64,000 nt of DNA from Erythrobasidium yunnanense (Eukaryota > Basidiomycota > Cystobasidiomycetes > Erythrobasidiales > Erythrobasidiaceae), in the NCBI GenBank assembly GCA_001600175.1, contig BCJC01000006.1:62001-126000 (forward strand), read 5' to 3'. This document shows positions 1 through 64,000 of this stretch, piece by piece (positions within the stretch are counted from its first letter, which is position 1; each line of letters begins with the position of its first letter). Position numbers and translations under genes: made by a program. The notes below the pieces were generated by a model. The model ran no database searches, was not told the DNA's origin, and saw nothing but the letters and a program-made list of their open reading frames with translations.

Positions 1-74
1 TCTTCGGTCGGTCTCGATTACTGCAAGAATATACGGCAAGGCGACGGCATGCTGATATGATTGTGGATATACAG

Positions 75-653
75 GCGTAGCCCACATCTTCGCTTCCTTC
101 AATGACACCTTCGTCCACGTACGCCAGCCTTCACCTTCGATATCGCATCAGCCAAGATTCTAATGCTTTGACATTCTATGATACACTAGGTCACCGATCT
201 GTCTGGCAAGGAAACCATCTCGAGAGTTACCGGAGGAATGAAGGTCAAGGCAGACAGAGACGAGTCGTCGTACGTTTCGCTATCCGCAAGATTATGGCAG
301 GAAAGGATCATAAGCTAAAGGAGGATTGTTGATGCTGCAGCCCATACGCCGCTATGTTGGCAGCCCAGGACGTCGCTGCTCGATGCAAGGAAATCGGAAT
401 CTCAGCACTACACATCAAGCTACGAGCGACCGGAGGTACCGGCACCAAAACACCTGGACCAGGCGCACAATCAGCTCTCCGAGCACTCGCCCGTGCTGGC
501 ATGAGAATTGGAAGAATTGAGGTACGTTATCATCGCTTGGGCTGCTGAGCAGGAACCTTTAGCTAACAACTGAATGACCGCTGCCAGGACGTAACACCCA
601 CACCTTCAGATACCACTCGCAGAAAGGGAGGTCGTCGCGGTAGACGTCTATAG
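75..653 (+). CDS. RPS14: 40S ribosomal protein S14 (uS11), 5' end outside the window
   Basis: Small-subunit ribosomal protein of the platform that contacts the 18S rRNA 3' region. Visible coding exons are about 75-118, 190-269, 341-521 and 588-653. Together they read [19 protein letters not shown], then the conserved block with [20 protein letters not shown], and finish with the family's basic tail [11 protein letters not shown]. All introns have GT-AG ends and the frame closes across each. The first exon or exons, about 27 residues in other fungi, lie upstream of position 1, so this is a window-edge partial and not a broken gene. Positions 1-74 look like the end of an intron. Identity is very secure because uS11 is among the most conserved eukaryotic proteins. 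Confidence 0.96.
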
Positions 654-1014
654 AGCAGTCGGGTCGTGTTGGCATTTTCTTTCGGTCCCCTCCTTTTCAG
701 TGTATGCAGGGATATTCCTCCCTCTAAGGTCTATTTAGATCTGTCAGCCGCACAGGAAATACAAACCTTCTCGTTCTAAACTACATGAATACGCTGCCGC
801 ACGTCTGCTAACGCATACATACCTATTTAACACTGTCACGTGTGAATGGAGAGCAAAGCAACACGGAGTTTCAAAGAAGGACCCTTGCGAGCAATCTGAC
901 AGTCTTCTGGTATCCATATACATTTGTAACTGCTGTTCGCCAGCTTTCGCCGTAACTTTGCGACCTGTCTTCAATGACTCGCTTCGGTACCTTGCCTCTG
1001 CTCTTATCGCAAAC
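654..1014 (+). promoter_or_regulatory. RPS14 3' region and MetRS 5' region with upstream ATGs
   Basis: No conserved gene is seen here. Several short reading frames start with ATG upstream of the MetRS start, at about 786, 847 and 974. The one at 974 runs past the MetRS ATG in another frame and stops near 1076. If the transcript begins upstream of them they would act as upstream ORFs. The transcription start is unknown, so this is only a possibility. Confidence 0.3.
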
Positions 1015-3444
1015 ATGGCAGCATCCACCTCGGGGCCATCCACCATCAAGGCAGACGCGATACGAGCAGTTCTAGCGACGCCAGATGGAAAGATGTGAAG
1101 CCAAATTGTCGCCAAAGTACGGTCGAGGTTGGAGCTGATTTGCACCATGTCCGTATCGTCAGCCTGCCCAAGAAGGGAGAGAAGAACATCCTCATCACAT
1201 CTGCCCTTCCCTAGTCGGTCTTAAGCCCTTAAGATCCTACTGCCTGATCCCTTTACTGATCTGTCCAAACCTTTGACCTGAATGCAGCGTCAACAATGCC
1301 CCTCATCTGGGAAACCTTATTGGATCCACCATGTCTGCAGATGTGTTTGCGAGGTATAACAGGACGAGGAATAGAAGGACCCTCTATATCTGCGGGACCG
1401 ACGAATATGGCACAACGACCGAGAATAGAGCATTGAAGGATGGAGTGACGCCGAGAGAGCGTGAGTCGTATTCCTTCACTTACTGCTTAGCTATTGAGTA
1501 TGCTCTGACGCGACATGGCAGTCTGCGACAAGTATTACAAGATCCATAAAGATGCATACGACTGGTTCGAGATTGGCTTTGATTACTTTGGTCGCACAAG
1601 TACACCTCAACAGACAGAGTGAGTATCTTGTAACTGGGCAAGGGGGGATTCGGCCTGAGCAGAATACCAGAATCTGTCAAGACATCTTCCTGAAATTATA
1701 TAAGAACGGGCATTTGCAAGAAGACGTAGTGACGCAGCTATACTGCGAGAAGGACCAGAGGTGAGCTGAGTATGCTTTCGACCAAAGTGTATCGTTTCTG
1801 AAAGGCTTCACAGATTCTTAGCCGACCGATATGTCGAAGGAACATGTCCCAAGTGCGGGTACGATGATGCTCGAGGCGATCAATGTGACAAATGCACGAA
1901 TCCTCTCAACCCCATCGAACTCATCAAGCCACGCTGCGTTCTCTGCAACACCACCCCTATCACGAAAGAAACGTCACATCAGTCTATCCGTTTAGACGAA
2001 TTACAGCCTACGATTCAGAAATGGTCAGAAGAGAGCATCAAGAGCGGGAAATGGAGTAATAATGCTATCGCTATGACGAAGGGCTGGCTGAAGGAAGGTC
2101 TGCTGCCGAGAAATATTACGAGAGACCTGTCGTGGGGAGTGCCTGTGCCTCTGAAAGGATGGGAGAACAAGGTCATGTATGTGTGGGTACGTAGCAGTAC
2201 TCTTACCAGAGGAAAGCCATAAGCTGACGTCCTGCCAGTTTGACGCTCCTATCGGCTATCCTAGCATCACGGCTTGCTATACAGACAAGTGGGAGCAATG
2301 GTGGAAAGATCCCGAGAATGTGCATCTCTATCAGTTCATGGGCAAAGACAACGTGCCTTTCCATACCCTCTTCTTCCCTGGGTATCTGCTCGGCACACAC
2401 GAAGACTGGACGAAGCTAAACAGCATCAGCACGACGGAATACTTGCAATACGAGGGCACCAAATTCTCAAAGTCAAGAGGCGTAGGTGTTTTCGGTGAGA
2501 ATGCTCGAGATACGGGCATCCCAGCTTCTGTTTGGCGATATTTCCTTATTTCAAACCGACCGGAAACTGGCGACACGCAATTCACCTGGAAATCGTTCAT
2601 TGCTGGCAATAATGCTGAGCTACTGAACAACCTGGGCAACTTCGTCAACCGAGTCATCAAGTTTGTGAATGCTAAATACGATGGCGTTCTGCCCCAAGGC
2701 GGAAATGCAGAAGCAGAGGGAGAGAGTGAGAAGGAACTCAAGAAAGACGTGGACAAGAGATTGAGCGAATACGTGAATGTCATGGAAGACATGAAGTTGC
2801 GAGCTGGTCTGGAAATCGTCATGCACATCTCGGCAAGAGGAAATCAATATCTTCAATCTTCAGATCTATCCAACGCCTTGTTCAATGACAAACCGGAGAA
2901 GTGCGCAGATGTCGTACTTCTTGCCATCAACCTCATCTACCTCCTCTCCGTCCTCATCCACCCATTCATGCCAAGCACTGAAGAGTCGATACTCCGCCAG
3001 CTCAATGCTCCAGCGAGAAGCCTGCCTGATACCTTCACTTCCAACGACATACTACCCGGTCACAAGCTTGCGAAAGCCGAGTATCTCTTCACCAAGATTG
3101 ACGCAAAGATGGAAGAAGTCTGGAGGAAACAGTTTGGCGACAAGACGTCCATTCCGGCAGAAGAGAGTGCAGCAGATAGCAAGAAGGGCAAGAAGAAGGG
3201 TAAAGGTGCATCTGCAGCTGCAAAAGCGGAAGAGAGACCTGCATACACGGGTCCACGAACACAAGAATTGGACGACAAAGAGAAGGAAGTCGCGGAGCAA
3301 GGCGCGAAAGTCAGGGATGTCAAGGCTAAGAAGGTCGAAGGAGATGCTGCTGTGGAAGTTGCGAAACTCATTGCGCTGAAGAAGGAGTTGGGTGATCTCG
3401 TCGAGCGACTGGAGTCAGTCCAGGTGACCACGGCGCTTGAATAG
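1015..3444 (+). CDS. MES1: Methionyl-tRNA synthetase, cytosolic
   Basis: Charges tRNA-Met for initiation and elongation. Inferred exons are 1015-1094, 1163-1213, 1288-1460, 1522-1618, 1671-1760, 1814-2186 and 2239-3444. The class I signature [13 protein letters not shown] (HIGH variant HLGN) lies near residue 40. Zinc knuckles (CPKC, CDKC, CVLC) follow, and the KMSKS loop appears as KFSKS. The anticodon-binding helical domain follows ([11 protein letters not shown] region). The C-terminus has a lysine-rich linker and then a segment with [15 protein letters not shown] that resembles a WHEP-type tRNA-binding helix pair. The N-terminus is short: about 30 residues precede the catalytic core, so the GST-like arm of Saccharomyces Mes1p is absent. 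The start ATG is the only one in frame with the first exon. Confidence 0.95.
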
Positions 3445-3569
3445 TGCTCTCAACGTATTACTTGCACGTTGTCATAGTAATCGCAAACAATCGCAATGCT
3501 TTGCATGAATTGTAGGCTTTCATGCTACTCTTGCCTTTACACCCTTCTTGGATCTGACTGTCTCGACAC

Positions 3570-4606
3570 ATGGACGGCGCATTGGCTGAAGAATGCCTTC
3601 GTCGTCTCATCTGCACGGTGTTGCGGCGCTCAGGCTTCGATGCCAGCAGCCCGGACGCTCTCGCTGAGCTCGAAGACAAGGTCCTGATGCGTGAGGGTCG
3701 ACTAGGATATTCAAGCTAGTTCGCTACGTCTAATGTGTTGCAATCAGTCGTTGGAGGCCTACTACATATGGCCCATGAATACGCAGATCTCGCAAGACGT
3801 ACAAGACCAGTCGCTTTCGATATGCTTCAGGCCTGCGAAACCGGTGGGATCAGCATGCGAAGCTTAGTAGATACGCTCAGAATCAACGCATATACCGAGA
3901 AGCAGGGTGTGTAGACCCTCGATTAGTTCTGTGAGTCTGAAAGCTGATGTTGTGTTCATCTCTAGAAATCGATACTGTCCGCTTTACGAGTGCGCAAGAG
4001 GAGAGTTCGACAGCGATAGCTATGAAGAACTCGACACACAGATTCCTTACAGATAGCGAAGACGACGTCGTGAAGCGAGCAAGCTATGCTCCGGATCATC
4101 TGCCATTCTTACCTCCCTCACATTCCTACAAGCGCACCCCTGTCTATCCTTCAATAGCTACACCTCAGCAAGCGCTCGCTGCGGGCATACCATTCGTCGA
4201 CCCAAGCAGCGCAGATCTACCGGCACCTACGAATGGCGACAGCTCTACTTCAGCCGACAAGCGGATGTCCTTGCTAGACGAGAGAATCAGAACAACACGA
4301 TTAGTAGAAGCAAGCTTGCAGAACCTGATCAGGGCAACAAGCAAAGCAGGCGCACCGGATCCTTCAGGACATGCAGGGGAGGCGCAAGCTGGAGACGCTG
4401 TAAATCACGATGGAACGAGTGTCAAGAAGGACGAACAGATCATCACTCTCCTCAAGAAGTACGAGAAGGACGCTGCTATATGCAATTTCGAGGTGGAATG
4501 GTATGGAGGAGCGCGGTCGGGCGGAGCTATTGCCGTTGGTGAGAAAGAAGGTGCAGGCACGGGTCAACAAGCGGCACAAAGAAAGCGTGGACGATGGAAG
4601 TACTAG
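3570..4606 (+). CDS. TAF8: Transcription initiation factor TFIID subunit 8
   Basis: TAF8 is a histone-fold subunit of TFIID that pairs with TAF10. Inferred exons are 3570-3690, 3748-3906 and 3966-4606. The N-terminal bromodomain-associated histone fold starts MDGALAEECLRRLICTVLRR, and its second helix reads LLHMAHEYADLARRTRPVAF. The C-terminal TAF8 signature is present (APDHLPFLPPSHSYKRTPVY), followed by a helix with LVEASLQNLIRA. The rest is acidic or low complexity. The length of about 306 residues is plausible for a fungal TAF8. The assignment rests on the histone fold together with the proline-rich signature; either alone would be weaker. Confidence 0.85.
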
Positions 4607-5061
4607 AGGAATCGAACCTGATTCCTTTCTGCGCTCTTCCTTTCTTACCAGGTCATGTTGTCGAGCTGAAAGGCAGACTTCAGCGGCAGAAGCGTCCACT
4701 GACCAATAACCACCACTGCGCTCGTGTTTCCGCTGACGCTCTTATTATATTCGTGCCTTTGAGGTCGCACGCTTATGACCCTTTACCGAGCAATCCGCAC
4801 CTTTGAAGGTCCTTTCTATCCAGCTACAAAAGATCTGCCCTCCAAGCTTTCCAGCTCAAAGGACCCGGAACTCTTGGCAGCTCTAGCAGCGGGCCTGTCT
4901 GCCTCAAAGCCTGGTCTGAGCGAGTCCTCCTTCTGCTCTCTAACCTAACAGACCACACTCACTGAAGCACATCACACGCTTGACGCGCTACACTCTCTTA
5001 TATATACACACACATTCCTTGCTACAAATCAACTCACAGTCCTACCACTCAAACACATATA
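4607..5061. other. Intergenic region between TAF8 and GH128 copy 1
   Basis: About 455 bases with no recognised gene. The last 80 bases before the GH128 ATG are AT-rich with a TATATATA-like run near 4998-5010, which could be its core promoter. Confidence 0.4.
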
Positions 5062-6177
5062 ATGCACAACTTCTATACTACTTTCAGCATGCTGGCTTTA
5101 GCGGTGACTTCCACTATCACAGTCAGTGCAGCATCCTCAGACAACGATATGCGACGAATCGTCCGTAAGCGAGGCGGCTCGCCCTACCCGAGTCCTAAAC
5201 GAGGTATCTGCTATAAGGCAGGCGACAGAGGCAACCAGTTCCTAAGCTCCGGCAAGATAGGCTGGGGACAAGGATGGGCTCAGCAATCTGATGGCTTCAC
5301 TGGCAAGTGGTACCCCATGCTGTAAGTTCTGCGAGCGGGAGAGACGCGCCCTTTCAAAGATCGATGCTAATGATGTATACCATTCATAGATGGGGAACAA
5401 AGGACAACTTCGAGCAGAAATGGCCTGGAAACGTTGATGCTTCCAACTCCCAGGTCCTCTTCGGGGTAAGTCCACGCTCCCTCAATCAGACGAGCTGTGC
5501 AGCTGATTACAGTCCATTCTACAGCCGAACGAACCCGAGGAGGCGAGCGACTCTTCGGTTCTCTTATACTGATGCGATGGCTAATCCTTTGATCTGACTC
5601 TGCTAGAATCAATGCCAACATGGGCAGTCTTGCTTGTCAGTGGCGTGCGTGGACCTTTCCTTCACTCCGTCGCGCACAAGGTCAACTGATAACACCACTC
5701 TCACAGTAAGGCTGTCGAAGTCTGGAAAAATAGTATCGCGCCGTACAAAGCCAAGGGCAAGATTCTTGTCTCTCCAGCTGTCAGCTGGGCAAGATTGACA
5801 GCCCTGGTGATGGTCCAAACTGGCTCAAGCGATTCTTAGATACCTGCCCAGATTCTGAATGTCATGTCGACGAGATCGCTCTACACTGGTATGGAGATGC
5901 CTCATGGGTGAAGGCTTTCAAAGACTATATCTCGGATTCCCACACTCGTTTCGGCAACAGAAACATCTGGATCACGGAGATGCGTGTCGATTCAGGCGAT
6001 GCAAGTGCTTTCTTCAGGGATGTTCTTCCATGGCTTGATGGTTTGGATTACGTGAAGGGTAGGTTTACCAATTCTGTGACGATGCCCGGCTAAGCCTTCG
6101 GAGCAGGCTACGCATACTACAAGGCCGATGACTTGTCGCCAACAGCTGGCCCAGGTCAAGCATACCTCAACGCTTAG
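5062..6177 (+). pseudogene. GH128 endo-glucanase-like secreted protein, copy 1, one frameshift
   Basis: Glycoside hydrolase family 128 (Asl1-like, beta-1,3-glucanase type) with an N-terminal signal peptide (hydrophobic residues about 8-24). Inferred exons are 5062-5321, 5390-5465, 5525-5557, 5607-5644, 5707-6058 and 6095-6177. Family marks are YPSPKRGICY, the acid/base motif NEPEE, a short exon with CQHGQSC, and the nucleophile motif WITEMRVDSGDASAFF; the end is GPGQAYLNA. Within exon 5, near 5785-5791 in a G run, one base appears to be missing: the frame reads SPAVSWA before it, and DSPGDGPNWL continues in another frame. The exon is 352 nt where 353 would keep frame. This may be a recent inactivation or a sequencing error. 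A paralogue lies at 31005-32537. Confidence 0.75.
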
Positions 6178-6636
6178 CTGCAAGGACGTGCGCAATGTGT
6201 CGCTGAGGCAGTGGCAGCTGGACTGCCCAATTGTACCTGAGGAATCCAGAAGTTAATTGTCGAGCTTCATGTATCCATACCTGTATCTATTCATGAGATA
6301 GGCCGAACGCGAAGAGGTACTTTGAACACAGCCGCTTTGGATTGCTTCTTCGAACTTGACTGACTGACCCGTCGCTCTGTAATCGTTCTGATCTGTAACA
6401 AAAGTTGCGGACATTGTCTTCGAAAGATGACGAGTAACAGTGTCAAATATCATCTAGATCAAAGGTCCGTCCTCAGGGATGTCAGAAAGGTCCTTTCCGA
6501 GATTCCGAAGATTCCCACGCACCTCTCTTGAACAGTTGCTCGGAGGTCCCAGACCTCGAGGATCTACTCTCTCTTCTTCCATTTCCTATAACTCCCTCCA
6601 ATACTCGTCACAGATCTACTACCTCCTTGTCCGCCC
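6178..6636. other. Intergenic region between GH128 copy 1 and the SnoaL-like gene
   Basis: About 459 bases. Short open frames on both strands show no recognisable motif and none has convincing splice partners. It presumably holds the 3' end of the GH128 transcript and the promoter of the next gene. Confidence 0.4.
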
Positions 6637-7650
6637 ATGTCTGCAGAAGCGTTCGCGCAACTCGAAGCACGCGTCGTTGCAGCCGAGAAGAAGGCTCAGC
6701 GAGTACGTAGGCTTGTGTTGTTCAAGTGGCATAGCTCACAGACGAATGTTGATAGGCCTTTGACCGAGGAGCGGTAGAGAACGTCTTCAGCAAGTACATG
6801 CACCTGCACAACGTATATGAGGATGAAAACATCAAGCCGCTATGGGTCAAAAGAGGGACACCCGGCATTACAGCGCAATACACCAATGTAGGCGTCTATA
6901 CGGATTACGACAGTGTAATGGCCTACCATTCGGGAAGACCCCGCCCAATCGGCAAGCTCATCCTACACTACCTGACAACTCCCATGATAGAGGTTGCAGA
7001 GGATGGCGAGACCGCTCAAGGCTACTGGCTTATGGCTGGTCTGGAGTCTGGAATGACGGCTCCAGAAAATATGGGTATGATGCCAGAAAATATGTAGTGC
7101 GTGGCTGCCAAGCGCGATGTCTCTGAAGCCGCTGATTAAGAGTATAGTGAGGCTCCGAAGTTGAGTGTAGACGGCCATCGCGTCTGGGCACATTGGGTCT
7201 GGTGTCACTACGCGATTGACTTCCTGAAGCAAGATGGGGAGTGGAAGATATGGCATTTCAGATGTTTGGTAAGCTCCCTGGTTTATGGGCATCCTACCCG
7301 TCCTAATGTCAAATGCAGGAGGTTACGAGAGCTCCTTATAGCGAAAACTGGATAACCTTCGCCAGCAAGAATAAAGTCATGTTCGAAAAGGTGAGCGAGA
7401 TGGATCAAGGATAGAGTTCGGCTTATGCTGTTAACCAGGATCTCGCGTACCTAGGCAAGAACGGCAAAGCCGTGTTCATGCCCACGCCCGATGAGCCGGC
7501 TACGAATGTAAGACACCCATCTAGACTGTGATGTTAGCTGATATTTGGATGTAGCTGGCAGATATATACTCGCCAGACAAAGCTCGGCAGCTTGATGTCC
7601 CACTTCCGACCCCGTACAAGACATTCTCAGAGCTATCATCGAAAGTTTGA
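6637..7650 (+). CDS. SnoaL-like (NTF2-fold) domain protein
   Basis: Predicted small cone-shaped NTF2-like fold protein, the fold used by scytalone dehydratase-type and polyketide-cyclase-like enzymes. Inferred exons are 6637-6702, 6756-7093, 7148-7268, 7319-7390, 7439-7507 and 7555-7650. A leading helix reads MSAEAFAQLEARVVAAEKKA. The SnoaL pattern follows: a helix with VENVFSKYMHLHNVYE, a strand with IGKLILHYLTTPMIEV, and the closing pair RVWAHWVWCHYAIDFLKQDG and EWKIWHF. The C-terminal extension ends in FSELSSKV. The joint at 7093/7148 is the least certain. Substrate and pathway cannot be told from the sequence. It lies in the accessory segment between GH128 copy 1 and U1 copy 1. Confidence 0.72.
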
Positions 7651-7846
7651 AGTAACTTTTTGCGATGTTCCGCACGGATGGCACCCATCCTCACAATGTT
7701 TGAAGAGGCAGCAGGGCTGGTCTCGCAAGTTCAGAATAGCTCGTCCACATCGTGAGTGACTGATGTGTTCAAAGCAAGCTTCCTATGTTATTCCTGTCAC
7801 AAGTTTATTGCAGGCATCCACTAATTTTGTACTCCGATCATACTGT

Positions 7847-8359
7847 TCAGCAATCACCCGTGCCCATCTCCGACTCTCTCTGGGCCGCGCTTCCGCCGTA
7901 CACTCGACCTTTACCACGTAAAGCAACATGCTTTTCGCTCTTTCTGCTCCTCACGTGCTGCCTGTGTGATGGTGGCTGCAGCACAATTGGCTGATAATCG
8001 AGCGCCCCTGCGTGCCGGATCTGCTGCATCGAGCTCCTTCTGGGTGTTTTCGCAGCTGGCTTTCGTGCCTTCAAGCCTGTTAGTGTGTCACGACTGACAC
8101 TATCTGCTCGCTGCTGACTAGTCGGATCTGCCGACTTCTCAGCTGTCGACCGGTAGCGCTCCATGTCTCCGACTTTGACCAGAACAAGCTGCTGATACTC
8201 GAGTACGTCTGGTACCATGCTATGTCTCCCTGCGTTGTCTGTTTCGATGATTGCTTCCAATGTCGGCCTGGCGGAGCGAGGCGTTTCTGGCAGTCCAACC
8301 CATTCATTCCATGCAGGGTCCCAATCAACAGGACTTCGAACGTATGCTGGCCACTCCAT
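7847..8359 (-). CDS. Unknown protein family U1, copy 1 (about 170 residues)
   Basis: Uninterrupted frame starting with MEWPAYVRSPVDWDPAWNEW, followed by VGLPETPRSARP. A middle helix reads EYQQLVLVKVGDMERYRS, and the C-terminus is basic and low complexity with KGRVYGGSA. A second copy at 34316-34795 shares the first 32 residues almost exactly, plus the middle helix and the RVYG motif. The lysine- and arginine-rich tail suggests nucleic acid or nuclear association, which is inference only. I recognise no domain. Preservation of the frame in both copies while nucleotides differ argues that it is coding. The upstream 230 bases are also shared with the other copy. It converges with the SnoaL-like gene. 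Confidence 0.6.
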   Translation of the reverse strand: MEWPAYVRSPVDWDPAWNEWVGLPETPRSARPTLEAIIETDNAGRHSMVPDVLEYQQLVLVKVGDMERYRSTAEKSADPTSQQRADSVSRDTLTGLKARKPAAKTPRRSSMQQIRHAGALDYQPIVLQPPSHRQHVRSRKSEKHVALRGKGRVYGGSAAQRESEMGTGDC

Positions 8360-8600
8360 GCTTGCTTTGTTTTCTGATTATGACTGTAGATGTCGAGCAG
8401 GAGCTCAACATAACCACAGCAGCGGATCTGTCGACTGGGTTTTCACATGGGCCTTTGTGCTTCGGTAGGCAGTCAAGCTTTTTAATTGCCCTTCTACAAA
8501 TCAACGACCCTTCACCATGCCTTTCATGCAATGGAGCCTTTCAAGCGGACGTATCGCTCGATAACCGTAGCTGGCCACTTCCTCTCAATGGAACCTCTCG
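8360..8600 (-). repeat. Conserved upstream block of U1 copy 1
   Basis: Read on the minus strand, this block closely resembles 34081-34315, which lies upstream of U1 copy 2. Shared stretches include CGAGCGATACGTCCGC, TTGAAAGGCT, AAAAGCTT, GGCCCATGTGAAA and GACAGATCCG. By eye about three quarters of bases agree. The duplicated unit therefore carried a promoter along with the coding frame. Confidence 0.7.
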
Positions 8601-8835
8601 CGAGATCGCACCTCACGATGTCCTCCCCGTATGACCAGTAAAATTGCTGTAGTAAGCATACCCGCAGTGATTGTGCTGCACCAATGCTACATATTTCCAA
8701 CGCTCGTCGATTGGACCTATCACCCGTGTGCAGCGTAACATACGATGGAGCACTAAATGTCGACTGACTTACTTTGAAGTGTACAATGAAGAATACAAGA
8801 TGGAGTCACGCTGCTATACTGGTGTCTCATCTATA

Positions 8836-10240
8836 CTACGCTTTGATAGCCAAGCCCATAGCTGCTAACCCGGCGGGATGAATGTCTTTCTGCGTTGCAT
8901 ATAACTTGTAGTCGTGCTCGGTGCGGCCCTGAGGAAAGTCGGGAGGAGGGCATCCTTTGGCGAAGTTATCTGCTTGTGCGCGGACATATTGAACGTTCTG
9001 ACGGCAGGTTGGTACAGCAGGAATGTACATTACTGAAGCATCGTTTGTGCCATTGTGCTCCTTCTCTACTGCGTGGCAGACGTCGGCTTGCCAGAAGACT
9101 GTATCACCTGGATAGACGGTAGGCACTGACAACATGCACTCTTCTAGTCGCATGTGTGGATGGGTAGCAACCGAGAATTCGAAAGGACGCGCTGCGCCCG
9201 CCGACCCTGCATTGGAATCATTGCTGACTCCATGGAAGACATCGCTCGACAGATCTGAGGAGGAGGGTTGTTTAGCTGACATCTCCGAAGGCACCTTGTT
9301 ACGAGTGCTTACCGAACTTCCAGTTCTTTGCATCAAGCATATTTGGATCGGTGGAAGCGACAGTACAGGTAAAGAAAGGGCGGAGCATGATGTATGCGGT
9401 ACTGAGCGTGATATCTGGGAATACCTTCAGGGTGCCTTCTGATGGACCGGCACGACTGTATTCAGAAGGATCAGTCCAAATGTATTGACGGGGGTCTATG
9501 CGAAGTGGAACTTGCCTGACTGCAAGCCATCCTTGGAATGTTCGGAAAATGCTGGCTTGATTGGCCAATCCCTTTGCAGAGGTCTTCGCCCCTAGCCGGC
9601 CTTTCAGGGAGTATGGATTGTGGGACTTCCAATCGCCTCTGAAGATGGCCTCAAAGCATGTGCGGAAGGTCGGATCTTGCCAGCGTTCGATCGAGCCGCC
9701 ATCGATGTGAGGAGGGTGAGCTCCCCACGCTACTCCAGGCTGTCTCATACGAAATCTATCGACATAGGTCAAAGGTGCCTCCAGATCCACCTCCTCGCCT
9801 TCGACGTTGCCAGAATAAAGCTTGTTGAGCCATGTAGATGTGGAGAGGAAGTTGGGATGGGAACGAGCAGCTACTTGAGCCTTAGTATAGAAGATTTGGA
9901 AGTACTGTGGGTTGTTGGCTGGGGTGCCTTCGACATTGGGGTTGGCAGCAACGAACTCCTGGAGACTTTGCTTGTACTGCTCGGCCTCTTCACGGGGGAC
10001 GACGTTTCGGATGATGACAGTTCCTTTACGTCTGATTTCGGACAGCTTGTCCTCTCTCAAGCTATCGAGCTCTTTGAAGTCCACGGATGGGAGGTAATTT
10101 GGGCCGGTAGCAACGATCTCGTCCGTCACGGTCGCGAGTTCGCTGATGATCTCGTTCCAGGCATGCGTTGCGTTGGCTTCAAAGTCTGGATAGCTCTTTG
10201 CGATTTCTTGCTTCAGCTGGATCATGGTGGAGGCCGACAT
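8836..10240 (-). CDS. DUF1479 family protein, predicted cupin-fold Fe(II)/2-oxoglutarate-type oxygenase
   Basis: Inferred exons on the minus strand are 10240-9516, 9455-9313 and 9254-8836. DUF1479 (bacterial YbiU relatives) has a double-stranded beta-helix fold. Candidate metal ligands are present: HIDGGSIERW gives the H-x-D pair and DVCHAVE gives the distal histidine. Other family blocks are TVIIRNVVPREEAEQYK near residue 70, FRMRQPGVAWGAHPPHIDGG, SRAGPSEGTL and PGDTVFWQADVCHAVE. The first intron (9456-9515, 60 nt) has a GC donor (GCAAGT). It is a multiple of three without a stop, so a naive frame reads through it, but removing it restores the family motif GWLAVSRAGPSEGTL. Substrate unknown. 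It shares a 287-bp divergent promoter with the next gene. Confidence 0.85.
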
Positions 10241-10527
10241 TCTGTCTTGTTGCTGCTGAAGGTGAAGTGAGGAGGGGCGCTTCTGGATGACAATAACAAG
10301 AAGAGAATAGCGGAAAACGATGTCATCGTATATGTCTTGGGTTCCTGCACAAGTAACAGAGAAGCCGGGGTCTCCGGCCGCTCCTCATTAGTCCCGCTGA
10401 AGACCCCGCTCAAGACGGCGTCAGAAACTGCCGTCTTTCTTTCGGTTGGAAAGGCCGGCAATGTATCATAGCACGAAGTGCGAACAGAAGTGCAGCAGCA
10501 CGCTACGTTACATAGAGGAGCATCAAC
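10241..10527. promoter_or_regulatory. Divergent promoter between DUF1479 and the 2-hydroxyacid dehydrogenase
   Basis: 287 bases separate two outward-facing starts, so the two genes probably share regulatory sequence. No specific binding site was recognised. Confidence 0.45.
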
Positions 10528-11725
10528 ATGGCGGAGCCGCAAATACTGGTGATGGGCCAGATTTACTGGGCGCAGGAGCAATGCAAGCGGCTCCTTGAAG
10601 GTGTAGCAGAGGTCATTGTGAGGCACACGACGTCACTTTGAATGTGCCATTTCCGCTTTGCTGATATGTCGCGTGTCAGTATATACAATCCAAGACGCGT
10701 GCTGAGCTCTTCGATGACTTAAAAAGGGGTGGACGATACAGCAATATCGTCGGAGTATATCATGAACATCTATCACAAGAAATCGTTGGGATGCCGGATG
10801 CAGAGATGATTGCCGCGCTTCCGGATACTTGCAAATGGTTCGCCCACAAAGGCGCGGGATATGATGCAGTGGCAGTTGACGCCTGTAAAGCACGAAGTAA
10901 CAAGAATCTGTCTGTGAGTATACCTCTGGTGTTAATTGAGTGCGCGCAGGTATCGGAGTGTCAAATACGCCAGGCGCTGTCGACGAAGCCACAGCTACAA
11001 CCGCTCTGTACTTGCTCTTGGCGACAGTGAGAAACTTCAATTGGGCTGAGAGACACCTTCGTCAGGGCGGCTTCTCGCCCATACCCGCGATTGAGGCTGC
11101 CTCGCACGACTTGTCTGGTCTTAGCATCGGTATTCTCGGGTTGGGAGGCATTGGGCTTCGCTTCGTTGATATGCTGCAGCCTCTGGGCATGTCAGTGTAC
11201 TATCACAACCGTCGGCCTGCCCCACAAGCTCCTGCCAACGCGACCTACTGTCAATCGTTAAAGGATATGCTAAGAAAGGTCGACGTTCTGCGCGTTCACA
11301 TGCCCCTCAGCGCCAAGACAGTAGGATTTATCGGAGAGCAGGAATTGAAAAGCATGAAGAGAGGCAGTATAGTCATCAACACAGCCAGAGGTAAAGTTAT
11401 CGACGAAGAGGCACTGATCAGAGCTCTCCAAGACGGACAGGTGCGGCCGACTCCTGAGGACGGGCTTGACACGTGAGATTGACTGATATCGTCTCTACGG
11501 TACATATAGATCGCATCTGTCGGTCTTGACGTCTTTGCCACGGAACCCAAGATCGATCAGCGCCTGCTTGATATGCCGCAATGTGTCCTGTTGCCGCATG
11601 TAGGTACGGAGAACCAGGACGCCAGACGGAAAATGGAGACGGTGGCACTCCAGAACCTGCGTGAATTTGTGCTGACAGGAACTGGTCCAAATTTGGTCGC
11701 AGAGTGTCGACAGGGAAGCGTATAA
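10528..11725 (+). CDS. D-isomer specific 2-hydroxyacid dehydrogenase (glyoxylate/hydroxypyruvate reductase type)
   Basis: NAD(P)H-dependent reductase of short 2-keto acids. The start MAEPQILVMGQIYW is followed by an intron after VAEVI. The substrate-binding part continues with LPDTCKWFAHKGAGYDAV, then an intron at about 10905-10950. The Rossmann domain has the dinucleotide motif ILGLGGIGLR. The catalytic arginine is in INTARGKVIDEEAL, the glutamate in GLDVFATEP and the histidine in LLPHVGTEN. A last intron sits near 11470-11510, after ALIRALQDGQ. Length and motif order match the family, resembling fungal GOR1-type enzymes. The exact donor around 10615-10670 is uncertain. Confidence 0.88.
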
Positions 11726-11905
11726 TAGTAGTGTAAGTTTAGATAGTTGTAGAAGCTCATGCCGTTGTGGTCTCGATGTGGGCTAGTATAGTGCCCTGCT
11801 GTGCAGCGACCTCGAAATGAAAGAAGTTTAGCAGATTACCTGACGCAACAACAAGAGCACTTTCGTATGGTGAGGTACTTCCAATACTGCCTGGTTTAAT
11901 ACTTC

Positions 11906-14900
11906 CTACGATTTCGATCGCTTGAGGTGAGGGCCGGTGGATTGGCCGTTGGCACGCTTCTTGGCTTGGCCTGGCGACTTTGATGACCTCGCAGATGCAG
12001 GTGCAATATCGTCCATCTCTTCTTTAGCCAAATTACGAAGGAAAGCAAACGAGTCGTCCTTTATGGGAAGCGAGTAACCCGCACTTCTGGGAATATTGGG
12101 AGCGATAGGATTTAGGATAACAGCATTGTTCTGATAGGTAAGACGCGTCTCGACGGTAGCAACGTGCGAATGTCCTGCAGATGACGGCTTTGCCATACTT
12201 GGCGGCTTGAAGGGTTTGTTCAGGCCAGTCCCGAACGAGGGTCGCGCGCCTGGAGGAGCGGATGTTGAAGAGGCATTGCGAACAGTCTGAAATGATGCAC
12301 TGGGGTTCGGGACAGCCGTGGGCTTGACAGCCTCAAGAGCTGATGAGAAGCCGGGTGCTTGAGCCATGCTAGCTGGGGCTGCTGTACTGCCTGACATCGC
12401 AGTCATTGCTGATTTGAACCCAGGTGCTTGAGAAGTTGCGAATGCACTAGCATATGGATTGACGCCTTTGTTGGGCATATGAGATGCATATCGCCTGACA
12501 TCGTCACCGGCATACGAATTGATCCGCCATTGCTGTCCAGGGTATACGGGCTTGCCATAGCCAGAAATCTGCGGATGTGTATTCGGGAGGCGAGATGTGA
12601 ATCGATCCTCGGGTTGAGAGTAGTTGGGTGCCGGAGTCGATGAATGGCTAAGATGGCGGGAGATCAGCAAAACTCCAATTGAATCGTAAAACGCCTTACA
12701 ACTCCTCCACAATTGCAGCGATAGATGATTCTGGAGCAGCTACCTTGCCCGTCACGGCGCTTAAGCATGTACGGACCGCCGCCGTGAATGCTATAGAGTC
12801 GCTCGAAAGCTGGATCTTCGTGTCTTTCGTGATCGGCCGGAGAAACTCAGTAAGATCTTTGTCCTCGGTGTTTCCTGTTCCAAAGCTGTTAGCACGTACG
12901 ATCAGCGTCGATACTGGGAGACTTACCTCGCTCCATCCTCCTAGCTACGTGCGTAAGGTGGAGGATTCCCTGCGCGCGGGTCATGGCAACATATAGTAGA
13001 CGGCTATCGGCAACCACTTCAGCTCAGCCTCACAGCGAGGAATGAAATTCTCTCACCGTTCTTCGGCGACTTCAACGGGATCTGATTTCTGGAAGGCGGG
13101 GTATACGCCAGTCTCGGCTAGAGACTTCAGCGTCAGCTTATTTTCTATATCTTGTCTGGTCTGAACAACACTGACCTGCTGGGACGAAGACTACTGGCCA
13201 TTCCAGTCCCTTAGCAGCATGACACGTAGAGATGGTAACTTTCGGCGTTGCCTTTTCATCTTTATCTTCTGATGACTGGGTATCTGTAGCCAGCATGGAC
13301 GAAGAGAGGAAATTGCGCAGCAGATTATCCTCGTCTAGCTCAGCCATTGTTTCGTCCGCACTCCCTTCCTCGCCGTCGCTGTCCTCCAGCAGGCTGATGA
13401 TCTCTTGCTGCTTATTGCTGATTTGTGAAGCTTGTGAAGACGGTGGCATCTCATCCTCCTCCATGGTGTACGCTGCCGTACTCGCAACTTGTTCTGCGAA
13501 TGTCCTGCAAAGAGCGGGTGGATGTTAACAGCTGAAGCGCTCGCGGACGGCCTCGGCTCACTTCAGCTCGTTTATATTTTCGACTCTGTTCATGTACTCC
13601 AGTCCGTAGGTTCTCTCCAGATGACCTTTGTATTCGGCACCTTCAACCACGATATCAATCAGATCCGCAACGGGAGTGCCCTTGATAGCGAGCTCCCGGA
13701 CTTTGTTGATACTATGTGGACTATCGGTTAAACTCACGCGGTCGCGGGAGTCATTGTACTCACACTTTTACGAAGCTTTTCAAACTTTGCTTCTGGCCAG
13801 GCTTAATGTTGCCCACCGGCGACCCTTTCAATGCTCTTGTTACGACCTCGTAGCAGCTGATCTTCCTCTCCTTGGCTGCCGCTATGATATCCTTGATGCT
13901 CTTGTCGCCGATACCGCGCTTCGGTACATTCACGATTCGAGTAAAGGCGGCTGCAAGGGATTCAGCTTCATCTGACGCCGATCAAAGGTACACATACGGG
14001 TATAGGACGGGTTCTCCGCCAGCTGCAGATAAGCAATGACGTCCTTGACTTCGGCTCGTTCGAAGAATTTATGACCGCTGCAGCGACAAATGAGTGCCAT
14101 CCGCAGCTAAGAGTCAAGGACATCCTTACCCAATCATTCTACTCGCTATGCCTGCACCCTGCAGCGCAGCTTCGATGCTTCGCGACAGGGCATTATACCG
14201 CAATAAGATCGCAAAGTCATCGAAGCACAGCTGATTACCAGACTGTGCGATAGTCCGCTTAATATCATACGCGATATATGCTGCTTCATCTTGAGCGGTG
14301 CTGAATTTGCGTAGCACCACGGGAGGGCCGGTTGGATGACTGGTATGTAGGGACTTCTGTATACGCTCCTTGTCTGTGCATTACACATCAGTCGAGAGGT
14401 GTATTGAAGCAGTTGCGAGACGCACCTTGCTGTACTACGGCTAAGGCAGCTGCCAATATAGACGAAGTTGAGCGGTAGTTCTCCTCGAGAAAGACTTGAT
14501 GAGTAGGCTTGAAGTCTGTAAGTCCATCAGTAGAGATTCCTCACATAGAGCTGTGCACCCTACCATTCAACATGAAGCTCAGGTTCTCAACCTCGGCACT
14601 GCGCCATGCGTAGATCGACTGGTCTGGGTCTCCGACAATTGTCAAAGCGCCACTCTGGCGCGCCATGTGTTTGACAATCTCATATTGAATAGTGTTAGTA
14701 TCTTGGAACTCGTCGACAAGGACATGCGAAACATTGCGAACGCAGTTCGGGTTCTTCTCGAATAGTTTCTTGCTGAAGACAACTTTCAGTAGAGTCAAAT
14801 TACATACCCGATGCTACACATACCAGAACACCAGTAGATCATCGAAGTCGAGTGTATTTGAGGAGCGCAAAGCCTGTTCATAATCGCTAAGATGGCACAC

Positions 14901-15842
14901 ACACCCTCAGCCAGAACAACTCCCGTCCAATCAGGGATGGTCCACACCTGTATATCTCGCCCATAGTGAGCTTCCACGGATTCTGATATTCCTCTGCCTC
15001 GGCTTGAGCGATGTACATGTCCGGGCTTATGCCTCTTGCTTTGTTCTTCGAGATCGCGTCGAGCGCAACTTTCACTTTGATCTCTTCCTGTGTAGAGCTC
15101 GAGCCGCTATCTTGGTTCTTGGCCTTCAATCGCCCATTATGCTGTTCTAGAATAGGCTTGATGATGGATTGGCTAATATCCGAAGTAAGTCAGCTTCGTA
15201 AGTAAGCGCGACCGAGAGATAGATATACCAGTCATGCTGATCTGCAATAACGAAGTTGTTCTGAAGATCGATAGTCTTGCCGTACTTTCGGAGGTCTGCA
15301 TGCGCCACGCGTATATTATCTGTCAGCGTTCGCAACCTCGACAATAAGGGTGCTCTTACACTTGACTGCTACTGAGTGGAAAGTCCCCATCATGGTAATC
15401 TTGTTGACTTCCTTGTCGCCCAGCAGTTTCTGCAGTCTGTGCTTCATTTCGTTCGCAGCCTGTTCTTGATCGCTTCAGCGTAGGCGTGCGACCTGCTATT
15501 GAGGGGTTCGCACCTTGTTTGTGAATGTGACAACAACCAGATCTTCGGGCTTGATGCCATATTCCCGGATAAGATGGGCCACTCGCGAGGTGAGGACTCT
15601 TGTTTTGCCTGTCTCACAGCGCATTCGTAAGGCCTTGAAACATTCAAGGACGTATATGAGATGTGCGAACCGCTTCCGGGACCAGCTAGGATCTGCAAGC
15701 CGCCAGCACTCTTCCATGTTACGGCTTCTCTTTGCGCGTCGTTGAGCCTCTCGAGCCAGATATGTTGGTTCGCATCATCGCAGTTGTCACTTGCACGTTG
15801 CTTTCCTTTGCCTTTGTCTTGTCTGACTACAAACGCGTCCAT
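11906..15842 (-). CDS. SRS2: UvrD-family 3'-5' DNA helicase, SRS2-like
   Basis: Superfamily 1A helicase that disassembles Rad51 filaments and limits recombination. At least ten exons. The start is [18 protein letters not shown]. The Q motif region has [11 protein letters not shown]. Walker A is split by an intron: LAGPGSG ends exon 1 (15842-15671) and [13 protein letters not shown] follows from 15608. Motif Ia is [16 protein letters not shown], motif II is [10 protein letters not shown], motif III is [12 protein letters not shown], motif IV is ENYRS, motif V is [16 protein letters not shown] and motif VI is [11 protein letters not shown]. The C-terminal tail (11906-12650) is disordered, rich in Ser, Pro and Ala, with repeats of [16 protein letters not shown] and a basic end HLKRSKS. 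Yeast Srs2 has Rad51- and PCNA-binding sites in this position; I cannot confirm them here. Confidence 0.88.
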
Positions 15843-15953
15843 TAGCGAAGTTGCGAACGGGTTGTCCTCCGGTCAAAACAGACGAAACGAAACGAATTGC
15901 TGAATGAACAAAGAGTATAAGCACAACAACGAGTTACGACATTCAGAGAAGCA

Positions 15954-16841
15954 CTAAAGCTTCGCCCAGCCGAAGAAGCCCTTCCTGCGACCCTTCCTGT
16001 TTATCGCTTCTACTATATCGTCCTGCTCGATCGATGTCTCTTTGCCTTCTGCTTGCGCGTACACCCTATACAAGCATACTCAAAAACAGTACAGCTTGGA
16101 AAGCTAGCTGGCTACGTACCTCTGCTTCTCGTGCGAAAAGATGCGTTCACCTCGAATTAGGTTATCGATATGGCCACGAAACCGGATGCGACCAGCCGCA
16201 AAGAGCCTAGCAGGGTTTTGCTGTGCGTTCAAGGGTCAGCTGCCTCTCTTTGCAGCGATGTCTGTGCTAATTACGGCGCCGATTACGATATCCACGAAAT
16301 CCTTGTCTGCAATCCAGATGCCGACGTCTGGACGAGCCGCGGCCTTCCCTTTACCGACTATGCCGTCGTTCTGTGTAGGTTGGGGCGTCACCCAGCATGT
16401 CAGAACGCGATGTCATGATGCACGTGAATTAGCCCGTACTGACCCTCAAGTCAATGCTGCTCAAGTTGTCAGCCTGCAAGCTAGGTATCGTGACTATATG
16501 TCACTCACAACCATTGTACTTCCTTGCCTTCGTTGTTGCGAATGTTCAGCTGGTAGATACTCCTTGTCTGTTTCGTCAAGCGAGCGGTAGCTTGAGCGTC
16601 TTGATTCAGAAGTAATTTGATGAGTGCAAAGACCTGTTCACAAACTCGTTACTCTGTAGGCGCCTCAGCCGTTGCTGGTTTTGCTCATACTTGGGACGCT
16701 TCGAAGCCCGGCTCGACGATATCCGGATTGTTTCGCGCTGCCTGAAGGTTGCGGTGTCACTTCGCTGCCTGTAGGAGCATCTCCATGGTCATATACCTCT
16801 TCTGCGCGTGAGCGAACTGCTTTGGGCGATCCCTCACCCAT
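15954..16841 (-). CDS. SCP2 sterol-carrier domain protein with peroxisomal targeting signal
   Basis: Small lipid-binding fold. The inferred start is at 16841 (MGEGSPKAVRSRAEE), followed by several short exons. The SCP2 pattern is visible: QVFALIKLLLNQD, then SIYQLNIRNNEGKEVQW, a short exon SIDLR, then RPDVGIWIADKDFVDIVIGA joined to QNPARLFAAGRIRFRGHI. An extra C-terminal segment ends in FFGWAKL. The terminal AKL fits a type 1 peroxisomal targeting signal, so import into peroxisomes is predicted, where SCP2 proteins aid beta-oxidation or acyl-CoA handling. It ends 112 bp upstream of the SRS2-like start, head to tail. Exon joints in the middle are moderately certain. Confidence 0.72.
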
Positions 16842-17196
16842 GATGTCGGAACATGTGTAAAGAGTGTATGCTACCGAGCAAGCCGAGATTGAGTATCATT
16901 GAAATGGTGCTCTTCTCAGTCACAATTCGGTATTGCGGACAAGAGAGCTTGCTAGAATAACAGATTGGTAACGAGAACAACTCGGAAATACATCTGGAAT
17001 CTGAGTGGTCTGCTAGCCTAATTCCTCACATAATCTACTCTTCAGTCATTCATTTTCCTCCCAAGCAGATAGATTAGGTGCCCTCCATTATCACGGAATG
17101 ACCGCAAGACTAACTTTTTGCAGACTTCACTTCCGATGCCGTTGAAGGCATTTTGCCACGTAAGAAGGAAACGACTACGGACATGCTCGATCCTCA
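16842..17196. other. Intergenic region upstream of the SCP2 gene
   Basis: 355 bases between the start of the SCP2 gene and the end of the methyltransferase gene, both on the minus strand. No gene or structured element was recognised. Confidence 0.4.
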
Positions 17197-18688
17197 TTAA
17201 TCTCGTAGAAGCTTGCTCTTCGAGTTTCGCCTGTTGCCGTAATTCAGGAAGCCAATTTCACTGCGAAGCATCGGCATTAGCGGACACTCGTAGGTACAAA
17301 GGCCAAGCTCCGACTTACATAGCCTGCGCATAAGGAGTGAAGTGAAGAGCAGGGTAGTTGAGCTCGTTCACGAATGCTCGGAGACCGCCTGCTTCGAGGG
17401 TGTTCCACCAGGCATCGAAGACCTTGGCGTCATATCCACTCGGTCGAATTTGGTCCTGCATGCAAACAGTCAGCTATGCTCGCGATTGTGATACTGAGAT
17501 GATAAGTATACGTACGACGTGTACCTCAAGGAGCAATTGCTCGACTGGACAAGATGTCAGCGGGGGTGGGTAGCAAATAGGCTACAAGAGCGCTCACATG
17601 GTAGTCTGTTGTTGCCATAATGCTTGACGATCTCCGGCAGGATCCTGCAAGACAGCGTTAGCGGATAGGGGATCGTACGACCGTGAACCGTCAGGCCTAC
17701 CAGAACTCGGCGCCCTCGACATCGACCTTGACTACAATAGCATACAGCATAAGCACAACTTATAAAGGAATTGTGATCAGACCTACGGATATCAATCCAG
17801 TCGTGCCCGTTCATTCGCATGAGCGTTTCAAGAGTATAGAATCTGACACCCTCGACCTCTTCGTCCTTTTCTCCGATACCATACGAGAAAAAGTGTGCTC
17901 GTGCACGCTTGTCTTGCGATAGCTCATGGATCTGCGGTCCGTACTGTAGCGAAGCATCAGTAAGAGGCCTCGGAAGCTCTTGGAGAGGCAGACCGTACTG
18001 TCTTGACTGAGAAATCGTACATGTAGATCTCGCACTCGGTTCTCTGAAGCAGTTCGGCCTCCCAACTGCTCTCCTGCGCTACTCCAAAACTATATATGAC
18101 ACACTTCTCTGCGCGTGTCTGCTGGATTCGCGGCAGGCCGCACATGTACTGTAGAGAGAGTATATCGTTCAGCTTGATGAAGGCTGTACAGGACCTTGTT
18201 CTATCTCACCTTTCCTCCATCGACCATGCGACCCACACGCTCCATCTCCCAAAAGCACTGGAAAGCCGGCACGTACATGTCCTGCAGAAGGATGTCAGTA
18301 CATTTTCAGTATATAATGACGCCTTACATACCCAGACTGTGTACAATTGCCCCCATCCGCCTTGTTCCTTCGGGGTGAACATTCGTATCGAGTTTATGCC
18401 TCCCTTTTCCTTGATGAAGTCGCGTCTCTTCTCCAGATTGTGCTGCCATAGCTGTTCACTGCGTTCTGTAGCCGCCTTGATGGACGCCGGCGCTATTGCG
18501 AGCTGCGAGAAGCTCGGACTCGCGCTTGGATCGCTGGAAGCTGGATAGGCGTAGCTTCTCAGACCATCTGGGCTGCGAGACCCGCCCAGTAAAAGCAGCG
18601 GGATGACTACACATGCTACGAGGACACCGATGAACCGGCGTGGATGCTGCTGCTTGAACTCGTTGACTTTGCCCATCGCCCCGGCCAT
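17197..18688 (-). CDS. Membrane-anchored methyltransferase, FkbM/METTL24-like
   Basis: Inferred exons include 18688-18332, 18281-18210, 18148-18008, 17943-17787, a 31-nt exon 17731-17701, and several more down to 17197. The N-terminus (MAGAMGKVNEFKQQHPRRF) precedes one hydrophobic segment (residues about 19-36), giving a type II single-pass layout. The methyltransferase region has CVIYSFGVAQESSWEAELL and ECEIYMYDFS, then the diagnostic LKVDVEGAEFWILPEIV, the central part of which is on the 31-nt exon. EQLLLEVHV and DAWWNTLEAGGLRAFVNELN follow. These blocks match the Methyltransf_22/METTL24 group, SAM-dependent enzymes of mostly unknown substrate. The last exon (EIGFLNYGN to the stop) is less certain. 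Confidence 0.78.
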
Positions 18689-19286
18689 GCCGCTCTCGCC
18701 CTGCTTTCTTTGATTTGAGTAGGAAATGGTGGGCGGACTGGAGGTGTTGACTTGTATTAAGGATATTTGAATCTCTTGTTGACCTCCTGTTGAAGAAGTC
18801 TTTTTGAAAGTGAAGAGAGAGAAGTCAAGTTGCGTCTTTGCGGCCAAGCCAAAGGGACTCCGATCGTTTTAAGAAGGCCGTAACGTTTTGAGCACCGCTT
18901 CTAACAGTACCGAGGACGGATGTCGCGACGGGCTATGCTTCTTGTTGTGTACACAGATCTACAGTGAAGGCTGTCCACGCGCTGCGCGATCCTGGGAGGG
19001 TCTACCGGGACACCTCTCGAGCCCGTCGGCGCGCGAGCGTTCAGATGCTACAGAACTGAACGTTCAGATTCTCCACTGCCTCTGGATAGATCCTCAGCCT
19101 ACAGATTCGCTTGCTTTGCAAGTGCCGAAGGAATACAGACGTTCAAGGTTATGCGAAGCCCGGCCTAAGACTCTCTTCTGTATGGAAGAGCATCTCTGCT
19201 AGAATTACAAACTGTATTGCTAGACTTATGGCATTTGGACTGGCTACACTACAGCTGAATATACTCAACTATTCACTTCAAATCAT
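18689..19286. other. Intergenic region between methyltransferase and sugar transporter
   Basis: 598 bases with no recognised gene. One plus-strand open frame of about 100 codons (18888-19202) lacks an ATG start and any known motif, so I do not annotate it. Confidence 0.4.
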
Positions 19287-21689
19287 CTAGACATGCTCCC
19301 TCTTGGTCCCGCTGTCCACCTCATTATCGCCGCTATATTCTGTTGCTACTGTATCGGACGCGTCGCGGTTGGTCTCGACGCGCTTCTGCTGCTCAATGCG
19401 AGCATCTGTTTCGTACAAGAAGGCGAGTTCCTCGATGCTCTTGCCGTAGGTCTCGGGGAAGAGGAAATAGACGAAAGCCAGCTCGAAGAAGAGGAAGATG
19501 CAGTAACTCGTCAAGAACTTCCACCCGGCCTTCTGAATGCCGATGGGGTTGCCAGGTATGAATATACGGATTAACCCAACTCGAATGTACGTCGGTATGC
19601 GAGACACACACGAAAGTATTGAGGAACAGAGCAGCTCGAGAGAACCACTGAAAGACCGCTCCCCCCTTTGTTCTAATGGCGAACGGGAAGATTTCAGGAA
19701 GGTAGGCATACGAGAGGGCATTGAAAGCCATGTTGTAGCATGGTTGGTATAGGAAAATGAGTGTTACGACTAATGCCGATGACGCTGTGTTGCCCGTGGC
19801 TGCAAAGCGGGCACTGGCGATTGTCCAGGCAGTAAAAACAGCTAGCAGCGATATGACACAGGTCTGGAAGCGATTATCGATTAGTTACCGAGGCAATCTA
19901 AGTCAGGGCTGATGACTTACAATGTATACCTTGCGTCGCGGGAAGCGGGTAGCAAAGAAGGCGATCGTGAAGGCCGTGAGTGCAGCCCATAGTGTGACAC
20001 TCAGATTAATAACTTGCTTCGTGAGCGCGTCTGTAATTCCGACATTGGTGAGAATTGGGGACAGGTAGTAGCTGATTACTGTGTATAACTGGTCAGGAAA
20101 CTTCAGGAATGCAGTGTCTTCGCACGCACGTCCATTGCCTGCGCGTTTGCCAAGCATTTATCGATAGCAGATAGAAGTCTTAAGGTCAGCAGGGCCTAAG
20201 CTGCGGAATCTCTGCACATACCGGACCATTGCGTCTAGGAGGATCCACAATATCGACGTCAGAGAAGCCTGTTGTGTACGGTGGTTCACCTACCGCCAGT
20301 CCAAGGAAAGCTGCAATTATCGTGCGTCGTCGGTTGCCTTTAGTAGAAAGCAGTGTGCGCCAGGAGGTGACGGCGAGTTCCTTCTCCAATGCCAGAGTTT
20401 GCTGGATCTGAGCAAACTCCATCTTGGCGAATTCCGAATCGGCGTCCCCTTCTGCGTGGTATCTTGATAGTCCTCACATCAAGAGAAGAACCCAGAGAAA
20501 CTTGCGAAATGACTTACTTGATCAGAATGTCGAGAGCTTGCTGTTCTCGGCCCTTCGATACGAGCCATCGAGGACTTTCAGCTAAGATTGGGGGTTTAGC
20601 TTACTCAGGGACTGTGACGAGTGGACAGTACACACGAATGAAGTTGATGCATATACCAGATATCAGAGGTGGCACAACTTGGAACAAACTCGGGAAGCGC
20701 CAGGACCACTCGCTTTGCCATCTGAATGTTCCCAAGGTAATTGCTGCTGCTAGGATCGACCCAGTGAAGAAGAAAGCGTTGAATAAGCTTCCTAGTCTAG
20801 CCCGCTCTTTAGGGTGTGCCAGCTCTGCAGGATGAGGGCCGATCAGGACAAGCTCCAGACGTTTCTGTAGTGACATCGTGACACACCGCTAATGAGACTG
20901 CTGGCTGCTACGATAGCAAACGTGATACCAAATCCAATGATTGCTCTGCTGACCATGAACATAGCTATAATGCAAAATTAGTCTGACCGCTGACTTTGCA
21001 CCAACGGGCAAAGCGCTACCTCGACCCATCGAGGCGGTTTCTGGAGGATACAATAATCTCAGCAATCTAGCATGTAGAAAGAATAGTTTGCTTACGAATA
21101 GCGGCTCCGATAATCATGATTACTGCCCCGAGCTGTACACAACGCCTTCGTCCAAACCCATCTGCCACATACGGAACGAAAGGTACTGAGAGAATAGCCT
21201 AAAGACTGAAAGCTCAGTCATCGTCGTCGTAAAAAGGCTCCCGACCAGACTTACGCCCAACGCATACATGCAACCGATCAGACCCAGAGATACCCCGGTT
21301 GGACGACCGAAGTATGCTTGCCATCGCGGAACAGCTTGAAGTCCATTCGTAACGCTATAAGAATGCTTCAGCTGATTTGGCTTGAAGACTTGCATGATCG
21401 GCCTCACCTGGCATCGTAACCGGAAGTAGTCTGAGGATGAGGGAAGATAGGGCAGGGGAATGTTAGTATAGATGCATGATGACGACTCGGAGTAAAGGGA
21501 ATGCTAGAGGGAAATGGTCATCTCTCCCTAGCTTGCTTGTCGACTGACCTCGATACAGAGGACTGAAACGATGAAGAGAAGGTATAGAGATCTGAGGTTC
21601 TTCTTGCGATACCATGGAGTCTTGTCTTGAGCAGCCAAAGCTCCTACGACGGAATCGTACTGATTGATGACCACAACTGGTGCCGACAT
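19287..21689 (-). CDS. MFS sugar transporter (hexose/lactose permease-like)
   Basis: Plasma-membrane sugar:proton symporter family. The start MSAPVVVINQYDSVVGALAA is followed by TM1 (LRSLYLLFIVSVLC). Multiple short exons encode the conserved NGLQAVPRWQAYFG, the loop VADGFGRRRCVQLGAV, the central signature ESPRWLVSKGREQQAL, FNALSYAYLPEIFPFAIRTKG and the C-terminal motif FPETYGKSIEELAFLYE. The charged tail ends GTKREHV. About 10-12 introns are scattered between the motifs. The order and the signatures PESPR-like and PETKG-like (here PETYGKS) place it in the sugar porter family; specificity cannot be told. It shares a 349-bp divergent promoter with the aldolase gene. Confidence 0.85.
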
Positions 21690-22038
21690 TTTCTCCTTTC
21701 CTGAAAATAATGGAGGGCCAGGAAGAAGAGGCGGTCGTGAGAATACAACTAAGACACAGGGAAGAGGGGATCCGCTTCGATGACTTTGTCTCCCCACGCT
21801 ACAGTGACGAGTCTGTTTCGGAATACCGGCGACTTGAGCGGGCTCTGGTATGGCGCCCAACATAAGCGGGACGCCGCTTAGACGGCGAATCCTATTCCTA
21901 TGACACACTAGCCATCATATGTCCATTCTGATTATGCCGGAGCAGAAGTGCGTCCAAAGACACTAGCGCCGAGTCTGCCCAATCTAGCATTTGGGAAGTC
22001 TTCACTCTCCGACCAACACTCCATATACTTTTGCAACG
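21690..22038. promoter_or_regulatory. Divergent promoter between sugar transporter and class II aldolase
   Basis: 349 bases between outward-facing starts. The pairing of a sugar permease with an aldolase-family enzyme could mean co-regulation in carbohydrate use; this is inference from position only. Confidence 0.45.
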
Positions 22039-23274
22039 ATGTCTACTACAACCTTAACCACCCAGTCGCAGGCCGATGCAGCTACACCTGTTCTAAAACT
22101 TCGCAGTTCCACTGTCGGCGAGAATGACAGTGCAAGGACGCAAGGAGCTACTCATGGTCAGACACACAAGCAAGATCTTGCTTCAAACCCTTTCGAGCGA
22201 GTATGGCGAGGCAATCGCGCTGGATCCATCCGAATGCCAGGTGTACCCAAGTTTGACGATAAGTACGAAGAACGAGAATGGGTCAAAGTGATATAGATCT
22301 CCTAGTCGAGCATACTTATCACTGACCCAATGCATAGGCTCATATGGCTGCCGGATTCCGGTTTTGGGGCAAGATGGGCTTTGGAGAAGGCACAGCAGGC
22401 CACATCACAGTTCGAGACCCCGTCTTGACAGATCACTACTGGTGAGCATACTGTGATAGACTGCCGTGAGCTCGACTGAAGTGTCGTAACACAGGATGAA
22501 CCCCTTTGGCATGCACTTTTCGCTCATTCGCGTAAGCTTTCTCTCAGCGACAACTCAGAACAGCCCTCACATTCTGCCTACAGAAATCCGATCTCGTCCT
22601 GGTATCACCTGATGGCTATGTTACTGAACATGGCGCTCAATTACCTATCAACGAGGCCGGCTATGTGATTCACCATACTCTGCACAAGATGCGGCCCGAT
22701 GTCGTAGCCGCTGCCCACTGCCACAGTCTACATGGGAAGGCTTGGTCGGCGTTTGGAAAGCCTATCGATATTATGCAGCAGGATGCGTGCCTTTTCCACG
22801 ATAATCTGTCAGTCTATTCGAGCTATGGTGGCATTGTTCTCAGTGATCAAGAGGGCGCCAATATTGGTGAAGCCATCGGTCCGAAGAACATGTGCTGCAT
22901 CATGAAAAATCATGGTCTTCTGACGCGTGAGTATTGCTCAACTGGCCGGACGAGTGGACATGTACTGATATATATACCGCAGTTGGACGAACTGTGTTTG
23001 AGTGTATATACCTCTTTGGACTCCTGGACAAGCAATGCCATATGCAGCTTCTCGTAGAGGCCGCTGCGGCTAACGGAATCCCCAAGCATATCATCGATCC
23101 GGAAGACGCAGCTTATACGGCCGAGTCCAATGGATACTGGGAGACGGTCTACAATAATGTAAGTCGCCAACACAATCCTGTTGGAATTGCCGATTAACAA
23201 GTGCCTTTTGTCTGCAGTTCCAGCCAGAATATGATCTGCTGATGAAAGAGACCAAGGGAGATTTCCTCGAGTAG
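22039..23274 (+). CDS. Class II aldolase/adducin domain protein
   Basis: Inferred exons are 22039-22287, 22338-22441, 22495-22531, 22584-22926, 22983-23158 and 23218-23274. All are in frame with GT-AG joints. The fold is that of fuculose-phosphate aldolase. Key blocks are AAGFRFWGKMGFGEGTAGHI, PINEAGYVIHHTLH, the zinc-binding AAAHCHSLHGKAWSAFGKPI, and the third histidine in MKNHGLLT. The disordered N-terminus of about 70 residues is typical of fungal members. These proteins can be aldolases or may have lost catalysis; the metal-binding histidines are intact here. The protein ends ETKGDFLE. Confidence 0.88.
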
Positions 23275-23397
23275 AATGACCATCGTGCCATGATCTTTGT
23301 CCGTGTTATAGCTAGCTTGTCGTTACTTCGTAATGTCGTTCTATCTTTCACGTGCTTGTCAAGCTTTTCTTCCTACGTATCAACTCGGCAGATCAGC

Positions 23398-24958
23398 ATG
23401 GGCAGAGCACCGAAAGCATCAGCATCTTCTGAGCAGCGTCATGATCCGCTGGGCGTGCAATTGAGGACCGACACCAGCGGGCTGCTGAGCCAGCCGGGGA
23501 GGAGGGAAAAGAAGAACAGGCATAAAATAGCGGGAGATGAGGTAGAACGCGATAGCAGCATGTCAAAGTGCATAGCTAATCCAGTAGTGTAGGACTCTAT
23601 CGACGCAAAGACGTCCGCACGGATTCTGCGACTCGCGAAAGAACAGCAACAGGAAGAGCTGGATCTCGACAACGAAGGACAAGCGGCACCCACGACTTTG
23701 GCAGCTTCTACATCTGCTGGTCCATCACGGCTTACGCAGCCCAGAGAGGTGTCAGAGCCCGAAGACGAAGACGACGAGGAATTTGACGATGACCATGATT
23801 TTGGTGACGAAGAATACGAAGAGCTGGTAGGTACTATACGAGCTGTTCCGCTAAGCCACTCTAACGGCGTAATAACAGCAAATCGACGAGAATGACCAAG
23901 CTGTACTCGACTCTTTCGTTCCAGGCGCCGGACCAGGGATAGGGCAAACCCGAAACCTGGCAGATCTGATTATGGCAAAGATACACGAGAGAGAAGAGAA
24001 TGAGAAGACTGGGATGGACAAAGCGCCTGCGATAGCACAGAGTACAGGTCTGGACCCGAAGGTGATAGAAGTATATACGAGGTGGGGCCGTCCATTCGCA
24101 CCCGTGTATTGTCAATGCTGATTATCTGAAATATAGAGTCGGCCTCTTGTTGTCGCGCTACAAGTCTGGCCCGCTACCGAAAGCATTCAAAATCCTTCCT
24201 ACCCTCTCGCAATGGCCTCTACTTCTGTCAATTACCAACCCAGGAAGCTGGACACCGCATGCTCTACTAGCAGCAACCAAGATTTTCGCATCGAACCTGG
24301 ATCCGAAGCAGTCCCAGAAATTCTATAGGGATATCTTGAGCGACAGGATCAGAGAAGAGATTTTCATGAACAAGAAGCTTAGCGTGCAGAGCTACTTTGC
24401 GCTCAAGAAGGCTCTGTACAAGCCTGCAGCTTTCTTCAAAGGCCTCTTGTTTCCATTATGCGAAGTGAGCTGGCTTTACCTGCGCCTATTTGTTCTAAAC
24501 TGACGTACCAACAGTCCGGCACTTGCACGCTGCGCGAAGCCGTCATCATTGGCTCTATCATACAAAAGATATCCATCCCGGTATTACACTCTGGCGCCGC
24601 TCTCCTAAAGCTAGCCGAAATGGACTACTCTGGCCCAAACTCCCTCTTTATCCGTGTCTTGCTGGACAAGAAGTATGCGCTCCCTTACAAAGTAGTAGAT
24701 GCGCTGGTGTTCCACTTCCTTCGGTTCAAGAAGGATACGAGAGTCTTGCCCGTTCTATGGCACCAGAGCTTCCTAGTTTTCGTGCAGAGGTACAAGTCGG
24801 ACTTGACGCCTGAGCAGAAGGAAGCCCTCTTGGAAGTTCTTAGATTCAAGAGCCATCCCCAAATTACGCCTGAGATCAGAAGGGAAATCGTGAACTCTAC
24901 AAGCAGGGACGAACTGCTAGAGGAGAACATGGAGGTCGAGGAGGAGATTCTCTTGTAG
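23398..24958 (+). CDS. ENP1: Bystin, 40S ribosome biogenesis factor
   Basis: Essential nuclear factor for pre-40S assembly and export. Inferred exons are 23398-23541, 23593-23826, 23879-24081, 24137-24464 and 24515-24958. The N-terminal half is charged and acidic ([11 protein letters not shown]), preceded by [19 protein letters not shown]. The bystin domain has [55 protein letters not shown] and [16 protein letters not shown]. Length of about 450 residues fits the family. The initiator ATG is the first in frame and is followed by basic residues as in other fungal Enp1. Confidence 0.94.
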
Positions 24959-25133
24959 ACGGCTATCACAGCCTTCTTCGGATCTGCGATGTTGATCCTG
25001 TTGTTATGCGATAATTCAGCAGAGTATCCTTGTCCGTTTCGGTGCGAGGCGTCGATAAGTCAGATTGACCGAAGTACGCGAGTCGTTAACAACAAGAAGG
25101 CGCCCTGTAATCTCCAAATCCATTTCCTACTCG

Positions 25134-26388
25134 CTACCGATTGGCAGACTCGCACTTCGCCTGCAATTCCGTCGCAGTCCGCTCTATCTGCGCCTTACAC
25201 GCTATGCACCACTTCCCTAGCGCTTCTTGCCTTTGCAGTCCTTCCGCGTTTGTATTCGTATCTTCAACACTACCGTTTGACAGCGTCAAGCCCGACACTG
25301 CCTGCGCGAGGTCTTCAGGCTGTTCTTGCGATTGCGCAAGATCCAGCAGCTTCAGAGACAAAGACTGATAGTCTCGAGCATTCTTGGCAACGTCTTGCAA
25401 CGACTGAGGGTGATATAGCGTAGATGCCAGTTCGTCCTGCTGACATTGTATTGCTTGCCCAGCATGGTGTATCCGTATGAGCAGGGGAGATAATAAAGGT
25501 GATAGTGACAGAGTGGAAGTATAGGAGGATGTGGAGAGCTTCTTGAAGAGGGTTTTCACGAACTTCATGAGCTGAATGGCTGATAAGGCCACTTCCAGCT
25601 CTTCCGGCGAAAGAGGTTCTCCATCGTCATAGTCGAAGTCATCTCCGAAATCGTCTTCGAAGTCATCATCATCGTCTGCATCCTCTTCGTCGTCTTCTGC
25701 CTTTCCCTTGCCCTTGTCTGTTCGCTGTGTGAGCTCCTCGACTTCCGATAGCGCGTCCTGCATAACCGCCAGTAACGCTGTCCAGACCTTGACAAAGGCC
25801 GATAGTTCATCCTTTGAAAGCTTCTCCAGCTTCTCTACTGCTTTCCACACCAAGCTTGTTCCCGTCAGCATCTGTTTCCTCTGTTCAGGGTTGATTTTTC
25901 CTGATGCTGGGAGCTGGGATGTATAGATTGTATATGATGTATCGACGAGTTCCTTCAAGGTCACCAAAGCGTTTTCACTGCCTGTAAACCATTCTTTCGC
26001 AAGCAGACTTTCTCGACCTTGACGCTGTTGTAAGATGTCCAATGCAAATGCGATTTTGCCAACGAGGTCTTGCAGCTTCTTCGCTACACCCTGTGCGGCG
26101 TCCCAAGTCTCTTTAGGCGGTGCGAAAGCCAGCGACAGAGCTGTCGTTTCTTTCGAGATCAGGGTGAAAAGGCCAGTGAGGTCGGATAGGATAGTCGAGG
26201 TCGAGGCAGCTTCGTTCTCGCCGTTCACATCGCTGTTGCTCAGACTATTGCTTGATAATGAGGTCAAGGTAGCATCCAGCAGCGTCGACAGGCCTTTCAA
26301 AGCTTCAAGAGCACTTTCTGCAGCAGAATCCAGCGTCAACTGCAACCCGATTTACTTCTGACCATCTTCTGCTCACTCTTCTGTGCAT
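25134..26388 (-). CDS. GCIP (cyclin-D1-binding protein 1-like) family protein
   Basis: A long frame of about 400 codons (26339-25134) reads helical, acidic sequence with PPKETWDAAQGVAKKLQDLV, NPEQRKQMLTGTSLVWKAVE and a strongly acidic stretch (DDDDDFEDDFGDDFDYDDGE). This layout matches fungal GCIP-domain proteins (Grap2 and cyclin-D interacting), whose role in fungi is unclear. The frame has no ATG near its 5' end. The best start I find is an ATG at 26388 in a 12-nt first exon (26388-26377, MHRR), joined through an unusually short 37-nt intron (26376-26340, GTGAGC to TTGCAG). This start is tentative. It is divergent from the zinc transporter. Confidence 0.75.
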
Positions 26389-26623
26389 CTCGTCCAGTCA
26401 TCACGGTAGCTGAGCCAAAGGTATGCAAGCTGACCTGTAGAGCCAGGAAACGAGCGAAGGGTGACGCGCATATCAGTCGGACCGGGCGACTTCAGAAGCG
26501 CAGCATCAAGCCATTGCGAAGAATTCCACTCGCTGACTTTCCTCTCCTTCCAATAGCTTCCACCTTTCGCTTCTTCTCGTCTCCCTGCTGAGCCGTACGC
26601 TTGCGGTTGATCTGCTCAGTACC
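26389..26623. promoter_or_regulatory. Divergent promoter between GCIP-like gene and CDF transporter
   Basis: 235 bases between outward-facing starts; no specific element recognised. Confidence 0.4.
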
Positions 26624-28074
26624 ATGAAGAAAGCTACCAAGCTATCCACCGCGATCGCTATATCGTTGAGTTTCTTCTTCGTCGAGCTTATTATCGGGAT
26701 CAGGCAAGGAAGTCTTGCTCTTGTCGCGGATGCTTTCCATATAGCAAGCGGTCAGCCTGCACATCTCCATGCGAGTATAGCTATCTATTCTATCAAGCTA
26801 ACTTCAATGCTTTTAAGATATTATCGGCTTTGTCATCGCTCTGGTTGCTGTCCGCCTTGCGGAGAAGCGAACAGGATACCCATGTAAGCGGTTTTCGTAC
26901 TTCGCGAAGTGCACAAGCAGCTCAATTGAAATTATCACTAGCTACCTTCTCGTACGGTCTGCAAAGGGCCCCTACTGTCGGTGCCTTCTTCAATGGCTGC
27001 TTCCTTACTGGATTGGGCTTCGCTATCCTGTTGCAAAGCATAGAGCGCCTCATTACTCCTGAAGAAGTGATTGATCCCAAGTTGGTGTTGATAGTAAGCC
27101 ATCGCGCAGCGCCGTATACTGTTACTACATAGCTGATCAAGGTTGTGCGATCAGGTAGGAGGTGTTGGTCTAGCCCTCAACATACTTGCAGCGCTGGTTG
27201 TTCACGACCACGGTGACCATGGACACTCGCATGATAAGCCTGGAGCCAGAGAAGAGCAGCAAGTATCTGCTTCTATCGCCCTGCAGGACATTCCCGATGC
27301 CCACGCGGATCACGTTCATACTACCCGAGTACCCAAGAATAAAGCCGGGTACGATCTCGGTTTACTCGGTGCCATGATCCATCTGGTTGGAGATGCTCTA
27401 AACAGCGTAGCTGTCATGATTTCTGCGGTCATCATTTGGCAAGCACACTGGCAGCGCGCAGATGGTGTTGCTTCCGTAGTCGTCTCGTTGATGATCGTAG
27501 CAACGGCTATTCCCCTACTCAAACGGTCAGGAAGGCTGCTGCTGGAGATCGCTCCACAAGGCTTGGACTTGAAAAGTGTAGAGAAGGACATAAAGAGCTT
27601 GAAGTGAGTAGAGGACATCCACGAGCTTCACGCCTACTCTCTGAGTAAGCTGTTACACAATCTCGACGGACTTAGATCTATTCTGATGCCACCGTACAGC
27701 TCAAAATATACATATTGCAAGTCTCCATGTCACGGTTGATCCAGAAACGACTATTCAGGATTTTGTTTCGACAGCCAAGCGCATACGAGAAGTAGGTACA
27801 AGAGGCTGCATTTACACATCAGCTGGCTCATCTTTCATGTTCGCAGTGTTTACATGCTTGGGGTCTGCACGGAGGTGTCACTTGTCAACCAGAACTGGCA
27901 GACGTAGGCAGGAGCACCATCGCTAGTGCTGCCACATTGCGAGCGAGAGAGGGGTCCCAAGCGCATAGTTCAAGCGTCCAGACACCAGAAAGCGCTCGAG
28001 ACTCAACAAGGAAAGCGAAGAGTTGCCAAATCGTAGATGACTGCGGCGAGGCTACCTGCTGTGCAGACTCTTGA
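26624..28074 (+). CDS. CDF zinc transporter (ZRC1/COT1-like) with an in-frame TGA
   Basis: Vacuolar or secretory-pathway Zn2+/H+ antiporter family. Inferred exons are 26624-26750, 26818-26883, 26942-27093, 27155-27644, 27700-27791 and 27847-28074. TM1-2 have the metal site DAFHIASD (H-x3-D). FSYGLQRAPTVGAFFNG and a His-rich loop (HDHGDHGHSHD) follow, then the second site HLVGDALNSVAVM. The cytoplasmic domain has VEDIHELHAYSL, IHIASLHVTVDPETT and a Cys-rich tail (CGEATCCADS) typical of Zrc1/Cot1. A TGA at 27605-27607 interrupts the frame between IKSLK and VEDIHEL, both clearly conserved. I find no GT-AG intron that removes it without losing conserved sequence. It may be a sequencing error, readthrough, or a recent null allele. 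Confidence 0.85.
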
Positions 28075-28077
28075 ACC

Positions 28078-30784
28078 TCATATGTGGAGGGTTATCATGA
28101 GACTGTGCACGCTACGTGGAGCCTTGCGGGAATGTATACTGCCCTTCGTTAGACCAATCGTTGAGCAACTGACAGGCCGAGTATGGTCAGCCTGGCGCAA
28201 GTCGACGACTGCGTTGTAGCGTACCCTCTCGAAGTCGAAATCTTCGAGGTTGTCTAAATCGTATCCGCTTGCAGCGTTTTGCGGAACGATAGCTGCAAAG
28301 CCAACATTCGTTCCTATGGCCGACCCGGGAGACTCCTCACTGCTTGTCAAGCCTTGCGTAAAGGTACTGAGCCAGCGGCTGAAATCGTCTGCGTGGTCTT
28401 CAGCCTGGGAAGTCAATGGCCTCGGGGCATTGGAGTGCGCTGTAAGACTTTGTAGGAATTCTGCCTGCAAGGCAGCGGTAGTGTCTGGATTCTTGTTGAG
28501 GTTCTTGAATATTTGAGATGTTTGTGCAATGAGTGCGATCGCCCTGGACTTTCTTTCCTCGTCAAACGCGGGCTTATTGATGAGCTAGGGTGACTCCTTC
28601 AGCTGCAGTTCTCCAAGCGCTTTTACTTTCCCGTACCTTGTGGAGAAATGCGGCTGCATCTGTTATGGCTTTGTCAGCTCCTCTACGCTTTCGCACTTCC
28701 CCCGAGAAAGAACATACACGCAATCATGACGGACATGCTGTCTTGCGCATATCGAAGTATGTTCTGATCCATAGAAGCAATAGTGTGCAGTTGCGCGAGA
28801 TTATCGATAGCAATCTCATAGCACTGATCTTGACTCTTGATCGGTAGAGAAAACTCGGATGCTGTCCAGGTAAAGCTGTTCAAGGTGAGACGAACCTGGA
28901 ATGCAGAGTATATTAGCTACAATGCATTGAAGTCAGAATATACCGCACATGCTGTTCGAAGAAGCACAGTAAGGCCCAATATATCGGGGGCTGCTGATGC
29001 CTGTCCGTCTCGGCTTTCCAGAAGGAGCGCCATTGACGCAGATCATAGTTGATGCCTGCGGCTCAAGTCAACATTGTCTTATCGCTACGCTTCTACCTTT
29101 CTGACCTAAAAGCTCCTATGCGTATCGATAATCTGATCGCCCTTATATCTGGGCGAAAGTGTGTCCAGTGCTTCTGACTAATGGAGAATCAATATATTTG
29201 TCATTGGGGCAGAGCAGTGATATACCGCACGGCAATGACTCTCAGCTCCGTGAAGCCTGCTATCACGGCATCGCCATGTACGCGCAACGGGTGATCTGAG
29301 AAGTGCCTCGGTTTCCGTATGATCGGATCTTGACCTCGAAGGCTCCAGTCTATCCGCTGTCAGAGGTAGCTCGTGGCCCAAGGCAGGCAAAGACGAACCT
29401 CGACCAGTGGCAGACGACATAGCTCTGTCCATCATGAAAGCCCTAGCAGAGTCTGAATTCAGCTAGCCGAAGTTGATATATGGTACAGGAAGCTTACAGC
29501 ATCCAGGTTCTGACAAGATTTCGACGCTCTCTTTGCTGAAACTCGGGCGTTCCGGGCAGATCGTCTATGGGTGTGCAGTCCAATCCAATTTCGATGGCGG
29601 TACGACAGAGCTGTCGTAAGACTCTCAGATGACTATATTGGAAGGGGGAAGGCTCTGATCTTACCAAGCCTACGTACATCCATGCTCGATTGTCTCGCGG
29701 AGCCTTCCAGAAGTAGATCTGGGAAACAGTCGTTGAGCCGGCGCCTCGACTGTGATTGCCCTGCCTTACCAACATCCACGCTTGGACAGTCTCGACCGTG
29801 CGCCGACTGCTTAGTATAGCTTCAACGGACCGCTCGGTTGCGATTTGGGCCAGAAAATTGGCTATTGAGGGGGCTATGAATTTGGCTGCAGACGAAAGAA
29901 CAGCTGTAAAGCTATCAAGGACAGGTAAGCTAGATGAGGGCCCTACTAACAAGCATGGCTCACAGGAAAGTGCTGCGCTCGCGGACATACTCGAAAGAGT
30001 GGAGGTTTGGGTCGAAGAGCATAATGATAGGATTCAGGTGCGCGAAGAAGCTGTAATGAAACTTGAGCTGCTCCTCACGCACAACGCCTAAGACGCCCTA
30101 CAAATTGTATAATTGCTGAGCCATTCCTTGGGAAATGAGGCCCAACGAAACGACATCCTTCACCTCGATACGATGAGGAGCCCTTCCAGAGCGCGCATGT
30201 CTTTGATGTCCATTGTTATGACTAGGATTAAGGAGATTGCGCAAAGAGAAGGATCTCGAAGAGCCAGATATAAAGGGTAAAGGGTGTGCAGACCTGTCGG
30301 TCATGGACGGCTCGACGATCTCTTCTTCATCACTGTCAATGTCATCGTTGTGATCCAGATTCGCATAGACCGTAGGGCTGGTCGTTGGCATATCGGCAGA
30401 TGTAGATGCTATTGCCGGCTCAGCACGAAACGCACTGCTTCCGGAAAGGTCTGGCTGGCCAACAGCGCTGTCATGTCTGGGGAGGTCCATTCCACGAGTT
30501 CTGCGAGCATTCGAAACTGGTCACTATCGCCGGCCGGGTCCTTGACGCGCAAATGTTGTGCTTCTTCACCTTTTGCGACCTCGTTTATGCGGCTCGAAGA
30601 TGCACTCGCAGCCAGTGACTTTGCAGCGCTCACATCTTCCAGATTGGGTATCTGTTACGACACATTTCGCCTTGCATTGGCGACACAGATTGCAGGCTGC
30701 CGTCGCTGCTCTCTTCTTTGTTCTGGTCACATCGTTTTGCTGGCTTTCGATTTGCGATGAGACTCCTCCGTATTGGTTCTGCAT
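28078..30784 (-). CDS. Zn2Cys6 fungal transcription factor
   Basis: Nuclear DNA-binding regulator. Exon 1 (30784-30570) holds a perfect binuclear cluster with spacing C-x2-C-x6-C-x9-C-x2-C-x6-C, followed by a basic end PHKRGRKR. The next exon starts at 30475 with HDSAVGQPDLSG, then acidic and Ser-rich sequence. The fungal-specific middle homology region is spread over short exons: VSLGLISQGMAQQLYNL, FFAHLNPIIMLFDPNLHSF, ERSVEAILSSRRTVETVQAW, WMYVGL and AIEIGLDCTPIDDLP. The 3' end is uncertain: a donor follows FEDFDFER-like residues near 28221, and the open frame stops at 28078. The gene converges almost end-to-end with the zinc transporter (stop at 28074). Its targets are unknown. Confidence 0.8.
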
Positions 30785-31004
30785 GTCTTGCTATGCTGCA
30801 ATGACCTTCCTCGCAAGCCAGACGCATGCGCAAGAGATCAAGGCGAATGCAGCTTCCACGGCAACGATAAGCTGGGCATCCACGAACGATACAACACTGA
30901 AACGTGCAATACAGGCCGGCTGTATTGTAGAGTATTGAGTCAAAGAGACAGTTCGTAGACTAGACGTCGGAAAGACGAAGTATGCAAGATCTCCCTGTGC
31001 GAGC

Positions 31005-32537
31005 TCATTGTGCAAGATACTGCTGACCCGGACCATTTGAAGCACTCATATCGTCTGCCCGGAAGTACGCGTAGCCTGGAAGAGAAAGCTTAGTCTGCGC
31101 ATGCTGAGCGCAACCTTGCTGACACTTACCCTTGACCCAGCTCTGAGAATCCAGCCATGGAAGCACCTTTGCGAAGAAGGCAGAAGCATCTCCCGAATCG
31201 ACACGCATCTCCGTGATCCATACATTACGGTTGTTGTACCGGGTGTGCATGTCGGTCACATATTTCTGGAAGACGTCTGTATATGAGGCATCTCCGTACC
31301 AATGAAGAGCGATCTCGTCGACGTGGCACTCTGCATCGGGACAGGCCTTCATGAAGCGGTCAAGCCAGTTTGGCCCCTCGCCAGCAACATCTGGAGAGCC
31401 CCAAGCTATTCCAGGCGATACGAGGACCTTCCCTTGGTCGTGAAGTGGGGCAAAGTGCTGCTTCCACATAGCTACAGCGTCTCTGTACCGGCTTTGTTAG
31501 CCCATCTGTCCCGACTAGAGCCCTAGAGATACAAACTTACGGTACCGATATACAAGACTGTCCGTGTTGACACTGTGGAACAGAATAACGGTGAAATTAG
31601 TATTCTGATCAACATCATCAGGAGATCATGGACTCCCCATTTTTTCTTCTGGCTCATTGTACTGCGTGTTCTGCAGCTGTTAGTACACATACATACGACG
31701 CCTCATAAGCTTACGCACCCCGAACAAGATCTTGGAGCCAGAGTTCTCTACGTTCGCCTTCCAGCTCTCTTGCATACCAGCTTTAGCACCCCATAGCTGA
31801 GGATAATGCTTGAGTCCCTGTAGACCACTTGCCTCTTGTGCCCAGTTCAGCCCGAAGCCCAACTTGCCTGTGCTAGCGAATTGCTGAACGGCTGCGGCCG
31901 AATTGTAGCATATACCTCGCTTAGGAGAAGGATAGTCACCACCTCCGCTGTTTGTAGGGGAACTTGACGGGTTAGCGCTGGAAGTAGACAGAGCCGCTGC
32001 TGATGTCTTTGTTCCGGAAGACTGGCCGCCCGTGTTGGTCGTGCCCGATGAAGCTGTACCAGTTGGTTTGGGTGGCATCACAGCAGCACTGGTCGTCGAA
32101 GTCTTAATACTGGTGTCCGGCCCAGGACTACTGTTTCCATTGCTATTGGGCCGACTACTTGGGCCCTGCGCCGATGTTGCTGTAGATCGACTAGTTGCGC
32201 TTGTGCTTGCAGCACCAGAGTTCGATGCATTCACGGTCTCTGTAATTGTCGCGTACACGGTTTCGTAGACGATTGTTGTGGATGCTGGGCCGGAATCAAC
32301 CTGACATCCCTCGCCTCCTATCGCCCCGATTGCACCTCTGACTCTGTCATCTCTTGCGACATAGATGTGGTCGTGCGGATCGCTTTCTAGGCCGGGACTG
32401 CCTATTCTTTTCGATAGATGGCCATGTCGGCGGAGATTAAGCTTTGGAGACCTGATATGAGGCTGAGTAGGACTAGCAAGCACAGCTGTACCTAAAGTTG
32501 CGAGCGTGAAGGAGAGAGCTAGTGGGCTGAGGAGCAT
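31005..32537 (-). CDS. GH128 endo-glucanase-like secreted protein, copy 2, with Ser/Thr-rich linker
   Basis: Signal peptide (residues about 1-22), then a long Ser/Thr/Gly-rich linker (residues about 95-205), probably O-mannosylated, then the GH128 domain. Exon 1 is 32537-31719. Family marks are YPSPKRGICY, NEPEE, CQHGQSCIS, VAMWKQHFAPLHDQGK, IALHWYGDASYTD and WITEMRVDSGDASAFF; the end is GPGQQYLAQ. The catalytic glutamates sit in NEPE and ITEM. The joint between the NEPEEK exon and the CQHGQSC exon (about 31642-31580) does not fit a canonical donor in the needed phase. One base may be missing near a G run, or a non-standard donor is used. The paralogue at 5062-6177 lacks the linker. Likely acts on cell-wall beta-1,3-glucan. 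Confidence 0.82.
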
Positions 32538-33403
32538 TTCTCGGAAGTCTGGGAGCCGAACTATGATAGCGAGCGAATGAGGGGAAGTGAATGTCGGATC
32601 GTATCTTAGCTATGATCGTACAGTCTTTCAGATGGTCCTTGCTAAGGCAGTAAGGCCATATCGTCCATACGCCTGTAGCGGGTCAGCCTTTGTGTCGAAA
32701 AGTCGACTTCGGATGTCGACCTCCATACCCGGGAGCTACGAGGACCCGTTCTCCAGCCACAAGGATAGCATCTGCAACAGCAACGAGACCATGGCGTATC
32801 ATTATTTCTGGATTCGACTCAGCGAAAGCCACGAAGCTTGTTTCAGCTCCGATCATTGAGGGTTTTGCCAGGTAACGGCAACCTTAATGCAGACGCAATC
32901 ATCGTCTTCGTCATCAGCGCGAAAGCACTGCGGGTGTAATATGCGCTCGAGCGAGCCAGCACCGGGAAGGACCAGACGGGTACTCTTCAACCCGTAAATG
33001 CGAGAGCTGCGCGTAGAGCCAGAAGTTGAGCTTTTCTGCCATCACGAAGTCCATGGATGGCAGCAGTAGTGCTGCTCGCCCAGGTTACCTAACGCCTCGA
33101 TGAAGAAGAAGAGGCAAGATGCGAATCTTTCACAATACTGCATATCTAAGAGACAGTACACCACCATATCCCACAATGCCGTACTCATCTAGCTTCCCAG
33201 CTTATCATACATCATGTCTCATCATAGTCAAGTCCTCGACAGGACCTTCAGACGGAATCAAAGGCCATCATACCTTTGAACCCAACCCAACCTTAGTAGC
33301 ATCCATGCGGGCAGGGGATGCGTCCTCTCCTACCTCTGCTGCTGTCCCAGCTCGCAAAAGGCTTATCAAGCTGTCAAGCCAAGTCTAAAGCAAGTCCAGT
33401 GAC
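32538..33403. other. Intergenic region upstream of GH128 copy 2, no confident gene
   Basis: Short open frames exist, including an ATG-initiated 70-codon frame at 33176-33388 in a fair start context, but none has a recognised motif or a paralogue in the window. A small unannotated gene cannot be excluded. Confidence 0.3.
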
Positions 33404-33931
33404 ATGAACAGTTTACACCGCTATCGAGTGTCAAATCGCTGGTCTATCGCAGGCCACTGCCTCAAATGCCGACAAGATGGCCAATCTCGACCATCTCAGA
33501 CAGTCTGCAAGCCCACAGCTCAAAGGGGTCTTTCACGCAGCTTCGATTGGGAGATCGGCCCGCGAAAAGATCCTTCGCCAAAGTGTATTCACGAGGTCCA
33601 GATAAAGAAGACCATCACTACCTTCTTCATCCTACCTCCGATGCACACCGAAGAGCTATACAGGGCCGTCAGAACGGCCGACGGGCGCTTGGGATGGGAG
33701 CAGAAGCCATCCAAAGTTAGGGAAGGGCATGTACTGAACAGCGTATGGGGTCGCTGGAAAACACCACAAAACGAGCCCAATGGCGATAAGTCTGGCGCGC
33801 ACGATGAACCTGAACCCATGTCCGCAATGCCGTCTAAACCACCAAGCGAATCAAAAAAGCGTGACACCAATCAATCCGCAGTCTCTCAGTCAAGCGAGCG
33901 AAGTCATAAAACGAACCATTCGCGACGATAG
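33404..33931 (+). CDS. Hypothetical open frame of 175 codons
   Basis: Continuous ATG-initiated frame (MNSLHRYRVSNRWSIAG) with a basic, hydrophilic C-terminus. I recognise no domain. All three forward frames are fairly open here, which is a warning that this may be composition and not coding. The region lies between GH128 copy 2 and U1 copy 2. Reported only because no other gene explains it. Confidence 0.22.
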   Translation: MNSLHRYRVSNRWSIAGHCLKCRQDGQSRPSQTVCKPTAQRGLSRSFDWEIGPRKDPSPKCIHEVQIKKTITTFFILPPMHTEELYRAVRTADGRLGWEQKPSKVREGHVLNSVWGRWKTPQNEPNGDKSGAHDEPEPMSAMPSKPPSESKKRDTNQSAVSQSSERSHKTNHSRR

Positions 33932-34080
33932 CCATATCGATACATTATCGCTTCGCTGTGACATCGTCGAACTAGAAGACCCCGCGTCTCTAGCTGCGTC
34001 ACAACTGCACCGTATTGCATCCCTTACCTGACGCTGGCCATAGTCTGAAGGCCTGCGGGTCTTCAAGGCGTGCCAAGAGG

Positions 34081-34315
34081 TTCTATACGAACCATGACTA
34101 CGGTTGTCGAGCGATACGTCCGCTTGAAAGGCTCGTTGTCATGAAAGGCTTGGTCAAAGGTCGCTGATCCGCTTGAAAGGGACGCAAAAAAGCTTAACTG
34201 CTGCCTGGAGTGTAAGGGCCCATGTGAAATCAGTCTGACAGATCCGCCTGCGTGGTACTTGCTCTCTCGTCCCCAAACGCTTTTCATATACAAGCAAGCA
34301 TAGAAACAAGCAACC
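34081..34315 (+). repeat. Conserved upstream block of U1 copy 2
   Basis: Matches the block upstream of U1 copy 1 (8360-8600, opposite strand), with the same order of short identical stretches. It marks a dispersed duplication that included the promoter. Confidence 0.7.
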
Positions 34316-34795
34316 ATGGAGTGGCCAGCATACGTACAGAGTCCTGTTGATTGGGATCCCGCATGGAATGAATGGGTAGGACTGCCAGAGACACCTCGCT
34401 CCGCCAGGCCGGCGAGCGCAAGCATCAAGCCAAAGACTGAAACGAACGACGACATGCTACCAGATGCGCGTGAGTATCAGCAGCTCGTTCTGGCCAAAGT
34501 CGGAGAGATGGAGCGCTACCGGTCGCCGGCCAACAAGCCGAACAAGCACACGGGCGGCAGGCCAGTGGAGTGTCTCAACAGAAGTCCAGACGAAAACGCG
34601 AACGCGCAGAAGCCAGCTGTGAAGCCCCGTACGAGGACGGCCATGCAGCAGGTCCGACACGCAGCCGCGCTGCACAGCCAGCTCACCGCGCAGCCATCGT
34701 CGCGCAGACAACAGGCTGGGAGCGGAAAGAGCGGAAAGCATAATGCTCAACGAGTGAAGGGCAGAGTATACGGAGTAAGCGCGGTCAGGACATAG
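34316..34795 (+). CDS. Unknown protein family U1, copy 2 (about 160 residues)
   Basis: Single exon starting MEWPAYVQSPVDWDPAWNEW, then VGLPETPRSARPASAS. The middle helix EYQQLVLAKVGEMERYRSP parallels copy 1. A basic tail includes MQQVRHAAAL and KGRVYGVSAVRT. Differences from copy 1 concentrate in the low-complexity tail, while the acidic-aromatic N-terminus is nearly invariant, which suggests purifying selection on the first 32 residues and the helix. No known domain recognised. Confidence 0.6.
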   Translation: MEWPAYVQSPVDWDPAWNEWVGLPETPRSARPASASIKPKTETNDDMLPDAREYQQLVLAKVGEMERYRSPANKPNKHTGGRPVECLNRSPDENANAQKPAVKPRTRTAMQQVRHAAALHSQLTAQPSSRRQQAGSGKSGKHNAQRVKGRVYGVSAVRT

Positions 34796-35266
34796 TCAGC
34801 GAGCAATATGGTCCTGCATGAAGGAAGGGGAATGAGTGCGAAAGAGGTTGTGATCCAGAGTGTATTAGCAATCAGAAGTAGGGATATTGGTATGGCATCA
34901 GCCTCCCAGTCATCCGGCCAATCGCGGCTGCGCTCGGACTGCTCGTCGAGCGATTGCCGGAGAGGGAGAGGCGTCAGAAGTGGACTATCATGATGCTGAC
35001 TTGTAGTAGTATAGTAACGCTGCTACCGCTGTGCTGCCTTGCTTTCTCGCAGATAGACTCTACTTGCGATTTCCTTCCGCGAAAAAGGCCTCGAAATTTG
35101 TTAAGTCTGGAAGTCTGGATAGGGGTAGTCTGCACTTGGAACATCATCTTACCGACTCACTGCAGAGGCTCCCTTAAAGCATCCTTTAGCACAAGCGACT
35201 GGGTGGGACCTCATTAGACAGGCTATATACCTTATACACAAAGACTTAGTCAGAAAATCAGCAAAA
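34796..35266. other. Intergenic region upstream of ribosomal P0
   Basis: 471 bases without a recognised gene. The part close to 35267 presumably holds the strong P0 promoter; a pyrimidine-rich stretch with TTTCCTTCCGC is at about 35069. Confidence 0.4.
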
Positions 35267-36395
35267 ATGGGAAAGACAAAGTGGGCGGAAATGCAAGAGC
35301 AGAATGTAGTAGCATTGTAGACTGATGATGGTTGTGTTTCCAGGGATGTCAAGCAGGCTTACTTTGACAAGCTCCTCGCGCTCATGCAGGACTATCCCTC
35401 CATCTTCCTGGTCGAGGTCACAAACGTAGGATCAAACCAGCTCCACCAGATCAGACAGGCTCTCCGAGGAAAGGCCGTCGTGTTGATGGGCAAGAACACC
35501 ATGGTTAGACGTGCCCTTCGAGGTGCTTTGGCCGACAACCCTCAGTTCGAGAAGCTCCTCCCCCACGTCAAGGGAAACGTCGGTTTCGTATTCACCAAGG
35601 GTGACTTGAAGGAGATCAGAGACCTTGTCCTCGCCAACAAGGTCGCGGCCCCTGCCAGAGCCGGTGCCTTCTCCCCCAACGATGTCTTCATCCCAGCTGG
35701 AAACACCGGTATGGAGCCTGGTAAAACATCCTTCTTCCAGGCTCTTGGTATCCCTACCAAGATCGCAAGAGGTACAATCGAAATCGTCACCCAGCACCAA
35801 GTCTTGTCCGCTGGATCCCGTGTCGGTACATCCGAGGCTACCCTGCTCAACATGCTCAACATCTCGCCCTTGTGAGCTTGCTTGCGCTTGCATATGTGCA
35901 TATACATCATGCTAATCGATTCTATGTTTCCAGCACCTACGGAATGACCGTTGTCCAGATCTTCGATGCCGGCAACGTCTTCACCCCAGATGTGCTCGAC
36001 ATTGACGAAAAGGTGCTCATCGACCGATTCATGTCTGGTATCACCACCATCGCATCCATCTCGTTGGCCCTCAACTACCCAACTCTCGTTTCCGTCATGC
36101 ACTCGCTTGTCAACTCTTACAAGAACCTCCTCGCGGTGTCCATCGCCACAGACTACACTTTCGAGGCTGCTCAGAAGGTCAAGGACTACCTCGAGAACCC
36201 AGAGGCTTTCGCTGCTGCTGCCCCTGCTGCCGCTGCCTCTACCGAGAGCGCCGCTGCACCAGCTGCCGCCGAGGAGAAGGAGGAGGAGAAGGAGGTGAGC
36301 AATTTCCAATGGGTACGCTTGTGTATGTTTATTGACGTCTTTCTTTGCGTCTGCAGGAGTCCGACGACGACATGGGCTTCGGTCTTTTCGATTAA
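35267..36395 (+). CDS. RPP0: 60S acidic ribosomal protein P0 (uL10)
   Basis: Base of the ribosomal stalk that recruits elongation factors. Inferred exons are a 14-nt first exon 35267-35280 (MGKT plus two bases), then 35344-35871, 35934-36294 and 36357-36395. The first joint gives [16 protein letters not shown], as in other P0 proteins. Conserved blocks are [46 protein letters not shown] and [14 protein letters not shown]. The Ala-rich hinge leads to the stalk C-terminus [10 protein letters not shown], shared with P1/P2 and the target of ribosome-inactivating proteins. C-rich third positions (GTC, CTC, AAG) differ from neighbouring genes and fit high expression. Confidence 0.96.
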
Positions 36396-36549
36396 GCAAT
36401 TCTGGCGTAGGGCAAGTCTCGGTAGCGAAGAGGCTGTCAAAAGCAGGAAGCGCTTGTGTAGTGCAGTGTTTCGATGTTGTCAGTCCTTGGCTGCGAACAT
36501 TGTTATACTGTCAATGCAACATCCTTTCTTCCCTTAACTCGTGTTGTTT

Positions 36550-37379
36550 CTACTGACTATCCTGCGAAGATCTGATACGCAACATGAGAGGCCAGCTAAT
36601 GTTCTTCTTCACTAACTCTCCTGCATCGTTATAGTCCGTGACTGATGGCCTGAACCTATAGACCTCCCGGAAGCCATATCGCTTATACAGCGCTTCTCCT
36701 TGCGGCGAGCTCGTCAAGCCTATTTTTGCTGAAGCGCCATCATGTTGCTCAATGAATGCTAGACCGTGATCGATGAGCTTTGTGCCCACTCCTCGGCGTT
36801 GGTAGTTTGCGTGTATGAATAGCTGCTGCAGGAACCTGAACATGGAAGGTCAGCAGCGATAGGGATCTAGTACGTCGTTAGAACTCACCAGGAATTGCGT
36901 CCACAATGTTCAAGCTTCGCTTGTATACCTTCTTGCTCCAGCTTCTTTGCCAGCTCAAAGTCGCACTCCGACTCTACCTTCTTCCTAGCCTCTGACTTCT
37001 CTGGAACTTCGTTCTGATGACTTGATGCTCCATTGCTCGTATCTACCTTTCGAATGATGTGTTCAGGCATCTGCCATATCGAATAGCCGACGACTTTCTC
37101 GTCCTCCTGCTCTCCGCCTCCGTCTTGGATCACAGCAACATGGAAGACCTGATTGTGACTGTCCAACTCTGTCCTCAAGCTCTCTACATTGGCTTGCAAC
37201 CGCTCTTCAAGCGTAATATCGGAACGACGTAGTTTCTTGGGATAGATGGAGGGGTACGTGTCTTGACGCTCGCCATAACAGACGGCACCTTCTGCAAGAT
37301 CCTTCTCCTGCGCAAGACGTATAATTACCGTTTGCGATGATGGAGCAACGCCAACATGTCGGTCGGCCATGAAGACCAT
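36550..37379 (-). CDS. GNAT family N-acetyltransferase
   Basis: Two exons, 37379-36889 and 36835-36550; the joint restores NSWFLQQLFIHANYQ. The acetyl-CoA loop is QRRGVGTKLIDHGLAF (R/Q-x-x-G-x-G/A). It is followed by ASAKIGLTSSPQGEALYKRYGF, the usual last strand-helix pair of GNAT proteins. The N-terminal part carries IIRLAQEKDLAEGA and VFHVAVIQDGG, with a charged insert of about 60 residues between strands 4 and 5. Two nearby ATGs (37379 and 37370) could serve as start. Substrate unknown. Confidence 0.83.
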
Positions 37380-37795
37380 GTCCGCCCGGAATATCGAGAC
37401 GTCCTCGTTGACCCTACTTCGCTGGTTTGCGATGAGGAGAATGTCAAAGAGGTCTGTACTGACAGAAAAAGTACTGCTGCGGCTGACGGTGCTGACTCGG
37501 TCAGCCTAAATACAGAGAGCTTGGCTGAACAGACTGAGATCATACACTGAAGACATACTCGGCATACTGGTCTGTCCATACGCCCTGAAAATCTAGACCA
37601 CATACCACAGACCGGACGGGTTGCTCGGATTTGCGAGAACTGGCCATCGAGGTCAGCAATTCTAAGCTTATTCGTACGATACCAGTGTCAACAAGCTTTG
37701 CAATAACACCATCTAGCTGTCATACATCTGTGCAGGCTCGTCATCATGGTCAACTGGCATATACAAGCGATACATCTCGAAGCGCGTTCCAATGA
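37380..37795. other. Intergenic region upstream of the GNAT gene
   Basis: 416 bases. Short frames on both strands, none with a motif. It contains the GNAT promoter and the 3' region of the following minus-strand transporter. Confidence 0.4.
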
Positions 37796-39841
37796 CTATC
37801 GGTCCGCCACGACCTCGGAATCATCATCCTCGTCTGGTGGCCAGTGCGGCCATCGCACCCTTACAAGCAGCATTCCTATCAGCGCCAGCCCAAACAGGCC
37901 TGCAGCTACCACGAAGATCGCTTCGGGAAACGTATCTATCGTGCTCAGAAAGACATAGTTGAAGAGCACTGGCGCCAGAAGCTGTGATATGATTGTTGTC
38001 AAGACATTCATCGCTCCCATGAGCCTGCCCATCTCTTCAGGCGACGCGAACATCAGCCGCAAGCTAGAAAGAGCAGGACTTGCGCCCGACCCAAGTGATT
38101 GTATGACGAGGGAGATGATGAAATGTGCAGGTGTCTTGGTGAAAACGAGAGCAGAGAAAGCAGCCATCTCAATGAGAATAGATAGTCGACTGAGCGCAAG
38201 ATCGAATTCTGTGGCAGGATATCGAGCATCAGACTTGGTCCCGAGCCTCAAGAAGATGCACTCACTATGATCTTGTACTAGGCGAGTTTCCAGCTCTAAC
38301 CGGTCTCTTGCTGCCGTAGAGCCTTTTCTGCTGAGAGCCGCCTCTGTTAGAGCAGGATACTTGGGTGCTGAGGCTGCGGTTATCTTGCGCAGGATGTTGC
38401 TGATGAGCGGTATCGCAACCAGCAAGGCGAGAATACGGCCTACTCCGATGAAGGACAGCAGATTGCCGAGCTCCACGGCACTCCATCCGAACTCCAACTG
38501 GGCATACTGCAGCTTGACTGGGTAGAGTGCGATACCCATCGCATAAATAGCGCTAGCAGTCGCTACCAGAGGCAGTGACCAGTCGAGGCGAGTTTTATGG
38601 CTATTCGGGACAGCGACTTTTCTAGGAGCGAGAAGGCCCATTGGCGAAATAAGACCTCGAAGTAAATCGACTCCCCACAGGCGTTGTCTGTTGCGAGCTG
38701 CTTTACTCTTCTGTTTCTGTTTGTGGGCATATTGCGCTTGTAGCTTTCGCTGGGGCGACATAGACTCCGGTAGAAAGACGAGGAAGAATAGGCCTTGTGC
38801 CAAGTGCAGAGCGAAGGAAGCGTAGAACGGTGCGAAGATTGTTCTTGTGTATGTAATGAGCAGCGAGCTGATAGCCGGCCCAGCAGCTATTCCACCAAAC
38901 AGTATCGCCGTAAGAATTGAGAAGATGCCTGCACGCGAGCCAGTAGGTGTGCAGTCTCCCAGATAGGCTGCAGATATAGACTGATTGCCTGGATGGCCGC
39001 CAAACAAGCCTTCGAAGAAAGGACTGAGTATGACTAGGTAGTACGGGAAGCATGACGCATTTCTGAGTACCACGATGAAGACTACGTCTCCCAAAACGAA
39101 AGAGAGCATATTCAAGATCAATGCTCCGCGCCTTCCATGTCGATCCGATATGCCTCCCCAGAAGGCAGTGGTAGATATGCACAAAGTGCCAGTGACTAGA
39201 GAGAGGATAGTGTTGAGTTGGGCGAGCTGCTTCTGCACTGCTGTCGATTGCCGACATTCTTCTGCCCCAGGATTGTGACCAAAATCGATGTGCTGGCAAA
39301 TCACCTGTGTGAAGAGCTCCATCTTCGGTGCAGAGATGAGACCGATACCCAAGGAGAAGCACACCATGTTGAGCATGATGTACCATGTCGCTGGTCGTCG
39401 ATGCCAAGGCTGTTGCGGGTGAACGGGAGGTGTGAAGAGTCAGGACCGTTGTAACACCTCGATGCTTGAACCGAGAATAACACTTCCTACCTGACTTCGA
39501 AGCCACTCTAATCGCATTACTTCGTCCTCATCGTAGTCGGACCTATCTTCTAGATCGGATCCGGCCTGAAGTAGCGGCCTATCCTCGTCAATCGTCTCAT
39601 CGGTCAAGCTGGACTGGGCTGCGTGTGACGAAGCGGTTGCGGCTCGAGATCTCGGCGATCGACTAGAGCCAAAATTGTGGAAAGGGGAAGTATCGAGTTC
39701 CTCGAGAGGAGTGTGAACAGAAGGTATAGGAAGACTCGGTTCCCCGTTATCCTCTACGATGAATCCATAGATTCTTCCACTCCTCGTGGTAGTATGAGAG
39801 ACCCAAGAAGGTACAGTCGGTAGGTGAGGTCGATCACCCAT
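37796..39841 (-). CDS. MFS transporter, DHA/SLC46-like
   Basis: Two exons, 39841-39491 and 39409-37796. The hydrophilic N-terminus of about 120 residues (MGDRPHLPTVPSWVSH) is acidic and Ser-rich. TM1 (WYIMLNMVCFSLGIGLISA) follows. The loop between TM2 and TM3 has motif A as GGISDRHGRRGALIL. FGGIAAGPAISSLL resembles the TM5 antiporter motif. The central basic loop (HKQKQKSKAARNRQR) separates the halves. The protein ends in an acidic tail, DEDDDSEVVADR. The long TM1-TM2 loop with cysteines recalls the SLC46/tetracycline-resistance-like group. Substrate unknown. Confidence 0.85.
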
Positions 39842-40357
39842 GACCGTTTTCGAGGTAGATGAATTCGTCTTCTTCTTCTTGAACTTCGTGGAGTATCACA
39901 GTATTACATCTACATACGTCTCCGGAAGTGTCATTAGAAGTGTCTCGTTCCTGTCCCTCCCATTTCACAGATCCCGTCGAAAAATCCTTTCTCCTTTCCG
40001 GATTCCGTTGGGATCTGAGAGATCTCTGAGGTACGGGGATGACAGATCTAGACGTGTGGGGAGACTCTACCCTCATGAACCCTGTGATCTTTATCGTGGG
40101 TATAACCGGGACTATCATATTCTTTGGTCCCATCCCACGACAAATTTTCGTAGACTGACTCGCGGAATCAACCATGAGGACGTATCATACAGAACACCAT
40201 CGATCTCACCAGATGCGATCGTATATCTTCTCGCTCAAGGACACTTTCTGCGCCTCGCCATTGTATGGTCTTCTCGAGCGACGACGATGGTCATAAGCGT
40301 TCAAGTGCGAGTTCCGTAACACCAGACGGAGGCGTATGACAAAGGTAGTCGACATCG
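39842..40357. other. Intergenic region between MFS transporter start and SET gene end
   Basis: 516 bases, presumably the transporter promoter plus the 3' region of the SET gene. Long open frames on both strands show no motif. Confidence 0.4.
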
Positions 40358-42787
40358 CTATATGTTCAACAGCCCGGACCATCCCTGGGCTTCAATGAAA
40401 GGCTGCATGTGCACCTCGAATAAGCCCGGACCATAAACGACAGCATGCAATCTTCTGGCTTCTTGCATCCAAGATCTGAATTACGTTTTGTCTCTCAGAT
40501 ATACGTCCCAGGGAGTGCCTGCTGAATGCGACTTACCGCGCTCCTCTTAAGAATCCTGCCTGCAAGCTATCATTGGAAATCTTGACATAAGAAATGATTG
40601 CGTCTTGTATTCCAAGTGATGGAGTATTCAATGAGGACAAGTCCACTTCATCGGACAGTTTCGCCGGCCGAGGAAGGGTGAATACGATGCCTAGCGCTTC
40701 GAGAGCTTTCAACTCCGCTTTGAAGGTCGCGTCTCGATCCGTAGAGGCTGTAGCCAGTGTTCTGTAAGAGGCATATAATTCGGGTCGGGGTCCGCTTCGT
40801 GTAGATCTGTAAGTCTTGTCTATTTCTTGAATAATTTCGGCAACTGCTAGAGGAGATTTGGAACCTTTCATCGACAGGAGCTTTGCCAACAGGTACTGAC
40901 GGCGGGAGCAAGCTTCTTTGCTCTCGGCTCCGTCGTCAACGCATAGGCTGCATTTGCATTCGAAGCCATATCGACGAAGATGTTCTTTTCGCTTGTGAAC
41001 AGGATCCATCGCATTGCAGTAGCTGGGCATATAACATGTCAGTCTGTGTGCCCGATTCGCCGCATGACAGGCTTACGAATCTAGGATCTCCTCGCCTTTG
41101 TCAATCCGCTTAAGCGCACGCAGAACGAAGATGTCGTTGAAGAAAGTATAGCAGGCATTCCCGACGCAGGAATGGTTCATAAAAGATGGCAGATAGTATA
41201 AGGCTGATGCCGAATGTAGATGATTGTTAGGCTCTTCCGGTTGCAGGCGGCCTGATGTTGTTGTTTCTTGGTACATTTGGGTTGTGCATACCGGCCGGAA
41301 GCAGTTGTATGTGCAGACGCCCTCTAGGCGCCCTATATCAAGCCAGACTTCGGCGGGAGCAGGGCTTCTGGGCGGTTTCTTGGTCTCGTGCGGACCCGCG
41401 TACAGCTCGTCGACTTTCCTTGTGAGACCATCGTCATGAAGACATTTGTAGGCTATTAATCCGGGTATTGCAAACTGCGTGTATGTGTCGAGAGTGTTTG
41501 ATGCCAGGTTCAATCCCAATGTCACGTCCGTCGCCTTGCGATCGGGTTTGGCGGAAGCGAGCGGCTTTGATACTAGCAGGAGCTCCCCGGGCTCGATGGC
41601 ACGGGTCGTGAAGAGACCCTGCCCTTTGCTTGGCGAGATGCCAGTCCTGACTGGCCCTACGTAGTCTGCGATGTCGATTGTACTATTGCCCGCTTGCGCC
41701 CGACGATATAGGTCCGGCCAATTATAGGCTCCATCTTTCTGCTCTTCTAGCCTCCGCTTAGCTCGACGCCCAAGATCGGATGTGTCATCTGTCTCCTCGC
41801 CCCAGCCAAGGACATCTATAGCTTTGTCGTACTCTTCGGTCTGATACAGAGCTAGAGCCCTTCTGTAGAATGCTTTTCCTTTCTGCAGCGGAGTGACTAT
41901 TCCCACGTCCATCGAAGTCAGCTCCCACAGAGCCAAGGCAGGGAGTTGCACCTTGAGGGCAGCAGCGGCGGCGTTAAGGGCTAGAAGAGATAACTCCGGC
42001 TTCTCTGAGCGTTCAGACCGCCATCGGTGGTATATGCCAGCTTGGTAGGCGTCGAGTGCTTGGGCATATCGCCCTTCGACGAAGTGATGGCTGCCGATCC
42101 GCCTATATTCTGCCGCAGTTCGATACGACCTGAAGGATTCGGGATGAGAGAAAGCTATAGGCCATCTATAGATGTCTGTAGGCGTCTCAACTCGAACGAT
42201 GTAGCCATCTCTGGACGGTTTGATCCAAGGCTCCTTGATGACTGTGTTTATACATTGCAAGCTCAGAGGAAAGCATGAAATTGATGGGTGATAAGATGTT
42301 AAAGCAGCGTACGGAAGATTGTATCTGGTTGCAGAAGACGCTCATATTGGACCGACGCGTTTTGGATAAGGACAGGTACTAGCCAGCCCTGGGGATCTTC
42401 AGCAAGGATATACAGACCAGTAGTGCGATACGATTCTGTTCCGTTGCACCTCCGCAAGACCAGCGCCTTGCTTCTGGTAAAAGCATGTCCCGGCGTATGT
42501 TCATCATTGCTGATGCCAAATCTGCACCTCTCAAGATGCGCGACTTCAAGGGTATTGCAATGAACAGCAGAGTGGTGCTTTGTACCAGCAGCTATGACGG
42601 TCTTTCTGGCTTTCGCTTGGGTATTTGATTTCGCAACTCGACAGCGCTCGGCGTGGTTTTCGAGAACGAGCTGCGATGGCATCTGATAGCATGGTCGTTG
42701 GACTTTAGCGAACTGTCGAGCTTCTTCAACATCCTCAAGGAACGCTGTACGAGCTACTTCGAGCTGTGCTGCCAGGTCGTCGGCCAT
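40358..42787 (-). CDS. TPR-SET (SMYD-like) protein methyltransferase
   Basis: Inferred exons are 42787-42313, 42241-41077, 41032-40537 and 40475-40358. The start MADDLAAQLEVARTAFLEDV is the first in-frame ATG. The N-terminal part (GLYILAEDPQGWLVPVLIQ to IKEPWIKPSRDGYIVRV) and the TPR-like helices (HFVEGRYAQALDAYQAGI, KGKAFYRRALALYQTEEY) resemble fungal TPR-SET proteins. The SET domain starts at GISPSKGQGLFTTRAIEPGE, with SFMNHSCVGNACYTFF and KGEEILDSYCNAMDP, then the post-SET zinc motif CKCSLC. The last exon ends GWSGLLNI. SMYD relatives methylate histones or cytosolic proteins; the target is unknown. Confidence 0.87.
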
Positions 42788-43241
42788 CACGCAAGTCCTT
42801 ACGGATCGCACATGTCGAGTGAAAAACAAGAAACCCACGACAGACACGATGCAGATTCACGCCGTGTTGATGTACGATTTACTTTTCAGATTATGTACAG
42901 GCGCAATCAATCTAGTCCCTATGGTAAGATCGACGCGTAGATTGTGTACCTGTCCACGACCTTCAAGGAGGACTACGTCAAGTTACAAACGATATCTTAC
43001 GGTAACCTACAGGAAGAAGACTTTATCCATCCTTGACAATTCTCGTCTACTTCTTTTTTTTTGACAGCCTAGATTCACCCCACTCCCACTCTCTCGGACG
43101 GAATGGATCCGGAAAGAACCTCACCGACGTTGAGATTTCTCGTGCAGAAGACAGTAGTGGAGATGGAGATTTTCACGACAATATTACAAAGGTCGTGGTT
43201 CTCTTTGGCGTCCTCTATTGCAATCTCATCTGTCTACAACC
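42788..43241. promoter_or_regulatory. Divergent promoter between TPR-SET gene and MFS transporter
   Basis: 454 bases between outward-facing starts. A poly-T/C-rich stretch near 43040-43065 may be part of the plus-strand promoter. No factor site recognised. Confidence 0.4.
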
Positions 43242-44962
43242 ATGTCCCGTTCACAAACAGCTAAAAACAGTCAAGAGACATCCCATAATGAAACAACTCC
43301 GCTACTCAACAGACCAGAAGATAGACCTTTACCAATGGGTCAGATGTATCTCTTATGCTTTGCGCGTATGGTCGAGCCATGTAAGCCTGGGACACGCGCT
43401 TCTCCGCTAGAAGCTCTCCAGTATCTCATCCCCGCTCGTCTGGGACTCCACAGGGGCCTTCTTTTCGATCTTCCCGTTTATAAATCAGATGGTGAACGAA
43501 ACAGGCGTGCCGGAAAGCCAGACAGGCTTCTATACGGGCTTGATCGAAAGCTGCTTCTGCTTGGTTCAGTTCTGCATTATGCCATTTTGGGGAAGAATGA
43601 GCGACACTGTGAGTATACCATTGACTACAGGGAGTAGATCACAGCTAATATATCTTTCGTTTTAGCGCGGCAGAAAGCCTCTCCTGATCTGGAGTTTGTT
43701 CGGTCTCGTCATCACTTCCGTCCTCTTCGGGTTCGCAAAGAACGTGTATTGGATGATCTTCTTTCGGTGCTTGAGTGGTATCTTCTCGGGCAGTGCGGTG
43801 TAAGCGATATGCAATATCTACCCAGGCGACTCGGCAGTCAGCTTACTGTATTGCACGCAAATTGTCTAGATCGATCCGAACTATGATATCTGAAATCTCC
43901 ACGCCCAAGACGCAAGCAAAGGCGTTCTCTCTATTCGCCTTTTCAGGAACCGTTTCGATCTTTTTCGCTCCTCTAGCAGGTGGTCTACTTGTCAAGCCCG
44001 CAGAGAACTCCCGCCTCTTCCGCAACTTCCAGCTCTTCATTACCTATCCTTATCTCCTCCCATGCATACTCACTGGAGCCATCTCGCTTGCGGCTGCATT
44101 GACCAACCTCTTCTTCCTGGAGGAAACCCTTAAGAAGGTAGATAAGCTAGGAGATCCGACAGATACAGCTCCTGCGCCAACCATGCAGGAGATCTTCAAG
44201 GCTCCTGGCGTTCTTATCACATCCGGTATCTACGCCTGGACTTTCGTGCTCGGCTTTGCGAATATGGCCAGTAAGTGAAGCAGCACACAAGCACATTTTC
44301 TTGCTCTCTTCACTTATGTGCGTTTTCGTCCTGCAGTTCTGCCAGTATACCAATTCACCCCAATCAACCTTGGCGGATTCAGCTTCTCTCCGAAGCAAAT
44401 CTCAATCTATCTCTCCATTGCAGGTGTCAGTCAAGCCTTCTGGAATCTCTTTGTATACACATCCCTGCATCGAAAGATCGGAAGCAAGGGTATACTGCGA
44501 TGGTCCGCGAGAGCTTGGCTAGTCGCCATCGTCTCCATCGTCGCGTTACAGTATGGACTTCGACACCACCTCTCCGAAAAGCTGTTCTGGGCGGCGAATG
44601 TCGCTTTGGCGTTCTTTACAGCAGCCATCTCGCTCAATTACAATGCAGCAACTTTGGCTCTGAACGATAGTTCTCCCGAACCAGCTGCACTCGGTACCAT
44701 CACAGGCATCAGTCTATCCATCGGCGCGGCGAACAAGGCGATAATCCCGGCTCTGTCTACGAGCGTCTTCGCGACTGGCTTCGACAAGCAGATCTTGTGG
44801 GGTCAGTTTGGCTGGCTAGTCATGTTCATCCTGGCTATTGGGTTCATGATTATCGTCGAGTTCTTGCCGCGCAAGTCGTGGGGTATCGAAAATGAGCAGA
44901 CGCAAGAGCGCTTGGATGAGGAGATCATGGCGGGTGCCAGTTCTATCAGCATCGTAGCATGA
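43242..44962 (+). CDS. MFS transporter (drug:H+ antiporter / ZIF1-like)
   Basis: Inferred exons are 43242-43380, 43454-43608, 43666-43799, 43870-44270 and 44337-44962. The N-terminus ends in NETTPLLNRPEDRPLP, then the first helix has ARMVEPWAFFSIFPFI. Motif A reads GRMSDTRGRKPLL, and SGIFSGSAVSIRTMISEI corresponds to TM4. The second half has ILPVYQFTPINLGGFSFSPK and LGTITGISLSIGAANKAIIP. These motifs match the fungal tetracycline-resistance-like group related to plant zinc-induced facilitators. The tail is acidic. Substrate not predictable. Confidence 0.86.
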
Positions 44963-45560
44963 GGGCATCTCCCAATAGTAGTGCTGTAGCTGGTATGGGT
45001 TTGTTGTACGTGAATGTAAAGTGCAAATCGCGGGGAATAACACACAGGCTCGACCTGAACTGTCAGAATTGTGAGTCAGCTGCTGAAGTTCAATACAGCT
45101 TTCGGGAAGCATTTCCAGGACGACGGGATGGAACATGATTATCTACAAAACAGCTCGTACACGTAAGATCAGAATGACCCACTAGCTGAAGAAGGCGAAG
45201 TAGGGGTAGAAAGGTAAGGGATTCTGGCCAAGGAAGGGGCGAGAACATTGGCACTTCATGCCAGATACTAAAAGTAGGAGAAGGGTAGAATGTCCGTCTG
45301 TTCAGTGGTATTCGCTAGTTGCCAAACGACAGCTTGTTAGGCAGGGAGAATTGGCAGGGTGGAAAGAAGGATGAATAAGGATTGAAGAGTCTCCAACTGC
45401 AAGCGCTTCACTCCATCGGCCTTCGCATGCTCTCCATCCTTTCTATTCTCCTGTCGATAAGGGCGTTATTCTGGTGTTTTCGTCGTCGTCAACATAATGC
45501 AGTAAGAAGGTCGTCTATGAACTGAGTTCGCCGATTATTCTTGCTCATGAGCAGGTGCGT
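44963..45560. other. Convergent intergenic region between MFS transporter and ROT1
   Basis: 598 bases between two converging genes, so it should hold both terminators. No gene recognised. Confidence 0.4.
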
Positions 45561-46537
45561 TCATGCCATGGTCGCCCAGAAGAGCATGCCAGCTGCTCCA
45601 AGGACTGCCGAGACTAGAGTTGTATGCGAGAAGCTTAGACTTGCTAGCGCGCCACCACCATGAGCTACTTGATACGACTTGTAAGCTTCCGTGGTCCACA
45701 ATTGCTGGGCTGTGGAAAAGACAAATAACGTCAGAACACTCTTAGCGATAGGTAAAGTGGACAAAGCCTACTTGGCAGCATTGTGGGCGGCCTGTAGAAG
45801 AGGTACATCCGGGGCATGAATGACCCATCGAATCGCACCAGTTGCAGCATGTATCGATTATGGTTGATATCGTTTGTGATTGAGAAACCAGAGTAGAAAG
45901 CTGGCTCGTCGTAGTATGTGATGACATTCGTCTCTTCTGCACATGGGTCTTGAACTTGGATACGCCCGTCTGAAGCTATGGGAGTCAGAGTGAGGGACTG
46001 GTTCGGGTGCATCGTATAATTTCCGTGCTGCCAGATGACGATCGCTTGCACGCAGTGTGGTTCCGTGCCGTTCGCGTTAAACCGATACTGTGCTTCCTCA
46101 TAGTAGCCTACGCACAAATCGTTAGTCAGCTTTTCGAAGCGATGTACGTTTGGATCAAAATAGCCCTCACCGTCGTCTGTGAACGAGAAGGAGATACCCG
46201 TCGTGTTGGGGTAGTTGAATGTGAAGTTTGTAGGTTGTGCGAAACCCTATCGAACAAGTCGCATGTCAGTGCGATCCTATCGACATACCGCGCTCTCTTG
46301 AAGGGATCCGCGAAAATGAGCGGTGCAAGAGAGAATGCCACGACTTACGGGACCAGTGAATACGGATCCTTGACCGCTACTCCATGTTCCAGTGAGTGCG
46401 GTGATGTTGTCTGCACTGACGGGCTGGGCCAGCAGAGATGCGCTGCAGGCTGCGAGCGCTATTGACGCTGCTGCCCTCTGCCAGCGGCGCGGGCTGCTCG
46501 ACGACGACGAGCTCGAGCTTGAGCTTGATGCAAACAT
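45561..46537 (-). CDS. ROT1: ER protein-folding chaperone ROT1
   Basis: Essential ER membrane chaperone for cell-wall and glycoprotein folding in yeast. Inferred exons are 46537-46349, 46246-46171, 46107-45782 and 45709-45561. An unusual poly-Ser run (MFASSSSSSSSSSSSPRRW) precedes the signal sequence. The mature part has the ROT1 pattern ITALTGTWSSGQGSVFTGPG, NYPNTTGISFSFTDDGYYEE, AQYRFNANGTEPHCVQA, VIWQHGNYTMHP and RIQVQDPCAEETNVITYYDE, ending with PPTMLPTQQLW and a C-terminal hydrophobic anchor (LVSAVLGAAGMLFWATMA). Length of about 246 residues matches. Confidence 0.93.
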
Positions 46538-47046
46538 GTTGAAGATGAAGTTGAATGCGCTGTACTATCTCTGCGCTATCTCGCTCCCTTGCGTTTCTCC
46601 CGCTCAAATTCCCTCGCTGTTTGGCTGGCTGGGCTGGCTGGACCGCTCAAAAGGCGTCCTCGACTGCTGATTGCTGGCTGAACGAGTGTGTCGAATATAT
46701 ATTTCTGCTGTAACTGATGTCGTCGTTGATGTGTCGTTTCAGCCAGATTCAAGCACGTAAATCGGCCAGTGGTCACAAGCCCAAGCAAAGTGGCCTCAGC
46801 TAAAGTCTGGGCTGTGTCGAAAACAAGGAATGTTTAGACGCAGACTGTCTGCATGATGGCAACGTATATTCACAATGTAGAAAATAACGATCAGGCGGCC
46901 TTGCCGTTGCACACTGCCAAACAAACGACGCGTCGAGCTGCGCGGAGATTGCGTATCGAGGGAGCTCAGAAGTCGATAAGTCTGCGGAAGCTCGTTGCTC
47001 ACTATAATGTCACAACAACGCTTTGAAGACGGAATACATGGCTCAT
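46538..47046. other. Intergenic region upstream of ROT1
   Basis: 509 bases between the ROT1 start and the MVP1 end. A CTGG-rich simple repeat (ggctggctgggctggctgg) lies at about 46622-46640. No gene recognised. Confidence 0.45.
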
Positions 47047-49413
47047 TCAGCTCGCCAGCGCCTGCTCGAGCGATTCCCATACCCTTGCAACTCGCGCAGA
47101 ATGCGCAGAGCCGTCGCTTGTCCAGCTCGACATGTGTACTTTGAGCAGTGCATTCCATCTCCAAGCCCATCTAATTTCCTGCGCGAGTATATATCTCAAA
47201 TATGCTCTTCTATCCAAAAGCTTGGCGATGGAAGCTTGGTCCTTCTCGATGCTATCTAGCAGTTTCCGACTCTCTTCCTGCGCGTTGGCTCGATTGGATA
47301 AGTTCATGTTTGATTGAAGAGCGGAATGCTTCGATTGAGTAGCTTCAATTCGTTTCTTCAGCTTGTCGATATTGTCGTGCTTTAACCGAGTCTCATATCG
47401 CTCTATGAGAGCGGCAAGTGACCTCCATGCTTCCCTCTGAAACTTGAGATTCTCCAGCGTCCCATCTTCGAAGTTTGTACTATCGCCATCTTTTAACTCC
47501 GAGAGGGAAGAAAGGCCTTCAGACAGCTTGCCCAGATCTCGATTCAGGATAATGCACTCTTCATCCAGTTCACGCGGTCGGAGGGCGACTTGTGTATTGC
47601 TGCTTGTAGCTTGGAAGACCTCGCCAAACGAATCCAAGCTCATGCGAACACGTAATAGATCCGCTGCATTCGCACTGCGTCGAGCAGATATCCGCTCGAA
47701 TAGACCGCATATTCGCGTTTGGCTCTCGATCATAGCAGGCAACGTCTCTCGCAGCTTTGTGAGGGAGGATTCCAGGTTTTGCGGAACAGACGATTCTTGA
47801 GCTGGTGTAAGCGAGATGGAGAAAGTCTCGTCTTGGTCTCCGCTGGGTGTGACAAATTCGGCATGCATCTTGCGCCAAATGGACAAGTCCTGTCCGATAT
47901 GCGCATGTGAGCTGCGACGATTGTTGACGTATCCTTGACTCACCATGTCCTCCTCGAGAAACACTCGAAGAGCCTTGTCGTTCTTAAGGATATGATGGTT
48001 CGCGGCGAAGTTCAAATATCGCGCTAATGACCGTCTTCTGCGATCTAAGAACGCTTCATCCGTCTGGCCTAGATTGACGTAGTGCGCTGAGACTGTTTAA
48101 GCAGTAAGCAAGCTATGCTAATACTTCTAAAGATGCATAAACGCACTTCCCACCCGCTTCGGCGGCAGCTGCAGTATGAGCCTTGCGGGGTATTTCTTGC
48201 TTATATATTCGTTCAGCCATAGCCAGTCGCTATATCTCCTAGTGACTGTCTTCCGACTCCTATCCGAAGAGACCAAGTATACCGTATGTCTAGTCAAGAA
48301 CGACCCTTGCAGTTCACTCTGCTGATATACCGTTATGCGGTCCATGGAGCGATGAAAGCTGTCGCAGCCTTGATATGGAGGTAAGCCTTGTGACACATTG
48401 CCGGACGCAAAAGGTGTAGCTGTGTTGGAAGATAGAGTGCTGGCGACTCTGCTGGGCGAAAAGCTTTCTGGGTCGTCTGGAAAGGCAGGAAAGCTAGAAT
48501 AAGGATCTGCCTCTGCTTCCTGTCCACGCGGCGGGAAGACAGGTTGACGAGGTATCGTGGAGCCAGAACTAAATCCATTCGAAGTAGGAATACTGCTGTT
48601 CCAAGGATCGGTCGAGGAGCCTGACGAGGTCTTAGTTTGTCGTGTGTGCAAAGGAGAATCGGGGCTCGCTGAAGTAGCGAAGCCTGAAGTTGCTGGGAAG
48701 TTGGGCGTAGTCTGGAATGACGAGAGGTTGAGATTGGGAGTCGGAGGGTCTGCGCGTCGAGTTGCAAGCGCTTCAATCGAGATGGCTGTGATTTACGCAA
48801 CTTCAGCTGTCTGCTTCGCTCAAAGTGGTTGCATAAGCTTTCACCTACGTTGCTTCTGCTGTGCGAAAGCTGCTAATCCTAGAGCTACGTAGAACTCCTG
48901 CTTGCTTATCCTGGATGACATCTTTGACGGAGTCGCCGATGTCGACGCCTGACCGGGGGCCAACGTAGCATTCTTCGAGATGATATTGACGATCTGCGAA
49001 GACATGACACCAAGGTTAGCCGACCCAACTTGATCATGTTCGGCGACATGACACACCTTCTCAGTCTCACTCGGTTGCAAGCCAGCTGCCGAGCTTAGGA
49101 CTTTATGCAAGCTTGCGAATGTGATCGATGTGTTGTTGCTTGCGCCGTACCCATCGCTCGAGAATGTTGAACCGGCATTCGTCCCGGCATACGACAGTAC
49201 GGCTTTCCAAGCCTGGCCATATATTGGAGGCAGGGCAGATTCGTCGAGGATTCCAGTATCATCCTGAGTATTCACGCCATTCGTATCGTTTGAAGGCGGC
49301 GTTGACCACGGGTCGCTGTTTGCTGAGCCGGCATCGTCATAATAGGACAGCGTGTTTATATCTGCGAATGGATTGGTCGAGGCTATCCTAGGCGCATTGA
49401 ACGACGTCTGCAT
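47047..49413 (-). CDS. MVP1: Sorting nexin MVP1 (SNX8-like)
   Basis: PX-BAR protein of endosome-to-Golgi and vacuolar sorting. The start is MQTSFNAPRIASTNPFADIN. The N-terminal part has an EH-like segment (FASLHKVLSSAAGLQPSETEK, IVNIISKN, KQEFYVALGLAAFAQQKQR), as seen in fungal Mvp1. A Ser/Pro-rich linker leads to the PX domain (ITVYQQSELQGSFLTRHTVY, VTRRYSDWLWLNEYISKKYP, LILQLPPKR), whose RRYSDW and PPKR match phosphoinositide binding. The BAR region starts at RRRRSLARYLNFAANH and extends through long coiled helices with WRKMHAEFVTPSGDQDETFS to the end. Introns lie near 48020-48140, 48790-48850 and 48990-49060. The start is 108 bp from the COQ3 ATG on the other strand. Confidence 0.9.
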
Positions 49414-49521
49414 GGTAGCAGAATGGCCGGGATAACCAGCTTAATCACTACGAAATGGTCTGAGTGCGATTTGGGCGGAACTTGATGGGCTATCTTGCAC
49501 CGATTTGTGAGAGAAGTAACA
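49414..49521. promoter_or_regulatory. Very short divergent promoter between MVP1 and COQ3
   Basis: Only 108 bases separate the two start codons, so regulatory sequence and both 5' leaders must overlap or extend into the genes. Confidence 0.5.
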
Positions 49522-50637
49522 ATGCAGCGAGCAGGCTCCACGACCATATCAACAGCAAGCAGACAGCTGGCGAAGCAGGCTTGTACATGCGGGATCCGGC
49601 AGCGTCAGTCTTCCAAGCGCAATCTATCGACTATCAATCAGGACGAGATATCCCACTTCGCATCGCTCGCTGCTACATGGTGGGACGAAGCTGGCGACTT
49701 CAATGTCCTACAACGTATGAACAAAGTCAGAGTCCATTTCCTAAGGGATAGACTGTCCGAAGAAGGCATGATTGACTTTCAAGATCCCGTACATTTCCTC
49801 AAAGGCAAGAAAGTTCTGGACGTCGGATGCGGTGGTGGTCTCTTTACAGAGGTGCGACATTCTCTTACCTGTCTCTGCGGGTCATGCTGACCCTACTGCT
49901 CACAGCGCCTAGCGAGATTAGGAGCAGATACTTTAGCCATCGATGCATCAGAAGAGAATGTACAGACAGCAACACTCCACGCATCACAAGATCCTCGACT
50001 TCTAGCCATGCTCGAAGCGGGGCAACTGGAATACAGGGCATCGGCTGTAGAGCATCTTCCGGGAGCAAGAGTGGATGCACAATCGCAAGATCAATTCGAT
50101 GTGGTCTGTGCGATGGAGGTCTTAGAACACGTCGAAGATCCTCCAGGCTTTTTGCGCTCCTTGGCGAATCTGACTAAAGTGAGCATGATCGCACTTCGGT
50201 TAATTGCGAATATGCCGTTGAGAGTTGAATACTAGCCTGGTGGCCATCTCATTCTCTCCACAATAGCGAGGACACCTCTAGCCCGTCTATTGGCAATCGA
50301 TCTCGCGGAATCACCTCTCATCCGCCTCGCGCCAGCAGGCTCGCATACCTATTCCAAATTCGTCTTACCATCAGAAATCGAAACCTTCTTCCGCAATGAG
50401 CTACAGTGGACCACCTCACCATCTTCTACGGCCGATGCGTCGGTTCCGCAAGGCCACCTCATACCAGATCAGATTAGCCCAAGACATGCCCTAGAAGCGA
50501 GAGGAACGACATATCTGCCGTGGAAAGGCGAATGGACGCTATTGCAGAAAGATCATGGAGGACTTGGTGCAAAACTCAGCAAGAGCGTGAATTTCTTCTT
50601 TGGCGCGAGAAAGCCGATGTCGGCTTTGAATGTCTAA
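49522..50637 (+). CDS. COQ3: Ubiquinone biosynthesis O-methyltransferase, mitochondrial
   Basis: Carries out both O-methylation steps of coenzyme Q synthesis at the mitochondrial inner membrane. Inferred exons are 49522-49851, 49906-50178 and 50236-50637. The N-terminus is basic and rich in Ser/Thr/Arg (MQRAGSTTISTASRQLAKQA), fitting a mitochondrial presequence. Family blocks are FASLAATWWDEAGDFNVLQ, the SAM-binding motif VLDVGCGGGLFTE, LGADTLAIDASEENV, VVCAMEVLEHVEDP and PGGHLILSTIARTPLA. The C-terminus includes GTTYLPWKGEW and ends KPMSALNV. Confidence 0.94.
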
Positions 50638-50939
50638 GCAATATGTTCCATTGAACGCATAGATATACGATGCACCAGCCTGCTCATTACACATGGCGTC
50701 TCCTGCTCAACGAGGATTAGGACTGATGTGAAGGCTTCCCGTACTTAACAGCATGCTGATCATGCTGCAAAGCACGCCTGCTCTACACACGCCAAAAGCC
50801 TGCAAGCTGCTTACAAGGGAGCAAAGTTTTCGCTGGTCCCTTTCACAGCATCGACTGTGAAGCTGTGTTCGCTCGCTCCCAGCTTGCATTTCGACCTACA
50901 CAAGCATTTCGAAGACATATTTCACACCTGAATTGGAAC

Positions 50940-51770
50940 ACGATGAACGACAAGGGCCGAACCAAGCGCATCAACAAGCATCCATCCAATTATCCGTAGG
51001 TGGGAGGTCCGTCTCCTAGGAATCTAATTTGAACAATGTCTGCAATCTCTGCTCCGACTCTGGAAACAGCTGCCAGTATTGGTGAATTGCCGACTTTCGA
51101 TTAGACACTGCTGGCCCTCCGCTAATCTGCAGACTGGTTATGCTGCTAGTGAAAAGCGCTTTCAGCGCCAAGATCGATTGGATGCCCATCACAAGAAACA
51201 CTGGGCAGACATGACAGATACTCCCACTACGTACAGGTTTAAGTGAGTCGACGCACAAAGTGCCTGTGCAATGCCCCTGTTCTACGCACCTGATGCTTAT
51301 ATGTGCACGCTGGCAGTTGTGTCCACCCCGATTGGTGAGTAGGGCAGGCATTATTTAGCATTGTTACGGCCAGGACCTAAAGTACTGATTGGATGCTTGC
51401 AAAGTCAAGGGAATTCTCGACCAGTAGGCTTCGATCAAAACTCGGACCTTCAGCGACACTATCGAAGCAGACATGACAAAATCAAGTACAGGTACGGCCC
51501 GCGGAAGTGCAAAGTTCTAATGTCCAAGCTGAGCAACGAATCCAGATGCAACTGCTGGTAAGGCGCGGTGGTGATGCGCGTGAGCGGCTTGATGGAACAA
51601 TACTGATGGAGATCCTAGCCGCCAGACTTTCAAGCCTCGCTCAGATGGTTGGACGATTCACCTTCGCAGCCCGACCGCTCTTGCGATGGGATGTGCAAAG
51701 TACGGCTATGTGTGAGCGCATTTCAGTCAGAGAAGTCTGGAAAGCCATAAGTATGCTGAACATGCATTGA
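50940..51770 (+). pseudogene. Decayed zinc-finger gene, first copy of a tandem array
   Basis: A diverged relative of the two genes downstream. The finger-1 region reads NDKGRTKRINKHPSNYP with the first zinc histidine replaced by Arg. A candidate 18-nt exon (51317-51334, C-x4-C) is followed by a finger-2 exon (51405-51491) reading GFDQNSDLQRHYRSRH. Next comes a 12-nt exon (51546-51557, ATGCAACTGCTG, Cys-Asn-Cys-Cys), aligned with the 12-nt third-finger exon of the other copies. The third-finger exon is shortened but ends TACGGCTATGT before a donor, as in the other copies (TACGGATACGT, TCCGGCTACGT). I could not assemble an intact frame for the first part, so it is probably non-functional, though a diverged working gene cannot be excluded. 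Confidence 0.5.
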
Positions 51771-52289
51771 TTAAACAGCGAAGTCCTCGAAAGCGGTATT
51801 GAGATTTCAGAGACCAAGGGCATCTCACGACATGGCTTTGTATGACGCAATTTGCGGCCATGCATTCACAGATCTTTGCAATCCCACGTTCTAGACACCG
51901 AAGTAGCCTCATCGATCGCGAATGAGCGAGGTTTATAACGATATGCTTATCACCCAAATCCTGTTTCTGGCCCGAAGCGTCCCTTGCTGAATTTCCCTGC
52001 TCATGCTTCTACGGACCGGTGCTTCAGGGCGTAAAGATCACAATCGCTGGCGAAGCTCTGCAAAAGTGCCGACGGTGCATTGATCGCTAATGATGGCTCA
52101 AACAGATATCCGGCCTTTCATCTAGCGAGAGACGCCTACAGCAAACAGTCTGGATCAATATGGACATCTCAGCACAACATTGGAATTACAAGTGTTAGCT
52201 ATCTTCTGTACCGTAGAGCAAGCATGCGGAATCGCCAAGGACTGCTATTCTTTCGGCCTTCTCTGGCCCCTTCATTCTAACATCGGTGC
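51771..52289. other. Spacer between zinc-finger copies 1 and 2
   Basis: About 520 bases without a recognised gene. The block just downstream (52290-52478) is the conserved upstream element of copy 2. Confidence 0.35.
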
Positions 52290-52478
52290 GAGGGCAGCAA
52301 TGCATCATCATCTCCTCCACCTCCTTGTTGAGATCCACAAGATGTGGGGAACACAGGACACCTTTTTCTCAGCATTCCCTTTGTCAACCCTGCAAAACCT
52401 GTGCTGCCTCTGCTCGCTGCAAGCTGGCTCTTGGACTCTCGACAACCAGACTTCTGGCCTGACATTCGAAACAGCAAC
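52290..52478 (+). repeat. Conserved upstream block of zinc-finger copy 2
   Basis: Resembles 54325-54534 upstream of copy 3. Shared stretches in order include GCATCATCATC, TCAGCA(A/T)TCCCTTTGTC, CTGCAAAACCTGTGCTG, CTGCTCGCT, CAAGCTGGCTCT and CAGACTTCTGGCCT. It probably contains the promoter and 5' leader, duplicated along with the gene. Confidence 0.75.
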
Positions 52479-54027
52479 ATGCATAGCAGAGGGTCGACAA
52501 ACAAACATGCTTACAAATACTTGTAAGTTCGCGACAGATATTTCTGAGCTGTTGGAGTACTGAGTCCTCCACGACGTGGTTTTCATTTGATGCCTGCAGC
52601 TGTGACACATGGTAAGTAATAATTTGTTGACGAGCAGCATAGGCAGCATGGCTGATGCGGAACTTTATAGCAGCACCCCCTTTCAGCGTTCTAACAGATA
52701 CAAAGACCACATGAAGAAGCATGAAGCTGAGTCGTCTACACTGCGACATTAGTGAGTGTGAAGCAATCATCGCTTAGGTTGTATATGGTCTAAGTGGCCA
52801 TACTTCGCGCAAACAGCTGCTCCCCTTGGTAAAGGTCCGTCAGGCTTCAGAAGGCAATGCTAATGGACCGTTCGTACAGCAGAAAAGGCTTCGACCAGAA
52901 ATCGGACTACGATCGCCACATACGGACACACGAAGACACTAAAACGAAGTTCAGGTGAGCAGCAAACGGCGTCCTCCCTGCCTATTAATGTTGAACGTGG
53001 GCCTCCATCCAGATGCAATGCATGGTAAGCCACGAGAACGGCTCGCCTTGCAAAGGGCAGTTACTGATTGCCCAGAATCGAATAGTCATAAGGAGGTTTC
53101 AGCCCGCACAGATGCATGGCTGCGTCACACCCGCTCCGAGAGGGCTGTAGCTTCCCGATGCAGCAACTACGGATACGTGCAAGTTGGAATCTCGCTAGAC
53201 CAATAAAGCCCTACTGACTGTCCGCTTGCCTCAGGGTTGTCGATTCTGGCGGAAAGACAATATCAGAAACGCGAGGCATCGCTGCGGGTCGATCTCGACA
53301 GCAAGTAGGCCTGCAGCACACCCAGACTTGGTTTCCATCAGAGCCCACAGTTCAGATGGCTCCAGGGGATCCGTATGCCTGGTCATCAGCGTCTGCGCCA
53401 CAACTTGGCTTCCCGTACCCAGGAGCTCCGCAAAGCTATGGAAACTACAATTACCACGCCCCGCCACTAAACCCTGGTCTGCCCGCATACCCAGCTACAG
53501 ATGCTTACGGTCAGCCCATTTACTATACGCCTCCTCCGCCTGTGTACTATCCTCCTCTTCCTCCTCAGCATCAAGTATATCATCAACAGTACGTCCTTTT
53601 CGATGCACCTCAAGCTAGTCCCCGTGCCTGACGCCTTGCTTTGCAGACGGCCCAATCCTGGCATTGTCAATAACTTCTCTGGTAGACAACAGCCCAGAAT
53701 GCAAACACCTCACGCTGAGCAGAATACGTAAGAAAGTTCCCATACACGCGTGCAGGGGCTAGCTTGCTGAACCGCCTGCGTTCTTATGCGCCCAGAAGCC
53801 ACATAGAGCGGAGACCCGCTACGCCCAAAGGTCGGTCTGCAACACCCAAAAGTCGACCCGCTACGCCTGCACCCAGGGACCGCCGATCAAGATCCCGATC
53901 CAGACGCAGCCAATCTCGAGCACGAAGCCGAAGCGTCGGAGGCAGAGGCAATATTGGGTCTTTGAGCTCGGAGAACAGTTATGATCAGGAAGAGGAAGAC
54001 ATGTTCGCCAAGTATATACGATACTGA
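52479..54027 (+). CDS. C2H2 zinc-finger protein with microexon-encoded Cys knuckles and RS tail, copy 2
   Basis: Ten inferred exons: 52479-52522, 52600-52611, 52671-52751, 52817-52828, 52880-52954, 53013-53024, 53086-53178, 53235-53588, 53647-53727 and 53763-54027. They total 1029 nt, or 342 residues plus stop. Fingers 1 and 2 have perfect C-x2-C-x12-H-x3-H spacing (CDTC + STPFQRSNRYKDHMKKH; CSPC + RKGFDQKSDYDRHIRTH). Finger 3 (CNAC + HKEVSARTDAWLRH) lacks the usual second histidine. Each CxxC sits alone in a 12-nt exon between phase-2 introns. The intron after 53178 has a GC donor (GCAAGT). The rest is rich in Pro, Tyr and Gln (YYTPPPPVYYPPLPPQHQ), then RPATPK-like repeats and an Arg/Ser run (RDRRSRSRSRRSQSRARSRS), ending GRGNIG and an acidic stretch. 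Nuclear nucleic-acid binding is inferred. Confidence 0.82.
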
Positions 54028-54324
54028 CGCTGTCACATGCGGACGGCAAGAGCCAGTCACCATGCCGCACACGAATACTGACTTACCACTTTATACGACA
54101 ACGATCTGCCGGGCACATGATCCGATACAACCAACCACTCAACGAAACTATGTACATTACCTGCTCACTCGCCGCATGCATGCTTGAAGTCTAGCGGCTG
54201 CTGTTCGCTTACGACGCACCGTTTAGCGTAGTCGTCCACTCCAAACAGAGTGAGCCAACGTTTGGCGGAACCGCGAAATTCTGCCTCCTTCCTCCTCTTT
54301 CTGTCGTGCTCTGACTGGTACAAG

Positions 54325-54534
54325 AGCAGCAGTGCATCATCATCCCCTTCGATTGTTTGACGAAGTCCACAAGATGCCGATAACAAAGGATTTACTATTG
54401 TCAGCAATCCCTTTGTCACTCCTGCAAAACCTGTGCTGGCCCTGCTCGCTACAAGCTGGCTCTCGGATTCTTGCAAGCTGGCTCTCAACCTCTCGAGAAG
54501 CAGACTTCTGGCCTTAACACTCGGAATCAGCAGC
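54325..54534 (+). repeat. Conserved upstream block of zinc-finger copy 3
   Basis: Second copy of the block at 52290-52478. It carries a short internal duplication of CAAGCTGGCTCTC near 54461-54486 that the other copy lacks. The bases between 54028 and 54324 hold no recognised gene. Confidence 0.75.
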
Positions 54535-55589
54535 ATGTCTAGCAGAGGATCGACCAACAAGCATGCTTACGAGTACTTGTACGTTCGCGACAAAGATTTC
54601 TGAGAGTTGAACACTGAGCCCTCCACGATGTTGTGTCCTTAGGACGTCTACATCTACAGGTGCGAAATATGGTGAGTCATGGCTCTTAGCAAGTAGCGAT
54701 CGATAGCATGACTGATGCGGATCTTAATAGCAATACCCCCTTCCAGCGTGCTTACAGATACAGGGACCACATGAACAAGCACGCTGGAGTTGGGCCTTAT
54801 AGACATCGGTAAGTACAGGAATGTAAGGTTTTCGAGACTTGCAAAGCCACTTACTCGCCACTGCCTGCACGCAAATAGCTGTTCCACTTGGTGAAGATCC
54901 ATATGTCCACTTGGAAAAGGGTGATGCTGATATCGTGTGTGCATAGCAATAAGTCGTTCAATAACAAATCGGATCTTGATCGCCACATACCGACACATGA
55001 AGGTAACAAGACGAAGTTCAAGTGAGTTACAGCGGACACGCACTCCTACATTTAATGGATGCTGACCTGGCCGCGCCTAGATGTAATGGGTGGTAAGCGT
55101 TGCGGCTGCTCGCCTTACAGATTAAAGGCCAGGCGCTGACTGTCTGAGCTTGTGAAGTTCCCTGCCGGTGTCGGCTCGCAAAGATGCATGGAAGCGTCAT
55201 GCCCGCTCCGATGGGGGTATACTGAACCGGTGTAGCGAGTCCGGCTACGTGTAAGTGGGCATTGTTCTGGAACAATAGCCTCACGCTGACTGTAACGCTA
55301 CCTTAGAGTCATCGATTCTAACGAGAACGTTATATCAGGAACGCAAGGCATCTTTACCATCGAAACTCAGGATTCAAGAGAAAGAAGATCCGCTACGCCC
55401 AAAGCTCGAGCTGGCAAGCCGGCGCGTAGGTCTCGTCAACCAAAGCCTCAGGCCGGACCCAGTGGATCACGAGAACGTAGCCGAAGCGCTGAAGGTAGAG
55501 GCAATATCGGATATTTCACATTCGAAGAGAGCTACGCCACTTCTGACCCGAATTTCTTCGAGCAAGCCTGGGATCCCCAGTTGCACTAG
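54535..55589 (+). CDS. C2H2 zinc-finger protein with microexon-encoded Cys knuckles, copy 3
   Basis: Eight inferred exons: 54535-54578, 54660-54671, 54731-54808, 54879-54890, 54947-55021, 55081-55092, 55158-55250 and 55307-55589. They total 609 nt, or 202 residues. Exons 1, 2, 4, 5, 6 and 7 have exactly the same lengths as in copy 2 (44, 12, 12, 75, 12 and 93 nt). Fingers 1 and 2 are canonical (CEIC + NTPFQRAYRYRDHMNKH; CSTC + NKSFNNKSDLDRHIPTH). Finger 3 (CNGC + SLPVSARKDAWKRH) lacks the last histidine, as in copy 2. The last exon has RRSATPKARAGKPARR, then RERSRSAEGRGNIG and an acidic, aromatic end. It lacks the Pro/Tyr-rich part of copy 2. Likely a nuclear DNA- or RNA-binding protein. Confidence 0.84.
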
Positions 55590-56257
55590 TCTACATTCAA
55601 AGGTCCTGTTACAGGTGGAGGGGATCAGCTTTACTCCATCTGGACCACTGCTGGCGATTGGTCCAGCAGACACCCTCACAAAACTAAGGCTATGACCTCA
55701 TCTGACTCTTTCAATCCGTTATCTCATACCTCATACCTATTCCACGAAGTCTGATTAACTCCATCGTATACACGTACTTCGTTGTCCGAGACCTGAAACC
55801 CCAATTTCTTCCGTTCGCTGTGCAAGTGCTGATCGAATGCATGGTATACACTAACCAGCTCAGCAGCTAGTAGCCCCAGTGGTGCATGTTTCCAGATGTT
55901 ACAGAGGTTTCGTCACTCCACGAAGGCGACTCGGCCCGGTTAACGGCGGGCTTTGCTTGTGAACAGGCAACTTGTGTACGTGTTGCAGCATCGTTGGCAT
56001 TAATCCATCCTGTATCGACATAAAGACCGCCAATAAGAAAAAGACCAGCTTGTAACGGCTTGACCGGCTTGCACAGCGAGACATCCCAGAAACGTGGTCG
56101 GCTTGTTTGGACAACAGAGTTGAATCGAACGTCTTGTCGCCTCAAGAATGGCAGCACCACTTGTGAGTCTATCGATGTGCACTGGCGTTTGCGAGCCGCA
56201 AAGGCAGAGGCAGATATCGCAGTAGCCGGTTGGGCGTCGTTATCATCGTTACTGATC
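55590..56257. other. Intergenic region between zinc-finger copy 3 and PFK-2
   Basis: 668 bases. The frame on the plus strand is open upstream of the PFK-2 ATG, and a 200-codon minus-strand frame (56475-55867) is open too. Neither shows a motif; the second overlaps the PFK-2 first exons and is rejected. Confidence 0.4.
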
Positions 56258-58509
56258 ATGGACTTGTGGCATGCACCGAAGTATTCGACAGAGAGCGGTA
56301 GATTGTACGTCAAGCGTGTATCTCGCCGTGAGAAGTTAGGCTGACGGAAAGCTGCAGATATCACGCCGGCCAGATCCTGGTGAGACGAAATATAAGAAGT
56401 GCAAAGAAGCAGCATTGACTGGGCGATACTGCAGGTCTCGTGCGTTGGATTACCTGCAAGAGGCAAAACACACATCGCAAGATCTGTCCTGCGCTACCTG
56501 CGATGGCTAGGCGTCAAAAGCGAGGGTGCATTGCAAACCTACGGACTCGACAGCGGCCCAGGCTGATGAGCAGTGACTCGCTACAGTCTTCTCGCTTGGG
56601 GACTACAGACGACAGCGCCTAGGAAACCAGTCCAAACTGCCCAAAGACTATTTTCTGCCTGGCAAGCGGTCTGCCGAGTCTGATACCCTGCGCAACCAGA
56701 TGAAGCAGGAGATGCAAGCTCTTATTATCAAATACTTCGAAGAGGGCGGGCAAGTCGCCATTTACGATGCCAACAATACGACCGTAACAGAAAGAAATGG
56801 TATCCGCGAGTTCTGCAGCGCGCACAATGTGTAAGTCGTTTAGTCTAGTTGCTATAGCAGACATCATGCTGAAGCAGATCCCTAGCAACGTAATGTTCAT
56901 CGAGACTATCTGCACTGACGCGATAGTGGAGCGTAATATACGCGCTGTCAAGCTGTCGAGCCCGGACGTAAGTCTGGACGTGATCATATATTGCAAGGTA
57001 GCTGACGACCTTCACTGCCCAGTATAAAGGCTGGGATCCAGAGCGCGCCGTGGCAGACTACTGGCATCGCATCCAGACTCAGGCTCAATGCTACGAAACA
57101 ATCGAAAATCCATCCTTTCCGTAAGCCTGACCTCTCAAAGCGACTTGTCTTACCTTTATTGATACGATAACAGCTATGTCAAGGTCATCGACATCGGAGA
57201 AAGGATAATCGTCAACAACATCTCAGGCTATCTGCAATCCCGAATAGTGTTCTTCTTGATGAATGTGAGCAAAATTTACAAATCTCATCTCAGTAGCGTT
57301 GCAGTACTGAGACTCGGCTTCTTCAGATTCATAATCGGTACCGGCGAATCTACATGGCTCGCTCAGGCGCATCATATGCAGAACACAGCTACAAAGCCGA
57401 CGCTGGTCTTTCAGACATTGGCGACTCTTACTCTTATGCCCTCCGCGACTTCCTATTATCTAAACGCCTTCGTGACCGAGACAACCCCGAAGAGCGAGAG
57501 AGGCAGCGTCGCTTAGTCGTGTGGACTTCTTCACGCCGCAGATGCTTAGGGACAGCCAAACCATTCTTAGAGATGGGGTATAAAGTCATTGAGCGGGGGC
57601 AGATGGCGGAAATCAATCCTGGAATCGTCGATGGCCTGTCGAAGAGGGAAGTCAAGCAGCTATACCCCGAAGAATACGAGAAGAGTATCAAGGATCCGTA
57701 TAGCCATCGCTTTCCAAGAGCAGAAAGCTATCATGACCTCAGTGTCAGGCTCGAGCCTGCTATCTTCGAGCTGGAGCGGGACAGATCGGACCTGCTTATT
57801 ATAGGTGAGCTCTAAGCCTATCGACTACGGAGTATTAGCTAAGCATGATGTTATCAGGACATGGAAGCGTACTGCGATGCCTCTTTGCATACTTGAAAGG
57901 CTTGGCTCCGAAGGATATCCCGAAAGTGATGATAGAGCGAGGAGACTTGATTGAGATCCTTCCGGTAGGTGAGATCCAGTCTGCTCAAGTGTCTCAGCGC
58001 TGATCGGTCGCTCGCTACTCCAGTCCGCATACGGCATTACTTCCAAGACGTACAGTTTCTGGAGAGGGCCAGCAGGACACGAAGATATCGCTATCGAACC
58101 AGGCACCGAGCCAGGAACTTATGGCTCGCCTGTCCATCCACCTGCGGGCTACATGTCTTTGACGAGTCCGCCTCGGCACCCACATCACCGACATAGTCCA
58201 GGAAGCAACAACGATGCAACACCACGCATGCAGAACCTGACTCTGGACGATCTACAAGGTTCTGCACCTGTTCGCTCAACCTCTGCTTCGTCTACCGCTT
58301 CTTCCACCAGAGGATCAGTGATGTCTCCGTCGAATCTCGAGAAGCGCATGTATGCCTTGGAAGATCTGCAGGAGCAAGGCGAAGACGATGACCCTGAAGG
58401 TAATGCAGACAATGCTTGCGATTGGGAGAAAGCTAGACCCGCTATGCTTGCCAACCTCAGCGAAAGAAGATGGAGTATCGAAGAAGGTCAGAAAACGGCA
58501 AGGTTGTGA
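56258..58509 (+). CDS. PFK26: 6-phosphofructo-2-kinase with inactive bisphosphatase domain
   Basis: Makes fructose 2,6-bisphosphate, the activator of glycolysis. Start MDLWHAPKYSTESGRL at 56258 (an upstream start is possible), then short exons giving YHAGQIL and VSCVGLPARGKTHIARSVL (Walker A). The kinase domain continues with EVFSLGDYRRQRLG, LPKDYFLPGKRSAESD, GGQVAIYDANNTTVTER, SSPDYKGWDPERAVADYWHR and VNNISGYLQSRIVFFLMN. In the phosphoglycerate-mutase-like half the phospho-acceptor motif RHGE reads RSGA (YMARSGASYAEHSYK), so the catalytic histidine is lost. EINPGIVDGLSKREVK, FPRAESYHDLSVRLEP and GHGSVLRCLFAYLKG are kept. Yeast Pfk26 has a similar His-to-Ser change. Hence a PFK-2-only enzyme is predicted. 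The C-terminal tail is Ser-rich and a likely phosphorylation region. Confidence 0.93.
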
Positions 58510-58578
58510 TGTTGTTCTGAGATTATGGTTCTATGGATACACTGTAGCTATCATTAGGCAGTTTGACAGTTCTAGCGT

Positions 58579-59888
58579 CTATTCAACCATGCAGCCATTG
58601 ACTGTGAGGCGCGTTACTTGCTGAACAGGGTTCGGGAAAGCAGTCCAATTCGCCTTTCCAGCCCATTCGCCAGCTATCCACGGCCCCATGCGGATGTGAA
58701 GAGGTTCTGACGGCCATGCTTTGCTTCCGTTGATTCTGTGTACATTCAGCAGAGGCTTGCCGTCTGTCTTCCAGTCTAAGGTTGTAGTATTCCAGTTGAC
58801 CTGTGTTATAGCAGTCAGTCTAAGGTTCGCGCTGTCATACCGTTACGTACAGTGTACTCGTGGACAGCCTTGAAGGGCACAGCTGCTGGGTTGGTGTATT
58901 GCCAAGAACTGCGATTCGCGATCCCCTCTGCTATCTGACCGGTGACATCTCTTCCGAATTCTGTAGAGTATTTGATAAGCCTCATGGCTCCTCAGTATCG
59001 ACAGCTAGAACTCTCACCTAATCGCTTTCCGTCCTTCCAGAGGGGCAGGTCAACACCAGATTGTATCAGCTCGAGATCGATCTCATCGCTCGCGTCTTCG
59101 TTCTTGAAGATAGCGCAGTGAATAACACCAGGTGCATCCGTCGACTTCATGGAGACCGACATTGTGACGGGCACGATCCACCTGGCTGTTGATTGGTATA
59201 CGATGTTTTGCTGTAAGATATAGCTCTGTAAGTGACTTTACGAATGCTGACGGCACGGTGATGACTTACCTCCTCCTCGCTTAGTATCATCTTCAGTCCA
59301 TCTTTGCCGAAGACGGATGAGTTCGCTTCTCCGGCTTCACGGGTCCACTTCTTCGTATCGAACTTGGCCTATATAGGCGGGTTAGCACGATCAACCTGTG
59401 CAGCGACAAGGAGAACCTACGAAGTCGTCTTCGAAAGCAGCGTACTTGCTGCCAGCTGGGCATTTGTACGAGGCATGCGAAGCAGCGCCAGTCTCGTTCT
59501 TCTTGGCTGCAGTAGCGTTATATCGAGCGGTCACAGTTGAAGAAGCTGCAGGTGTCGCTTCCGGAGCGACCGTTACTGTGATATACTCGTCGACCGTTTT
59601 CTCGAGGACAGTAGTTGACGCAACAGCGAAGAGAGGTAGAGTGGTAGGTGCAGCAGCCTGATCCGCTATAGCTGAAGGCTCTGCCGTAGCTGTCGTAGCG
59701 TTCTCGCCGTCTTTGCAGTGACGCACTCGTCGTACGAAGCGTTTCTTATGAGATTGTAGGTATGCATCGTAAGGTGATTTGAGAAGACCAGCTCCTTTGG
59801 TTGCTCTTGAGAAAGCAGAGACGGTAGAAGGGAAAAGAGAAGCAGCTGCCAGAGCGCTTGTCAAGGTGACTTTCGAGATGCGAACCAT
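58579..59888 (-). CDS. Secreted GH16-like glycosidase/transglycosylase
   Basis: Inferred exons are 59888-59421, 59368-59270, 59225-59028, 58960-58851 and 58800-58579; all joints keep frame. Signal peptide (MVRISKVTLTSALAAASLFP), then a Thr/Ala-rich region, then a lamin-type jellyroll domain. The GH16 catalytic signature E-x-D-x-E is present as DEIDLEL. Flanking blocks are FDTKKWTREAGEANSSVFGK, DAPGVIHCAIFKNEDAS, WQYTNPAAVPFKAVHEYTV, NWNTTTLDWKTDGKPLL and GPWIAGWAGKANWTAFPNP. These resemble fungal GH16 cell-wall remodelling enzymes (CRH/Utr2 type). No GPI signal is clear at the C-terminus. Specific reaction not resolvable by eye. Confidence 0.82.
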
Positions 59889-60425
59889 TTTGGGAAGATG
59901 GAGAAACGAGAAGGAGAAGGAGATGTGGATAGAGAGAACAGAAGGAATGCGAGAATTGTAGCTCGCAGAAGTACTCGCGCTCGCACAAAAGCATGTTTGG
60001 ACCTCGCTTTGACAGAGGCGTCAGCGGTCAAGACAAAGAACAAAACGAAGGACCGCGCGAAGGGCAGGCAGGTAGTATAGACAAGCTTGAGTTTGGCATT
60101 GTCACTGCTATCTGTCTTTTGGTCGCATGGTCTGCAAGCTTTTGACAGCTTTGAAGGCGGTTTCTCGAAGATCGACTAGTCGCATGGAATTTCTGGCTCT
60201 GGCTGGCTAGCAGCAGCATCGACGATGATTCTGCTTTCGTTCGTGCTCGACACTACAGCTTCAAGCTGATATCTGGCAGTCGACCGCAAACAGACCTTTG
60301 AGAGCTCAAGTTGACAGCTTGGCGTGATTCCTGCGTGCTATCGCAGTTGCAGAGGGCTTCTTTCACCACCTCACTGATTACACAACAGATGATGGCTAAA
60401 CGACGATACGGAGGAGCCTCGAAAG
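59889..60425. other. Intergenic region upstream of the GH16-like gene
   Basis: About 540 bases without a recognised gene; open frames on the two strands are short and lack motifs. Confidence 0.4.
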
Positions 60426-60960
60426 CTAAGTCGGAGCTGGATCCAATCTACCTACGATTCTCCTAACTTCGCTACGGACTCCCTGCATGTTCAGAGCAGG
60501 AGGATGTTCCATCATCCTGTCGTAGAGTTGATCGAGAGCTTTACAGGAATATCGCTTGTTGATCTATCATCGTCTCGGAGAGTTAGCTGGATGCATCGGT
60601 CACTTTCCGAAAGAGATCTCTGCAACTCACGCGTCGGAACTCACTTTCAGCATACCTCCCAGTCTTTCTACATCGTACTCAAGCGGTGTCACTCCGATCT
60701 CTCAGCTATCGCGTGATTGTCCGGACCCTTGATGCTCGTTTCAAAATCGATGACATTGAAAGCCAGAGTATCTCTGTCGATCACGGTATTTATAGCTGAT
60801 ATGTCGCCATGGCTTATATCGTGGTCGCGAAGGAAAGCGATGGCCTAGTCGAAATTCCGTCACTTTCGCCTTCCTAACGTCGTACAGCCGAATCGGAACG
60901 ACCTCCATGATTCCCATTACGAAAGAGTCGACCTCGCTCTTGCTGAGCGATAGTCAGTTA
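60426..60960 (-). pseudogene. Truncated protein-kinase-like gene, third copy of a tandem array
   Basis: Only the C-lobe remains. In order it reads VDSFVMGIME, then after an intron AIAFLRDHDISHGDISAINT, FNVIDFETSIKGP, EYDVERLGGMLK and, after another intron, ALDQLYDRMMEHPPALNMQG. Each block aligns with the neighbouring copy at 61133-62310 (GIAFLHEHDITHGDLHRAN, SIIDFECCRKGP, EFDIRALGRLLK, ALDQLCDEMITRGN). The frame shifts once between the DFE segment and EYDVERL, around 60690-60700. The N-lobe is missing, so this is a 5'-truncated remnant. Same strand and spacing as the other two copies point to tandem duplication followed by decay. Confidence 0.75.
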
Positions 60961-61132
60961 GCTGTGGTAAGGATTGATCAGGACGTTGAAGGGAAGGCAA
61001 GGAATGGGGTGGGTGTTGTGTGAAGAAGCGAAAAAACAGAAAGCAAGACGCTCATTGCCAAAAGATTGGACTTTTCATCTGCCTCCTGGTATATGACTCG
61101 CGAATTTGGTTCCCTGTCTGTCAGCGTCTTCA

Positions 61133-62310
61133 TCAAAACTTTGACTCTCCTTCACCTTCAATAGCTGTACTTTGCCCTTTCAGGATTCGTTTGGCCTCTT
61201 TAAGGACTTGTTGCATGTTGATAGACGGCGGCTCGCGGTTTCCCCTTGTTATCATCTCGTCGCAAAGCTGATCAAGCGCTTCGCTACGATACTGGGTGGA
61301 CTGCAACAACTGAAGTGGCTTCTCGTCAGCTGACAGGGAATTCGCGGGTACACGGAAGAGTGATACCCACGATCTCTTTCAGTAGACGTCCCAAAGCCCG
61401 TATGTCAAACTCGACTTCCGTGCATCTTGTGTGAGGGCTTCTTTCGTGGATTGCTGGGCCCTTGCGGCAGCACTCGAAGTCGATGATGCTGATCTTGGAT
61501 GTACTTTTATCGAGCAATATATTAGCACGATGTAAGTCTCCGTGGGTTATGTCGTGTTCGTGCAGGAAGGCAATTCCCTGTCCGAAATTGTTAGACTGAA
61601 GCATTGAGCAGACCAAGAGGAGACCTGCACACCTCAATGATACTCAGGAGAGTGGTCCTGCAATCTTGAGCCGTCTTAAAGATTACTTGGCCAATCGGTA
61701 TCCCGCCGTATCGCAATACCTGAACATGGCAGGGTCGGCCAAAGTATGTAGTAGGTAAAACATCCAACATAACTGGAGGTATAAATTGCTTACAGTCAGT
61801 AATATTCATCGACCGCACGGTGTGCATGAATCGCTTACCAACAGTGTGATTCTGCTTTTGTTTGCGCATATGCGGTGCATTCAAGAACCTCATAACTTCC
61901 AGCTCACGAGAGCCACTCTTCGGAATCCAACGTAGTACTACCAACATTTTGTCTGTGATCCTGTGAGCTCTTTTGACCATATCCGAGTCGTAGTCAGCCA
62001 CCGCGACCTTTTCGCCGGGTGCCTCGTCCGTGCAGTAGACGTAGCCAGCTTGTCTCAGCTGCGGGGTGAACATTTCCCAGAAGTTTGCACAGTATATCCT
62101 CCGTTGGGCTCTCGGTGAGATCGACGATGCAGAAAGCTTTTCTGGACGAGCTGGCACACTTTCGCGTTCCATGCATATCTGTTTGTCGTGGCTGGCATTC
62201 CTTGAAGTTATCGGGCTAGGTTTGCTGCCACCGCTTCGAGTTCTACTGCGTGGGTTGGCGATACCGGTACTGGTAGAACTGCTTTTGCGACTTTCGAATG
62301 GAGAGCTCAT
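61133..62310 (-). CDS. Divergent protein-kinase-like protein, second copy
   Basis: The first in-frame ATG is at 62310 (MSSPFESRKSSSTSTG), followed by a Ser/Arg-rich, disordered N-terminus of about 60 residues. The N-lobe has KMLVVLRWIPKSGSRELEVM, where the usual beta-3 Lys position reads Arg, and FLNAPHMRKQKQNHTV. An intron precedes VMLDVLPTTYFGRPCHVQVL. The catalytic loop is HGDLHRANILLD (H-x-D-x4-N), and DFG reads DFE (IIDFECC). The C-terminal helices have EFDIRALGRLLKEIV and ALDQLCDEMITRGN, ending GEGESKF. The H-x-D-x4-N loop and N-H-x-V motif match the kinase family expanded in basidiomycetes. Catalytic activity is doubtful but not excluded. Confidence 0.78.
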
Positions 62311-62520
62311 CTCACTTGATTCCTGTTGGCCAGAGCCAGACGATGTGTGAGCTAGCGGAGTCAGACACTCAAAATCTGCAAATCTGAAGGATGTGTCCCT
62401 CGACAATCGTTGCGGCGGTGCTTCTCGATTAAACGTCTGACTGACCGATGGGTAGCATCTAATCGAATCGTGAACATGAGGTGTTCCTAGTGAGGATGGA
62501 TCTTGCTGTGACTGTGTATC

Positions 62521-63816
62521 TCATGCATTGCCTAGCACTTCTAGGAGCCGCAGACAGCATTTCTGCATCTTGTTTTTGTGGACTTGAGGATCGATAGCTC
62601 CAGTCGAGGAAGCATCGCGCATCGTTTGCAAGAGACGGGTCAGTCGAGGTAGAGGATAGCGTTTGAGCATCTTCGAGGTGCGCAATACAAGAAACCCGCG
62701 AATCAGCGCTGCCCTCCCAGTCGCAATGAGCAGAAGAAGCAGAGTGACGCACCAGCTGAAAGCCATCCAAGAACATTTCCCCAACCTTCCTCATGTCGTC
62801 CTCAAGCAGTGTTCTCCCATTTCTCGCCTCAGAATCGCGTACATAGATTGCGCTTCCGCGCTTGCTGGCTTCGAAATCTATGATTGTGATCTTGCGGGTC
62901 TTAGGATGAACGAGGATGTTGCGCGCTGCTGTATCCACATGAGCGATCTCTTGCGAGTGGAGGAAGGCATAGGCCTATCAAAAACAATCCACGCTCAGCG
63001 ACTCATCCTACTCAGGGGACATGGAGATGATGCGGAAGCTGCACCTACCTCGAAGACGGAGACTATGAAGTCTAGCCAGGAATCAGGAGTCTTCCAGAAG
63101 TTCTGCTCTCCGAAAAGAGCAGACATGATCCCGCTTGGCTCCATGACGATGAAGGTGCAAGACCAGATATCGTGCTTTGTATATAGCGTGTCGAGGAGGC
63201 CTACCGCACACATAGATATATCAGTGATAGTCCGCTCTGCTTCTGGAATGAGCGGTGACTTACGGACTGTATGATTATGCTTTTTCGCTCGCAAATCTGG
63301 ACTGTTCAGAGATTGCATGATCTCTAATTCCTGGCTTTTTTCATCCTTCTTCTCCAGTATCCTTCTAACAATCACAAGTTTCCTATCCTTCACCCGCTTC
63401 GCTTTTCGAACTAGATCCCAAGCCTTATCAGGGAAGATGTCCGCATTATACTGATCTCTGTGTTCTTCTGTATCAGGAGTAGAGCTTGTTGATGCATTTG
63501 TGCCTTCAGATGACGGCAGCTGTAGACGGTAGCCTGCTCTCTGGATCTCTCGATCCATGATTGCCCAATATCGAGATGAGCGTAAGCGAAATGGAGGCCC
63601 GCTTGAATTGCTGCGACTACGGCAGAGCCTTCGTCCGCGATCCTGACAGGCACTACTGCAGGAGGAAGAGCGTGAAGAGGATGATGAGGGGCGGCCGCGC
63701 TGCTTCACGCTAGAGGAAAGCTTCGGATTCGTTTTGCTGCTGCTAGTTGACATTAATGATGTGCGGCTGATGCCTCTGTTACCAGCGCGATTTGAAGACG
63801 GCTCGTCTGAACTCAT
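62521..63816 (-). CDS. Divergent protein-kinase-like protein, first copy
   Basis: The start MSSDEPSSNRAGNRGISRTS precedes a Ser/Arg-rich disordered region of about 75 residues. N-lobe: YWAIMDREIQRAGYRLQ, KLVIVRRILEKKDEKSQELE and MQSLNSPDLRAKKHNHTV; again Arg replaces the expected beta-3 Lys. After an intron come LLDTLYTKHDIWSCTFIVME and WLDFIVSVFE. After a second intron the catalytic loop reads HVDTAARNILV, then IIDFEASKRGSAIY (DFG to DFE). After a last intron (from about 62728 to 62670) the end is MLKRYPLPRLTRLLQTMRDA to VLGNA. Shares architecture and intron positions with the next copy. Role unknown. Confidence 0.78.
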
Positions 63817-64000
63817 TGTTTGCCGATCACTATCAGGGCTGTAGGTGTGAATGCGGGAGGGTGGTCAGCGCAATAGCAAGGCTGGATGACTAGCCAGTGA
63901 GTCTCTGTCTCCTCAGAGTGAATACAAGAGTAGCAGAGCGAAAAGGCGATGCTGAATGTCCAGCAAGCGTCTGACAAAAGGACCTCTCCCGCAGCGCGGC
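63817..64000. other. Upstream region of the first kinase-like copy
   Basis: 184 bases to the window edge; presumably the promoter of the minus-strand kinase-like gene. No feature recognised. Confidence 0.35.

Follow-up and report, generated by a model that had tools for sequence, protein, structure and literature searches.

Three tandem C2H2-type zinc-finger genes in Erythrobasidium yunnanense with one zinc knuckle per predicted microexon

Microexons and zinc-binding motifs in described systems

Microexons with a demonstrated role are few in fungi, according to the available excerpts of the study on Xlr2 from Trichoderma (PMC11121469), which also provide the nearest precedent for the locus presented here. 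In Xlr2 of Trichoderma virens a 20-nt microexon encodes PCRRCE and with it two zinc-cluster cysteines; it is included in the absence of glucose, and for the short form the excerpts report no reads joining exons 1 and 3 (PMC11121469). The likeness lies in a fungal transcription factor whose zinc-cysteine microexon is needed for the DNA-binding domain, and in a microexon that was missed by automatic annotation and is conserved in the genus (PMC11121469). The differences, as far as these excerpts reach, are that Xlr2 is a Zn(II)2Cys6 protein with one microexon in one gene, that its 20 nt are not a multiple of three and that inclusion is tied to glucose (PMC11121469), whereas each of the three tandem genes described below is of C2H2 type and has three microexons whose lengths are divisible by three.

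In its short introns and very small exons the cluster also resembles genes of other basidiomycetes. Microexons of 2-10 amino acids and introns of 45-55 bp occur in P450 genes of Phanerochaete chrysosporium (PMC1184071), and in Cryptococcus neoformans exons go down to 1 bp (PMC3990503). The Phanerochaete microexons are spread over P450 families, and a layout with one microexon per structural motif was not noticed in the excerpted text (PMC1184071).

A family with one zinc knuckle per microexon was not found in the open-access literature. To this extent an earlier note on this DNA, which knew of no such family, can be followed, but Xlr2 has to be named as a near precedent. The micro-exon genes of schistosomes resemble the cluster in that members of a gene family contain symmetric microexons in series; their products are secreted, variable fluke proteins and, to our knowledge, lack zinc knuckles. 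What appears to be new in Erythrobasidium yunnanense is the existence of C2H2-type genes with a microexon for each zinc knuckle.

Architecture of the cluster and its fingers

The window, i.e. the whole stretch of 64,000 nucleotides analysed here, contains at 50.9-55.6 kb three tandem genes on the + strand, each of which encodes a small three-finger zinc protein. In all of them (3/3 genes, 9/9 fingers) the Cys pair of every finger stands alone on a microexon of 12 or 18 nt. With high probability this architecture of one zinc knuckle per tiny exon in three neighbouring genes is real and unusual. The genes and their predicted knuckle microexons are:

50943..51845, + strand: gene 0, eight exons (50943-50995, 51070-51081, 51150-51242, 51317-51334, 51405-51491, 51546-51557, 51619-51711, 51779-51845)
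51070..51081, + strand: gene 0 knuckle microexon 1, 12 nt, PCQYC
51317..51334, + strand: gene 0 knuckle microexon 2, 18 nt, NCVHPDC (C-x4-C)
51546..51557, + strand: gene 0 knuckle microexon 3, 12 nt, RCNCC; exact 12-nt exon in the permissive held-out parse
52479..54027, + strand: gene 1, ten exons (52479-52522, 52600-52611, 52671-52751, 52817-52828, 52880-52954, 53013-53024, 53086-53178, 53235-53588, 53647-53727, 53796-54027)
52600..52611, + strand: gene 1 knuckle microexon 1, 12 nt, FCDTC; exact in the permissive held-out parse
52817..52828, + strand: gene 1 knuckle microexon 2, 12 nt, YCSPC; followed by the weak donor GTAAAG
53013..53024, + strand: gene 1 knuckle microexon 3, 12 nt, RCNAC; exact in the permissive held-out parse
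54535..55589, + strand: gene 2, eight exons (54535-54578, 54660-54671, 54731-54808, 54879-54890, 54947-55021, 55081-55092, 55158-55250, 55307-55589)
54660..54671, + strand: gene 2 knuckle microexon 1, 12 nt, LCEIC
54879..54890, + strand: gene 2 knuckle microexon 2, 12 nt, RCSTC; followed by the weak donor GTGAAG
55081..55092, + strand: gene 2 knuckle microexon 3, 12 nt, KCNGC; exact in the permissive held-out parse

Every finger extends over two exons, namely the Cys-x2(4)-Cys microexon and an exon of 75-93 nt with the remainder. Its introns are found at the same two places, one in phase 2 in the codon preceding the first Cys and one in phase 2 within the second Cys codon. All nine small exons fall within the size range of microexons (up to about 30 nt), having 12 or 18 nt, AG and GT flanks, phases 2-2 and conserved knuckle cysteines.

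The gene 1 model comprises 996 nt in frame (331 amino acids and stop) and ends in a Pro/Tyr-rich and Arg/Ser-rich tail; that of gene 2 comprises 609 nt (202 amino acids and stop) with an Arg/Ser-rich tail. These two genes had been described in the earlier note, and most of its description was reproduced. The six 12-nt segments it proposed as exons are present at the positions given above with AG before and GT after, all six (6/6) have the form AG-N-TGY-NNN-NNN-TG-GT between phase-2 introns, and the exon lengths 44-12-(81/78)-12-75-12-93 with phase 2 throughout apply to both copies. Its in-frame total of 609 nt for gene 2 is correct, but the 1029 nt given for gene 1 was not reproduced, the C-terminal exon set of the present model yielding 996 nt; this difference concerns only C-terminal exons beyond the finger region.

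Gene 0 is a third, more divergent tandem paralog of the same layout located just upstream of genes 1 and 2. It was found by a tblastn search of the window with the spliced proteins and by a repeat search, followed by reading of 50.9-51.8 kb, and since it is missing from the earlier note it represents an independent check of the layout. Its model has 435 nt (144 amino acids and stop) and exon lengths of 53-12-93-18-87-12-93-67. In microexon 2 a 6-nt change of length keeps the phase and yields C-x4-C. The last exon, EVLESGIEISETKGI, aligns with the opening residues of the next exon in genes 1 and 2 (VVDSGGKTISETRGI and VIDSNENVISGTQGI), and the Arg/Ser-rich tail of those two genes is absent from gene 0. 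A candidate for a fourth paralog at 22346 was rejected by eye; another frame at this place gives a reading reminiscent of a class II aldolase. Further half-finger motifs turned up in a scan of the window; none of them has the knuckle pattern. Elsewhere in the window, at 35384-35875, lies a ribosomal P0 reading that matches eukaryotic P0 chains, the best being 7olc.

The spacing C-x2-C-x12-H-x3-H occurs in fingers 1 and 2 of genes 1 and 2 and in finger 1 of gene 0, with F and Y/L at the hydrophobic core positions in fingers 1 and 2 of genes 1 and 2. These five fingers agree with the C2H2 definition C-x2-4-C-x12-H-x3-5-H with core. In genes 1 and 2, as the earlier note had stated, fingers 1 and 2 do not reach this spacing unless the microexons are included. 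Outside the definition are finger 2 of gene 0, a non-canonical C-x4-C-x17-H-x4-H (x17), and finger 3 of every gene, which reads C-x2-C-x13-H-x10-C in all three and departs from canonical C2H2 by x13, x10 and a Cys as fourth ligand. Known C2H2 proteins (PF00096, PF13894; CTCF, ZNF568, TFIIIA) thus share spacing and core with fingers 1-2 of genes 1 and 2, but differ from the cluster in these deviating fingers and in that here the finger is split over two exons with its knuckle alone on a microexon.

For all three proteins the best Pfam matches are C2H2 families, for which the cut-offs are 27 bits (zf-C2H2_4) and 25.2 bits (zf-C2H2). Gene 2 is the only one above them, with 39.3 and 34.1 bits respectively, falling to 18.4 and 16.8 bits without its three microexons. 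Gene 1 drops from 25.2 to 13.1 bits (zf-C2H2_4) and from 21.3 to 13.2 bits (zf-C2H2); in the versions of genes 1 and 2 that lack microexons, the part after the finger region had also been cut off. With microexons gene 0 reaches 26 bits for zf-C2H2_4, a match that is lost without them, and for zf-C2H2 it changes from 17.5 to 15.6 bits. Genes 0 and 1 therefore stay under the cut-offs of every C2H2 family (26 and 25.2 versus 27 for zf-C2H2_4). The finger region of gene 2 matches 203 PDB sequences at E <= 0.1, and among the best 60 of these 203 are ZNF568, CTCF and TFIIIA (best E 7.9e-23). Judged by these matches, the products would be small C2H2-type zinc-finger proteins that bind zinc and, through the three fingers, DNA or RNA, with a probable location in the nucleus.

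Coding nature of the microexons and selection

A bare 12-nt unit between AG and GT proves nothing, since the generic pattern AG-12-GTRMG is not rare and occurs 26 times on the + strand and 14 times on the - strand of the window, five of them in the cluster; what counts is that the units encode knuckles and do so repeatedly. The knuckle pattern AGNTGYNNNNNNTGGTRA, scanned on both strands, has 8 matches in the 64-kb window, and all 8 are on the + strand inside the three genes. In 100 dinucleotide shuffles the mean was 0.13 and the largest number 2, so 0/100 reached 8. This pattern was composed after six of the matches were known; the other two are those of gene 0, whose 18-nt microexon falls outside it.

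If the fingers were formed from another exon set, cysteines should be available nearby. Upstream of the half-finger exons, read to the first stop or about 60 amino acids, an in-frame C-x2-C or C-x4-C was found in 0/9 cases, and splicing to the microexon is consequently the only local way to complete a finger. The alternative exon set by which the earlier note proposed to refute its own model thus fails. Very probably the 12-nt segments are coding exons with one Cys-x2-Cys knuckle each, in a layout conserved in three tandem copies. The exon layout, the phases, the conservation, the purifying selection described below and the absence of another local knuckle can all be read from the DNA itself.

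With 50.8-55.7 kb held out of its training, a small Viterbi gene finder recovered in its permissive setting 4/9 microexons as exact 12-nt exons of this region, in a run that clearly over-predicts introns. When run on each of the three stretches by itself, the strict setting predicted no gene, and on the whole window it found only a fragment around 52600-52611. Internal exons of <= 30 nt made up 23/148 in the permissive and 2/45 (shortest 29) in the strict run, neither of which should be taken as a base rate for microexons.

For genes 1 and 2 NG86 yields a dN of 0.273 and a dS of 0.793 (dN/dS about 0.34) over the roughly 124 codons of the finger region. The corresponding values for genes 0 and 2 are 0.644 and 1.877, and for genes 0 and 1 dS is saturated. 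In 125 codons the differences between genes 1 and 2 are distributed over the codon positions as 29/31/48. On these figures the predicted coding regions are under purifying selection. The three-protein alignment has 45 invariant columns, among them all six knuckle cysteines, and the codons of the first Cys vary silently across the nine knuckles (5 TGC, 4 TGT). Microexon 1 of gene 0 is only 50% identical with those of the other genes and has retained its Cys codons. This alignment gave 48 pattern stretches in viral contigs and 27 in bacterial and archaeal genome contigs, and an alignment of exon 7 gave 30 in viral contigs, none of them confirmed; collections of viruses, bacteria and archaea are uninformative on eukaryotic relatives.

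It is highly improbable that the three genes are decaying or non-coding remnants with degenerate fingers, in which the 12-nt exons would be chance AG...GT units. Such a reading could refer to the frequency of the generic pattern, to the two genes below the Pfam cut-offs and to the gene finders that miss the genes, but it is opposed by the 8 knuckle matches against 0.13 expected, by the completion of 9/9 fingers across three paralogs, by the dN/dS of about 0.34 and by open frames of 996, 609 and 435 nt.

Splicing, origin and meaning of the knuckle microexons

The reading we consider likely is that of three C2H2-type nucleic-acid-binding genes that arose by cassette duplication, whose microexons are spliced mostly constitutively, with the full set of fingers as default product. 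One ancestral finger cassette, consisting of knuckle microexon and helix exon, would already have carried both introns; it would have been copied within the ancestral gene, where 2-2 symmetric exons preserve the frame, and the whole gene would then have been duplicated twice in tandem, 5' flank included. With introns at the same two places in nine fingers, cassette copying plus tandem duplication needs the fewest events. A repeat upstream of genes 1 and 2 indicates that the 5' flank was carried along in the duplication that separated them:

52285..52439, + strand: 155-nt repeat upstream of gene 1; copy at 54317-54471 upstream of gene 2, 77% identical and ungapped

All introns of the three genes are in phase 2 (23/23), against 23/58 in 14 other predicted genes; for the nine introns of gene 1 this would have a probability of about 2 in 10,000 if they were independent, an assumption that cassette copying would break. 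With splice ends trimmed, identity between genes 1 and 2 amounts to 215/286 in exons, 27/36 in microexons and 231/349 in introns; for genes 0 and 1 the values are 185/285, 27/35 and 197/325, and for genes 0 and 2 they are 174/264, 25/36 and 205/338. Among the paralogous intron pairs, trimmed likewise, 13/21 are below or within 0.03 of the shuffled mean identity, and introns 1, 2 and 7 of genes 1-2 exceed it (0.76, 0.69 and 0.73). Instead of cassette copying, introns could have been inserted independently at preferred sites, by introner-like elements or a proto-splice-site bias, into the same two codons of each finger. This is compatible with the finding that the introns outside the fingers are in phase 2 too and that the fingers within a gene are, by eye, too diverged for a DNA trace of cassette copying. 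It requires, however, that each of three fingers was hit twice and at precisely corresponding positions, and no shared intron sequence was noticed, with most paralogous pairs at shuffled identity. We regard independent insertion as unlikely.

Tiny exons are spliced less efficiently, as the machinery is unable to assemble at both ends at once, according to excerpts of a plant study (PMC8831610). In the cluster intron lengths are 51-81 nt, and such short introns would be recognised singly (intron definition), so that tiny exons would be included as a rule. Intron definition would in this way lift the handicap here. The donors of these genes are as strong as those in the rest of the window (mean 4.87 versus 4.92, P = 0.70). 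Their acceptors are weaker than those of the training genes (mean 2.95 versus 4.13, P = 0.001), a difference that stems, at least in part, from the selection of training introns by strength. Intron 7 begins with GC (GCAAGT) in gene 1 and with GT in genes 0 and 2.

The earlier note had suggested that alternative inclusion of microexons switches individual fingers on or off. In such a splicing switch each gene could, by conditional skipping, produce as many as eight finger combinations in frame, with different binding specificities. As it had claimed for genes 1 and 2, the frame stays open on skipping any single microexon (9/9 in the three genes), yet this is nearly automatic for exons of 12 or 18 nt between phase-2 introns. 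Microexon 2 is followed by a weak donor in gene 1 (GTAAAG, 5th percentile of 58 donors) and in gene 2 (GTGAAG, 2nd percentile) but by a strong one in gene 0 (86th percentile), and donors overall are no different from the rest of the window. Regulation by glucose of the Trichoderma Xlr2 microexon with its two zinc-cluster cysteines would favour a switch, but the excerpts indicate that the Xlr2 short form, for which no reads join exons 1 and 3, is not a product of simple skipping (PMC11121469). Retention of an intron brings a stop in 22/23 cases, 19 of them at the second codon since TRA of a GTRA donor in phase 2 forms a stop. Retained forms could thus be removed as nonsense messages and skipped forms could not, which leaves room for a switch and is no proof of one. 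Folding around the microexons is ordinary: RNA structure looping them out was rejected, there being no excess in nine segments (z -0.93 to 2.15). Recursive splicing was rejected as a general route as well, because only microexon 1 of gene 2 among the nine begins with GT right after AG. Given automatic frame keeping and typical donors (P = 0.70), alternative inclusion is not supported, and a finger-by-finger switch seems quite unlikely. If anything more doubtful is a combinatorial finger code, in which each finger could be disarmed alone by in-frame skipping of its knuckle with up to 24 combinations from the three genes; in genes 1 and 2 a feedback on splicing through the Arg/Ser-rich tails would then be conceivable.

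The finding is also a warning, as C2H2 genes of such a design would be lost or annotated as fragments by gene finders. Nine knuckle microexons in three paralogs represent a clean natural case of exon boundaries cut exactly around one metal-binding half-site, finger by finger. The cluster allows testing of whether C2H2 arrays can grow by copying of a two-exon cassette and whether individual fingers can be put out of action by splicing.

Introns around the third finger

The exon preceding the intron after finger 3 lies, in the three tandem genes for predicted three-finger zinc proteins, at:

51619-51711 (+), gene 0
53086-53178 (+), gene 1
55158-55250 (+), gene 2

This intron is preceded by GY(V), similar by eye to the aromatic residue ahead of the knuckle (Cys-pair microexon) introns. 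Judged by eye only, GY(V) and the intron might be the trace of a lost fourth finger cassette (knuckle microexon plus helix exon). Intron 7 of gene 1 is of the GC-AG type (donor GCAAGT at 53179), the donors being GTGAGC in gene 0 and GTAAGT in gene 2; its position is conserved among the paralogs.

Other paralogs and possible paralogs in the window

Dispersed paralogs (n=2), with their starts:
7847-8359 (-), MEWPAYVRSPVDWDPAWNEWVGLPETPRSARP
34316-34795 (+), MEWPAYVQSPVDWDPAWNEWVGLPETPRSARP

Neighbouring ORFs:
61591-62406 (-), ELEVMRFLNAPHMRKQKQNHTV
62995-63816 (-), ELEIMQSLNSPDLRAKKHNHTV

The neighbouring ORFs look like paralogs when their sequences are compared by eye. Pfam searches returned no family for either of them (E up to 0.1) and none above the family cut-off for the dispersed pair.

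Stops upon intron retention

Retention leads to a stop at the second codon in 19 of the 23 introns of genes 0-2 (50943-55589), since a GTRA donor in a phase-2 intron supplies TRA as the second codon when the intron is retained. Such early stops from phase-2 GTRA introns may represent a general fail-safe.
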